A stretch of DNA of 53,973 nucleotides from Pseudofrankia saprophytica. Its GTDB lineage: Bacteria; Actinomycetota; Actinomycetes; Frankiales; Frankiaceae. Each line of letters opens with the position of its first letter. Position 1 is the first letter of the stretch. Made by a program: the position numbers and the translations under genes. This document shows, piece by piece, positions 1-53,973 of the stretch. Under the pieces are notes generated by a model. It saw only the letters and a list, made by a program, of their open reading frames with translations. It had not been told where the DNA came from and ran no database searches. The DNA lies in contig NZ_KI912267.1 in assembly GCF_000235425.2 (NCBI RefSeq), positions 171,556 through 225,528 on the forward strand, read 5' to 3'.

Positions 1-1
1 C

Positions 2-250
<249 letters not shown>

Positions 251-272
251 CCGTCGAGGCCATCGGGCGGCG

Positions 273-1895
273 TCATGAGCCCAGGTACGCGCCGATGGCC
301 GAGCCAGCCAGCGGCGCGATGGGCGCGGCCGCCACCAGCAGCGGCGCGAGCGCCGCCAGCGGCGCGGGCCGGGCGAACAGGTAGCCCTGGCCCAGCTCGC
401 AGCCGAGCAGGGCGAGGTCGGCGCGCTGCGCCCGCCGCTCGATGCCCTCGGCGACCACGACGGCGCCCAGCGAGCGCGCGACGGTGATCACCGATCGTCC
501 GAGCCGCGAGGCCCGACCGGGGCCGAGCGGGTTCTCTATCAGGCCCCGGTCGAGCTTCACGACGTTGACGGGCAGCTCGTGCAGCGCCGCGAGCGTCGTG
601 TGCCCGGCGCCGACGTCGTCCATCGCGATGCTTGGCCCCAGCGCCTGGACGGCCTCCAGCACCCGCGCGGCGACGGCCAGGTCGGTGATCCGGAACGTCT
701 CAGTGATCTCGACGACGAGCCGGCGCGGGTCCAGCCCGCTGGCGGCGAAGGCCCTGGCGAACACGTCGGGCAACGCGAGGTCGGCGAGCCGGGAGGCGGA
801 GACGTTGACGTGCAACCGGGGCGCCGGTGTGCCCTGCCCCGACGGCAGCACCGCGGCGACCTCGGCGCAGGCCCTGCCCAGCACGAGCTCGTCGAGCGTG
901 CCCACCAGGCCGCCGTCCTCGGCGGCGGCGACGAACGTCAGCGGCGGCACCGGGCCCCGCCCCGGCTCGGTCCACCGCGCCAGTGCCTCCAGCCCGACGA
1001 CCGCGCCGTCGAGCAGCCGCACGATCGGCTGGTAGTGCACGTCGAAGCCGGCCTCGTCCCAGCCGTGGCGGCGCACGGTCACGAGCGCCTCCGCCAGCCG
1101 GACGCCCAGGGCCGCCCCGGTGACCTTCCCGGCGCGGCTCACGCCGACCTGCGCGGCCCGCTTCCCCACCTGCTCCGCGCCGGCTCCCAGCGCGGCCCCC
1201 AGGTCAGCCACCGCGACGACGCCGGCCGGGAGCGGTCTCGGCAGGATGACGAGGGCGGCGGCGGCCAGCAACGGGGCCGCGAGCGCCCCCGCGGCCACCG
1301 CTGCCCGCGCGAACCCGGACGCGGGCGCGTAGCCGAGCCCCACGCCGGCGGCCTGCAGGACGGTCCAGCCCGCGAGCGTCATCGTCAGGCGGCGCAGCCA
1401 GCCGCGATCGGCCGCTGCCGCCCGCCACAGCGACCAGCCGGCCACACCGGTGGCGGCGACACCCGCGCCGGCGGCGCCGGCCTCGACGACCGTCACCGCG
1501 CTGTCGTCGGTGACCACCCGGGCGAGCCCGGCCACCAGCGCCGCGAGCAGCGGTACCACCGCGGCCGGCCGCGCCGGCACCGGCGAGGCCGGCGCCGGCC
1601 GGCTCCCGGCGTCGATGTGTGTCACGGCCGCAGCCGCCTCCCTCTGCCGCACCGCGCGGTGCTTCCCGCGCTCGGTCCAGCCATCGGAGCGCGTCGAGCT
1701 GGCGCGCCCGCTCAGGCGCGCCTCCGAACGGTGTCCTGGAGCCGGATACCCGCCGCCGCCCCGGCCCGCCAGCCCGGCGAGGGCAGGTCGGGCCGCCAGA
1801 CGGTCATGCCAGTCGTGCATCCAGCTCGCGCACACTTTGACACGGACCGTATCCGTACGGTCGCGGCGCACCGCAACGAGTCGCGAATGAATCAC
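273..1895 (-). CDS. Membrane-anchored EAL-domain protein (probable c-di-GMP phosphodiesterase)
   Basis: The C-terminal 250 residues are an EAL domain, which hydrolyses cyclic di-GMP. Signature elements appear in order: LEALARW (the EAL glutamate), HVNVSAS (metal Asn), VEITET (Glu), AMDDVGAGHTT (paired Asp; usually DDFGTG), VKLDRGLI (Lys), VVAEGIE (Glu) and a Gln in LGQGYLFARP. All expected metal and catalytic positions look intact, so activity is plausible even though DDVGAG departs from the usual form. The middle of the protein (roughly residues 105-225) has several hydrophobic stretches, so it is probably a multi-pass membrane protein that senses through that part. There is no GGDEF domain. 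The start is uncertain: the first 90 or so residues are Arg/Ala rich, unlike a domain, and a downstream start is possible. It lies 34 bases after the transglutaminase gene on the same strand and may be cotranscribed with it. Confidence 0.8.
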   Translation of the reverse strand: MIHSRLVAVRRDRTDTVRVKVCASWMHDWHDRLAARPALAGLAGRGGGGYPAPGHRSEARLSGRASSTRSDGWTERGKHRAVRQREAAAAVTHIDAGSRPAPASPVPARPAAVVPLLAALVAGLARVVTDDSAVTVVEAGAAGAGVAATGVAGWSLWRAAAADRGWLRRLTMTLAGWTVLQAAGVGLGYAPASGFARAAVAAGALAAPLLAAAALVILPRPLPAGVVAVADLGAALGAGAEQVGKRAAQVGVSRAGKVTGAALGVRLAEALVTVRRHGWDEAGFDVHYQPIVRLLDGAVVGLEALARWTEPGRGPVPPLTFVAAAEDGGLVGTLDELVLGRACAEVAAVLPSGQGTPAPRLHVNVSASRLADLALPDVFARAFAASGLDPRRLVVEITETFRITDLAVAARVLEAVQALGPSIAMDDVGAGHTTLAALHELPVNVVKLDRGLIENPLGPGRASRLGRSVITVARSLGAVVVAEGIERRAQRADLALLGCELGQGYLFARPAPLAALAPLLVAAAPIAPLAGSAIGAYLGS

Positions 1896-1929
1896 GACCA
1901 GTCGCCGAATTGGCGATCGAGTGGGGAGT

Positions 1930-2811
1930 TCAGGCGCCGATCAGGCCAACGACGTCGACACACTGGCTCGCGGTGAGCGCCCCGCGACCGCTGCCTCGGT
2001 ACACGCCGGAGGTCGGCATGACGTCGCGGTAGTCCCGTCCGGCCGCGATGGTCACGTACCGGCGGTCGGCGAGCCGGTCGTGGCACGGGTCGAGCGCCAC
2101 CGCCACGGCGCCGGCGCCGCCGGGCGCCGCCCAGGACGGCCGGGCCGAACCCGGCGTCGTCGGGCCGGGCGGCGGCGGCGCCCAGCCGTCGGGCAGGACC
2201 ACCTCGACCCAGGCGTGCGACTCGCCGTCCCCGACCAGGTGGCCGAGCACGTACCGGGCCGGGATGCCCGCCGCCCTGCACAACGCGATCATCACGTGCG
2301 CCTGGTCCTGGCAGACGCCGGCACCGCCGGCGACCGCCTGCGCGGCGGTCGTCCCGACGTGGGTCGACCCCGGGCGGTACGCGATGTTCTCGAACACCCA
2401 CGCGCAGCACCGGCGCGCGGTCGTCAGCGGATCCGGGCCGCCGAGCCGGCTGGCGACCGCGGTGAGCGTCTCGTCCGCGGCGGTCAGCGGGGTGGGGGTG
2501 AGCAGCCGCCGGCCGGTGAGCGCGGACGCCGGCAGCGCGGGCCAGCCCGCGGACGGACCGCGTTCGACGATCGCCGTGACGTCGAAGTCGAGAACGGCGG
2601 GCACCTCGTCGAGGGTGACGGTCGCGGCCCGAGCCCCGTCGGGTCCGCGTTCCCAGCGGACGAGCGCCGCCGGCGCCGAGACGGCCAACTCCGAGTGCCG
2701 AGCGGTCTGGTCGCCGTGACGGCGCGGCGGCAGCACGACCAGGCGATGCGCCAGGTCGTGCGCGGGGCCGTCGTAGCTGTACCGGAGCCGCTGGTGGATC
2801 CGGTAGGTCAC
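1930..2811 (-). CDS. Transglutaminase-like cysteine protease/amidase family protein
   Basis: Cytoplasmic transglutaminase-core protein of about 293 residues. It opens with the typical N-terminal beta domain (VTYRIHQRLRYSYDGP, then LVVLPPR). The catalytic core follows: GAGVCQDQAHVMIALCRAAG with the active-site Cys, SHAWVEVVLPDGW with the His, and ALDPCHD with the Asp. Bacterial members usually act as peptidases or amidases; many sit beside an alpha-E or circularly permuted ATP-grasp gene, and neither is seen here. I chose the GTG at 2811 because the conserved fold starts exactly there and the length matches the family. An open frame continues upstream to 3306, but that part has no domain-like sequence and would overlap the ppk start. 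No clear ribosome-binding site precedes the GTG. The substrate is unknown. Confidence 0.78.
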   Translation of the reverse strand: MTYRIHQRLRYSYDGPAHDLAHRLVVLPPRRHGDQTARHSELAVSAPAALVRWERGPDGARAATVTLDEVPAVLDFDVTAIVERGPSAGWPALPASALTGRRLLTPTPLTAADETLTAVASRLGGPDPLTTARRCCAWVFENIAYRPGSTHVGTTAAQAVAGGAGVCQDQAHVMIALCRAAGIPARYVLGHLVGDGESHAWVEVVLPDGWAPPPPGPTTPGSARPSWAAPGGAGAVAVALDPCHDRLADRRYVTIAAGRDYRDVMPTSGVYRGSGRGALTASQCVDVVGLIGA

Positions 2812-3191
2812 CCGCGCGGCCGCGGCGAGGTCCGCCACGCCCGCGTCGACGACGGGAAGGCCGAGCGGGTCGTCAACGGTGGCGGGCTGGCCGGCGCCCG
2901 GGGGAACCGCCGGGGTGCCGGGATCGGCGTGGCGCGGCCGAGACAGCAGATCCTGCACGGTCAGCGCACCATCCCATCCCCCGCCGGGCGGCGACACTCG
3001 CCAGTCTGCGGAGTGAGTCGCCTCGTAACACACCCGGAACCGATCGTCCGCCCCAAGTGTTTCCCCTTCATTAACGAATATCGCATGGACGCCGAGCGCC
3101 GTAAGCACCGAGCCGGACGCGCCGAGTGACGACCGACGCAGGACATCGGGATAAGCTGCCGAGTTCACCTCGGGCTGGCACCATCGCTGGC
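2812..3191. other. Divergent intergenic region between transglutaminase-like gene and ppk
   Basis: The region of about 380 bases must hold the promoters of both divergent genes. Its least GC-rich part (about 3050-3085, containing TTTCCCCTTCATTAACGAA) is the best place for a promoter. Phosphate control of ppk would be expected, but I could not recognise a clear pair of PHO-box direct repeats. If ppk starts at the upstream GTG (3126) rather than at 3192, the region shortens by 66 bases. Confidence 0.4.
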
Positions 3192-5471
3192 ATGGCCGAG
3201 GTGGTGGCGACGAGGTCCGGTACCCAGTCCGAACAGGGCTCAGATCAGCAGCGTCGCAAGCCCCGCAGTGCCCTGCTGGAGCCGCTGGAAGCGCCCAGGG
3301 CCCCACTGCCGTCCGATCTCCCGGGCGACCGGTTCATCAACCGTGAGACGTCCTGGCTGGACTTCAACGCACGGGTGCTGGCGCTGGCCGAGGACGTGAG
3401 CACCCCCCTGCTGGAACGGGCCAAATTCCTCGCGATCTTCGCGAGCAACCTGGACGAGTTCTACATGGTCCGGGTGGCCGGGCTGATGCGGCGGGAGGCC
3501 ACCGGGCTCACCGTGCGCTCCGCCGACGGGCTTACGCCCCGCGCGCAGCTCGACCTGATCAGCGGTCAGACCGCCCAGGTCACCGACCGCGCGGCCCGCT
3601 GCTTCACCGACGAGGTGCTGCCCTCGCTCGCGCACGCCGGCATCAGCATCCGGTTCTGGCACCAGCTCACCACCGAGCAGCAACAGCGCCTGCACGAGTA
3701 CTTCCACGACCAGATCTTCCCGGTGCTCACCCCGCTCGCCGTGGACCCCGCGCACCCGTTCCCGTACATCAGCGGCCTGTCGCTCAACCTCGCGGTGACG
3801 GTGCGGGACCCGGGCGACGAGGTCGAGCGCTTCGCCCGGGTGAAGGTGCCGCAGAACGTCCCCCGGCTGATCCGGGTGGACCTGTCACCCGAGGAAGCCG
3901 GCGCCAGGCCGGGCGGTGCCGACGGGACGGCCGCCCAGAACGGCGCCACGGGCGGCGGCGAGGGCGGCTCCGAGGAGCCGGAGCCCGACCGCTACGCGTG
4001 CTTCGTGCCGTTGGAAGAGGTGATCGCCGCCCATCTGTCCCAGCTGTTCCCGGGGATGGAGGTGGTCGACTCCCACATGTTCCGGGTGACCCGCAACGCC
4101 GATCTCGAGGTCGAGGAGGACGAGGCGGAGGACCTGCTGCAGGCCCTGGAGCGTGAGCTCGCCCGCCGCCGTTTCGGCCCCGCGGTGCGCCTGGAGGTGG
4201 ACGCGGACATCGACGACGGCCTGCTGAAGATGCTCTGCCGCGAGCTGGAGGTCTCGCCCCGGCACGTGCACAGGGTGCACGGCCTGCTCGACCTGTCGGT
4301 GCTGTGGGCGCTGTTCGACCTCGACCGGCCGGAGCTGAAGTTCCCCCCGCGGGTACCGGTGACCCACCCGAGCCTGGTCACCGAGGCGGGCGAGGCGGCG
4401 GACTTCTTCGCGGTGCTGCGCGAGCGCGACGTGCTCGTCCACCATCCCTACGACTCGTTCACCACCTCCGTGCAGCGCTTCATCGAGCAGGCCGCGGCTG
4501 ACCCGCGGGTGCTGGCGATCAAGCAGACGCTGTACCGGACCTCCGGCGACTCCCCGATCGTGGACGCGCTGGTCGCGGCGGCCGAGGCGGGCAAGCAGGT
4601 GGTCGTGCTCGTCGAGATCAAGGCGAGGTTCGACGAGAGCGCCAACATCCGGTGGGCACGTGAGCTGGAGCGGGCGGGCTGCCACGTGGTCTACGGCCTG
4701 ATCGGGCTGAAGACCCACACCAAGACCTGCCTGGTCGTCCGCCAGGAGGAGGACGGGCTGCGCCGGTACTGCCACGTCGGCACCGGCAACTACAACCCGA
4801 AGACGGCCAGGCTCTACGAGGACCTCGGCCTGCTCACGGCGGACGAACAGGTCGGTGCGGACCTGACCGACCTGTTCAACGTGCTCACCGGCTACAGCCG
4901 CCAGACGGTGTACCGGTCGCTGCTGGTCGCCCCGGAGCGCATGCGCGACAGCATCGTCGAACGGATCGAGCGGGAGGCGGCCGCCGCCAGGGCCGGCGAG
5001 CCCTCCGGGATCCGGGTCAAGGTGAACAGCCTGGTCGACGAGCAGGTCATCGACGCGCTCTACCGGGCGTCCCGGGACGGCGTACCGGTGCGCTGCCTGG
5101 TGCGCGGCATCTGCGCGCTGCGCCCAGGAATGCCCGGCCTGTCCGAGACCGTGCTGGTGCGCTCGGTCCTGGGCCGCTACCTGGAGCACAGCCGGGTGCT
5201 GGACTTCACCTCGTCGGACGAGGTCTGGATCGGCAGCGCGGACATGATGCACCGCAACCTGGACCGCCGGGTCGAGGCGCTGGTCCGCGTCACGCAGGCC
5301 GACAACCGGACAGCCCTGCGCCGGATGTTGGACTACGCGTTCTCCCCCGAGGTCTCCGCCTGGGAACTGCGACAGGACGGTCGTTGGGAGCGCCGCGCCA
5401 CCGGGCCGCTGGAGAACCGTCTCTCCGACTACCAGGCCGACCTCGCCGCCTGGGCGCTGCGCCGCGCCTGA
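3192..5471 (+). CDS. ppk1: Polyphosphate kinase 1
   Basis: Reversible ATP:polyphosphate phosphotransferase that makes long-chain polyphosphate, membrane-associated or cytoplasmic. The 759-residue protein has all four PPK domains. The N-terminal domain shows [11 protein letters not shown] and [13 protein letters not shown]. The head domain contains [14 protein letters not shown]. The C1 domain has [22 protein letters not shown] with the autophosphorylated His at 509, and CHVGTGNYN with the second His at 528. The spacing of 19 equals that between His435 and His454 of E. coli PPK. The C2 domain has the [11 protein letters not shown] block. An acidic, Gly-rich insertion (about residues 236-268) sits in the head domain. 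A GTG at 3126 would add 22 residues; the ATG at 3192 is preferred although neither has a strong ribosome-binding site. The gene is convergent with hup and the two share a bidirectional terminator. Confidence 0.95.
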
Positions 5472-5492
5472 AGCCACGTCGCGGACGCGGCT

Positions 5493-5540
5493 CGGCCCGC
5501 CGTTTTCGCCGCCCTTCTGGCGGTGAAATACGGCGGGCCG
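5493..5540. terminator. Bidirectional hairpin terminator between ppk1 and hup
   Basis: Long inverted repeat: CGGCCCGCCGTTTTCGCCGC pairs with GGCGGTGAAATACGGCGGGC across a five-base loop (CTTCT), with one bulge and one G-U pair. T-rich and A-rich parts inside the arms would give a partial U-tract on either strand. It lies exactly between the two convergent stop codons. Confidence 0.75.
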
Positions 5541-5564
5541 ACGCGGCCCGTTCCGGGCTAGGAG

Positions 5565-5846
5565 CTAGCCCTGCGACGAAACGCTGGACTTGAAGTCCGA
5601 GCCCGGGCGGAACTTCGGCACCACCGACGCGGGGACGTGCACCGGCTCGCCGGTCGCCGGGTTGCGCCCGGTCCGCTCGGCACGCTCCACCCGCTCGAAG
5701 ACGCCGAAACCGGTGATCGTCACCTTCTCGCCATTCGAGACGGCCTCCTGGATCGCGTGGAACACCGCGTCGACGGCCTTGGTCGCGTTCGACCGGCCGC
5801 CTTCGATCTGCTGAGCAATGGCGTCAACCAACTGGGACTTGTTCAC
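5565..5846 (-). CDS. hup: HU-family nucleoid DNA-binding protein
   Basis: Small basic histone-like protein of 93 residues that bends and compacts DNA as a dimer. It starts MNKSQLVDAIAQQ, has the VTITGFGVFERVERAERTGRNP core, and carries the DNA-gripping arm with NPATGEPVHVPAS followed by VPKFRPGSDFK. It ends shortly after the HU fold (SSVSSQG), so it is the short HU type and lacks the long Lys/Ala-rich C-terminal tail of mycobacterial HupB or Streptomyces HupS. Start ATG; GAGGT lies 7-11 bases upstream (CGGAGGTTGTTGTGAACAAG context). It is probably monocistronic: convergent with ppk1 downstream and 500 bases from leuD upstream. Confidence 0.96.
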   Translation of the reverse strand: MNKSQLVDAIAQQIEGGRSNATKAVDAVFHAIQEAVSNGEKVTITGFGVFERVERAERTGRNPATGEPVHVPASVVPKFRPGSDFKSSVSSQG

Positions 5847-6346
5847 AACAACCTCCGGACACCCCCCGCGGCTGCGGTGGGGAGCAGATCGGGCATCACA
5901 CTGCGCTGCACCGTAGGCATCTCCACTGTCGAGGGCAATTCCCAGAAGCGTGTCGCGTCACACAAACCCGCACGTCAACGGGTTCGGGACAATCGGCGAC
6001 CGGATCACCACCTCCCGGTGACAGCACACGGCCGAACACGATCGGCGCAATGAACCGGCTGATTTCTGGTCTGTTTCAGACGTTCTGTTACCGTATGGTC
6101 GCCCGTCGACGCGGCCGACGCGGCCCCGTTTACTCCTGAGCGCGCAGCGCGAGCCATTGGCGGCGGGGTCAGTGCCGCTGCTCACCCTGTCCGCGGCCTG
6201 ACACCAGGATGACCAGCTTCTTCAGCTCACTCGAGCGGAACGGCACCGCCGGGCCAGAGCCCCGTCGCCCCAGGAGTCCCGCCCGAGACAGCCAGGTCCC
6301 CGTCGCCAGGTGGGCGACGGGGACCTGGGTTCGGCTCGGCGAGAGG
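5847..6346. other. Intergenic region leuD-hup
   Basis: Holds the leuD terminator at its far end (6292-6328) and the hup promoter region (minus strand) on the other side. The least GC-rich part (about 6050-6095) is the best candidate place for the hup promoter. I found no convincing small gene: the short frames here lack conserved motifs and ribosome-binding sites. Confidence 0.4.
6292..6328 (-). terminator. Terminator of leuCD
   Basis: Perfect 16-base inverted repeat, CCAGGTCCCCGTCGCC and GGCGACGGGGACCTGG, with a five-base loop, 19 bases beyond the leuD stop codon on the minus strand. There is no U-tract, which is common for actinomycete terminators. Confidence 0.75.
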
Positions 6347-6940
6347 TCAGACCGGCGTGGTGGTGGGCAGCCAGGACGGGCGGTCCTGCTCGAACGCCGT
6401 GATGGCGTCGGCGTGGCGCAGCGTGAGCCCGACGTCGTCGAGCCCCTCCATGAGACGCCAGCGGGTGAAGTCGTCCAGCTCGAAGGGGGCGACGATGCCG
6501 GCGCCGCGGACCTCGCGGGCGGCGAGGTCGACGGTGATCTCCGTCGCCGGGTCCGCCTCGACGGCCGCGAGCAGCGCGTCGACGGTCTCGGCCGGCAGGA
6601 CGACCGTCAGCAGGCCGTTGCCCAGCGAGTTGCCGCGGAAGATGTCGGCGAACTTCGGCGCGATGACGGCGCGGAAGCCGAAGTCCTGCAAGGCCCAGAC
6701 GGCGTGCTCACGGGAGGAGCCGGAGCCGAAGTTGGGCCCGGCCAGCAGGATCGTGGCGCCGGCATGGGCCGCGTTGTTGAGCACGAACGACGGGTCGCGG
6801 CGCCACTCTGAGAACAGGCCGGCGCCGAAGCCGGTGCGCTCGATCCGCTTGAGCCAGTCGCTGGGGATGATCTGGTCGGTGTCGACGTCGCTGCGCCGCA
6901 GCGGCACCGCCCGGCCGGTGTGCGTGGTGAACGCCTCCAT
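6347..6940 (-). CDS. leuD: 3-isopropylmalate dehydratase small subunit
   Basis: Swivel-domain subunit of the cytoplasmic LeuCD isomerase that converts 2-isopropylmalate to 3-isopropylmalate in leucine synthesis. The 197 residues show the family blocks: VDTDQIIPSDWLK near the start, GPNFGSGSSREHAVWALQDF in the middle (the substrate-recognition loop and swivel), and APKFADIFRGNSLGNGLL after it. Length is normal. Start ATG with GAAGGGAGAGCGCCC upstream (SD-like GGGAG). It lies downstream of leuC on the same strand but is separated from it by about 386 bases filled by a repeat element, which is unusual because leuC and leuD normally almost touch. Confidence 0.96.
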   Translation of the reverse strand: MEAFTTHTGRAVPLRRSDVDTDQIIPSDWLKRIERTGFGAGLFSEWRRDPSFVLNNAAHAGATILLAGPNFGSGSSREHAVWALQDFGFRAVIAPKFADIFRGNSLGNGLLTVVLPAETVDALLAAVEADPATEITVDLAAREVRGAGIVAPFELDDFTRWRLMEGLDDVGLTLRHADAITAFEQDRPSWLPTTTPV

Positions 6941-7010
6941 CGGGCGCTCTCCCTTCTGAGACGAGGTTCGAGAGGTTGTTCAGGTCGTGACCTTCAGCGG
7001 CGGGTGACCG

Positions 7011-7323
7011 TGCGGGCGCGGAGGCGCCTCGCGGAGGCCCGACCCACGAGCGAAGCGACGTGCTCCGGACAAGACCCGCTGTGGCTTGGTGACGTGAAGT
7101 TGGTGGGTGACCCCGCGGCGCGGAGGCGCGCCTCGCGGAGGCCCGGCCCACGAGCGAAGCGAGGTGGGCCGGGCCGCAGCGAGGTCGCCGCAGCGCCCGT
7201 GAGCGCAGGAGGACGGCGCGCGGAGGTCCCGTGGGAGCGACGGGGTCCCTGCGGAATCGGCGAAGCCGATTTCGGAGGTCGTGAGTACGGGGCCGGAGCG
7301 CGCCGCCCGCACGGAGCGAACCA
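7011..7323 (+). repeat. Modular GCGAAGC-hairpin repeat, copy A (leuC-leuD gap)
   Basis: Occupies nearly the whole spacer between leuC and leuD, reading on the plus strand. It contains two unit copies: GGCGCGGAGGCG-type GC hairpins followed by CCCACGAGCGAAGCGACGTG (first) and GGCCCAC-GAGCGAAGCGAG-GTGGGCC (7145-7170, second). A tail with CGCGCGGAGGTCCCGTGGGA and the end CGCACGGAGCGAACCA follows. The tail holds AATCGGC-GAA-GCCGATT, another perfect C-GAA-G hairpin, where the other copies have AGCGAAGCGA. The same architecture recurs at 50409-50693 (inverted) and 50756-51042. The element ends 3 bases from the leuC stop codon. Confidence 0.85.
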
Positions 7324-7326
7324 ATG

Positions 7327-8724
7327 TCAGAGATCGGCGGGAGCGGAGAGCCGGCCGGTGACGGCGGTCGCGGCCGCGACCTCGGGCGAGACCAGGTGGG
7401 TCCGGCCGCCCTGCCCCTGCCGGCCCTCGAAGTTGCGGTTCGAGGTCGACGCGCTGCGCTCACCCGGCTTGAGCGTGTCCGGGTTCATCCCGAGGCACAT
7501 CGAGCAGCCCGCGCTGCGCCATTCGGCCCCGGCGGCGCGGAACACCTCGTCCAGGCCCTCCGCCTCGGCGTCGGCCTTGACCTGCATGGAGCCGGGAACG
7601 ACGAGCGCCCGCACGCCGTCGGCGACCTTGCGACCCCGCAGAATGTCGGCGGCGGCGCGCAGGTCGGAAAGCCGGCCGTTCGTGCACGAGCCGATGAACA
7701 CCGTGTCGACCGCGATCTCACGCAACGGAGTGCCCGCGGTCAGGCCCATGTAGACCAGCGCGCGCTCGGCGGCGGCCCGGACGCCGGGGTCGGCGAACGC
7801 CGCCGGGTCCGGCACGGAGGCGCCCAGCGGAGCACCCTGACCCGGGTTGGTCCCCCAGGTGACGAACGGCGTGAGCGTGCTCGCGTCGATGACCACCTCG
7901 CTGTCGAACACCGCGTCCTCGTCGGTCGCCAGCGTCTTCCAGTAGGCGACCGCCGCATCCCAGTCGACGCCCCTGGGGGCGTGCGGGCGGCCCTTCAGGA
8001 ACTCGAACGTCGTCTCGTCGGGAGCGATCATGCCCGCCCGGGCGCCGGCCTCGATGGACATGTTGCAGACCGTCATCCGGCCTTCCATCGACAGCGACCG
8101 GATCGCCTCGCCCCGGTACTCCAGGACGTAGCCCTGGCCGCCCCCGGTCCCGATCTCGGCGATGATCGCCAGGATCAGGTCCTTCGCGCTGACGCCGTCG
8201 GGCAGCGCGCCGTCGACCGTGATCGCCATCGTCTTCGGGCGGCCCTGCGGCAGCGTCTGGGTGGCCAGCACATGCTCGACCTGGCTCGTGCCGATGCCGA
8301 ACGCGAGCGCCCCGAACGCGCCGTGCGTGGCGGTGTGGCTGTCGCCGCAGACGACCGTCATGCCCGGCTGGGTCAGGCCCAGCTGCGGGCCCACGACGTG
8401 CACGATGCCCTGGCCGGGGTCGTTCATCGGGTGCAGCCGGACGCCGAAGTCGGCGGCGTTCTTGCGCAGCGCCTCGACCTGGGCGCGGGAGACCGGGTCC
8501 GCGATCGGCACCAGTGTGTCGGTGGTCGGGACGTTGTGGTCCTCGGTCGCGATGGTCAGGTCCGGCCGGCGGACGGGCCGGCCGGCGAGCCGCAGTGCCT
8601 CGAACGCCTGCGGCGAGGTGACCTCGTGCACGAGATGCAGGTCGATGTACAGCAGATCGGGCTCACCATCGGCACGGCGTACGACGTGCGCGTCCCAGAC
8701 CTTCTCCACGAGTGTGCGCCCCAT
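7327..8724 (-). CDS. leuC: 3-isopropylmalate dehydratase large subunit
   Basis: Aconitase-fold [4Fe-4S] subunit of LeuCD. The 465 residues begin [15 protein letters not shown] and include [25 protein letters not shown], the cluster cysteines Cys347 (FIGSCTNGR) and Cys407/Cys410 (GCSMCLGMN), then a late [17 protein letters not shown] block. The ATG at 8724 matches the family start; an open frame extends 40 codons further but is not conserved. The ribosome-binding region reads GGAGGGGTGGGCCACATG (SD GGAGG). It is divergent from the IclR gene across 180 bases, the arrangement known for NdgR control of leuCD in Streptomyces. Confidence 0.97.
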
Positions 8725-8904
8725 GTGGCCCACCCCTCCTCTGCCAGTGTTGCAGTGCTGTGTCCGTCGCGGTGCTCTGTCCCGTCGCGGGCCAGCCCAG
8801 CCAGTTCCTCTCGGACCCGACGCCTTGGCACCTCGGCGCCTCAACGCCTCGGCGCTTCAACCCCAGGGTCGTCGTCTCACGGCTTGGGATGGCAGTATCA
8901 ACGT
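8725..8904. promoter_or_regulatory. Divergent leuC / ndgR control region
   Basis: 180-base region between the divergent leuC and IclR-type genes. In Streptomyces, NdgR (AreB) binds in the corresponding region, so the operator is expected here. Visible structure: short repeats (CTCGGCGCCTCAACGC then CTCGGCGCTTCAACCC, 8832-8865) and GTATCAACGTATGGAACAGC at the IclR start. The exact operator cannot be assigned by eye. Confidence 0.45.
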
Positions 8905-9849
8905 ATGGAACAGCGTATCCCCTCCTCGGGTCCAGGCATCGGCACCCCCGGGCTCGACGCGGCCGCCCAGGCCGGCGACGGGGGCGCCGAGGACCTTGGC
9001 AGCCAGGAGGTGACCAGCGGGGTCGGCGTGCTGGACAAGGCCGCGCTGGTGCTCTCGGCCGTCGAGGCGGGTCCCGCGTCGCTCGGCGACCTGGTCGCCC
9101 GCACCGGGCTGTCCCGGGCCACCGCGCACCGGCTCGCGGTGGCGCTGCAGGCGCACCGGCTGGTCGGACGGGACGGGGACGGGCGGTTCGTCGCCGGGCC
9201 GCGCCTGGCCGCCGGGTCCGCGGCGGCCACGCTGTGGCCGCTGCCCTGGCAGGTGCTGCAGGCCGCGCCGACGGTGCTGGCGGAGCTACGGGACGCGACT
9301 GGCGAGAGCACCCAGCTCTACGTGCGCCGCGGTGCCGGCCGGGTGTGCGTCGCGGTCTCCGAGCGCGGCAGTGGGCTGCGCGACACGGTTCCGGTCGGCG
9401 CCATCCTGCCGATGACCGCCGGGTCCGGCGCCCAGGTGCTGCTCGCGTTCGCCACCGGGGGCGAGAGCGGCGGCGAGGCCGCCGAGGTGCCAGGGCACGG
9501 GCTGCGGGCAGGGGACGCCGGGGGGGCGGGGGCCGCGGGCGGCGTCCCGGCTGACACGGTGTTCGACGAGCGGGTGCTGGCCGAGGTGCGCGCCCGCGGC
9601 TGGGCGCAGAGCGCCGGCGAGCGGGAGGCGGGACTCGCGTCGGTGTCGGCGCCGGTCCGCGACGCCTCCGGTGCGGTGATCGCCGCGCTGTCCATGTCCG
9701 GGCCCGACGGCCGGCTGACCCGCACGCCGGGCGAGTTGTTCGGCGCCACCATCAGGGCCGCCGCGGACCGGCTGTCCCTCATCGCCGGTTACCCACGGGC
9801 ATCACATGTGTCCACCCCCGGCGGACTACCCGCAGACGCGACAGCGTAG
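8905..9849 (+). CDS. ndgR: IclR-family transcriptional regulator (NdgR/AreB-type)
   Basis: DNA-binding regulator of 314 residues. The winged helix-turn-helix is at about residues 40-90 (VLDKAALVLSAVEAG, then DLVARTGLSRATAHRLAVAL), and the C-terminal effector domain runs from about 105 to 300 (STQLYVRR, GSGLRDTVPVG, ASVSAPVRDASGAVIAAL). Its position divergent from leuC is that of NdgR/AreB, which controls leuCD and amino-acid-dependent growth in Streptomyces. The protein is longer than the usual 240 or so residues: an N-terminal extension of about 35 residues and a Gly/Ala-rich insertion (GHGLRAGDAGGAGAAGG) around residues 197-213. An open frame continues far upstream but is antisense to leuC and not real. 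ATG 8905 is the first sensible start. Confidence 0.88.
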   Translation: MEQRIPSSGPGIGTPGLDAAAQAGDGGAEDLGSQEVTSGVGVLDKAALVLSAVEAGPASLGDLVARTGLSRATAHRLAVALQAHRLVGRDGDGRFVAGPRLAAGSAAATLWPLPWQVLQAAPTVLAELRDATGESTQLYVRRGAGRVCVAVSERGSGLRDTVPVGAILPMTAGSGAQVLLAFATGGESGGEAAEVPGHGLRAGDAGGAGAAGGVPADTVFDERVLAEVRARGWAQSAGEREAGLASVSAPVRDASGAVIAALSMSGPDGRLTRTPGELFGATIRAAADRLSLIAGYPRASHVSTPGGLPADATA

Positions 9850-10158
9850 CCTTTCGGTGTCGTCCTGGGCTATATCGGCGGTCCCGATGGTGGTACATCG
9901 GGCTCGGCGGTCACGCGGGCACAGCGGTTTCGTGTCGCGTCGCGCCGGCTACCGGTGCCCGGCCGCCAGGACCCGGCCAAGCGGCCCGGTCCAGGCCAGC
10001 CGGCCCCGCCCAGGACCGACACGGGCCGCCGTTCGGGGGGTCGGGCGGGCGGCCCGGGCGAGATTGTGACCGGGCATGCCGCGCGCCCCGCCGCGGCGTC
10101 GCCGTCGTGGCCGTCACTCGTCTCCCTCCGGGGCGGCGTGTAGAGGGGGAGTCTGGCA
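9850..10158. other. Intergenic region between ndgR and the Ser/Thr kinase gene
   Basis: About 309 bases. A short hairpin CCCGATG-N6-CATCGGG (9883-9902), 34 bases after the ndgR stop, is the likely terminator. The rest should hold the kinase promoter, with a strong SD (AGGGGGAG, 10144-10151) just before its GTG. I saw no small gene. Confidence 0.45.
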
Positions 10159-12405
10159 GTGCGCACACTCGGCTCGCGGTACGTCCTGCATGAGTTGCTC
10201 GGGCAGGGCACCACCGGCGAGGTGTGGAGGGCCAGCCGCCGCGACGACGGTGCTGACGTCGCCGTGAAGATGCTGCGCCCAGAGTTCGCCGACGACCCCG
10301 TGGTCGTCGACCGGTTCCTACGCGAATGGCAGATCCTCTACGACATCGACAGCCCCGACCTGGTCCGTGTCCTCGACCTGGTGAACGAGCGGGACGCGCT
10401 GGCGATCGTGATGGAGCTCGTCGAGGGCACCGACCTGCGTGAGTACCTGCGCCACGAGGCGCCGCTGCCGGTCGACGAGGCCGCGCGGATCGTCATCGAC
10501 GTGCTGTGGGCGCTCGACAACGTGCACAGCGCCGGCGTGGTGCACCGCGACGTCAAGCCGGAGAACGTGCTGCTGGAGAGCCGCGGCAACGGCCCGGCCG
10601 TCCGGCTCACGGACTTCGGCATCGCCCGGATGGTCGACACCCTGTCCCGGGGCCGCACCCCCGCCACCGGCCCGATCGGCACGCCGCTCTACATGGCTCC
10701 CGAGCTCGGCTCCGGCACGCCGCCGACCCCCGCCGTCGACATCTACTCCGCCGGCATCGTGCTCTACGAGCTGCTCGCCGGCGTGCCGCCGTTCGACGAG
10801 GCGAACCCGGCCGACATGCTCGCGGCACATCGCGAGCAGGAGCCGCTGCCCATCAAGGGTGTGCCGCGGCCGGTGTGGGACGTGCTCGCGGCGATGCTGG
10901 CCAAGTCGCCGGCCCGCCGACCGCCGACCGCCGCCGACGCGGCGCGCGCCCTCGAATCCGCGCTCCGCCGTGACCGCGACCGCGATCTGGACGACGACCG
11001 GCGGCGAAACGACGGCCGGGACTGGGACCGCGGCGAGGACACCTGGGAGCGCGGCGCCCCGATCCCTGGCCGACGAGACGCGGCCCACGACACCCTGGTC
11101 GGCGCCGGCGGTCGACGCACGGCCGCCGCGGCGGCCGGAGCGGGTGCCGCGGGTGCCGCGCTCGGCATGACGAAGGTCGCCCACGCCGAGGCCGGCCCCG
11201 GGCAGGGCCGGGGTCCCGGCCGGGTCGGCGAGCCAGGCGGCCCAGGCGGTCCCGGGTACGGGCCCGACCGGGGCTACCCCGGCGACGACTGGGACGCGGA
11301 CGCGGCCACCGGCCTGGTGCCGCCCGTGCCTGGCCCCGGTCCGGGCGGGCCGCGCGGCGGCCACTGGGACGACCAGGACGCGCCGACCGGCATCCTCCCG
11401 CCCGTCCCGGGGTCCGGCCCTGGCCGGCCGGCCCACGGTGGCTGGGACGACGACGACGAACCGCCGACCGGCGCCCAGCCGGTCCGGGTGCCCGGCCCCG
11501 CCGGGTCCACCCAGTCGGACCGCAACACGATCATCTCGGCCATTCCCGCCGCGCGCCAGCCCGCGCCCGGAGGCGGCGGGCGGCCCCCCATCCAGAACAA
11601 CCGCCAGCAGCGGCTCAAGATCGCCGCCGGCGCGGCGCTCGTCGTCGCCCTGATCGCGGGCGCCGGCGGCTGGGCGCTGGCCGCGTCCACCGGCGGCCAG
11701 TCCGACGCGACCGAGACCGGCAGCGAGTCCTCCCTCGGCGCGCCGGGCGTCACCTCGACCCCGTTCACCGACGTCTCCGGCAACATCATCGATCCGACGG
11801 CGACCGCGCCATACACGACCATGTTGCCCAACGGCAAGACGGTCACGGTCACCCCGGCGCCCAAGTCCTCGGCCTCCGGGTCGACGAAGCCCGGCTCCCC
11901 GTCGAACTCGACCGCCGCCGGCGCGCCGACCACCAGCGCGGCCCCGACCACGCCGTCGACCGCGACCGTCCCGAACCTTTCAGGGATGAACCAGAGCCAG
12001 GCAAACAGCGCGATCTCCGACGCCGGATTCAGCACAGCGTTGTCCGCCAGCTCCGAATGCAACGACAACGTCCCGGTCGGGCAGGTCATCTCGCAGAGTC
12101 CGAGCGCCGGAACCCGCGCGGACCGTTCCACCACCATCTCCGCGGTGATCTCGGCCTCCTGTGTCTCGGTGCCGAACGTGGTCGGTCAGCCGGCGGATGC
12201 CGCCAACGCGTCCCTGCAGCGAGCTGGCTTCGGGGTCACGTACGGCGGCGAGTGGAACTGCCCGTACGGCTACAACAACGTGACCGGCCAGTCCCCATCA
12301 GGCGGAACGGTGGTGCCGAAGGGCTCCTACGTGTCGATCTCCTACACCTGCAAGGCCTCGCCGTCGCCACCGCCGCCCTCGTCCGAGGCTCCGTCCGGCG
12401 GCTGA
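10159..12405 (+). CDS. Membrane serine/threonine protein kinase with two PASTA repeats
   Basis: Hanks-type kinase of the PknB/StkP class, 748 residues. The kinase domain is at 8-275: Gly loop GQGTTGEV (15-22), Lys37, HRD-type HRDVKPEN (129-136), DFG (152-154), APE (180-182). A long Asp/Gly/Pro-rich cytoplasmic linker (about 280-490) follows, containing three DDxxPTGxLPPVPGxG-like repeats. A single membrane span (AAGALVVALIAGAGGWALAA type, about 500-515), a Ser/Thr/Pro-rich stalk and two extracytoplasmic PASTA repeats (TVPNLSGMNQSQANSAI and SVPNVVGQPADAANASL) complete it. PASTA domains bind muropeptides, so it probably senses wall state. The repeats contain paired cysteines, likely disulphides. 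GTG start with SD AGGGGGAG seven bases away. It has no kinase or phosphatase partner nearby. Confidence 0.93.
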   Translation: MRTLGSRYVLHELLGQGTTGEVWRASRRDDGADVAVKMLRPEFADDPVVVDRFLREWQILYDIDSPDLVRVLDLVNERDALAIVMELVEGTDLREYLRHEAPLPVDEAARIVIDVLWALDNVHSAGVVHRDVKPENVLLESRGNGPAVRLTDFGIARMVDTLSRGRTPATGPIGTPLYMAPELGSGTPPTPAVDIYSAGIVLYELLAGVPPFDEANPADMLAAHREQEPLPIKGVPRPVWDVLAAMLAKSPARRPPTAADAARALESALRRDRDRDLDDDRRRNDGRDWDRGEDTWERGAPIPGRRDAAHDTLVGAGGRRTAAAAAGAGAAGAALGMTKVAHAEAGPGQGRGPGRVGEPGGPGGPGYGPDRGYPGDDWDADAATGLVPPVPGPGPGGPRGGHWDDQDAPTGILPPVPGSGPGRPAHGGWDDDDEPPTGAQPVRVPGPAGSTQSDRNTIISAIPAARQPAPGGGGRPPIQNNRQQRLKIAAGAALVVALIAGAGGWALAASTGGQSDATETGSESSLGAPGVTSTPFTDVSGNIIDPTATAPYTTMLPNGKTVTVTPAPKSSASGSTKPGSPSNSTAAGAPTTSAAPTTPSTATVPNLSGMNQSQANSAISDAGFSTALSASSECNDNVPVGQVISQSPSAGTRADRSTTISAVISASCVSVPNVVGQPADAANASLQRAGFGVTYGGEWNCPYGYNNVTGQSPSGGTVVPKGSYVSISYTCKASPSPPPPSSEAPSGG

Positions 12406-12718
12406 GCCCGCGCCGCTCCAGGCCGAACCGGCCCGCCCCGCGTTTCCGGGGGCGGGCCGGTTTCTGGTTTCTCGACCAGCGCGGCGCGCCCATGGCCCAG
12501 CCCGGCCCCGCCGCCCGGCTGCAGGTGCTCTCGGGCGCGGGCGACGCACCGCGCTGACGTCGGCGAAGATCGAAGAGGATGCCGGCATTCGGGGACGGGA
12601 CCACGGAGGCCCGAACGACCAGGCGCGCCAGCCGTTGGTGGCGCCGGTCAGGACAGCGGTGGCCAGGACAGAGGCGGCAGGACAGAGGTCGTCGGAGCCC
12701 GGCCGGCAACCGCCGAGG
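12406..12718. other. Intergenic region between convergent kinase genes
   Basis: Spacer of 313 bases between the stops of the Ser/Thr kinase and the sensor kinase. It contains the hairpin terminator at 12426-12462. The remaining 250 bases hold nothing I can identify. Confidence 0.5.
12426..12462 (+). terminator. Terminator of the Ser/Thr kinase gene
   Basis: AACCGGCCCGCCCC and GGGGCGGGCCGGTT form a perfect 14-base stem with a nine-base loop, followed by TTCTGGTTT, 20 bases after the stop codon. Confidence 0.8.
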
Positions 12719-14497
12719 TCAGCCCGAGCGGTCCAGGGGGAAGTCGTCGGGGGTCCGCCAGGACGACGCGGCGCGCCGCGGCCGCGGGGCGGAGTGGCCA
12801 GGATCGTCGCCGTCGACATCGCTCAGGGCGGTGCGACCGGGGCGGGGCACGTCGACCGGGATAGGCCCGTGGGAGGGCCAGTCCCAGCGCGCTGGGCGCG
12901 GGCTACCCAGTGGCGGTCGCGGGCTCGCCAGCGGCGGCGTGGGCGCCAGCGCGGGCTCGTGGGGGTAGTCCTGGCCGAGGCCGTCGGGACGCAGCCCGGG
13001 CAGGTCGGGCAGGTTGGGAAGGTGGGTCGGGTCGTTGGTGGGCAGCGACAGCTCGGCGGCCCACATGTCGACCTCGACGTTGATCTCGCCGCCGTCCGCC
13101 GTCATCCGCAGCCGGCCGCCGTGCACCTCGACCAGCCGGCGCACCACGTACAGGCCCATCCCCGCGCCGTCGGTCGGCCTGGTCGCCGAGCCGTCCCGCT
13201 GGGTGAACGGCTCGAAGAGCCGGTGGATCGTCTCCTTGTCGAGGTCGGGGCCCTGGTTGCGGACCCGCAGTACGACCTCGTCGCCGACCCGGCCCGCGAT
13301 GAGCCGGACCGGGGTTCCCGGCCAGGAGTGCACGAGCGCGTTGTCGACCAGGTTCGCGACCACCTGGTGCAGCGCCTGGCGTGACATCCGCACCGGCAGG
13401 TGCTCGGGCAGGTCGACGGCCACGGCGCCCGCCATGGAGGCGTGGCGCAGGCTGCCGAGCGCCTCGCGGACCACCTCGGGCAGGTCGGAGACGGTGTTGT
13501 CGTCGATGCCGGTGGCGGTCGCCGCGGTCAGCATGTTCTCCAGCAGGCGGGACAGCCGCTCGGAGGAGTTCAGCGCCGAGTCGAGCAGGACGTCGAGCTG
13601 CTCCTCGGACATGCGGTGGCGGCGCCGGCGGATCGTCAGCAGGTTGCCGCGGATGCCGGCCAGCGGCGTCCGGAACTCGTGGGAGACCGTGGCGACCAGG
13701 TCGGTGCGGATCTTCTCGGTCTCCTCCAGCCGGGCCATCAGGCTCTGCTGGCCCTCGTAGAGCTGGTGGCGGTAACGCTCCGTCCGGCGGCGCTCCTGCT
13801 GGTTGTAGTGCCAGAAGACGACCTGGGCGCCGGCGAGGGCGACGATGAAGGCGGCGTGCATCGCGGCCAGCATCAGCGCGCTGTGCCGGGCGTCGTCGGT
13901 CAGCGAGCCGGCGGTGACCAGGTAGCGCAGCACCAGGTTCGCGATGAAGACGAACCCGATCGCCAGCACGTAGACGGACCAGTCCTCGTACAGCGCGATC
14001 AGCGCGACGACGACGAAGAAGTGGAAGTACATCGGGCCGAGCCCGTCCGAGAGATGGACGAGCACCACCGAGCAGCACAGCAGGCCGAGGCTCGCCGCCA
14101 GCGCCCGCACCCGGCGCGCGCCCGGCAGCGCGGCCGCGCAGAACAGCAGCAGCGACGGGCTCACGGCCGCCAGGCCGTGGGTGAGGCTGAAGTCGCGCAG
14201 GATCGCGTAGCCGACGATCGCCGGCAGGTGCAGAGCGAGGATCCACTTCAACAGCCGGTGGCGGGCGGTCCAGTCCTCGAACGGCAGGCGGTGGCCGTGG
14301 GGCACCAGGCTCGCGACCCACCAGCCGGCGCCGGCGGCCCTGATGCGCGGGTCCGTCTGGCTGGCCTTCTCGGCCCGCTGGCGACGCTCCACGCCTACCC
14401 GTTCGGACCGGACGCCGACGTGTTTGGTCCGCGCGGCGCGAGCCCGCTCATGCCGGCGGCGCGCCCGCTCTCCGAAGGGGGGACCGGCGGCGGACAT
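12719..14497 (-). CDS. Membrane sensor histidine kinase (orphan)
   Basis: Two-component sensor of 592 residues. A basic N-terminus is followed by about six hydrophobic spans (roughly residues 83-230), including the PMYFHFFVVVALIALYEDW segment typical of a family of sensory membrane modules. Next come a coiled-coil linker (230-262) and the HisKA domain with the phosphorylated His273 in VSHEFRTPLAG. The HATPase domain has the N box (LVDNALVH, Asn386), DGAGMGLYVVRRLVEVHGG as G2 box, and a weak F box (LFEPFTQRDG). The C-terminal 110 residues are Pro/Asp-rich and disordered. No response-regulator gene is adjacent, so it is an orphan. An alternative start downstream at RRQRAEKASQ would remove the basic leader; the encoded start is kept. 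Confidence 0.9.
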   Translation of the reverse strand: MSAAGPPFGERARRRHERARAARTKHVGVRSERVGVERRQRAEKASQTDPRIRAAGAGWWVASLVPHGHRLPFEDWTARHRLLKWILALHLPAIVGYAILRDFSLTHGLAAVSPSLLLFCAAALPGARRVRALAASLGLLCCSVVLVHLSDGLGPMYFHFFVVVALIALYEDWSVYVLAIGFVFIANLVLRYLVTAGSLTDDARHSALMLAAMHAAFIVALAGAQVVFWHYNQQERRRTERYRHQLYEGQQSLMARLEETEKIRTDLVATVSHEFRTPLAGIRGNLLTIRRRRHRMSEEQLDVLLDSALNSSERLSRLLENMLTAATATGIDDNTVSDLPEVVREALGSLRHASMAGAVAVDLPEHLPVRMSRQALHQVVANLVDNALVHSWPGTPVRLIAGRVGDEVVLRVRNQGPDLDKETIHRLFEPFTQRDGSATRPTDGAGMGLYVVRRLVEVHGGRLRMTADGGEINVEVDMWAAELSLPTNDPTHLPNLPDLPGLRPDGLGQDYPHEPALAPTPPLASPRPPLGSPRPARWDWPSHGPIPVDVPRPGRTALSDVDGDDPGHSAPRPRRAASSWRTPDDFPLDRSG

Positions 14498-14791
14498 CCG
14501 CGCAAGTTTCTACCGAGACGACCGGTAGCCGCCATGGTTGTCAAGGGTGGTGTGTGATGGCGACAGTGTCCACTTTTGACTAGGCACTCAGGACCAGCCC
14601 GGAACAGGCTAGACGGAGCATGGCGCCGCAAGCCGGCCACCGACACAGTGTGGTCCGCGGCGGCACCGCAAGGGAAGCCCCCGCTCCCGCCGGTTTCGCG
14701 AACAGCGGTGTACGGGCCTACAGGCCCACGCACGGTCGGCAGGACAAGCTCAACTCGCAGGACCCAGGTTGTTGCCCACGAGGAGGACACC
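14498..14791. other. Spacer between the sensor kinase gene and the small orphan gene
   Basis: Divergent spacer of 294 bases. It contains a less GC-rich stretch (about 14535-14590, including TTGTCAAGGG and CACTTTTGACTAGGCA) likely to carry promoters. An open frame runs through part of it in phase with the small gene, but the strong SD at 14781 argues for the later start. Confidence 0.4.
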
Positions 14792-15145
14792 GTGCCCCCA
14801 GTCGCTCTGACCGTCGCGTCTGCCCCGGCCTGCCTGTCGTCCCGGCGAGCCGCCGCTGTCGCCCCGTGCCCGAGCACCGCGGAGGCCGTCCCGACGCCGA
14901 TGCCCGTGCCGGCGCTCGCGCCCGTGCTCACGCCGGTCCACCAGGAGCAGCCGGCCGCGCGGCCGCGCCTGCGCCTCGTGACCCCCGCCACCACGCCGCG
15001 GGTCGACGAGGCCGAGATCGACGAGGCCGAGATCATCGAGATCGTCCACGGCCACGGCGGCCCCGCCTCCTGCCGCTGCCGCGCCTGCACGATGGCCCGC
15101 CACCCCGCCGCCGCGCTCCTCCCCCGCCTGACCGTCGTCCGCTGA
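14792..15145 (+). CDS. Small Pro/Ala-rich hypothetical protein with acidic segment and CxCxxC tail
   Basis: I do not recognise this 117-residue protein. The start GTG is supported by a perfect AGGAGG ribosome-binding site (14781-14786) with five-base spacing. The N-terminal half is low-complexity Pro/Ala/Val. Then come LRLVTPATTPRV, the acidic repeat VDEAEIDEAEIIEIV, HGHGGPAS, a cysteine cluster CRCRAC and a basic end. The acidic stretch followed by a GG and a Cys-rich end superficially resembles a RiPP precursor, but no maturation enzyme is nearby. A metal-binding role for CxCxxC is equally possible. Two hairpins follow the stop. It is flanked by the divergent sensor kinase and by the tRNA genes. 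Confidence 0.5.
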   Translation: MPPVALTVASAPACLSSRRAAAVAPCPSTAEAVPTPMPVPALAPVLTPVHQEQPAARPRLRLVTPATTPRVDEAEIDEAEIIEIVHGHGGPASCRCRACTMARHPAAALLPRLTVVR

Positions 15146-15194
15146 CCCGACTGGGCGAAGAGGTAGCAGAGGTAGCAGTACAGCCAGTGGTGCT

Positions 15195-15221
15195 CTGCCT
15201 GAGCCTCCCCGGCTCAGGCAG
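15195..15221 (+). terminator. Hairpin after small orphan gene
   Basis: CTGCCTGAGCC and GGCTCAGGCAG, an 11-base perfect stem with loop TCCCC, about 50 bases after the stop. Possibly the first of two tandem terminators. Confidence 0.6.
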
Positions 15222-15249
15222 GCAGCATGGAGCCTTCACGAACAGCAAG

Positions 15250-15285
15250 AAGCCCTTCAGATCACCGAGGTGATCTGAAGGGCTT
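15250..15285. terminator. Strong bidirectional terminator
   Basis: AAGCCCTTCAGATCACC and GGTGATCTGAAGGGCTT form a perfect 17-base stem with a two-base loop. It can end transcription of the small orphan gene (plus) and of the tRNA transcript (minus). Confidence 0.8.
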
Positions 15286-15310
15286 CGCTCTTACCAAATG
15301 AATCCCCGAG

Positions 15311-15396
15311 TCTGGCGAAGCCAGACACTGGGGGTCTGGGGGTGGCCCCCAGAGTAAAATCGCGGCTCACGGGAAGATGACCAAAGTCATCGAACA
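15311..15396. repeat. tRNA-associated multi-hairpin element, copy R1
   Basis: Three hairpins in order on the plus strand: TCTGGC-GAA-GCCAGA (15311-15325), CTGGGGG-TGG-CCCCCAG (15336-15352), and, after an AT-richer linker, CGGGAA followed by GATGAC-CAAA-GTCATC and GAACA (15370-15396). It begins 15 bases beyond the 3' end of tRNA-Glu, so the tRNA transcript would run into it from the CGGGAA/GAACA side (as TGTTC...TTCCCG). Related copies at 15605 and 22982. Confidence 0.8.
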
Positions 15397-15411
15397 ACGC
15401 GAGCCAGCTCG

Positions 15412-15484
15412 TAGCCCCGACCGGATTCGAACCGGCGCTACCGCCTTGAGAGGGCGGCGTCCTAGGCCACTAGACGACGGGGCC
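15412..15484 (-). tRNA. tRNA-Glu (anticodon CTC)
   Basis: A 73-base cloverleaf on the minus strand. The acceptor GGCCCCG pairs with CGGGGCT with a terminal G-U. The anticodon stem CCGCC/GGCGG encloses CTCTCAA, giving anticodon CTC. The T arm carries GGTTCGAATCC and the discriminator is A. CCA is not encoded. It follows tRNA-Gln on the same strand, with about 226 bases between them, and is followed by repeat element R1. Confidence 0.95.
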
Positions 15485-15604
15485 AGAACTTTGAAAAACA
15501 TCTACCACGTGCTCGCCGCAGTATGTCTCCACCCCGCGACGTCCCACACCATACACGACATCCGCCCGCCCCAGTGGGCGGCCATCCCCCGGCCCCAGTG
15601 GGGG

Positions 15605-15702
15605 GTGTCGGGGGGCGAAGCCCCCTGACACGGGGGTTCCAGGGGGTCGCCCCCCTGGGCAGACATCAAAACCCCGGGAAGTCGATCAAAGACCGACGAA
15701 CA
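15605..15702. repeat. tRNA-associated multi-hairpin element, copy R2
   Basis: Same layout as R1: GTGTCGGGGGGC-GAA-GCCCCCTGACAC (15605-15631), CCAGGGGG-TCG-CCCCCCTGG (15639-15658), linker, CGGGAA then GTCGATC-AAA-GACCGAC then GAACA (15675-15702). It starts eight bases past the 3' end of tRNA-Gln. The stem sequences differ from R1 on both sides while pairing is kept (one A-C mismatch in the last stem). Confidence 0.8.
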
Positions 15703-15710
15703 GGGTTCTG

Positions 15711-15782
15711 CTGGGGTACCAGGACTCGAACCTAGACTAACGGAACCAGAATCCGTTGGGCTGCCAATTACCCCATACCCCA
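15711..15782 (-). tRNA. tRNA-Gln (anticodon CTG)
   Basis: A 72-base cloverleaf on the minus strand. The acceptor TGGGGTA pairs with TACCCCA. The D arm contains GGGTAATTGGCAGCCC. The anticodon loop TTCTGGT sits between ACGGA and TCCGT and gives anticodon CTG. The T arm has GGTTCGAGTCC and the discriminator is G. CCA is not fully encoded (GCAG follows). GatCAB, encoded later in the window, would amidate Glu on this tRNA if the organism lacks GlnRS. Confidence 0.95.
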
Positions 15783-15937
15783 TGGGATGCCCTCGCGGGC
15801 GAGGCCTACTGTACCGCATCCGGCGAGGGTGGTCGGGACCCAGGTCGGGACATCGGACCCAGCCGGCGAGGGCCGCTCCGGCATGGCCTGGGGGTGGGCT
15901 ACGGGGACCGGGTGGATGGGCTCGATACGGTCGCTGG

Positions 15938-16717
15938 GTGCGTATCGCTAGGTTTACAGACGGCTCGGAGCCGGCCTTCGGCGTGGTGGAGGGCTCGGTC
16001 GAGCGCGGCGAGGCGACCATGGCCGCCCTGACGCCCCACCCGTTCGGGCCTTTCACGTTCACCGGGGCCCGCTGGCCGCTTGGTGAGGTGCGGCTGCTGG
16101 CGCCCGTGCTGCCGAGCAAGGTCCTCGCGGTCGGCAAGAACTACGCCGACCACGTGAAGGAGATGGGTGGCGACGCCCCGCCCGAACGCCCGATCCTCTT
16201 CCTCAAGCCATCCACCAGCGTCGTAGGACCAGGCGACCCGATCATCCATCCCGACCCGACGAGCCGGATGGACTACGAGGGCGAACTGGCGATCGTCATC
16301 AGCCGGCTGTGCCGGGACGTGCCGCAGGAGCGGGCGATGTCGGTCGTACTCGGATTCACCTGCGCGAACGACGTCACGATGCGCGAGCAGCAGAGCACCG
16401 ACGGCCAGTGGACCAGGGCGAAGGGGCACGACAGCTTCTGCCCGTTGGGCCCGTGGATCGAGACCGACCTCGACCCTTCGAACGTCGGCATCCGCACCAC
16501 CCTCGACGGCGAGGTCCGCCAGAACTCCACCACCGCGGCCCTCGTCCACACCATCCCGCGGCTGATCGCCTACATGTCGGCCGCGATGACGCTGCTGCCC
16601 GGCGACGTCCTGCTCACCGGCACGCCCGCCGGCGTAGGCCCGATGCGCCCCGGCCAGACGGTGGCCGTCACGGTCGACGGCGTCGGCACCCTCACCAACC
16701 CCGTCATCGCCCGCTGA
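15938..16717 (+). CDS. Fumarylacetoacetate hydrolase (FAH) family protein
   Basis: FAH-superfamily enzyme of 259 residues. Members hydrolyse or decarboxylate beta-diketo acids or act as hydratases in aromatic catabolism, using Mg2+. The metal ligands are visible: MDYEGELAIVI (two Glu) and FTCANDVTMRE (Asp). KVLAVGKNYADHVKEMG opens the catalytic domain and LLTGTPAGVGPMRPG closes it. The actual substrate is unknown. The GTG at 15938 has no SD; GATACGGT lies a few bases upstream, so translation may be leaderless. In related genomes this gene precedes gltX and tRNA genes. Here it faces away from the tRNAs. Confidence 0.9.
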   Translation: MRIARFTDGSEPAFGVVEGSVERGEATMAALTPHPFGPFTFTGARWPLGEVRLLAPVLPSKVLAVGKNYADHVKEMGGDAPPERPILFLKPSTSVVGPGDPIIHPDPTSRMDYEGELAIVISRLCRDVPQERAMSVVLGFTCANDVTMREQQSTDGQWTRAKGHDSFCPLGPWIETDLDPSNVGIRTTLDGEVRQNSTTAALVHTIPRLIAYMSAAMTLLPGDVLLTGTPAGVGPMRPGQTVAVTVDGVGTLTNPVIAR

Positions 16718-16912
16718 TCACGCCCCGGGAGCGGGCGCCGGACCATGTCGCCGCGGTGGGTGGCCTGCGACGGGACGAGGTCGGTCCGCCCACGCTCGGC
16801 ACTGTGAGCTGGACCTGGGCCGGGTGGCTGCCCGGCTGACGCGGGTGTGGCAGAGAATTCGGAGCAGATCCGGCGGTGCGCCGCGGCCGGGGGTATGAAG
16901 ACCCGGCCACAC

Positions 16913-16922
16913 GACCTAGGTC
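16913..16922. promoter_or_regulatory. Palindrome GACCTAGGTC upstream of HiPIP-like gene
   Basis: Perfect 10-base palindrome about 67 bases before the start codon, followed by GGACC-N7-GGTCC (16926-16942). It could be an operator; no regulator can be named. Confidence 0.3.
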
Positions 16923-16988
16923 AGCGGACCGTCGGCGGGTCCACCGACGAACTGAAACCGACAAGCAGAAACGGACGGAAGGAGCGGC

Positions 16989-17243
16989 ATGACCGAGGCC
17001 CTCTACGACGTTGGCGCGCCCGAGCCCAAGCCGATCGACGAGGAGCTGAGCGTCAAGCTCGGCCACCTGGCGGAGGACGCGATCCTGCGCGGCAAGCCGA
17101 ACCGCGACGAGCGGTGCGACAACTGCCTGTACTACCTCGACACCGACAAGGACATCTCGTACTGCTGGCACCCGAAGCTGCGGATCCTGGTCGGCGGCCC
17201 CTGGTGGTGCCAGTGGTGGGAAGAGATCCCCGAGGAGGGCTGA
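16989..17243 (+). CDS. Small four-cysteine protein, HiPIP-like Fe-S motif
   Basis: Protein of 84 residues with a strong SD (AAGGAG, five bases before the ATG). The C-terminal half has CDNCLYYLD, then YCWHP, then GGPWWCQWWEE: Cys-x2-Cys, 14 residues, Cys, 14 residues, Cys. This order, with aromatic residues around each Cys, resembles high-potential iron-sulfur proteins, which bind one [4Fe-4S] cluster for electron transfer. The same mini-fold also occurs in small subunits of some glycyl-radical enzymes. There is no signal peptide, so it is cytoplasmic. It stands alone between the FAH gene and a terminator. Zinc binding is an alternative. I am confident it is a real gene, less so of the cofactor. 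Confidence 0.8.
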   Translation: MTEALYDVGAPEPKPIDEELSVKLGHLAEDAILRGKPNRDERCDNCLYYLDTDKDISYCWHPKLRILVGGPWWCQWWEEIPEEG

Positions 17244-17280
17244 CCCCTCCCGGTCCCGGCGGAATCCGGGCGGGCGGTAC

Positions 17281-17331
17281 CGGCGGGCTGGGTCACGTGG
17301 GCACGGGGTGCGCGCGTGACCCAGCCCGCCG
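17281..17331 (+). terminator. Terminator of HiPIP-like gene
   Basis: CGGCGGGCTGGGTCACG and CGTGACCCAGCCCGCCG form a perfect 17-base stem with a 17-base loop, 38 bases after the stop. A second hairpin, CCCTTGGGGC-N7-GCCCCAAGGG (17370-17396), lies at the 3' end of the convergent gene. Confidence 0.75.
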
Positions 17332-17395
17332 TCGCGTCAGGAGGTAGCCGGAGACATGCCTTGGGAACCCTTGGGGCCCTGTGAGCCCCAAGGGG

Positions 17396-18094
17396 CTAGC
17401 GGCGCTGCCCTGCCGCGCGCCGCGCGTCCCCACGAGGCTCGGTGGTCGCCTCGGCCGCCGACCGCCCGGCGGCCCGCCCGGCGCGCGCCGGGGGCGGCGA
17501 GACGAGCCAGGGGTGGCGCAGGTCGTGGTACGTCGGCTCGCCGGTGAGCTCGCGCATCTCGAAGAGGATCTCGTCGATCTCCGGGAGTTGCTCGCCGTGC
17601 TCGCCAGCCCGCGCCAGCTCCTCGGAGCTGAAGTAGAAGACCCGGACGAACCGGCCGTCAGGGCCGACAGCGGTCAGACCGCCCACGACGTCCTGCCGAC
17701 CGTCGGGGAGGTAGCGCAGCAGCTCCTTCTCCAAGGAGCGCAGCCGGCCCGGGTCGGTGGTCCGGCCCTGGATGACCTGCACGAAGCCCGCGTCGTCGGA
17801 GCCGCCCTCGAGCATCAGCACCGCGTCGAGGAACTCGGTGGTGACCACCGGGCCCAGAAAGAGGCGTTCCGTCCTGGCCCACCATTCCTGGTGGTCGGAG
17901 CGGGCCGACAGCCTCGCCAGCGCTTCGACCGAGGCGAACCGGCTCAGGCAGATGAACCGGTCATCCTCGGTGATGCCGGCCGTCGAGCCCAGCCAGCCGG
18001 GCGCGTCCGGTCCAATGTCGGCGAGCCATCGCTCGTGCTGGGCCCGCATCGCCGCGCGGTCCGGCACCCTTCCCTGGATCACCTGCAAGAACAT
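17396..18094 (-). CDS. Duplicated ABM-like (dimeric alpha-beta barrel) protein
   Basis: Cytoplasmic protein of 232 residues built from two copies of one domain. Repeat 1 starts MFLQVIQGRVPDRAAM and repeat 2 starts FVQVIQGRTTDPGRL (about residue 104). Each is followed by a parallel pattern (GWLGSTAGITEDDRFICLSRF versus VVGGLTAVGPDGRFVRVFYF) and a helix after it (SVEALARLS versus SSEELARAG). This looks like an intragenic duplication of an antibiotic-biosynthesis-monooxygenase-type ferredoxin-like fold, giving in one chain what is normally a dimer. A basic, disordered tail ends it. Function unknown; a heme- or polyketide-related oxidation role is only suggested by the fold. Confidence 0.7.
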   Translation of the reverse strand: MFLQVIQGRVPDRAAMRAQHERWLADIGPDAPGWLGSTAGITEDDRFICLSRFASVEALARLSARSDHQEWWARTERLFLGPVVTTEFLDAVLMLEGGSDDAGFVQVIQGRTTDPGRLRSLEKELLRYLPDGRQDVVGGLTAVGPDGRFVRVFYFSSEELARAGEHGEQLPEIDEILFEMRELTGEPTYHDLRHPWLVSPPPARAGRAAGRSAAEATTEPRGDARRAAGQRR

Positions 18095-18198
18095 CGCGAC
18101 CTCCGCACCGCGTCCCGTCCGTAACCACGAACGGACGGAACGTAACCCCAGGCGACCGCGACTTCGAACCGATCTCCCATGCGTCTCCCAGGCGCCTC

Positions 18199-19806
<1,608 letters not shown>

Positions 19807-20498
19807 GCTGTGCCTCTCACGGTGTCTCGGCTACAGGCCTCGGGTACGCAGCCCAATCGCGGGGTCGCGCGCTCTTCAGCCGGATCGCCCGTAGGCCTTC
19901 GGACGGGCGCCTGGCGGGCCTGATCGCGCGTCCCTCGGCCTGATTCCAGCGTATGACCGCCGAAGGGCGAAGAAAGACCACCACGCCGGCCGAGGCCGCG
20001 ATCATCCGCTGGTACCCGTGTCCGGGACCCGCGTCATCCCCTGGGGCAGGGAGCCGCCGCCGGGGTGAGAACGGGCTGCACGCTCGTCCGCGGGCCGCAG
20101 GCGCCGCCAACTGCCGGCGCCGCCGGCTACCGAGGCGGCCGGCTCGATCAGCCGGCTCTCCGCCGTGGCTGCTCCGGGCGGTGGCCGTCTCCCGGGTCGT
20201 CACGCGTCCGGCCCACTGGGTTGGGTGGCCGGAACGCGCGACGAGGACGGGTTCACCGCCGGGTGTCCACCTTACGACGTAACACCTACGACACGCCGCG
20301 ACTGTGTCTCAGGTCGCCCCCGTTAACCTGCCCAGCTCGGCGCCGGTCTGCTACGCAGAAATTACCCGAACGTCACGTGACCCTCGGCTATCGAAGCATC
20401 ACAGAATGCCACAGCGTCGATCTCGGTGAGGGCGCGACTGAACCCCGCGCCTCGCCTCCGGCTTCGCGCGGGGGACACCGAAACGTGCGCCTGAGGAG
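19807..20498. other. Long non-coding stretch between crp and cimA
   Basis: Region of 692 bases, both neighbours on the minus strand. It holds the putative crp terminator (20443-20473), the palindromes GTCACGTGAC (20372-20381) and TTACGACGTAA (20272-20282), and the cimA promoter region at its 19.8-20 kb end. The frames present have no conserved features. It is large enough for a small RNA, but I can show no specific evidence for one. Confidence 0.4.
20443..20473 (-). terminator. Putative terminator of crp
   Basis: CCCCGCGC and GCGCGGGG with a 15-base spacer, 26 bases past the crp stop on the minus strand. Modest stem, so only a candidate. Confidence 0.45.
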
Positions 20499-21179
20499 CT
20501 AGTCGCCAGCGAAGCGGCGCAGGCGGTCCAGCTGGAGAATGGTGATCGTCTGACCCTCGGACAGGATCCACGTGCGTCGCTCGAACTCGCGCAGGGCCTG
20601 GTTGACCGACTGACGAGAACCGCCGAGCAACGACGCGATCTCCGTCTGGGTGAGCCCCAGCTCGATGACCGGCCGGCCGGCCTCACGCGTCCGCATCAGC
20701 AGCAGTTTGGCGACCCGGCGCGGAAGGTCCAGGAAGACCAGGTCCGCGTTGGCACCGGTGAGCCGGCGCACATGCGCGACCAGAGCCCGGATGAGCTGCT
20801 CGGCCACCGCCGGGCGCTCCTTGACGAGCTCCCAGACAGCCGTCCGGTCGAGCACGAGCGCGGTACTGGGCTCGAGCGCCTCGACGCTCGCCGACCGGGT
20901 ACCCGGCTCGACGATGTTCAGTTCGCCAATCGTCTCCCGCGGGCCGTGAATGTTCAGCACATGGTCACGGCCGTCGTCGGCCTTGGTGAGCACCTTCAGC
21001 CGGCCCTGGGCCACCACCAGCAGGGTGTCCGCGGGCTCCCCCTCGGTGAAGACAACCTGGCCCCGTCGGTACCGGCGCGTCACCGCGCGGGCAGCGAGTC
21101 GCCGCAGGTCCTCCTCGTCGAGCTCCTTGAGCAGCGTGGTCGCCCGGAGCAGCGCGACCGCCTCGTCGTCGTCGAGCAT
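20499..21179 (-). CDS. crp: Crp/Fnr-family transcription factor (Crp-like)
   Basis: Cytoplasmic dimeric regulator of 226 residues. The N-terminal cyclic-nucleotide-binding barrel keeps the cAMP pocket pattern (GEL at 85-87, RSASV at 95-99, matching the Glu and Arg-Ser of E. coli CRP). A dimerisation helix (about 110-140) and a winged HTH (LTQTEIASLLGGSRQSVNQALREF, 177-198) follow. No Cys cluster is present, so it is not an oxygen-sensing Fnr. The recognition helix reads SRQSVN where most Crp proteins have SRETVN; the base-contacting Glu is therefore Gln. The ATG at 21179 is chosen as it opens the conserved domain; an upstream frame to 21344 is not conserved. Regulon unknown. Confidence 0.9.
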   Translation of the reverse strand: MLDDDEAVALLRATTLLKELDEEDLRRLAARAVTRRYRRGQVVFTEGEPADTLLVVAQGRLKVLTKADDGRDHVLNIHGPRETIGELNIVEPGTRSASVEALEPSTALVLDRTAVWELVKERPAVAEQLIRALVAHVRRLTGANADLVFLDLPRRVAKLLLMRTREAGRPVIELGLTQTEIASLLGGSRQSVNQALREFERRTWILSEGQTITILQLDRLRRFAGD

Positions 21180-21230
21180 GGGCGAGACGTTAGCGGCTTT
21201 CACCTGTCTCCTGCTGCCCACATCACGCAG

Positions 21231-21249
21231 AACACGCCCGAATCGTGTT
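21231..21249. promoter_or_regulatory. Inverted repeat upstream of crp
   Basis: AACACG-N7-CGTGTT, about 50-70 bases before the crp start, in the position for a promoter operator. Crp-type proteins often regulate themselves, but the spacing and sequence differ from the classical TGTGA-N6-TCACA site. This agrees with the altered recognition helix but does not prove it. Confidence 0.4.
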
Positions 21250-21313
21250 TCTGACGGGTGCGGCGCCGTAAATGCGCCAACCTCGCGCCAAACAGGGGCC
21301 ACGCCCGCCATCG

Positions 21314-21700
21314 CTAGGCGGTAACGCGCTGCTGATTCCAGCAACGCACAACGTCACGCATCGACAAGATTCCAGCCACCGTTCCACCCTCGGTAACGAC
21401 CAGGTGGCGAAAACCGCCACGGAGCATGGCGTCCGCGGCTGTATCGAGCGACCAGTCCGGATCCGCGAACACAAGGTCACGAGTGAGGTGGTCGGCAGCG
21501 ATCTCCACGTCCGCGTCCTTGCCCTCGGCCAGTGCCAGCAGGAGGTCCCGCTCGGTCAGGATGCCGTAGCCCGCGCCATCGGTATCCAGCACGACCGCCG
21601 CGCCGACCCCGCGCCCGGCCATCAGCCGCGCCGCCTGCCGAAGCGTGTGCCCCGGCCCGATCATCAGCACCAACGCGCTCATTCCATCCGAAACCCGCAT
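21314..21700 (-). CDS. Two-CBS-domain protein
   Basis: Small cytoplasmic protein of 128 residues made only of a CBS pair (Bateman module), which binds adenine nucleotides. CBS1: ALVLMIGPGHTLRQAARLM then VVLDTDGAGYGILTERDLL. CBS2: HLTRDLVFADPDWSLDTAADAM then HLVVTEGGTVAGILSMRDVV. Start ATG with SD GGAGG five bases away. Lies between crp and ilvE on the same strand; role probably energy sensing, but the partner is unknown. The open frame extends 270 codons upstream; that part is antisense-like shadow over ilvE. Confidence 0.88.
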   Translation of the reverse strand: MRVSDGMSALVLMIGPGHTLRQAARLMAGRGVGAAVVLDTDGAGYGILTERDLLLALAEGKDADVEIAADHLTRDLVFADPDWSLDTAADAMLRGGFRHLVVTEGGTVAGILSMRDVVRCWNQQRVTA

Positions 21701-21930
21701 GAGAACCTCCGACTGGACGGCGCTTGTGCGCTTGTGAAATCGGCTATGCAGGCAAGGTAAGGTCCGATCCGCCATCTGACCAGACCCCCGCCTCCGCCCG
21801 GCGCGCCGCGTACCACGCCCGGCGCACGACGGCCGTCGCGTGCCGGCACCCGCGCCGAGGGCCGCGCCGCCTACCCGGAGGTGCCATGACCTGGCCATCC
21901 GTGCAGGCGGCGCACCCGCCACAAAGCGAC

Positions 21931-21960
21931 GTGCCCCCGGCCAGTCCTGGCCGGGGGCAC
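21931..21960 (-). terminator. Terminator of ilvE
   Basis: GTGCCCCCGGCCAG and CTGGCCGGGGGCAC, a perfect 14-base stem with a two-base loop, 23 bases after the ilvE stop codon. Confidence 0.8.
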
Positions 21961-21983
21961 GCGGAAATCCGTCAGGTACTCGG

Positions 21984-22910
21984 TTACTCGCCGACGAACT
22001 CGTTCCAGTCCTTGTAGCGGTCGAGCTGACCCGTGGTGGCCTGGTGGAAGATCTCGGCGATCTCGCGGGTGACCGGGCCGGGACGACCGGTACCGATCGC
22101 GCGGTCGTCGACCTCGGCGATCGGGACGATCTCGGCGGCCGTGCCGGTGAAGAACGCCTCGTCGGCCAGGTAGAGGTCGGTACGCACGATGTGCTTCTCG
22201 ACGACCTCGTAGCCCTGGTCCGCGGCGATCTGCATGACGGAGGCCCGGGTGATACCGCCGAGCGCGCCGTCGGTGAGCGGCGGGGTGATGAGAGCCCGCC
22301 CGACGACGATGAAGACGTTCTCGCCGGAGCCGTCGGCGATGTGGCCGGTCGGGCTGGTGAGGATCGCCTCGTCGTAGCCGCCCTTGATGGCCGCGACCTT
22401 CGCGAGCGACGAGTTGAGGTACTGGCCCGTGGCCTTGGCGGCCGGCGGGGTGATGTTGACGTCGTTGCGCCGCCAGCTGGAGATGATGACGCGGCAGCCC
22501 TTCTCCAGCGCCTCCTCACCCAGGTAGGCCCCCCATGGCCAGACGGCGATCATCGACTCGACCTTCGACGGCAGCGGGTTGAGGCCCATCTCGCCGTAGC
22601 CGAGGTAGATCAGCGGCCGGATGTAGCAGGACTGGATGTTGTTCGCCGCGACGGTGTCCTTGGTCGCCTGGACGAACTGCTCCCGGGTGAAGTCCGGCTC
22701 CATCATGTAGATCTTGGCGCTGCGGTAGAGCCGGGCGATGTGGTCGGTCAGCCGGAAGACCGCGGTGCCTCGGGGGGTCTCGTACGCCCGGATGCCCTCG
22801 AACACCCCCCAGCCGTAGTGAAGGGTCGGGGTCAGGACGTGGATGCGGGCGTCGTCCCAGTCGACGAGATCCCCGTTCATCCAGATCTTCGAGGTCGGCG
22901 TGATGGCCAC
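21984..22910 (-). CDS. ilvE: Branched-chain amino-acid aminotransferase
   Basis: PLP enzyme for the last step of Val, Leu and Ile synthesis. The 308-residue protein is a class-IV aminotransferase: IHVLTPTLHYGWGVFEGIRAY, the PLP Lys at 159 (PPAAKATGQYLNSSLAK, same number as E. coli IlvE Lys159), GHIADGSGENVFIV and GGITRASVMQIA. Start GTG at 22910 has SD GAGGAG seven bases before it; an upstream frame is unlikely. It is on the minus strand downstream of leuB, but 490 bases of repeats lie between them, so they may not be cotranscribed. Confidence 0.96.
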   Translation of the reverse strand: MAITPTSKIWMNGDLVDWDDARIHVLTPTLHYGWGVFEGIRAYETPRGTAVFRLTDHIARLYRSAKIYMMEPDFTREQFVQATKDTVAANNIQSCYIRPLIYLGYGEMGLNPLPSKVESMIAVWPWGAYLGEEALEKGCRVIISSWRRNDVNITPPAAKATGQYLNSSLAKVAAIKGGYDEAILTSPTGHIADGSGENVFIVVGRALITPPLTDGALGGITRASVMQIAADQGYEVVEKHIVRTDLYLADEAFFTGTAAEIVPIAEVDDRAIGTGRPGPVTREIAEIFHQATTGQLDRYKDWNEFVGE

Positions 22911-22981
22911 AGGCGTACTCCTCAGCAGGGCACCGATAGGAAGCCGGTCGAGCGGAGCTCGACTCAAGGGTCCGGAGGTCG

Positions 22982-23076
22982 GGATCCCCGGGGGTCCGCG
23001 CCAGCGGATCCCCGGGGGAGGTGTCCCCCGGGCAAATATCGCGGGCCACGGGAAGCTGACTAATGGTCAGCGAGCA
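22982..23076. repeat. Multi-hairpin element, copy R3
   Basis: GC-rich first hairpin region (22982-23010), CCCGGGGGA-GGTG-TCCCCCGGG (23011-23032), linker ATATCGCGGGCCA, then CGGGAA-GCTGAC-TAATG-GTCAGC-GAGCA (23049-23076). The final stem is GCTGAC/GTCAGC here and GATGAC/GTCATC in R1: a compensatory change. It lies 72 bases upstream of the ilvE start and is not near a tRNA. Confidence 0.78.
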
Positions 23077-23319
23077 GGGTGACCCGCCACGGGGCCGAGC
23101 TTCGCCGTGGTCTGGCCCTGTCGGCTGCCGTCGTACCGGATCTACGGCTCTATCGAGGATAGCCGTTCGACGTCCGAGTGAGGAGTAGCCATGAATATCG
23201 GACGTCCATCGATCCCAGCCCGGTGCCGAGGAACGCTCGACACCGGGCTCCGGGCAACTCCGGAATCGTCTCCGCGCCGGGGCCGCAGGGGTCGCGAGCC
23301 GGCGGGGAGACGTCCGTGG

Positions 23320-23399
23320 CCTGGGATCGCCCGAGATCGCCCGAGATCGCCCGAGATCGCCTGGGATGGCCTGGGATGGCCTGGGATGGCCTGGCGTGG
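23320..23399. repeat. 10-base minisatellite (8 units)
   Basis: Eight tandem units with alternating versions CCTGGGATGG and CCCGAGATCG (order: 1 mixed, 3 CCCGAGATCG, 3 CCTGGGATGG, 1 variant). It begins five bases after the leuB stop (minus strand). No unit change disrupts a gene. Confidence 0.85.
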
Positions 23400-23404
23400 C
23401 TGAG

Positions 23405-24439
23405 CTACGAGGCGGAGGTCGCGCGCTGGGCCAGGTCCTCGCCGACCTCGCGGGTCGACGAACGGTGGCCTGGAGCCGTGGCACGGGCCGCGAGCGAGCC
23501 GGCGACCGCCTGCTCGACGCGCGCCGCCTCGGCGGTAAGGCCGAGATGGTCGAGCAGCATGGCGACCGAGGCCACGGTGGCTGTCGGGTCGGCGATGCCC
23601 TTGCCGGCGATGTCCGGGGCGCTGCCGTGAACCGGCTCGAACATGCTCGGGTGCGCGCCGGAGGGGTCGAGGTTGCCGCTGGCCGCGAGCCCGATGCCGC
23701 CGGTGACCGCGGCTCCGATGTCGGTGATGATGTCGCCGAACAGGTTGTCGGTGACGATCACATCGAACCGAGCCGGATCGGTGATGAAGAACATGCTCGC
23801 CGCGTCGGCGTGCTGGTAGTCGACGCTGATCTCGGGGAACTCGGGCGCGACCTCGGCCACGGTCCGCGACCACAGGTCGCCGGCCTTCGTGAGCACGTTG
23901 TTCTTGTGAACGAGGGTGAGCTTGCGCCGCGGGCGGCGCTGGGCACGGCGGAAAGCGTCCCGAACCACCCGCTCGACGCCGAACCGGGTGTTGATGCTCT
24001 CCTCGGTCGCGATCTCCTGTGGGGTGCCCTTGCGCAGCACGCCCCCGGCACCGGCATATGGGCCCTCGGTGCCCTCCCGGACGACGACCATGTCGATGGT
24101 CGGGTCGCCCGCCAACGGCGAGGTCACCCCCGGGTACAACTTCACCGGGCGCAGGTTGACATGGTGGTCGAGCTCGAACCGCAGGCGCAGCAGCAGACCC
24201 CGCTCCAGTACGCCGGAGGGCACACCGGGATCGCCGACGGCGCCGAGCAGGATCGCGTCGTGCCCGCGGAGCTCCCCGAGCACCGAGTCGGGCAGTGTCT
24301 CGCCGGTCTCCCGCCAGCGGCGCGCACCGAGGTCGTACTCGGTGGTCTCCACCTTGTCGTGCACCGCCCGAAGGACCCGCAGGCCCTCCGCGACCACCTC
24401 CGGGCCGATCCCGTCGCCACCGATAACCGCAAGCTTCAT
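23405..24439 (-). CDS. leuB: 3-isopropylmalate dehydrogenase
   Basis: NAD-dependent oxidative decarboxylase, third specific step of leucine synthesis, cytoplasmic dimer. 344 residues: [18 protein letters not shown] start, [10 protein letters not shown] (substrate Arg), [13 protein letters not shown], the Lys in LVHKNNVL, the paired Asp in [12 protein letters not shown], and [15 protein letters not shown]. Ends in a short Ser/Arg-rich tail. ATG start. It lies 320 bases downstream of leuA and a terminator hairpin pair stands between them. The 3' end abuts a minisatellite. Confidence 0.96.
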
Positions 24440-24639
24440 GGCCGTTCAGCCTATCCGCCGACGACCGGACGCTCTCGGGGCGTCGGACCGACGGCCCGCA
24501 CCGCCCCGAGAGGATTGGCTACAAAACGCGTCCAACCGCACACGGCTGAGCTGCCCGCCAGGCGCCCAAAACCAGGCACCCGAGGAGACCTCCTGGCCCA
24601 CCCAACCTGGCCGACGGCGCCCAACCTGGCTCCATCACA

Positions 24640-24687
24640 GACTGTGGCCGATGATGGTGTCCGGGGACATCACCACCGACCACAGTC
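24640..24687 (-). terminator. Hairpin 2 downstream of leuA
   Basis: GACTGTGGCCGATGATGGTG opposite CACCACCGACCACAGTC, imperfect 23-base stem. Same TGTGG-CGATG core as the hairpin at 24707-24746, so they look like duplicated versions of one sequence. Confidence 0.6.
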
Positions 24688-24706
24688 AATGATCGAATAA
24701 CGGAGT

Positions 24707-24746
24707 GTGGTCGATGGTCGCCTCTCCGAAGGAGACCATCGACCAC
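24707..24746 (-). terminator. Hairpin 1 downstream of leuA
   Basis: GTGGTCGATGGTC and GACCATCGACCAC, perfect 13-base stem with CCTC/GAG extending it, 14 bases past the leuA stop codon. Confidence 0.75.
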
Positions 24747-24759
24747 GGTTCGCACGAAA

Positions 24760-26523
<1,764 letters not shown>

Positions 26524-26606
26524 ACCCGGGTGCTGACGCGCGGGGACGGTGCCGCCGATAGGAGACGCGCCCCGAGATTCACCGCGACGGGGAAGCCAGC
26601 CGGAAG

Positions 26607-26696
26607 TCAGGCCCCGCCGCGGCGGCTAAGGAGCAGGCCGGCCAGCCGTGGCCGCGAGAGCGGCGACAGCGGCGAGGCAGGAAGCGAGGCACACAT
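26607..26696 (-). CDS. Candidate leuA leader peptide (29 aa, Leu-rich)
   Basis: A short frame upstream of leuA, running minus-strand from an ATG at 26696 to TGA at 26607. It has seven Leu in 29 codons, with LAGLLLSRRGGA at its end, where three Leu codons (CTG CTC CTT) are consecutive. Leader peptides rich in Leu near the end are the known basis for ribosome-mediated attenuation of leuA in actinobacteria. TACTGT stands nine bases before the ATG, as for a leaderless transcript. No SD. No strong terminator was found between it and leuA, so any effect may be on translation. Confidence 0.45.
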   Translation of the reverse strand: MCASLPASPLSPLSRPRLAGLLLSRRGGA

Positions 26697-26868
26697 GGCG
26701 CCAACACAGTACCCCAGCCGCGGACCTCGTCCAGCTAGTCCAGGTAGTCGGCTATCGGGCAGACCAGTCACGGGGCAGCTGAGCGGGCGCGGTGTGGCCC
26801 AGGTCCCAGAACACAATCGACCCGCGAAGGGCTTGACTCGCACCGGGATCGTCAGCCAAGGTAGGCGG

Positions 26869-26907
26869 GTGCGTCTGAGCCTTCTTGTACGCGGAGAGCG
26901 TGCGTAG
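26869..26907 (+). CDS. ilvB leader peptide (12 aa)
   Basis: GTG CGT CTG AGC CTT CTT GTA then six codons to TAG gives MRLSLLVRGERA. An AAGG lies about seven bases upstream. Three Leu and one Val in 12 residues, and the pattern MR-hydrophobic-LV-x-G-x-R is the one found in actinomycete ilvB leader peptides. An intrinsic terminator follows 38 bases later, just before ilvB. Ribosome stalling at scarce Leu or Val-tRNA would open the leader and allow transcription of ilvBNC. Confidence 0.8.
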   Translation: MRLSLLVRGERA

Positions 26908-26944
26908 TCGATCGCCCCAGCCAGCCTGGGACAGACTCGTACGC

Positions 26945-26978
26945 AGCCCCTCAGTGCCCTTGGCACGAGGGGCTTTTT
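26945..26978 (+). terminator. Transcription attenuator in front of ilvB
   Basis: AGCCCCTC-A-GTGCC / CTT / GGCAC-GAGGGGCT then TTTTT: 13 base pairs with one bulge and a T-run, the classical intrinsic form that is rare in this window. TACGCA at its 5' edge is complementary to TGCGTA in the end of the leader-peptide gene (26900-26905), which could form the competing antiterminator stem. It ends 62 bases before the ilvB start. Confidence 0.85.
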
Positions 26979-27039
26979 AGTGCCCGCAGTGACATCAAGG
27001 ACTGAGCTCACCCCCGGCCAACGTCAAGGAAGACGGCAG

Positions 27040-28827
27040 ATGACTAGAGAGATCACCGGAGCCCAGTCGCTCGTCCATTCCCTGGAAGCGGTCGGGGCCG
27101 ACGTTGTCTTTGGCATCCCGGGCGGCGCGATCCTGCCCGCCTACGACCCGCTGTACGACTCGACGCGGGTCCGGCACATCCTCGTCCGTCACGAGCAGGG
27201 CGCCGGGCACGCGGCGGAGGGCTACGCGCAGGCGACGGGCAAGGTCGGCGTCTGCATGGCCACCTCGGGCCCCGGAGCGACGAACCTGGTGACCCCGATC
27301 GCCGACGCCTACATGGACTCGGTGCCGATCGTCGCCATCACCGGCCAGGTCGCCCGCGCCTCGATCGGGACGGACGCCTTCCAGGAGGCGGACATCTGCG
27401 GCATCACGATGCCGATCACGAAGCACAACTTCCTGGTCCAGTCCGCCGACGACATCCCGCGCACGATCGCCGAGGCGTTCCACCTGGCATCCACCGGCCG
27501 GCCGGGCCCCGTGCTCGTCGACCTGCCGAAGGACGTCATGCAGTCGCTCACGTCGGTGCTGCCGCACGAGGTGTGGCCGCCGGCGCTCGACCTGCCCGGC
27601 TACCGGCCGGTGACCCGCCCGCACGCCAAGCAGGTGCGCGAGGCGGCCAAGATGATCAGCTCGTCACGCCGGCCTGTGCTCTACGTCGGTGGCGGCGTGC
27701 TCAGGTCCCGCGCCGCCGCGGAGCTGCGCATCCTCGCGGAGCTGACCGGCATCCCGGTGGTCACCACGCTGATGGCACGGGGCGCCTTCCCCGACTCGCA
27801 CCACCTGCACCTGGGCATGCCCGGCATGCACGGCTCGGTGGCGGCCGTCACCGCGCTGCAGAAGGCGGACCTGCTGATCGCGCTGGGCACCCGGTTCGAC
27901 GACCGGGTCACCGGCAAGCTGTCGACGTTCGCGCCGCACGCGCAGATCATCCACGCCGACATCGACCCGGCCGAGATCGGCAAGAACCGGGCCGCCGACG
28001 TGCCGATCGTGGGCGACTGCCGGGAGGTCATCGCCGACCTGATCGGCGCGCTGCAGGCCGAGACCCGCTCCGACCTGGGCGGCTGGTGGGAGCAGCTGAA
28101 CAGGTGGCGCGGGACCTACCCGCTCGGTTACACGGAGCCCGCGGACGGCTCGCTCGCGCCGCAGTACGTCATCCAGCGGATCGGGCAGATCGCCGGCCCG
28201 GACGCCGTCTACACCGCCGGCGTCGGCCAGCACCAGATGTGGGCGGCGCAGTTCATCTCGTACGAGAACCCGTACACGTTCCTGAACTCCGGCGGCGCCG
28301 GGACGATGGGCTACGCCGTGCCGGCGGCGATGGGCGCCAAGGTCGGCCGCCCCGACACGACCGTCTGGGCTATCGACGGCGACGGCTGCTTCCAGATGAC
28401 CAACCAGGAGCTCGCGACCTGCGCGCTGGAGGGCATCCCGATCAAGGTCGCCGTCATCAACAACGGGGCGCTCGGCATGGTCCGCCAGTGGCAGACGCTG
28501 TTCTACGACCAGCGCTACTCGAACACCAACCTCGGCACCCACCCGACCAGCTCCCGCACCGGCGCGAAGCGGGTCCCGGACTTCGTCCGGCTCGCCGAGG
28601 CGCTCGGCTGCGTCGGGCTGCGCTGCGAGACGGCCGCCGACGTCGACAGCACGATCGAGAAGGCGATGGCGATCGACGACGCGCCGGTGGTCATCGACTT
28701 CGTCGTCCACCCCGACGCGATGGTGTGGCCGATGGTCGCCGCCGGCTCGAGCAACGACGAGATCAAGGTCGCCCGTGACCTCGCTCCCGACTTCGACTAC
28801 AGCGGCGACGCCGAAGTGAACCTCTAG
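27040..28827 (+). CDS. ilvB: Acetolactate synthase large subunit
   Basis: ThDP/FAD enzyme that makes 2-acetolactate or 2-aceto-2-hydroxybutyrate, first common step of Val/Leu/Ile synthesis. 595 residues: [14 protein letters not shown], the catalytic Glu52 in [34 protein letters not shown], and the ThDP-binding GDGCFQM...INN block (about 446-475). The start ATG at 27040 has SD AAGGAAG eight bases away; the open frame extends to 26980 but that would lie in the attenuator. Followed by ilvN after 52 bases and ilvC, forming ilvBNC. Expression is likely set by attenuation at 26945. Confidence 0.97.
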
Positions 28828-28879
28828 TGCGCCGCAGGTGCCCCTCCTTCGCTCGTTCGGTTCGAAAGGCGCAGACGCC

Positions 28880-29407
28880 GTGACCAGCCACCACACGCTG
28901 TCCGTTCTCGTCGAGAACAAGCCCGGAGTCCTGGCCAGGGTGGCCAGTCTGTTCTCCCGGCGCGGTTTCAACATCGAGTCGCTGGCCGTCGGGCCGACCG
29001 AGCACAGCGACGTCTCCCGAATGACGATCGTCGTCGCCGTCGACGAGCTGCCGCTGGAGCAGGTCACCAAGCAGCTCAACAAGCTCGTCAACGTGCTGAA
29101 GATCGTCGAGATGGACCCCGACGTCTCGGTCCAGCGCGAGCTGCTGCTCGTCAAGGTGCGCGCCGACGCGTCCGCCCGCTCGCAGGTGCTCGAGCTCATC
29201 GGCCTGTTCCGGGCCAAGGTCGTCGACGTGGCCTCCGATGCCGTCACCATCGAGGCGACCGGCACCCATGACAAGCTGGACGCGCTGGTCCGGGTCCTGG
29301 AGCCGTTCGGGATCAAGGAGCTGGTCCAGTCCGGCATGGTCGCGCTCGGCCGCGGCTCCCGCTCGATCACCGACCGCAGCCTGCGCGCCCTGGAGAGAAC
29401 CGCCTAG
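28880..29407 (+). CDS. ilvN: Acetolactate synthase regulatory small subunit
   Basis: Valine-feedback subunit of IlvB, 175 residues. An ACT domain begins straight after the start ([20 protein letters not shown], then [13 protein letters not shown]), followed by the second ACT-like domain ([19 protein letters not shown]). Start GTG at 28880 is the conserved start ([11 protein letters not shown]); SD-like GAAAGG is 10 bases upstream. A GTG at 28838 would add 14 residues without homology. Part of ilvBNC. Confidence 0.95.
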
Positions 29408-29555
29408 GCGACGCCTGGGCGGCGCCTCCCGACCCACCAGCCCTGGGTCTGCGATCATGCCGGTCGCCGGTCGTCCGGCTCTGGAAACGCCAATCCGCGC
29501 GCGTGCGCAGCACGTGCACCGGTACCACGAACACGCAACGAGGAGATCGCGCACG

Positions 29556-30548
<993 letters not shown>

Positions 30549-30624
30549 GAGCCTTCCGACCAGGTCGCTCGGGTCGCGGCGCCGCCAGCTCCGGGCGGCG
30601 GTGACCCGAGGTGCCGGTCGCATT

Positions 30625-30672
30625 CACGGCCCGTTTGGTGACGGTTGACCAACCGTCACCAAACGGGCCGTG
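30625..30672 (+). terminator. Terminator of ilvBNC
   Basis: CACGGCCCGTTTGGTGACGG... and its exact complement form a perfect 22-base stem with loop GACC, followed by TTTAT, 77 bases after the ilvC stop. Confidence 0.85.
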
Positions 30673-30790
30673 TTTATGAGACGAGCGTCACACTGATCGC
30701 CCGGTAGGCTCTGGCGGCCGGGGATGCGTGCCCATGTCGCCCGGGGCGGTGGCCGAGCCGCATCTCTGTGCTCTCGATGAGGAGATCCCA

Positions 30791-32383
30791 GTGCCCGTCG
30801 TACTCGTTGCCGAGGAGCTTTCGCCGGCCGGGCTGGAGGTACTGTCCGGGGACTTCGAGGTCCGCCACGTGGACGGCGCCGACCGGTCGGTGCTGCTGCC
30901 CGCGCTCGCCGACGTGGACGCGGTGATCATCCGGTCTGCGACGAAGATCGACGCCGAGGCGCTGGCCGCCGCGCCCAGGCTCAAGGTCGTCGCCCGCGCG
31001 GGCATCGGCCTGGACAACGTCGACATCCCCTCGGCGACGACCCGGGGCGTCATGGTCGTCAACGCGCCGCTGTCGAACATCGTCAGCGCCGCCGAGCACG
31101 CGATCGCGCTGCTGCTCGCCGTCGCCCGCCGGGTGCCAGCGGCCGACAAGTCCCTGCAGAACGGCGAGTGGAAGCGCTCGAAGTACACCGGTGTCGAGTT
31201 GACCGAGAAGGTCGCCGGCGTCGTCGGCCTCGGCCGGATCGGGCAGCTGGTCGCGCAGCGGCTGGCGGCGTTCGGCATGCAGCTGGTCGCGTACGACCCC
31301 TACCTCGCGCCGGCCAGAGCCGCGCAGATGGGTGTTCGCCTCGTCGACCTCGACGAGCTGCTGCGGATCAGCGACGTGATCACGATTCACCTGCCGAAGA
31401 CCCCGGAGACCCTCGGGCTCATCGGCGCGGACGAGCTGACGAGGACCAAGCGGGGCGTGATCGTCATCAACGCGGCCCGGGGCGGCCTGGTCGACGAGCG
31501 GGCGCTCGCCGAGGCGGTGCGCTCGAAACAGGTCGGCGGCGTCGGCGTCGACGTCTTCCTCAAGGAGCCGACCACCGCCTCGCCGCTGTTCGGCCTGGAG
31601 AACGTCGTCGTCACCCCGCACCTGGGGGCGTCGACAAACGAGGCACAGGAGAAGGCGGGCCTCGCGGTCGCCCGCTCGGTGCGCCTGGCGCTGCAGGGCG
31701 AGTTCGTGCCGGACGCGGTCAACGTCCAGGCCGGTGGCGTGGTCGCCGAGGAGGTCCGGCCCGGCCTGTCGCTGGCGGAGAAGCTCGGCCAGGTGTTCAC
31801 CGGCATCGCCGGCGGCCTGCCGTCGAACCTGACCGTCGAGGTCCGCGGCGAGATCACCGAGTTCGACGTCTCCGTGCTGCAGCTGGCCGCCCTCAAGGGG
31901 GTGTTCGCCGACGTCGTCGAGGAGCAGGTCACCTACGTGAACGCTCCGCTGCTCGCCAAGGAGCGCCATGTCGAGGTCGCGCTCGAGACCCACCGCGAGA
32001 GTCCCGACTACCGCAACCTGGTGACGCTGCGCGGCGCGCTGCCCGACGGCACCGTGGTCTCGGTCGCGGGGACGCTGGTCGGCACCCGGCAGGTCGAGAA
32101 GATCACCGCGATCGACGGGTTCGAGGTGGACCTGCGGCCGGAGGCCCACCTGGCGTTCTTCCGGTACGAGGACCGGCCGGGCATCGTCGGCGCCATCGGC
32201 GAGCTGCTGGGCGACGCGAGTATCAACATCGCGAACGCACAGGTCAGCCGCGTGGAGGCGGGTGGGCAGGCACTGATGTCGCTGTCCCTGGACGACGCCG
32301 TCCCCGCCGACATCCTGCAGGAGATCGCGAGGATCATCGGCGCGCCCTACGCTCGCGCCGTCAGCGTCACCGTCGGCCGCTAG
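30791..32383 (+). CDS. serA: D-3-phosphoglycerate dehydrogenase
   Basis: First step of serine synthesis. 530 residues, type I architecture: substrate and NAD domains (VARAGIGLDNVD, VVGLGRIGQLVAQRL as Rossmann loop, NAARGGLVDE with catalytic Arg region, VVTPHLGASTNEAQ with the His), then the intervening ASB domain (about 320-450) and a C-terminal ACT domain (HLAFFRYEDRPGIVGAIGELLG) for serine feedback. The GTG at 30791 is preceded by GAGGAG seven bases away and matches the family start (VPVVLVAEELSPAGLEVL). It follows ilvC after a terminator, so it has its own promoter. Confidence 0.96.
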   Translation: MPVVLVAEELSPAGLEVLSGDFEVRHVDGADRSVLLPALADVDAVIIRSATKIDAEALAAAPRLKVVARAGIGLDNVDIPSATTRGVMVVNAPLSNIVSAAEHAIALLLAVARRVPAADKSLQNGEWKRSKYTGVELTEKVAGVVGLGRIGQLVAQRLAAFGMQLVAYDPYLAPARAAQMGVRLVDLDELLRISDVITIHLPKTPETLGLIGADELTRTKRGVIVINAARGGLVDERALAEAVRSKQVGGVGVDVFLKEPTTASPLFGLENVVVTPHLGASTNEAQEKAGLAVARSVRLALQGEFVPDAVNVQAGGVVAEEVRPGLSLAEKLGQVFTGIAGGLPSNLTVEVRGEITEFDVSVLQLAALKGVFADVVEEQVTYVNAPLLAKERHVEVALETHRESPDYRNLVTLRGALPDGTVVSVAGTLVGTRQVEKITAIDGFEVDLRPEAHLAFFRYEDRPGIVGAIGELLGDASINIANAQVSRVEAGGQALMSLSLDDAVPADILQEIARIIGAPYARAVSVTVGR

Positions 32384-32687
32384 CACCGCCCGCCGCTTCC
32401 CCGCCGCTCCCCCGCCGGGTCGCTGCCGCTCGCGCTCGCAGATCCGAGAACGACCTGGACGGGCGCGAAACCGGTGGGGAAGACGTTGGGGGGCCGTTGG
32501 CACCGACGACAGTTCCGTCTCGCGCCGTGGGTGAATATGGCCCGCGCCGGAACGGCACTACACGTGGTCACTCTATTACCGGGCGTCGATTCCCGAGGCC
32601 GATCAGCCCATCGCGCGCGCGCCGGCAGCCGGCGACCATGGGGCATTCGTTGTGGTCTGTACAGTCGTTGAGGGAAAGACCATCGTG
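32384..32687. other. Spacer serA to membrane protein gene
   Basis: About 304 bases. No clear hairpin terminator for serA and no gene. TTGTGGTCTGTACAGT (32649-32664) is a plausible promoter for the next gene, and the sequence around 32560-32580 is slightly less GC-rich. Confidence 0.4.
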
Positions 32688-33542
32688 ATGGGCCGGCGCG
32701 GGTTTACCGTTGCTCCCATGGCGTCGCCGGAGCGGGAGCCCGCGGAGCACCGGGATCCCTTCGAGAACCTGCATCTGGATGATGGTTTCGTCCGGGCTGC
32801 CCGGTTCATCGAGCCGTCCGCGGCCGAGCGCGGCCGGTCGGTCGACCGCCGGGATCCAGGGCGTTGCCAGGTCGTACCGGCCAACCGCCGGCTGCCGGCT
32901 GGCATGCACCGGATGGTCTGGGCGCCGCGGCCGGGTTTCCGTCGCCGCAGGGCCGCCCGCGTCGTCGCCTTCCTCGCCGTGCTCGCCGGAGTGATCAGCA
33001 TCGTCGTCGCGCTGCGGCACAGCAACCGGGCGGCCACGACGGCCGGCGCGGCCTCGGGTAGCACGGTCATGAACCCCACCGCCTCCGCGCCGTTGGCGCC
33101 GCACACCGCCGGTGGAGTGCTCGTCCCGCCGGCGCTCCTGTCGTCGCTGCGCGTGGGCGACTGCGTGAACTGGGACCCGGCAAGCGCCGCGGGGGCCGAG
33201 AGCGCCAAGGTCGTGCGCTGTGGCCAGCCGCATCGGGTCGAAGTCATCAAACTGGTCGACCTGAGTGGGAACCTGCCCGGCGTATGGCCAGGTGAGAGCA
33301 ATCTTGACAGCCTGGTGCAGTCCAGCTGTGGCGACGCGTTCAACAACTACGTGAGCCACGTGTCACCGGGGCGCTCCCCGGTCTCCGGGCACGCGCAGCC
33401 GGGCGCCTCCCCGGTCTCCGGCGCGCTGGAGCCCAATGCCGCCGCCTGGGACAAGGGCGTGAAGACGCTCGCCTGCACCGCGCAGCTCCCCGGGCTGACG
33501 TCACTGATCGACCAGCTCGGCGCCGTCGCCACACCGGCCTGA
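32688..33542 (+). CDS. Single-span membrane protein with Septum_form-like extracytoplasmic domain
   Basis: 284 residues: a 75-residue cytoplasmic part, one transmembrane span (AARVVAFLAVLAGVISIVVAL, about residues 91-111), then an external domain opening LRVGDCVNWDPA and continuing VVRCGQPHRVEVIKLVDL. The Cys-x-N-W start, C-x2-PH pairing and later Cys residues (SSCGDAF, TLACTAQ) are those of a Cys-containing domain found in actinobacterial septum-formation-type membrane proteins. SPVSG is directly repeated (GRSPVSGHAQPGASPVSG), probably a duplicated 30-base piece. Start chosen at ATG 32688; 32718 is also possible. Function unknown. Confidence 0.7.
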   Translation: MGRRGFTVAPMASPEREPAEHRDPFENLHLDDGFVRAARFIEPSAAERGRSVDRRDPGRCQVVPANRRLPAGMHRMVWAPRPGFRRRRAARVVAFLAVLAGVISIVVALRHSNRAATTAGAASGSTVMNPTASAPLAPHTAGGVLVPPALLSSLRVGDCVNWDPASAAGAESAKVVRCGQPHRVEVIKLVDLSGNLPGVWPGESNLDSLVQSSCGDAFNNYVSHVSPGRSPVSGHAQPGASPVSGALEPNAAAWDKGVKTLACTAQLPGLTSLIDQLGAVATPA

Positions 33543-33546
33543 CGCC

Positions 33547-33609
33547 CACCGGCCACGCGTCCGGTCTCGCCGGCCACACTCCTGGTCCCGCCGGCCACCG
33601 GTCCGGCTC
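33547..33609. repeat. 21-base tandem repeat, three units
   Basis: Three consecutive 21-base units with a shared CGGCCAC start and CCGGT-type middle just after the membrane protein stop codon. Not coding. It may act as a weak terminator because CCGGCC is self-complementary. Confidence 0.6.
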
Positions 33610-33819
33610 CCCCCGGGTACCTCGACCTACCCGGCGATCATCACCTTAAGTAATCAACTTCGCGCATCCCACGCCCCTGCTGCGGCGCCTACCACCCGAG
33701 CCGAGCACAACGAGCGGAGGATGGCTACGCAGCGTAAGGTACGGCGGTCGGAACCCCGGTGAAGACACCCGGGGAATTGTCCTAGACACGGACCGTCGTG
33801 AGGATCGGGGGGTGGCGCC

Positions 33820-35787
33820 GTGCCACTGACTCCAGGCGGTTTCACGGCCATGCCAGGCCGTCGGCGCCGCGGGTCGCGCCGCGGGGCCGCTCTCGCGGCG
33901 GCCCTGGTCGTCCTGCTCGGCGCCGGGGCCGGCGGCGGCTACCTCTGGAAGGTCCAGCGGGACCATGCGGCGGCCGACCGGGCCGTCCGGGCGACCGCCC
34001 TGGCCTATCTCGCGGCCTGGCGCTCGATCGACGACGCCACTCCCCCGTCCGTGACGCCGGCCGTGGGAGGCGGCGGCGTGCCGATCTCGCCAACCCCACC
34101 CGCCGGGCCGACCACCTCGGTGGCGCCCGCCGCGCTCGTCCTGCCCGCCGCGGCCGCCCCCGGAACGGCCCTGCCCAGCGACGCCGCCACGCGTGGCCGC
34201 CAGGGCACCGGTGCCGGTGCTGGTGGGGGTGCCGGCGGGGGTGCTGGTGGGGGTGGCGGCGGGGGTGCCGGCGCTGGTGCAGGCGCGGGTGCGGGTGCGG
34301 GCCAGGCCGGGATCACCGCAGTGACCGTCCCGGGCGACGTCGACGTTCCCACGCTCATCGCGGCGATGGCCGACATGCGCGACCGGCTGCGGCTGACCGA
34401 CGCGGCGTTCGCCCTCGGCGACGCCCACCGCGACGCCACCACCGCGACCGTCCCGTACACGGCGACCCTTCACCTCGCGGGTGAGCCCGCGCCCTGGCCG
34501 TACTCCGGCAAGCTGACGCTGACGAAGGCCACCGACGGGTGGAAGGTGCGGGCACTGCTCGGTTCCGTACACCCCCAGCTCGCGCCGGGCCTGCACTTCG
34601 ACCGCACCGGGTCGACGGCGCGGCGCGGCGAGCTCCTCGACCGCGCCGGCCAGCCGCTGGCGACGGATCCGGAACTCGCGGGCAACCTGATCGGCCAGGT
34701 GTCCCCGCCAAGCGGCCTGCAGCGGGCCTACGACAACCGGCTCGCGGCGAGCGGCGGCCAGGTCGTGCTGCGCGACGCGCGGGGCGCCGTCGTGGCGACG
34801 CCGTACAGCTGGACGATGGCCGCCGGCGAGAAGATCCGCACCACCGTCGACCTCGGGGTGCAGCGGGCGGCGGAACAGGCGCTGGCGACCTCGCGGTGGC
34901 CGGCGGGCGCGCTGGTGGCGATCGACGTCCGCACCGGCGGCGTCCTGGCCCTGGCGAACCATCCCCTCAACGGCTACGGACGGGCGCTGCGCGGCACCTA
35001 CCCGCCCGGCTCCACCTTCAAGATCGTGACAGCGACCGCGGCACTGATGAGCGGCCGCGATCGGAACACCATGCTGGACTGCTCCGCGACGGCCTCCGCC
35101 GGAGGGCGCAGCTTCTCCAACGCCGAGAACGAGAAGTTCGGGCCGCTGACGCTGCGCGACGCGTTCGCGCGCAGCTGCAACACCGCCTTCATCAATCTGG
35201 CCGGCTCGCTGCCGCCGGACGCGCTGGCCCGGGCCGCCCGCCTGTACGGCTTCGACGGAAACCCGCCGCTGCCGATCGCGAGCGTCGGCGGTCTCTTCCC
35301 GACGCCGAAGGACGTTGTGGAGACGGCGTCCGCGTCGATCGGCCAGGGCCGGGTGGCTGCCTCCCCGCTGCAGATGGCGAGCGTCGCCGCCGCCGTGGCC
35401 AGCGGCGCCTGGCGCGCGCCGTTCGTGGTCGGCGGCCCCACCCGGACGAACCAGCTACCGCCGAAGATCCTCCCGGACCTGCGCGCGTTCATGCGGGCGG
35501 TGGTCACCGACGGGACCGCGGCGGGCGTGCCGTTCCCCGGTGAGGTCTTCGGCAAGACCGGCACCGCCGAGTACATCGACGGCAACCCGCCGCCGACGCA
35601 CGCCTGGTTCGTCGGCTACCGCGGCCCGGTCGCCTTCGCGGTCCTCATCGAGAACGGCGGCTTCGGCGCCGAGTCCGCCGCTCCCGTCGCCGCCGCCTTC
35701 CTCAACGCCCTCGACGGCAACCTGCCCGCCCCGTCCACCACCGCGAGCTCCGCGCCCGCCGGCGCGCCCGCCGACACCCCCGGCTGA
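33820..35787 (+). CDS. Penicillin-binding transpeptidase with MecA_N-like domain
   Basis: Class B penicillin-binding protein of 655 residues, membrane-anchored by an N-terminal span (AALAAALVVLLGAGAGGGY, 22-41). An NTF2-like MecA_N domain follows (45-75 and 168-250) and is split by a disordered Pro/Thr-rich and Gly/Ala-repeat segment (85-162) with runs such as GAGAGAGAGAG. The transpeptidase domain has the SxxK motif STFK (398-401), SxN as SCN (452-454) and KTG as KTGTAE (579-584). It cross-links peptidoglycan outside the membrane. GTG start with GGGGGGTG before it. It is alone on its strand, not in a divisome cluster. Confidence 0.92.
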   Translation: MPLTPGGFTAMPGRRRRGSRRGAALAAALVVLLGAGAGGGYLWKVQRDHAAADRAVRATALAYLAAWRSIDDATPPSVTPAVGGGGVPISPTPPAGPTTSVAPAALVLPAAAAPGTALPSDAATRGRQGTGAGAGGGAGGGAGGGGGGGAGAGAGAGAGAGQAGITAVTVPGDVDVPTLIAAMADMRDRLRLTDAAFALGDAHRDATTATVPYTATLHLAGEPAPWPYSGKLTLTKATDGWKVRALLGSVHPQLAPGLHFDRTGSTARRGELLDRAGQPLATDPELAGNLIGQVSPPSGLQRAYDNRLAASGGQVVLRDARGAVVATPYSWTMAAGEKIRTTVDLGVQRAAEQALATSRWPAGALVAIDVRTGGVLALANHPLNGYGRALRGTYPPGSTFKIVTATAALMSGRDRNTMLDCSATASAGGRSFSNAENEKFGPLTLRDAFARSCNTAFINLAGSLPPDALARAARLYGFDGNPPLPIASVGGLFPTPKDVVETASASIGQGRVAASPLQMASVAAAVASGAWRAPFVVGGPTRTNQLPPKILPDLRAFMRAVVTDGTAAGVPFPGEVFGKTGTAEYIDGNPPPTHAWFVGYRGPVAFAVLIENGGFGAESAAPVAAAFLNALDGNLPAPSTTASSAPAGAPADTPG

Positions 35788-35789
35788 GA

Positions 35790-36650
35790 TCAGGGCGCGG
35801 CGGGTTCGGCGGGCAGGATCCGGCGTAGCGGGGGGCGCTGGTAGTGGGCGGGGCGGCGGGTCCACTCGCGGGGGTAGCCGAGGGAGACCTCCTCGAAGCG
35901 GACGCCGTCGTACACCGTGGTGCGGGGGATGTGCAGGTGGCCGTAGACGACCGCGGCGGCGCGGAAGCGCAGGTGCCAGTCGGCGGTCAGCTCGGTGCCG
36001 CACCACTGGGCGAACTCGGGGTAGCGCAGCACCCTGGTCGGCTCCCGGACCAGCGGGAAGTGGTTGACCAGCACGGTCGGCGGGCCGTCCGCCGGGAGCT
36101 CGGCCAGCCGCTTCTCGGTCTGCGCGACCCGGGTCCGGCACCAGTCGTCCAGGGTCGGGAACGGGTCGGGGTGCAGCAGGAACTCGTCGGAGCAGACCAC
36201 GCCGGTGGAGTGGGCGTAGGCGAGCGCCTCGGCCTTCGTCGACGTGCCCGCGGGGCGGAACGTGTAGTCGTAGAGCAGGAACATCGGCGCGATGACCACC
36301 GGCCCGCCGGGACCGTCCCAGACCGGGTACGGGTCCTCGGGGGTGAGCACGCCCAGCTCGCGGCAGATGTCGACGAGGTGCCAGTAGCGGGCGACCCCGC
36401 GCAGCTGGACCGGGTCGCGCTTGGGCGTCCACAGCTCGTGGTTGCCGGGCACCCAGACCACCCGGGCGAACCTGCTCGCGAGCAGCGCGAGCGCCCAGCG
36501 GATCTCGTCCACGAAGTCCGCGACGTCACCGACCACGAGCAGCCAGTCGTCGTCCCCGGTCGGACGCATCGCCTCGACGACGGCCCGGTTGTCCGGGTAT
36601 CGGACATGGAGATCGCTGGTGGCGTACAGCGTCCCGGTCGAGGCGGCCAT
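35790..36650 (-). CDS. Calcineurin-like metallophosphoesterase
   Basis: 286 residues with all metal-site blocks in order: SDLHVRY (DxH), GDVADFVDEI (GDxxD), PGNHELW (GNHE), VNHFPL, YGHLHIPRTT (GHxH). Two-metal phosphoesterase in the cytoplasm; the substrate is unknown. In Streptomyces a very similar gene accompanies a phosphopantetheinyl transferase, but none is seen here. Start ATG 36650 (MAASTGTLYATSDLH) is chosen because the phosphoesterase fold begins right after it; an open frame to 36764 has no conservation. Stop is 3 bases from that of the convergent PBP gene. Confidence 0.9.
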   Translation of the reverse strand: MAASTGTLYATSDLHVRYPDNRAVVEAMRPTGDDDWLLVVGDVADFVDEIRWALALLASRFARVVWVPGNHELWTPKRDPVQLRGVARYWHLVDICRELGVLTPEDPYPVWDGPGGPVVIAPMFLLYDYTFRPAGTSTKAEALAYAHSTGVVCSDEFLLHPDPFPTLDDWCRTRVAQTEKRLAELPADGPPTVLVNHFPLVREPTRVLRYPEFAQWCGTELTADWHLRFRAAAVVYGHLHIPRTTVYDGVRFEEVSLGYPREWTRRPAHYQRPPLRRILPAEPAAP

Positions 36651-36780
36651 CGGGCTCCATGCTCCCATACCGGACGCCCTCAGCGGCAGCGCGGCGACCC
36701 CGCGGTCCGGCGGACCGTGGCGGCTCAGCGAGCCCATAGGCTCGCCCATCCAACGCGGTCCCACGGCGGTAGTGGGAAGT

Positions 36781-36820
36781 GTGGTGGATGGGAGCGTCCA
36801 TGGACGCGCCCATCCACCAC
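36781..36820 (-). terminator. Terminator of the gatA-gatB operon
   Basis: GTGGTGGATGGGAGCGTCCA runs directly into TGGACGCGCCCATCCACCAC: a 20-base pair arm with one mismatch and no loop, 12 bases beyond the gatB stop codon. Confidence 0.8.
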
Positions 36821-36831
36821 GATGTCGTCGG

Positions 36832-38349
36832 TCAGGCGGCGCCGAGGCGTTCCAGGAGGAGGGAACGGATGGTGGCGGCGTCGGCCTGGCCCTTCATCGC
36901 CTTCATGACGGCGCCGACGAGCGGGCCGACGGCGTTGAGCTTGCCGGCGCGGACCTTGTCGGCGATGTCGGGAGCGGTCGCGATCGCCGTGTCGACGGCG
37001 GCGGACAGCGCCGAGTCGTCCGTGACGACCGCGAGGCCGCGGGCGGCGACGACCTGGTCCGGGTCGCCCTCGCCGGCGAGCACCCCGTCGATCACCTTGC
37101 GGGCGAGCGCGTCGGTGAGGCTTCCCTCGGCGATCAGCTCGATGACGCGAGCCACCTGCACCGGCTGGATCGCGAGCTCGGCCGGGGTGACGCCGGAGTC
37201 GGCCGCGCGCCGGGCCAGCTCGTTGAGCCACCACTTGCGGGCGGCCGGGGCCGACGCGCCGGCGGCGATCGTCTGCTCGACGAGGTCGAGCGCGCCGGCG
37301 TTGCGCAGGTCCACCAGGTCGCGCTCGGAGAAGCCATGCTCGGCGATGAGCCGCGCGCGCCGCTGCGAAGGCATCTCCGGCAGCGAGGCGCGGACCGCCT
37401 CGACGTACTCCCGGGACAGGGCCACCGGGGCCAGGTCGGGCTCGGGGAAGTACCGGTAGTCGGTCGCCTCCTCCTTCGACCGGCCCGACGACGTGCGCCC
37501 GGAGGCCTCGTCGAAGTGGCGGGTCTCCTGGATGATCCGCTCCCCGGCGTCGAGCCGTCCGGCCTGCCGGACGATCTCGGAGCGGATGGCACGCTCGACG
37601 GAACGCAGCGAGTTGAGGTTCTTCGTCTCGCTGCGGGTCCCGAACGGCTTCTCCGCCTCGCCCGGGCCGACCCGAAGGCGCAGCGACACGTTCGCGTCGC
37701 AGCGCAGCGAGCCCTGCTCCATCCGGACGTCGGACACGGCGAGCGCGCGACACAGCTCGCGCAGCTCCTCGACGTAGGCGCGGGCCACCTCGGGCGAGCG
37801 CACGTCCGGTTCCGTGACGATCTCGACGAGCGGGATGCCCGCCCGGTTGTAGTCGACCAGCGAGTGGGTCGCCCCGTGGATGCGCCCGGTCGCGCCGCCG
37901 ACGTGCAGCGACTTGCCGGTGTCCTCCTCCATATGCACCCGGGTGATGCCGACCCGGTGCAACTCGCCGTCGACCTCGACCGCCAGCCACCCGTTCACGC
38001 ACAACGGCTCGTCATACTGGCTGGTCTGAAAGTTCTTCGGCATGTCCGGGTAGAAGTAGTTCTTCCGGGCGAAACGGGACCAGCCGGCGATCTGGCAGTT
38101 CAGCGCCAGCCCGATCATCACGGCGAACCGGACCGCCGCCTCGTTGATCACCGGTAGGGCCCCGGGCAGGCCGAGGCAGACCGGGCAGACCTGACTGTTC
38201 GGCGGCGCGCCGAAGCCGGTCGCGCAGCCGCAGAACATCTTCGACGCGGTGCCGAGCTCGACGTGCGTCTCCAGGCCGATCACCGGCTCGTAGCGGGCGA
38301 ACGCGTCCTCGTAGGACGGGGTGGCAATGACGGCGGCCGGGGTACTCAC
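36832..38349 (-). CDS. gatB: Asp-tRNA(Asn)/Glu-tRNA(Gln) amidotransferase subunit B
   Basis: tRNA- and ATP-binding subunit of GatCAB, 505 residues: [26 protein letters not shown] with a zinc-type Cys pair, [31 protein letters not shown], the ATP site region, and a C-terminal YqeY-like tail domain (from about 390). Start GTG overlaps the stop of the preceding small gene by four bases (GTGA) with SD GAGGAG five bases away, a sign of translational coupling. With tRNA-Gln in the same window this subunit points to indirect Gln-tRNA formation. Confidence 0.96.
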
Positions 38350-38666
38350 CTGGACTCCTCGACGTCTGATGTGTCGGTCTTGACCGCGGTGGCGGCGTCG
38401 GCCGGCTGGCCGGGCGCCTCGTCCTCGCTCTCGCCAGGGCCCGGACCCGGCGTGCCGCCGGAGCCGGCGTCCGGCCCCGGGCGCCCCGGGCGGGTGTCGC
38501 GGAAATGGACGCGGGTGAGGTAGATCGCGGCCAGCAGCCCGACCGTTCCCCACACCAGCAGGATCGGGCTCCTGGAGAGCCCACCGAGAACGAGCACGAT
38601 GACGGTGAGGACCCACACCGCGATCAGCAGCGTCCGGTCCTGCCGCGTGCTGCGCAGCTTGACCAT
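38346..38666 (-). CDS. Small two-span membrane protein between gatA and gatB
   Basis: 106 residues: two transmembrane spans ([18 protein letters not shown] and [17 protein letters not shown]) and an acidic, Pro/Gly-rich C-terminal tail. No known function. A small membrane gene at this position is recurrent in actinomycetes, so it is probably real and cotranscribed. It overlaps gatB by four bases. The start ATG has AAGGA six bases before it. Confidence 0.75.
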
Positions 38667-38743
38667 GGCGGTTGTCCTTCCGTGTGGTACGGCGTTTCAG
38701 CGGTACGGCGCGATCGCGATCCGGCTGCTGGACGCCGCGCCGG

Positions 38744-40243
38744 CTAGAGAGCGGGGGCGGCGTCCAGGAAGCGGTGGCCACGGCGGGCGTCGAGGGCGGT
38801 TTCCAGCGCGCCGCCGACCTGGTACAGGCGGTCGTCGGCGAAGGCCGGAGCCATGATCTGGAAACCGACCGGCAGGCCCTCGGACAGGCCGGCCGGCACG
38901 CTCATCGCCGGCACGCCCGCGAGGTTCGCCGGGATCGTGCACAGGTCGTTGAGGTACATCGCGATCGGGTCGTCGACCTTGGCCCCGATCGGGAACGCGA
39001 CCGTGGGCGTGGTCGGCGACACCAGGACGTCGACCTGCTCGAACGCCGCGGCGAAGTCGCGGCTGATCAGCGTCCGCACCTTCTGCGCCTGGCCGTAGTA
39101 GGCGTCGTAGTAGCCGCTCGACAGGGCGTAGGTACCGAGGATGATGCGGCGCTTGACCTCGGGGCCGAAGCCGGCCGCGCGGGTGCGGCTCATGACCTCC
39201 TCGGCGCCGGCCACCCCGTCGTCGCCGACCCGCAGGCCGTAGCGCATCGCGTCGAACCGGGCCAGGTTGGACGAGCACTCGCTGGGCGCGATCAGGTAGT
39301 AGGCCGCCAGCGCGTAGTCGAAGTGCGGGCAGCTCACCTCGATGATCTCGGCGCCGAGCTGGGCGAGCAGCGCGACCGCCTCGTCGAAGCGGGCCTGCAC
39401 CCCCGGCTCGTAGCCCTCGCCGGACAGCTCGCGCACGACGCCGATCCGCATGCCGAGCACCTCGCGGCGGGCCGCGGCCTCGACGATCTGGGGCACCGGC
39501 CCGTCGACGCTGGTGGAGTCCATCGGGTCGTGCCCCGCGATCGCGGCGTGCAGCAGCGCGGCGTCGGTGACGGTGCGGGCGAGCGGGCCGGCCTGGTCGA
39601 GCGAGCTGGAGAACGCCACCAGGCCGTAGCGGCTCACCCCGCCGTAGGTCGGCTTCACGCCGACGAGGCCGCAGACGGCGGCCGGCTGGCGGATGGAGCC
39701 ACCGGTGTCGGTGCCGATCGCCAGCGGCGCCTCGAACGCGGCGACGGCGGCCGACGAACCGCCGGAGCTGCCGCCGGGGATGCGGCTGAGGTCCCAGGGG
39801 TTGCGGCTCGGCCCGTAGGCGGAGTTCTCGGTGGACGAGCCCATCGCGAACTCGTCCATGTTCGCCTTGCCGAGGATCACGACGTCGGCGGCGCGCAGCC
39901 GGGCCGTCACGGTCGCGTCGTACGGCGGGTGCCAGCCCTCGAGGATCCTGCTGCCGCAGGTCGTCGGCATTCCTCTGGCGGTGAGCACGTCCTTGAGCGC
40001 GAGCGGGACGCCCGCGAGCGGGCCGAGCCGCTCGCCGGCGGCGCGGCGGGTGTCGACGCCGGCCGCGGCGGTGAGCGCGCCCTCGGCGTCGACGTGCAGG
40101 AAGGCGTGGACGGCGTCGTCGACCTTGGCGACCCGGTCGAGCGCCGCCTGGGTGGCCTCGACGGCGGAGAGCTCGCCGGCCGCGATCGCGGCCGCGGTCT
40201 CGGCGGCGGTGAGCCGGACGACGTCGGTAGGTACGTCGGTCAT
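38744..40243 (-). CDS. gatA: Glutamyl-tRNA(Gln) amidotransferase subunit A
   Basis: Amidase subunit that releases ammonia from glutamine and passes it to GatB. 499 residues: amidase catalytic Lys in LKDVLTARG (about residue 83), [13 protein letters not shown] with the cis Ser, and [15 protein letters not shown] with the nucleophile Ser. Length normal. ATG start. Downstream of gatC by 195 bases, with a hairpin (40395-40429) between, so it may also have its own transcription start. Confidence 0.96.
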
Positions 40244-40394
40244 GGCTGCTGTCGGTCCCTCACATGTCTATGAGCCAGAGGGGGTGCGAAAACGATCTTC
40301 CTTCGCGCTCCCGGAGGCTGCTGTCTCTGAAGTCTGGCGGCATCGGATGCGCGGCCCGCCGCGGGGCCCGCCTGGTGGCTCGTGACCCCTCGCG

Positions 40395-40429
40395 ACCGCT
40401 CCCGCCCGGCGACCGACGCCGGGAGCGGT
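40395..40429 (-). terminator. Hairpin between gatC and gatA
   Basis: ACCGCTCCCG and CGGGAGCGGT, perfect 10-base outer stem with an inner CCCGGC/GCC pairing. It could attenuate transcription into gatA. Confidence 0.6.
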
Positions 40430-40438
40430 GAAGCGGGC

Positions 40439-40735
40439 TCACTCGTCCGGGTCGAGGATGCGGGGCACCCGGAAACGGCCGTCTTCGCTCGCCGGGGCGG
40501 CAGCCAGCGCCTCGTCGGCCGGGAGCGACGGCCGGGTCACGTCGGCCCTGAAGACGTTGGTCAGCGGCACCGCGTGGCTGGTCGGTGGGATGTCCGCCGC
40601 CGCGACCTCGGCAACCCGGGCGACGGCGGACAGGATCTGGTCGAGCTGAGGGGCGAGCGCGTCGAGCTCGGCGTCGGACAGCGACATCCGCGACAGGCGG
40701 GCGAGGTGCGCGACCTCGTCCCGGGTGATGGCCAT
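40439..40735 (-). CDS. gatC: Glutamyl-tRNA(Gln) amidotransferase subunit C
   Basis: Small subunit of GatCAB that holds GatA and GatB together, 98 residues: [19 protein letters not shown] and the late [15 protein letters not shown]-type tail ([20 protein letters not shown]). Starts at ATG 40735 with GAGGGGG upstream; a longer frame to 40774 lacks conservation. First gene of the gat cluster. Confidence 0.93.
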
Positions 40736-41255
40736 GGCGGTAGGCCCCCTCATCGGCGGCGGGCGCGAGCCCACCGATCGTCAGCTACGGCGGGCGCGGT
40801 GCCCACCGATTTTCTTCACCGGCCGCGGTCGCCAGGGCCCTGTCACGGTCGTCCGCGACCGTCCGCACGGCGGCCACGGGCCGCTCGGGCAGCCGCTACG
40901 GCGTGACCAGGCGGGCCTGGGCGACCAGCCGGGCCTGGCCGCGCCGGGGCGTCCTGGGCGCGACGGCGCCGGACGCGATCCGCGACGACCGGCGACGCCA
41001 CGGCGTATCTGCGTGTCGGTGTGATGTCATCGTACGGGTCGGCGGGTGTCCTTCGCCGTGGCCCGCCCGCTGGCGGGGTGCCCGCCGGGCGGCCGCCGTC
41101 CTCACGGTTGGGGTGACCACCGTGACACCCCGGTCCGCCCGTCCGCTACGCACCGGCACCGCCCCGGACGGCCTGCGGCGGCCCGCGGCGCGAAACACAA
41201 GGGAAAGCCCCCCGATGTCACCGGACCGTCACGCCGGTCGGGAATGCTCGGCGTC
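40736..41255. other. Intergenic region gatC to ACT-domain gene
   Basis: About 520 bases of very GC-rich sequence between divergent genes. I see no gene, repeat or terminator. A promoter is likely near 41005-41040, where CGTATCTGCGTGTCGGTGTG is the least GC-rich stretch. Confidence 0.4.
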
Positions 41256-41954
41256 ATGTCGTACCTCCTCCGCCTGCTTCTGCCCGACCGACCCGGCGCG
41301 CTGGGGGCTGTCGCGACAGCGCTGGGACGGGTCGGGATCGACATCGTCAGCCTCGCGGTCGTCGAGCGGTCGACGGACGGCGCTGTGGACGACCTGCTGG
41401 TGCTGCTACCGCCGGGTGGCCTCGCGGACGGCGTGCTGACGGCGGCCCAGTCGGTACCGGGCGTCCGGGTGGAGTCGCTGCGCCCCTACCTCGCCAGCGG
41501 TGGCGGGGTCAGCGACGACCTGGACCTCGTGGACGCGCTCACCGACCGCCCCCGGGACGCCCCCGCCGTGCTCGCCGAGCTGGTCGCCGGCGTCTTCCAT
41601 GCCGACTGGGCGATGCTGCTCGAGCAGGTCGCTCCGGGCGACGTGCGGATCAGGGAGTCCTCCGTCGGCGCTCCCGCGCTCGGCGTCGACGACTACGCCA
41701 GCCCGCCGCGCGCGACCCGGCCGGTGCCCTGGCTGCCGCTCGCCGAGGCCCGCGAGATCGACCCCGACGAGGGCGGCCTGCCGGCCCGCTGGGCCGAGCG
41801 TGGCATGGAGCTGGCCGCCGCCCCGGTCGGCTGCCCCGAGCTGGTCATCCTCGTCGGCCGTCCCGGCGGCCCGAAGTTCCGCTCCTCCGAGATAGCCCGC
41901 CTGGCCCACCTCGCCGGCATAACCGCGTCTCTGACCCGCCGCCCCGCCCTGTAG
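41256..41954 (+). CDS. ACT-domain protein
   Basis: 232 residues. The N-terminal ACT domain begins at once (MSYLLRLLLPDRPGALGAVATALGRVGIDIVSL), typical for amino-acid sensing. The rest is an alpha/beta region with HADWAMLLEQVAPGDVRIRESS and RSSEIARLAHLAGI; it may be a GNAT- or GAF-like regulatory domain, but I could not place it. Small ACT genes next to gatCAB are common in actinomycetes, with unknown job. Start ATG 41256 is chosen; ATG 41244 adds four residues. Confidence 0.75.
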   Translation: MSYLLRLLLPDRPGALGAVATALGRVGIDIVSLAVVERSTDGAVDDLLVLLPPGGLADGVLTAAQSVPGVRVESLRPYLASGGGVSDDLDLVDALTDRPRDAPAVLAELVAGVFHADWAMLLEQVAPGDVRIRESSVGAPALGVDDYASPPRATRPVPWLPLAEAREIDPDEGGLPARWAERGMELAAAPVGCPELVILVGRPGGPKFRSSEIARLAHLAGITASLTRRPAL

Positions 41955-41959
41955 CGCGA

Positions 41960-43234
41960 TCATTTCGTCACCGTCGCCCGGAGCCTGACGATCTCCAGCG
42001 CGGCCGCGACGTCCAGGAGGTTCTCCGCCAGGGGACGAGGCAGGAGCTGGTCGGCCCGGGCGAGGCGGCGCAGAACCGTGTTGCGGTGGGTGTAGAGGCG
42101 CTCGGCGGCGCGGGAGGCGTTGAACTGCTCACGCACATAGGTCGAGACCGTGTCGCGGATCTCGGCGTCGGCACTCGCGAGCGGGCCGAGGGCATCACCC
42201 ACGAACTCGTCGGCGAGCGCGGGATCGACGGTCATGAGCGCGACGAGCTGGACGTCCTGGAACCGGGTGACCGGCTGGCGCGCGGTGATCCTGGCCAGCA
42301 TCCGCTGGGTGGTCGCCGCGTCCAGGTGGCTGCGGCGGAATCCGTCGAGATCCCGGCCGCCACGGCCGATCGCGATCCTGACGCCGCTCAGGGTCCGCAG
42401 CCGGGACTCGAGCTGCGCGCTCGGAGGTATCTCGTCGACGGGGAGCCAGACCCACAGGGCGGCGACGCTCGCGACGACCGTCAGCCGTCGGGTCGCGCCG
42501 CCGGCACGCATGAGGGCCTCGGCCGCGGCCTCGAGGTCCGCGCTCACGCCGGAGCCCAGCGCCTGGCCGTCGCCCGGCGCGGTGGCCCAGACGATGGCGG
42601 CGGTCTGCGGCCCGGCGAGGCCGTAGCCAAGCTGGGTCTCGGCGTGTCGCCTGGCGAGCGGAGCGCCTTCGAGAAGGAGGGTCACGGTCGCCATCCGCTC
42701 CGCGTGGCTGCCACGGGTGAGCTCGTCACGTTCGGCCTCGACCTGCGCGGAGACGGCCTCGACGGTGTCGTCGACGAACGTGGAGATGGAGAGGGCCGAG
42801 ATGTCGAGCAGGGCCTGGAGCTCCTCGCGGTCCGAGGTGAGCTCGAAGCAGATGTCCATCCAGAGGCGCCAGGCGGCGCTCTGGGAGGTGCGGTACGAGT
42901 CGAGCGCGCTGCGGTCCAGCCCGCGCCGCACCAGGTCCCTGGCCAGTTCCATCGCCTCCGGGCCGAGGTAGGGCGGCACCCGCTCGGTGGGCCGCTGGAC
43001 GTTCGAGGCCGCCCACTGCCGCAGATTGGCCGCGTTCGCCCGGGCGGTGGCCTCCGCGAGGGCGGGATCGGCGGCGACCGTCCGTCTCCCCAGGCCACCG
43101 AGCGACGCCGCGTTGAGCTGGGCGAGCGCTTCCGGCGCCGGCGACAGCACCGTCTCGGCGCCTCGGCGCATCAGCTCACGCACGCGATCGGAGGGCACCG
43201 GCCACGACGGCTTCATGCGGGCAGTCTGCACCAT
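41960..43234 (-). CDS. PucR/CdaR-type transcriptional regulator
   Basis: 424 residues. The N-terminal half is all-alpha with no recognised domain. The central region (about 180-300) resembles a GGDEF-like effector module of CdaR/PucR proteins. The C-terminal HTH_30 domain is clear: EQFNASRAAERLYTHRNTVLRRLARADQLL. Such regulators usually control adjacent catabolic genes; here the EthA-like monooxygenase and SDR are divergent across 95 bases. Start ATG 43234; a second ATG (43216) is 6 codons in. Stop is 6 bases from that of the convergent ACT gene. Confidence 0.87.
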   Translation of the reverse strand: MVQTARMKPSWPVPSDRVRELMRRGAETVLSPAPEALAQLNAASLGGLGRRTVAADPALAEATARANAANLRQWAASNVQRPTERVPPYLGPEAMELARDLVRRGLDRSALDSYRTSQSAAWRLWMDICFELTSDREELQALLDISALSISTFVDDTVEAVSAQVEAERDELTRGSHAERMATVTLLLEGAPLARRHAETQLGYGLAGPQTAAIVWATAPGDGQALGSGVSADLEAAAEALMRAGGATRRLTVVASVAALWVWLPVDEIPPSAQLESRLRTLSGVRIAIGRGGRDLDGFRRSHLDAATTQRMLARITARQPVTRFQDVQLVALMTVDPALADEFVGDALGPLASADAEIRDTVSTYVREQFNASRAAERLYTHRNTVLRRLARADQLLPRPLAENLLDVAAALEIVRLRATVTK

Positions 43235-43329
43235 AGAATGCCCAAAACCGAGGCAGATCGCGCTGGCCTTCCAGGCTCCCGCCGACGCACGGTGGCCAAT
43301 GTCGCAGTCGTGTCCTGAGCGGAGCCACC

Positions 43330-44907
43330 ATGCAGAGCCCAGCCGAGCCAGCCGAGATGGAGAGCCTCGACGTCCTGATCATCGGAGCGGGCGTGTCGGG
43401 CATCGGCGCCGGTCGCTACCTGCGGACCGAGCACCCCGCCAAGAGCTTCGCGATCCTGGAGGCCCGCGCGTCCCTGGGGGGAACGTGGGACCTCTTCCGC
43501 TATCCCGGCATCCGCTCCGACTCGGACCTGCACACCTTCGGCTACGAGTTCAAGCCGTGGCTGGACAAGGAGTCGATCGCCGACGCGCCGCGCATCCTCG
43601 ACTACCTGCGCGAGGCGGCGGACGAGAACGGTCTCGGGCCGCGCATCCGGTACAACCACCGCGTCGTGCGGGCCACCTGGTCCTCGCCGACGGCTCGCTG
43701 GACGGTGGAGGCCGAGCGCCGCCTGACTCAGGACGGGCCGGCCGAGCGCGTGTCGTTCCGTGCCCGCTGGATCTTCGCCGCCACCGGGTACTACCGGTAC
43801 GACGAGGGCTACACCCCGGTCTTCGAGGGCCGGGACCGATTCGCGGGCGAGATCGTCCACCCGCAGACCTGGCCCGACGACCTCGACTACGCGGGCAGGC
43901 GCGTCGTCGTGATCGGGAGCGGGGCCACGGCGGTCACGCTGGTGCCGGCACTGCTCCGGAGCGAGGGCGCGGGCGCTGGCGCGGCCGCGCACGTGACGCT
44001 CCTGCAGCGCACGCCCACGTACATCCTGCCCGTGCCCCGCGTGGACCGGACCGCGATCCGTCTTCGCAAGGTCTTCGGAGAAAGGCGCGGCCACGCCCTC
44101 ACCCGGCGCAAGAACATCGCCCGTCAACGCCTGATCTGGGTTTTCTGCCAGAGATACCCGGCCATCGCGCGGCGCGTGATCCGGTACCTCAACCGCAGGG
44201 CGCTGCCACCTGGCTTCGATCTCGACACGCATTTCAACCCGCCGTACAACCCCTGGGACCAGCGCGTGTGCGTGGCGCCCAACCGCGATCTCTACCGCGC
44301 GCTCGCGGCCGGGAAGGCCTCGATGGTGACCGACCAGATCGCGTCGTTCACCGAGACGGGCATTCTCCTGCGGTCGGGCGAGGAACTGCCCGCGGACATC
44401 ATCGTGACCGCGACGGGTCTCAACATCCAGGTCCTTGGCGGCGCCCAGCTGGAGGTCGACGGAAAGCCGATCTCGTTCCGAGAGACGGTCGTATACCGGG
44501 GGCTGATGCTCAGCGGCGTCCCGAATCTCGCGCTCGCCGTCGGATACACGAACTCGTCGTGGACCCTGAAGATCAGTCTGCTGTGCGAGTACTTCTGCCG
44601 GCTGCTCTCCCACATGGACGAGCACGGCTTCGACACCGCCTGCGCCGTGGCGGACCCCGAGATGGCCACCCGCCCGCTGCTGGACTTCGGTGCTGGCTAC
44701 GTGCAGCGCGCGCTCGGCAGCCTGCCGCGCCAGGGACCGCGTGCTCCCTGGGTGATGTCCAGCAACTACCACGACGACAGGAAGCTGATCCGTCGCGGAC
44801 CGATCGCCGACGAGCAGCTCCGGTTCACGCGCGCCGCCGAGGGCGGCGCGACCGGCAGCTCCGCGAACGACACGGCCACCGACCTTCGCCAGGAAGCCGG
44901 CACATGA
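43330..44907 (+). CDS. FAD-dependent monooxygenase, EthA-like Baeyer-Villiger type
   Basis: 525-residue flavoprotein monooxygenase. FAD site IIGAGVSGIGAGRYL (17-31), GTWDLFRYPGIRSDSD, Baeyer-Villiger fingerprint FAGEIVHPQTWP (171-182), second Rossmann motif VIGSGATAVTLVPALL (195-210), YNPWDQRVCVAPN, and TATGLNIQVLGGA. It is very similar along its whole length to EthA of mycobacteria, which oxidises ketones and sulphur compounds, including the prodrug ethionamide. Start ATG with GGAG eight bases away. It overlaps the SDR start by four bases (ATGA), so they are translated together. Specificity cannot be read from sequence. Confidence 0.93.
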   Translation: MQSPAEPAEMESLDVLIIGAGVSGIGAGRYLRTEHPAKSFAILEARASLGGTWDLFRYPGIRSDSDLHTFGYEFKPWLDKESIADAPRILDYLREAADENGLGPRIRYNHRVVRATWSSPTARWTVEAERRLTQDGPAERVSFRARWIFAATGYYRYDEGYTPVFEGRDRFAGEIVHPQTWPDDLDYAGRRVVVIGSGATAVTLVPALLRSEGAGAGAAAHVTLLQRTPTYILPVPRVDRTAIRLRKVFGERRGHALTRRKNIARQRLIWVFCQRYPAIARRVIRYLNRRALPPGFDLDTHFNPPYNPWDQRVCVAPNRDLYRALAAGKASMVTDQIASFTETGILLRSGEELPADIIVTATGLNIQVLGGAQLEVDGKPISFRETVVYRGLMLSGVPNLALAVGYTNSSWTLKISLLCEYFCRLLSHMDEHGFDTACAVADPEMATRPLLDFGAGYVQRALGSLPRQGPRAPWVMSSNYHDDRKLIRRGPIADEQLRFTRAAEGGATGSSANDTATDLRQEAGT

Positions 44908-45770
44908 CCCCCGCATCCACCACATCCACCGCATCCCCGCTCCGCGGCAAGGTCTCCGTCGTCACCGGCGCCGGCTCTGGAATCGGCCGGTCCCTGGCAC
45001 TCGCGATCGCGCGGCGGGGTGGTCGGCTCTCGGTCTGCGACGTCAACGCGGACGGGCTCGCGGAAACCGTCGAGGCGGTTCGGGCGCTCGGGGCCGAAAT
45101 CCACTCGCTCCCCGTCGACGTGGCCGACCGCGCGGCGGTGATCGGGTACGCCAAGGAGGTCCGCGCCCATTTCGGGGTCGTCCACCAGCTGTACAACAAC
45201 GCCGGAATCGCCAGCGGCGGCGGGTTCCTCGAGACCGACTACGAGCTGTTCGACAGGGTGCTCGCCGTCAACCTCTCCGGGGTCGTCTCCTGCACCAAGG
45301 AGTTCCTTCCGCACCTCATCGAGTCAGGCGACGGTCACCTCGTCAACGTCTCCAGTCTGAACGGGTTCCTGGCACAGCAGTTCCTCGGCGCCTACTGCAC
45401 GTCCAAGTTCGCGGTCCGCGGCTTCACCGAGTCGGTCCGCGCCGAGATGCTGAGCCTCGGCCACCCCGTGCGGGTCACCGTCGTGCACCCCGGCGGTGTC
45501 GCCACCAACATCGCGCGTTCGGCGGCCGCGCCGGCGTCGTTCACCGCCGACGAGCTCGACCTCTTCCGCGCCCGGCAGCTCGTCTACGAGCGGAAGCTGC
45601 TCAAGATGCCGCCAGACAAGGCGGCGGAAATCATCATCCACGGCGTCGAGCGCGGCAGGAAACGCATCCTGGTCGGTTCCGACGCGCGCACCCTGGACCG
45701 CGTCGTCCGGCTCCTGCCGACCGCCTACCTCAACCTGCTCGTCCGCGCCGAGCGCATCCTCGCCCGCTGA
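44904..45770 (+). CDS. Short-chain dehydrogenase/reductase, SadH-like
   Basis: 288 residues. NAD(P) motif TGAGSGIG (21-28), NNAG (98-101), Ser in NVSSLNG (148-154), catalytic YCTSK (Tyr164, Lys168). C-terminal extension with RARQLVYERKLLKMPPDKAAEIIIHGVERGRKRILVG that resembles SDRs encoded with FAD monooxygenases in the mycobacterial mymA-type clusters. A ketone formed or consumed by the BVMO could be its partner substrate. The ATGA overlap with the monooxygenase gene and SD AGGAAG support cotranslation. Confidence 0.92.
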   Translation: MTPASTTSTASPLRGKVSVVTGAGSGIGRSLALAIARRGGRLSVCDVNADGLAETVEAVRALGAEIHSLPVDVADRAAVIGYAKEVRAHFGVVHQLYNNAGIASGGGFLETDYELFDRVLAVNLSGVVSCTKEFLPHLIESGDGHLVNVSSLNGFLAQQFLGAYCTSKFAVRGFTESVRAEMLSLGHPVRVTVVHPGGVATNIARSAAAPASFTADELDLFRARQLVYERKLLKMPPDKAAEIIIHGVERGRKRILVGSDARTLDRVVRLLPTAYLNLLVRAERILAR

Positions 45771-45812
45771 GCCGCCCGCCCGCATGGCGCCCGGCTCATA
45801 CCTGGCTACCAG

Positions 45813-46235
45813 TTAGAGGCTGTTCGGTTTCGGACCGACACCGACCACGTCCACGATCCCCTCGGTCCCCTTGAAGTCGTCCGGGTTGGCTGTATAGAGG
45901 GGGAGCTGATTGCTCACGGCGGTTGCGGCAATCATCAGATCGACGGCACGTTTGCGTGGCTCGCGCCCTGCCGCACGGACCGCGGCACAGAGCTGGCCGT
46001 AGATCCTGGCCGCGCTCTGGTCGTACGGAAGCGGGTCGAAGGTGGCTTCCACGTGCTGCAACAGTCCAACCCGTCCAGCCCGCCTCATCGGATCTTCTGT
46101 CGCGTGCGGGCCGAACGAAAGTTCTCCGAGCGTTATCGCCGTAATCAGGATCCTGTCGGGAAGCTCCGCGGCGTCATAGCGCGAGAGCGCGGCGATGACG
46201 TTCGTGTCCACGACCGCGGCCTCGTGGACCGTCAC
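45813..46235 (-). CDS. PIN-domain toxin (VapC-like)
   Basis: 140-residue ribonuclease-type toxin. PIN acidic residues appear in order: VVDTNVIAAL (Asp), LGELSFG (Glu), DLMIAATAVSNQL (Asp) and TANPDDF (Asp). Start GTG at 46235 overlaps the antitoxin stop by four bases (GTGA). The stop is 43 bases from the convergent SDR stop. The chemistry is RNase; a target cannot be named. Confidence 0.87.
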   Translation of the reverse strand: MTVHEAAVVDTNVIAALSRYDAAELPDRILITAITLGELSFGPHATEDPMRRAGRVGLLQHVEATFDPLPYDQSAARIYGQLCAAVRAAGREPRKRAVDLMIAATAVSNQLPLYTANPDDFKGTEGIVDVVGVGPKPNSL

Positions 46236-46519
46236 AGCCCGGTCCCCTCGAACGGATCGCGCCCGCTCTGATCAAGAGCCTCCTCCAGGTCGGCGCGTAG
46301 CTCGACCGGGTCGACGACCGGGGCTGTCGCGAAGATCGCGAGGACCTCCTCCTTGGGAACCGCGCGTCGGCGGCGAACCGGAATGATCTCCGCCAGCGGT
46401 TCGCCGTTCAGCGTCAGCGTGTAGGCGCTTCCCTGTCGCAGCCCACGGGTGACGGCCCCGGAATCGGCCACGAACTGGCGAACACTGATGACTTTGGTTC
46501 GCTCATCGAGAGGCGCCAT
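46232..46519 (-). CDS. Antitoxin of the VapB/Phd type
   Basis: 95 residues, starts MAPLDERTKVISVRQF. The N-terminal half (VISVRQFVADSGAVTRGLRQG, TLTLNGEPLAEIIPVRRRR) is the Phd/YefM-like DNA-binding and dimer fold. The C-terminal half is acidic (VPKEEVLAIFATAPVVDPVELRADLEEAL) and would wrap the toxin. GGGAG lies directly upstream of the ATG, too close for an ideal SD. The open frame continues to 46669 without conservation. Confidence 0.82.
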   Translation of the reverse strand: MAPLDERTKVISVRQFVADSGAVTRGLRQGSAYTLTLNGEPLAEIIPVRRRRAVPKEEVLAIFATAPVVDPVELRADLEEALDQSGRDPFEGTGL

Positions 46520-46843
46520 CTCCCAAGGGTAGCCCGCACGTACTACGCCGTACCACGGTCGAGCGCGGGCTATCGCCGCGCGGCAAACCTCACCGTCTCC
46601 GACGAGACCTCTCAGCGGCACGCCCCGCACCCCATGCCGCGACACACCCGCCCCTACCCGATCAGACACTGTCTACTCAGACAGTACCAGTGCGAGCGAC
46701 CGAAGATCGGCGCATCTCCGCCCGTTGGCGTGATCGCCGGTTGCGCCCTCTGGCGGTCGTGGAACGCCGGCAGTTACGACCACCCAAGGGCCCAAAACAC
46801 GATCATGATCACGACGGAACGAGGCCGACCTTGCGAGAGGCAG
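46520..46843. other. Spacer ligA to vapB-like gene
   Basis: About 324 bases between ligA and the antitoxin gene. Holds a clear palindrome (46668-46685), candidate operator of the toxin-antitoxin pair, and the probable ligA terminator area. GATCATGATC (46801-46810) is a small palindrome near ligA. Confidence 0.5.
46668..46685. promoter_or_regulatory. Palindromic operator candidate for the toxin-antitoxin pair
   Basis: ACTGTCT-ACTC-AGACAGT, perfect 7-base inverted repeat, about 150 bases upstream of the antitoxin start. VapB-type antitoxins bind such palindromes to autoregulate. Confidence 0.5.
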
Positions 46844-50388
<3,545 letters not shown>

Positions 50389-50408
50389 GAGATCCACGCT
50401 ATGTCTAC

Positions 50409-50693
50409 GGTTCGCTCCGTGCGGGCACGGCGCTCCGTCTCTGGTTCGCTCCGTGCGGGCACCGCGCTCCGGCCCCTCACTCGCTTCGCTCCCAAGGGAC
50501 CTCCGCGCGGTGTCCTCCTCCGCGAACGTGCGCTCCGGCGACCTCCGCTGCGGCACCCCTACGTCGCTTCGCTCGTAGGGATGCCTCCGCGGAGGCGCGC
50601 CTCCGCGCCGCACGGTCACCTTTCGCTTGACCGCGTGAGAGAGCAGGTCAGGCCTGGTCTGGTGGGCCACTTCGCTGCGCTCGTGGGGTGGCC
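50409..50693 (-). repeat. Modular GCGAAGC-hairpin repeat, copy B (inverted)
   Basis: Minus-strand copy. In its own sense it has CCACCCCACGAGCGCAGCGA (variant), GTCAAGCGAAAGGTGACC, GCGGCGCGGAGGCGCGCCTC, CCCTAC-GAGCGAAGCGAC-GTAGGG (50557-50580), CGCGCGGAGGTCCCTTGGGA, and the end CGCACGGAGCGAACCA, which is duplicated (50409-50430 and 50442-50462). Loop constant, stem changed relative to A and C. It ends about 20 bases upstream of the MetE-like start codon. Confidence 0.85.
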
Positions 50694-50755
50694 TTCGTGC
50701 CTGATCGGTGGCTCACACAGGATCTAGCTCCGGATCGACCCGGTCTTGGACTCGT

Positions 50756-51042
50756 GTCGTTTAAACGGGTAGCAAACCAAGCTGGCACTGAGGCCACCCC
50801 ACGAGCGAAGCGACGTGGCTCCATCGGGACTTGCTGTGGTTTCGCAACGTTCAAGCGGGTCGCAACCGAGCTGGCGCGGAGGCGCGCCTCCGCGGAGGCC
50901 CGGCCACCGAGCGAAGCGAAGGTGGTTGGGCCGCAGCGGAGGTCGCCGGAGCGCACGTGAGCGGAGGAGGACACGGCGCGGAGGTCCCGTGGGAGCGAAG
51001 CGAGTACGGGGCCGGAGCGCCGTGCCCGCACGGAGCGAACCA
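50756..51042 (+). repeat. Modular GCGAAGC-hairpin repeat, copy C
   Basis: Plus-strand copy with two units. Each starts with a related leader (GTTTAAACGGGTAGCAAACC, 50759; GTTCAAGCGGGTCGCAACC, 50849) and a CAAGCTGG/CGAGCTGG part. They carry CCCCAC-GAGCGAAGCGAC-GTGG (50797-50818) and CCACC-GAGCGAAGCGAA-GGTGG (50904-50925). The tail ends CGCACGGAGCGAACCA, 1 base from the mnmA stop codon, as copy A ends next to leuC. Confidence 0.85.
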
Positions 51043-51043
51043 G

Positions 51044-52105
51044 TTATGCAGTGCGCAGGATGTGGCCGCCGCCTAGGACTCGGTCGCCGTCGTAGAGGAC
51101 TACGGCCTGGCCGGCGGCGGTGCCGCGGACCGGCTCGCGCAGGTGGACGGCCAGCTCGCCGTCGCGGGCGGTGACGGTGGCTGGCACGGCGTCACCGTGC
51201 GCGCGCACCTGGGCGGCGCAGTCGACCTCGACGCCGTCCTCATGCGGCCAGACGGCGGCGTCGGCGGCGAGCCGCCAGACGTCGAGAGCCTCGGCCGGGC
51301 CGACGGTCACCGCCCGGGTCACCGGGGAGATGCCGAGCACGTAGCGGGGGCGGCCGTCGGGCGCCGGGCGGCCGAGGCGCAGGCCGCGGCGCTGGCCGAC
51401 GGTGAACGCGAACGCGCCGTCATGCTCACCGAGCGTCTCGCCGGTCGCGGCGTCCACGATCGGGCCGGGCTGGGAGCCGAGCCGGTCCCGCAGCCAGGCG
51501 CCGGTGTCGCCGGACGGGACGAAGCAGATGTCATGGCTGTCCGGCTTGTCCGCGACGCCGAGCCCGCGGGCGGCGGCCTCGGCCCGCACCAGCTCCTTGG
51601 TGGTGTCCCCCAGCGGGAACATCGCCCGGCGCAGCTGCTCGGGGCGCAGCGTGCCGAGCACGTAGGACTGGTCCTTGGCCGGGTCGACCGAGCGGCGCAG
51701 CACGCCGTCGGCGGACAGCTGGGCGTGGTGACCGGTCACGACGGCGTCGAAGCCGAGCGCGAGCGCGCGGCGCAGGACGGCGGAGAACTTGATCCGCTCG
51801 TTGCACCGCACGCACGGGTTCGGGGTGGCACCCGCGGCGTAGGCCGCGACGAAGTCCTCGATGACGTCGGTCTCGAACCGGTCGGCGAGGTCCCACACGT
51901 AGAACGGGATGCCGAGCACGTCGGCGGCGCGGCGCGCGTCGTGGGCGTCCTCGACCGTGCAGCAGCCGCGGGCGCCGGTGCGCTGCGCGTCCGGGGAGCG
52001 CGACAGCGCCAGGTGGACCCCGGTGACGTCATGGCCGGCGTCGACGGCGCGGGCGGCGGCGACCGCCGAGTCGACCCCGCCCGACATCGCGGCGAGCACC
52101 CGCAT
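51044..52105 (-). CDS. mnmA: tRNA-specific 2-thiouridylase
   Basis: Puts sulfur on U34 of Glu, Gln and Lys tRNAs. 353 residues: PP-loop SGGVDS (8-13), the catalytic Cys in [12 protein letters not shown], a second one in [21 protein letters not shown] and a C-terminal beta domain. The ATG at 52105 is preceded by GGGGAGGTGG (SD). The MnmA/cysteine-desulfurase pair is a standard actinomycete arrangement: the desulfurase 143 bases upstream supplies the sulfur. It stops directly at repeat copy C. Confidence 0.95.
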
Positions 52106-52248
52106 CACGCCACCTCCCCGGTGTCTCCCTGAATCGGCCGTGCCGATCCGCGTCCGGCCGCGTCCGTCGATCGCGTCGCCTTCCAGCATGCCTGAGCAGG
52201 CAACCGGTTTGCGAACCCGCGAACGTCGCCCTCACCGCCGCCGGACCG

Positions 52249-53445
52249 TCAGGAACCGCCCAGGCCCGCCAGCTCGCCGGCTCGGCTGGCGCGTTCGTAG
52301 ACCGGGGCCATCGCGTCGGCGACCGCGGCGACGTCGGCCTCTGTCGACGTGTGCCCCAACGAGAAACGCAGCGACCCGCGCGCGTTGTCATCACCCGCGC
52401 CCATCGCCAGCAGCACGTGCGAAGGGCGGGCCACCCCGGAGGTGCAGGCGGAGCCGGTCGAGCACTCGATGCCGCGGGCGTCGAGCAGCATGAGCAGCGA
52501 GTCGCCCTCGCAGCCGGGGAAGCTCAGATGGGCGTTGCCGGGCAGGCGGCCCGGGCCCGGCGGCGCGCCGTTGAGCACCGCCGTGGGGACCTTGGCCAGC
52601 ACCTGGCGGATGAGCTCGTCGCGCAGCGCGGCGAGGCGCGGCGCCTCGGCCGGCAGGTCACGGACGGCCGCGACGGCCGCCGCGGCGAAGGCAGCGGCGC
52701 CGGCGGTGTCGAGGGTGCCGGAGCGCACGTCGCGCTCCTGCCCGCCCCCATGGGTGAGCGCGGTGACGGTGAGGCCCCGGCGCAGCACCAGGGCGCCGAC
52801 CCCGACCGGACCCCCGATCTTGTGGGCGGTCACCGTCATCGCGTCGACGCCGGAATCTGCGAACGAGACCGGTACCTGTCCGAAGGCCTGCACGGCGTCG
52901 GTGTGGAAGGGAATGCCGCGGGCCTGGCAGGCCGCGGCGAGCTCCGCGATCGGCTGCACCGTCCCGACCTCGTTGTTCGCCCACATCACCGACACGAGGG
53001 CGACGTCGTCCGGGCCGTCGGGCCCGGCGGTGAGCGCCGCCAGGAGCGTCTCGGGCCTGACCAGCCCGGTCTCGTCCACCGGCAGCGGCTCGACGACCGC
53101 GCCCTGCGCCTGCCCGAGCCAGTGCGCCGGGTCGAGCACGGCGTGGTGCTCGACCGCGCTGACCAGCACCCGGCGCCGGCGCGGGTCGGCTGCCCGGCGG
53201 GCCCAGTACAGGCCCTTCAGGGCGAGGTTGTCGCTCTCCGTCCCGCCACCGGTGAAGATCAGCTCGGACGGCCGGCAGCCGAGCTGGGCGGCCAGCGACT
53301 CACGCGACTCCTCGACGACCCGGCGCGCCCGCCGCCCGCCCGCGTGCAGGGACGACGGGTTGCCCGCGACGGCGTGCGCCGCGGTGAACGCGGCGAGCGC
53401 CTCCGGTCGCATCGGCGTCGTCGCCGCGTGGTCGAGGTAGTTCAC
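52249..53445 (-). CDS. iscS: Cysteine desulfurase (IscS/NifS type)
   Basis: PLP enzyme that takes sulfur from cysteine for thio-tRNA and Fe-S assembly. 398 residues: MNYLDHAATTPMRPEALAAF, AVEHHAVLDP (cofactor His), PLP Lys209 in TAHKIGGPVG, and active-site Cys334 in STGSACTSG. Long, flexible group I type catalytic loop. ATG start with SD-like AACAGG? upstream is weak. It lies just upstream of mnmA, which it probably supplies. Confidence 0.95.
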   Translation of the reverse strand: MNYLDHAATTPMRPEALAAFTAAHAVAGNPSSLHAGGRRARRVVEESRESLAAQLGCRPSELIFTGGGTESDNLALKGLYWARRAADPRRRRVLVSAVEHHAVLDPAHWLGQAQGAVVEPLPVDETGLVRPETLLAALTAGPDGPDDVALVSVMWANNEVGTVQPIAELAAACQARGIPFHTDAVQAFGQVPVSFADSGVDAMTVTAHKIGGPVGVGALVLRRGLTVTALTHGGGQERDVRSGTLDTAGAAAFAAAAVAAVRDLPAEAPRLAALRDELIRQVLAKVPTAVLNGAPPGPGRLPGNAHLSFPGCEGDSLLMLLDARGIECSTGSACTSGVARPSHVLLAMGAGDDNARGSLRFSLGHTSTEADVAAVADAMAPVYERASRAGELAGLGGS

Positions 53446-53456
53446 AACTCAACAGG

Positions 53457-53973
53457 TTAGCCGCGGTCGCCCGGCCGCCCACGCCGTCGGCCACCCGCCC
53501 GGGGACGGCTGGCCGGCAGCAGCGGACACGCGGTCCGAGCCCGCGCGCAGCCCCACCAGACGCCCAGGCTGTAGGCGGCGTCGTCGGCGAACCGGAGCAG
53601 CACATACGGCAGGAATCCGACATCGGGCCGGGTGACCCACCAGTCCCTCGCGGCCGGGACGGCGACGGACAGGGCGAGCACGCGGCGACCCGGCCGGCCC
53701 GTGGCCAGCACCGGCCACCAGCCGCGCCGGACGTTGTCGGCCGCGGCCTCCAGCGCGTACCGGCGCCCGGCGATCACCATCACCCAGGCGAGCCGGGTGG
53801 GCCGCGGCGCCGCGGCCAGGCGCCGCGCGAGCCGAACCGCCGTGACCACGCTCCGGATCGCCGTGACCGCCGCGACCACGCAGGCCACCTCGCGGCGACG
53901 GACGACGCGCCATCGCGGTCGCGGCGCGCCGGTGAACGGGAGGGCTGACACCGCCGTGGCCATCGCGTTTGCC
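53457..53973 (-). CDS. C-terminal part of a probable mycofactocin-type glycosyltransferase (partial)
   Basis: The frame reaches the window edge, so this is the end of a longer protein (the ATG at 53963 may be internal). Visible features: a hydrophobic part (VVAAVTAIRSVVTAVRLA), YALEAAADNVRRGWWPVLA, AARDWW and LLRFADDAAYSLGVWWGCAR followed by RTACPLLP. The WWP, DW and DDxAYxxGxWWG pattern is what I recall from the C-terminus of MftF-type glycosyltransferases of mycofactocin clusters; that is my recognition, not a search. No other mycofactocin gene is in the window. It ends 12 bases from the cysteine desulfurase start. Confidence 0.5.
   Translation of the reverse strand, partial: ANAMATAVSALPFTGAPRPRWRVVRRREVACVVAAVTAIRSVVTAVRLARRLAAAPRPTRLAWVMVIAGRRYALEAAADNVRRGWWPVLATGRPGRRVLALSVAVPAARDWWVTRPDVGFLPYVLLRFADDAAYSLGVWWGCARARTACPLLPASRPRAGGRRRGRPGDRG

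Follow-up and report, generated by a model that had tools for sequence, protein, structure and literature searches.

A high-copy family of mosaic palindromic repeats restricted to Pseudofrankia and often closely fitted to the ends of reading frames

The window, that is, the whole stretch of DNA analysed in this study, covers 53,973 nucleotides of the Pseudofrankia saprophytica genome (contig NZ_KI912267.1, positions 171,556 to 225,528), and the original prediction had recognized three copies of a modular intergenic repeat in it. All three were recovered, copy A at 7011-7323, copy B at 50409-50693 in inverted orientation and copy C at 50756-51042, and the stem sequences quoted for them around a constant GAGCGAAGCGA loop are correct in each copy and change together. 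Copy A is a single copy as described, but the loop of its 3' hairpin is interrupted by about 43 bases (7241-7283) with a second hairpin. Copies B and C are present, but they are not separate; together they make up a single inverted repeat, each copy forming one arm, and the whole folds into a giant hairpin. The repeats adjoin two genes of the reverse strand, which we take to be leuC (3-isopropylmalate dehydratase large subunit) and mnmA (tRNA 2-thiouridylase). The features are as follows.

7011-7323, forward strand: copy A, consisting of a partial upstream unit, the leader, modules P (with the GAGCGAAGCGA loop), Q and R, and the tail; RNA fold z -4.89 (100 shuffles)
7117-7323, forward strand: core of copy A, with a match of 137.6 bits to covariance model R1 over model positions 1-168
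7241-7283, forward strand: insert of about 43 bases with a second hairpin (AATCGGCGAAGCCGATT), nested in the module R loop of copy A, as read from the sequence
7306-7323, forward strand: tail of copy A, CCCGCACGGAGCGAACCA, 3 bases from the leuC stop codon
7327-8844, reverse strand: presumed leuC, its stop codon adjoining copy A
50408-50425, reverse strand: second, outer tail of copy B, ending ACCG
50442-50609, reverse strand: core of copy B, the inverted arm, matched by R1 at 174.5 bits
50409-51042: long inverted repeat formed by copies B and C, matched less well at its centre and with outward tails; DNA fold z -29.6 (20 shuffles)
50873-51042, forward strand: core of copy C, matched by R1 at 166.4 bits
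51025-51042, forward strand: tail of copy C, 1 base from the mnmA stop codon
51044-52189, reverse strand: presumed mnmA, its stop codon adjoining copy C

With one mismatch allowed, GAGCGAAGCGA was found nine times in the window as compared to 2.5 expected, a number reached by none of 100 shuffles, and eight of the nine matches lay within copies A, B and C. Read on the GAGCGAAGCGA strand, a unit is composed of leader, GGCGC, module P, module Q, module R and a tail CCCGSACGGAGCGAACCR, in this order. CCTC(C)GC/GCG(G)AGG encloses module P, a long hairpin that carries the constant loop, and module R is a second hairpin inside a variable outer stem; the insert seen in the module R loop of copy A is also present in several other copies. 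The unit ends in the conserved tail (TGGTTCGCTCCGTSCGGGC / GCCCGSACGGAGCGAACCA), which closes the palindrome in paired and minimal copies, and copy B terminates in two such tails in tandem (50442-50459 and 50408-50425). The model R1 was built on 74 copies, with B and C inside the training set and A outside it. A weak model match at 5484-5615 (E 0.057) was rejected, as neither loop nor tail was seen there on inspection. Across copies the tail end is sharply conserved, and the leader side is variable in length and composition, an arrangement that would be expected of a structured non-coding RNA or a SINE-like retroelement whose 3' tail is fixed and whose 5' end is ragged. Such an element is very improbable here: many copies form inverted pairs that have a tail on either side, the minimal copies are palindromic, and Rfam at gathering score reported only two tRNAs in the window and no known RNA family for the repeats.

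The search for further copies with a covariance model, which had been proposed with the three copies, returned many, and the family is far above three copies. With 81 candidates scored per genome, R1 matched 71 places in the genome of the window (G000) and, among seven further Pseudofrankia genomes (G001 to G007), 9 in G001, 24 in G002, 16 in G003, 41 in G004, 65 in G005 and at least 81 in G006. At the same number of scored candidates no match was obtained in G007, which belongs to the same genus, or in 27 genomes from other genera of the family. The tail at up to two mismatches was found at 91 sites of G000 versus 2 for a reversed-pattern control, and at up to one mismatch the counts from G000 to G007 were 86, 7, 13, 14, 41, 114, 146 and 0. 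With copy A as a DNA query, at least 109 pieces of its own genome matched, 40 of the 237 candidates having been scored. The R hairpin scan of named genomes, which may omit the window's own genome, gave 109 stretches, and the best 80 of these all came from Pseudofrankia asymbiotica, Pseudofrankia sp. BMG5.36, Frankia nepalensis and Frankia sp. AgB1.9. Candidates for a spread beyond the genus were rejected: a 159-base DNA query, with 20 scored candidates in each genome, gave two marginal outside matches (E 4.8e-4 and 8.1e-4), the loop pattern occurred once in 33 outside genomes, and tails at up to one mismatch numbered 9 in these 33 genomes versus 13 for the reversed control. In the genomes searched, the repeats are a high-copy family restricted to Pseudofrankia. 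The loci were collected by similarity to copy A or its tail, so copies unlike these are missed, and L049 was excluded from the counts for its overlap with L036. No description of the family was found in the titles and abstract openings of the papers found on repeats in Frankia or Pseudofrankia.

The fold was analysed in 74 distinct copies, 41 from G000 and 33 from its relatives; 182 tails had yielded 76 copies with a recognisable 5' module that passed a length filter, two odd copies of L089 were omitted, and copies with inserts are under-represented in the resulting alignment. In 44 stem pairs, 98.9% of the cells were paired as compared to 91.4% after shuffling and 35-47% in slid controls, a comparison which favours the structure because the structure was derived from the same sequences. 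Both sides had changed in 16 of the 44 pairs, with 222 such cells versus 66 in the shuffles, and none of 500 shuffles was as high on each of five measures, although related copies can exceed shuffles even without structure. The covariation first noticed in three copies therefore stands above the shuffled and slid controls in 74. The GAGCGAAGCGA strand was predicted to be the better folder in all 74 copies, both as RNA and as DNA, with a mean advantage of 17.4 and 6.8 kcal/mol, respectively. Its predicted fold is a rod of short GC stems and symmetric purine internal loops, in which GGAG segments lie unpaired opposite each other, with GA-GCGAAGC-GA hairpin caps. The loop can be replaced with the fold kept, as in GAGCCGCCAGGCGA on a different stem.

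Selection on a folded RNA or single-stranded DNA had been suggested from the compensatory changes. The stems do covary and one strand is the better folder, as this would require, but the covariation could partly come from hairpin-templated mutation. In quasi-palindrome template switching, which an excerpt of PMC3820800 describes in yeast, one arm of the folded strand would template the correction of the other, and matched stems would arise without selection on any RNA or single-stranded DNA function. Several observations are consistent with this process. Both sides of one module P base pair are present in 41 copies and both are absent in 33, with no discordant copy among the 74; the triplets of the R outer stem differ blockwise on both sides, and few mismatched chimeras break that stem; and at the L003 site of G005, a perfect palindrome with a convergent stop codon on either side bears the same change in both arms. 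The block differences, however, can be inherited from single events, since the copies are related alleles. Template switching should also be strand-neutral, yet G.T pairs occupied 230 cells and A.C pairs 14 (59 versus 14 without the commonest type of each pair), as counted on the structure predicted for that same strand, and the symmetric GGAG internal loops remain unpaired on one strand. We consider it unlikely that templated correction without selection accounts for the covariation.

The position of the repeats relative to genes was an unexpected feature of the family. When 71 outermost tails were classed by the better-scoring flanking frame, using crude GC-based gene calls, 44 faced the end of a gene, and 29 of these 44 had a stop codon (TGA, TAA and TAG all occurred) at a distance of 0-5 bases; the other 27 faced a gene start, which in 15 cases was no more than 28 bases away. 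Conservation extends about 10 bases beyond the tail, and stop codons inside the terminal bases of the element itself may therefore cause part of the fit. The C-termini were compared with an element-free orthologue at 15 sites, a comparison which leaves out four sites that have no such orthologue. The last residues agreed at five sites (leuC, L026, L031, L054 and L058), where the native stop was retained, and differed at ten (mnmA, L003, L013, L015, L016, L017, L018, L035, L042 and L048), given that C-termini drift anyway and that the orthologue was often from the most distant species. Three individual sites deserve mention. The G005 locus after mnmA (L084) is a mere tail remnant, whose in-frame reading would give the last residues of MnmA and a stop. 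At L012 near 3031, and at the same site of G006 (L091), the tail GGAGCGAACC-ATG could supply the next gene with a ribosome-binding site and a start codon. At the gene end that bears the element L042 in the window's genome, G005 (L122) has a hairpin unrelated to it (GGGCCATCTTCC...GGAAGATGGCCC).

According to the same crude gene calls, 54 of 57 clusters could be classified (three could not), and they lay between 25 tandem, 17 convergent and 12 divergent gene pairs, as compared to 84, 22 and 15 of 121 near gene pairs in the background. The placement is extragenic, with two clusters overlapped by a crudely called gene. The share of convergent pairs, the tails directly at stop codons and the small palindromes that G005 has at several of these gene ends (one or more of them flanked by convergent stops) would agree with 3'-end signals, i.e., bidirectional terminators or hairpins of mRNA ends that arose where they now stand after stops and were elaborated there, not mobile. 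This origin is doubtful in our judgement. Twelve clusters lie between divergent genes and 27 of the 71 outer tails face a gene start; no intrinsic terminator with a hairpin and a U tract was found at 6900-7400 around copy A, where a U-less one might still exist; and near-identical sequence at unrelated loci requires copying.

Comparison among the genomes bears on the history of the copies. At the leuC/leuD site, the element is present in four of the eight Pseudofrankia genomes and missing from the other four, and it starts right after the stop codon. In the closest species, G006, 21 flanks comprised 17 full sites and 4 scored as none, the latter class including L015 and L054 despite altered tail-like sequence there. 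The 21 flanks in G005 comprised 6 full and 8 minimal sites and 7 scored as none, and the 16 flanks matched in G004 comprised 2 full sites and 14 scored as none. A site counted as minimal if a tail lay no more than 90 bases away and the loop word was absent up to 400 bases away, so that not every one is a full palindrome; these sites contain little besides tail sequence. The leuC and mnmA trees conflict, one placing G005 and the other G000 nearer to G006 (with support of only 0.655 for the branch in mnmA), and do not polarise growth from minimal to full copies; the minimal ones may be ancestral or reduced. On contig C1 of G000, only one of 42 clusters lies in the 3.4 Mb between 3.0 and 6.4 Mb, as compared to 17 expected by length, with boundaries set after the map was seen. 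Together with this near-gap, the sharing of most examined sites with G006 gives little sign of recent movement, and the mostly shared sites speak for old insertions that were reshaped later. Nested tails and nested inserts were seen in copies. Within the element at L046, a unit of about 80 bases was seen by eye to be repeated head to tail about four times (1800-2130). A second repeated word like GCAACAACCTTCYGCCCCGACCC often follows the tail at L013, L014, L016, L020, L022 and L046, and it is possibly another module or family.

A REP-type Y1 transposase had been proposed as the mobilising partner, and this part of the prediction was not supported: PF01797 is absent from the genome of the window and from the six other repeat-bearing genomes, which argues against a present-day RAYT. 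The sole PF01797 match among the eight genomes of the genus (G007:C610:9267-9632) lies in the genome without repeats. In the repeat-bearing genomes no mobilising gene was found, PF01797 being the only family searched. A gene carried between outward tails was considered as well; the 1.5-kb pair in L021 encloses, by eye, a cellular-looking gene, and no transposase was seen between the outward tail pairs at L021 (from its genes, by eye) and L046 (from its sequence). No clean target-site duplication was visible by eye at the junctions, where the intergenic sequence is too diverged.

The Pseudofrankia repeat resembles the REP, BIME and REPIN elements that are associated with RAYT (TnpA-REP) in being a high-copy extragenic palindrome that forms mosaic arrays of either orientation, has a tetranucleotide at its GC hairpin foot and shows a strand-specific fold, which is predicted here. 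It differs from them in having GGAG where REPs have GTAG, in modules of about 170 bases in a fixed order with hairpins nested in loops and a conserved tail, and in the missing PF01797 gene in seven repeat-bearing genomes. Some enterobacterial REPs carry a GCGaaGC loop (table in PMC2817692), and an excerpt of PMC12306157 places 446 of 4,072 E. coli REPs no more than 15 bases from a stop codon; REPs with this loop and REPs near stop codons are the nearest parallels. The CGTC REPs, said in an excerpt of PMC3733652 to have no dedicated transposase, may serve as a precedent for a repeat family of this kind; their tag is different and their size smaller, REPs being described in the same excerpt as small (20-40 bp). 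MITEs are likewise non-autonomous and have inverted-repeat ends, which in the paired and minimal copies here consist of the tail and about 10 further, more weakly conserved bases. For the Pseudofrankia repeat, no parent transposase was seen at L021 and L046, and no clear target-site duplication at the junctions inspected by eye.

Taken together, we consider it moderately probable that the family is a REP/BIME-like mosaic palindrome, restricted to the genus, extragenic, non-autonomous and formerly mobile. Its copies would have spread with the help of a trans-acting enzyme that recognised the folded strand; in the genomes searched this enzyme would not be a PF01797 Y1 transposase, and it may have been lost or may belong to another family. 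The elements would have gained complexity as hairpins nested in loops and tails, and they would now be mostly inherited in place, surviving outside coding sequence. A strong hairpin set directly after a stop codon might, as with REPs, affect termination, mRNA decay or translation. A bolder reading, to which we give little weight, would make these repeats a novel extragenic class whose spreading enzyme has no relation to the known REP transposases. Such elements would target the boundaries of reading frames (right after stops and just before starts) and grow by insertion of hairpins into the loops or tails of earlier hairpins, with the paired arms kept matched.

Two features are worth experiments, the fit to the ends of reading frames and the joint change of paired arms. 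The family is REP-like and occurs in a high-GC actinobacterial genus without a Y1 transposase to explain its spread, and with seven species carrying many or few copies and one carrying none, gain, loss and growth can be observed directly. Because its copies fit stop codons so closely, and because a whole base pair is gained or lost jointly on both sides, the family lends itself to tests of two general questions: what spreads orphan palindromic repeats, and what share of stem covariation comes from selection and what share from hairpin-templated mutation.
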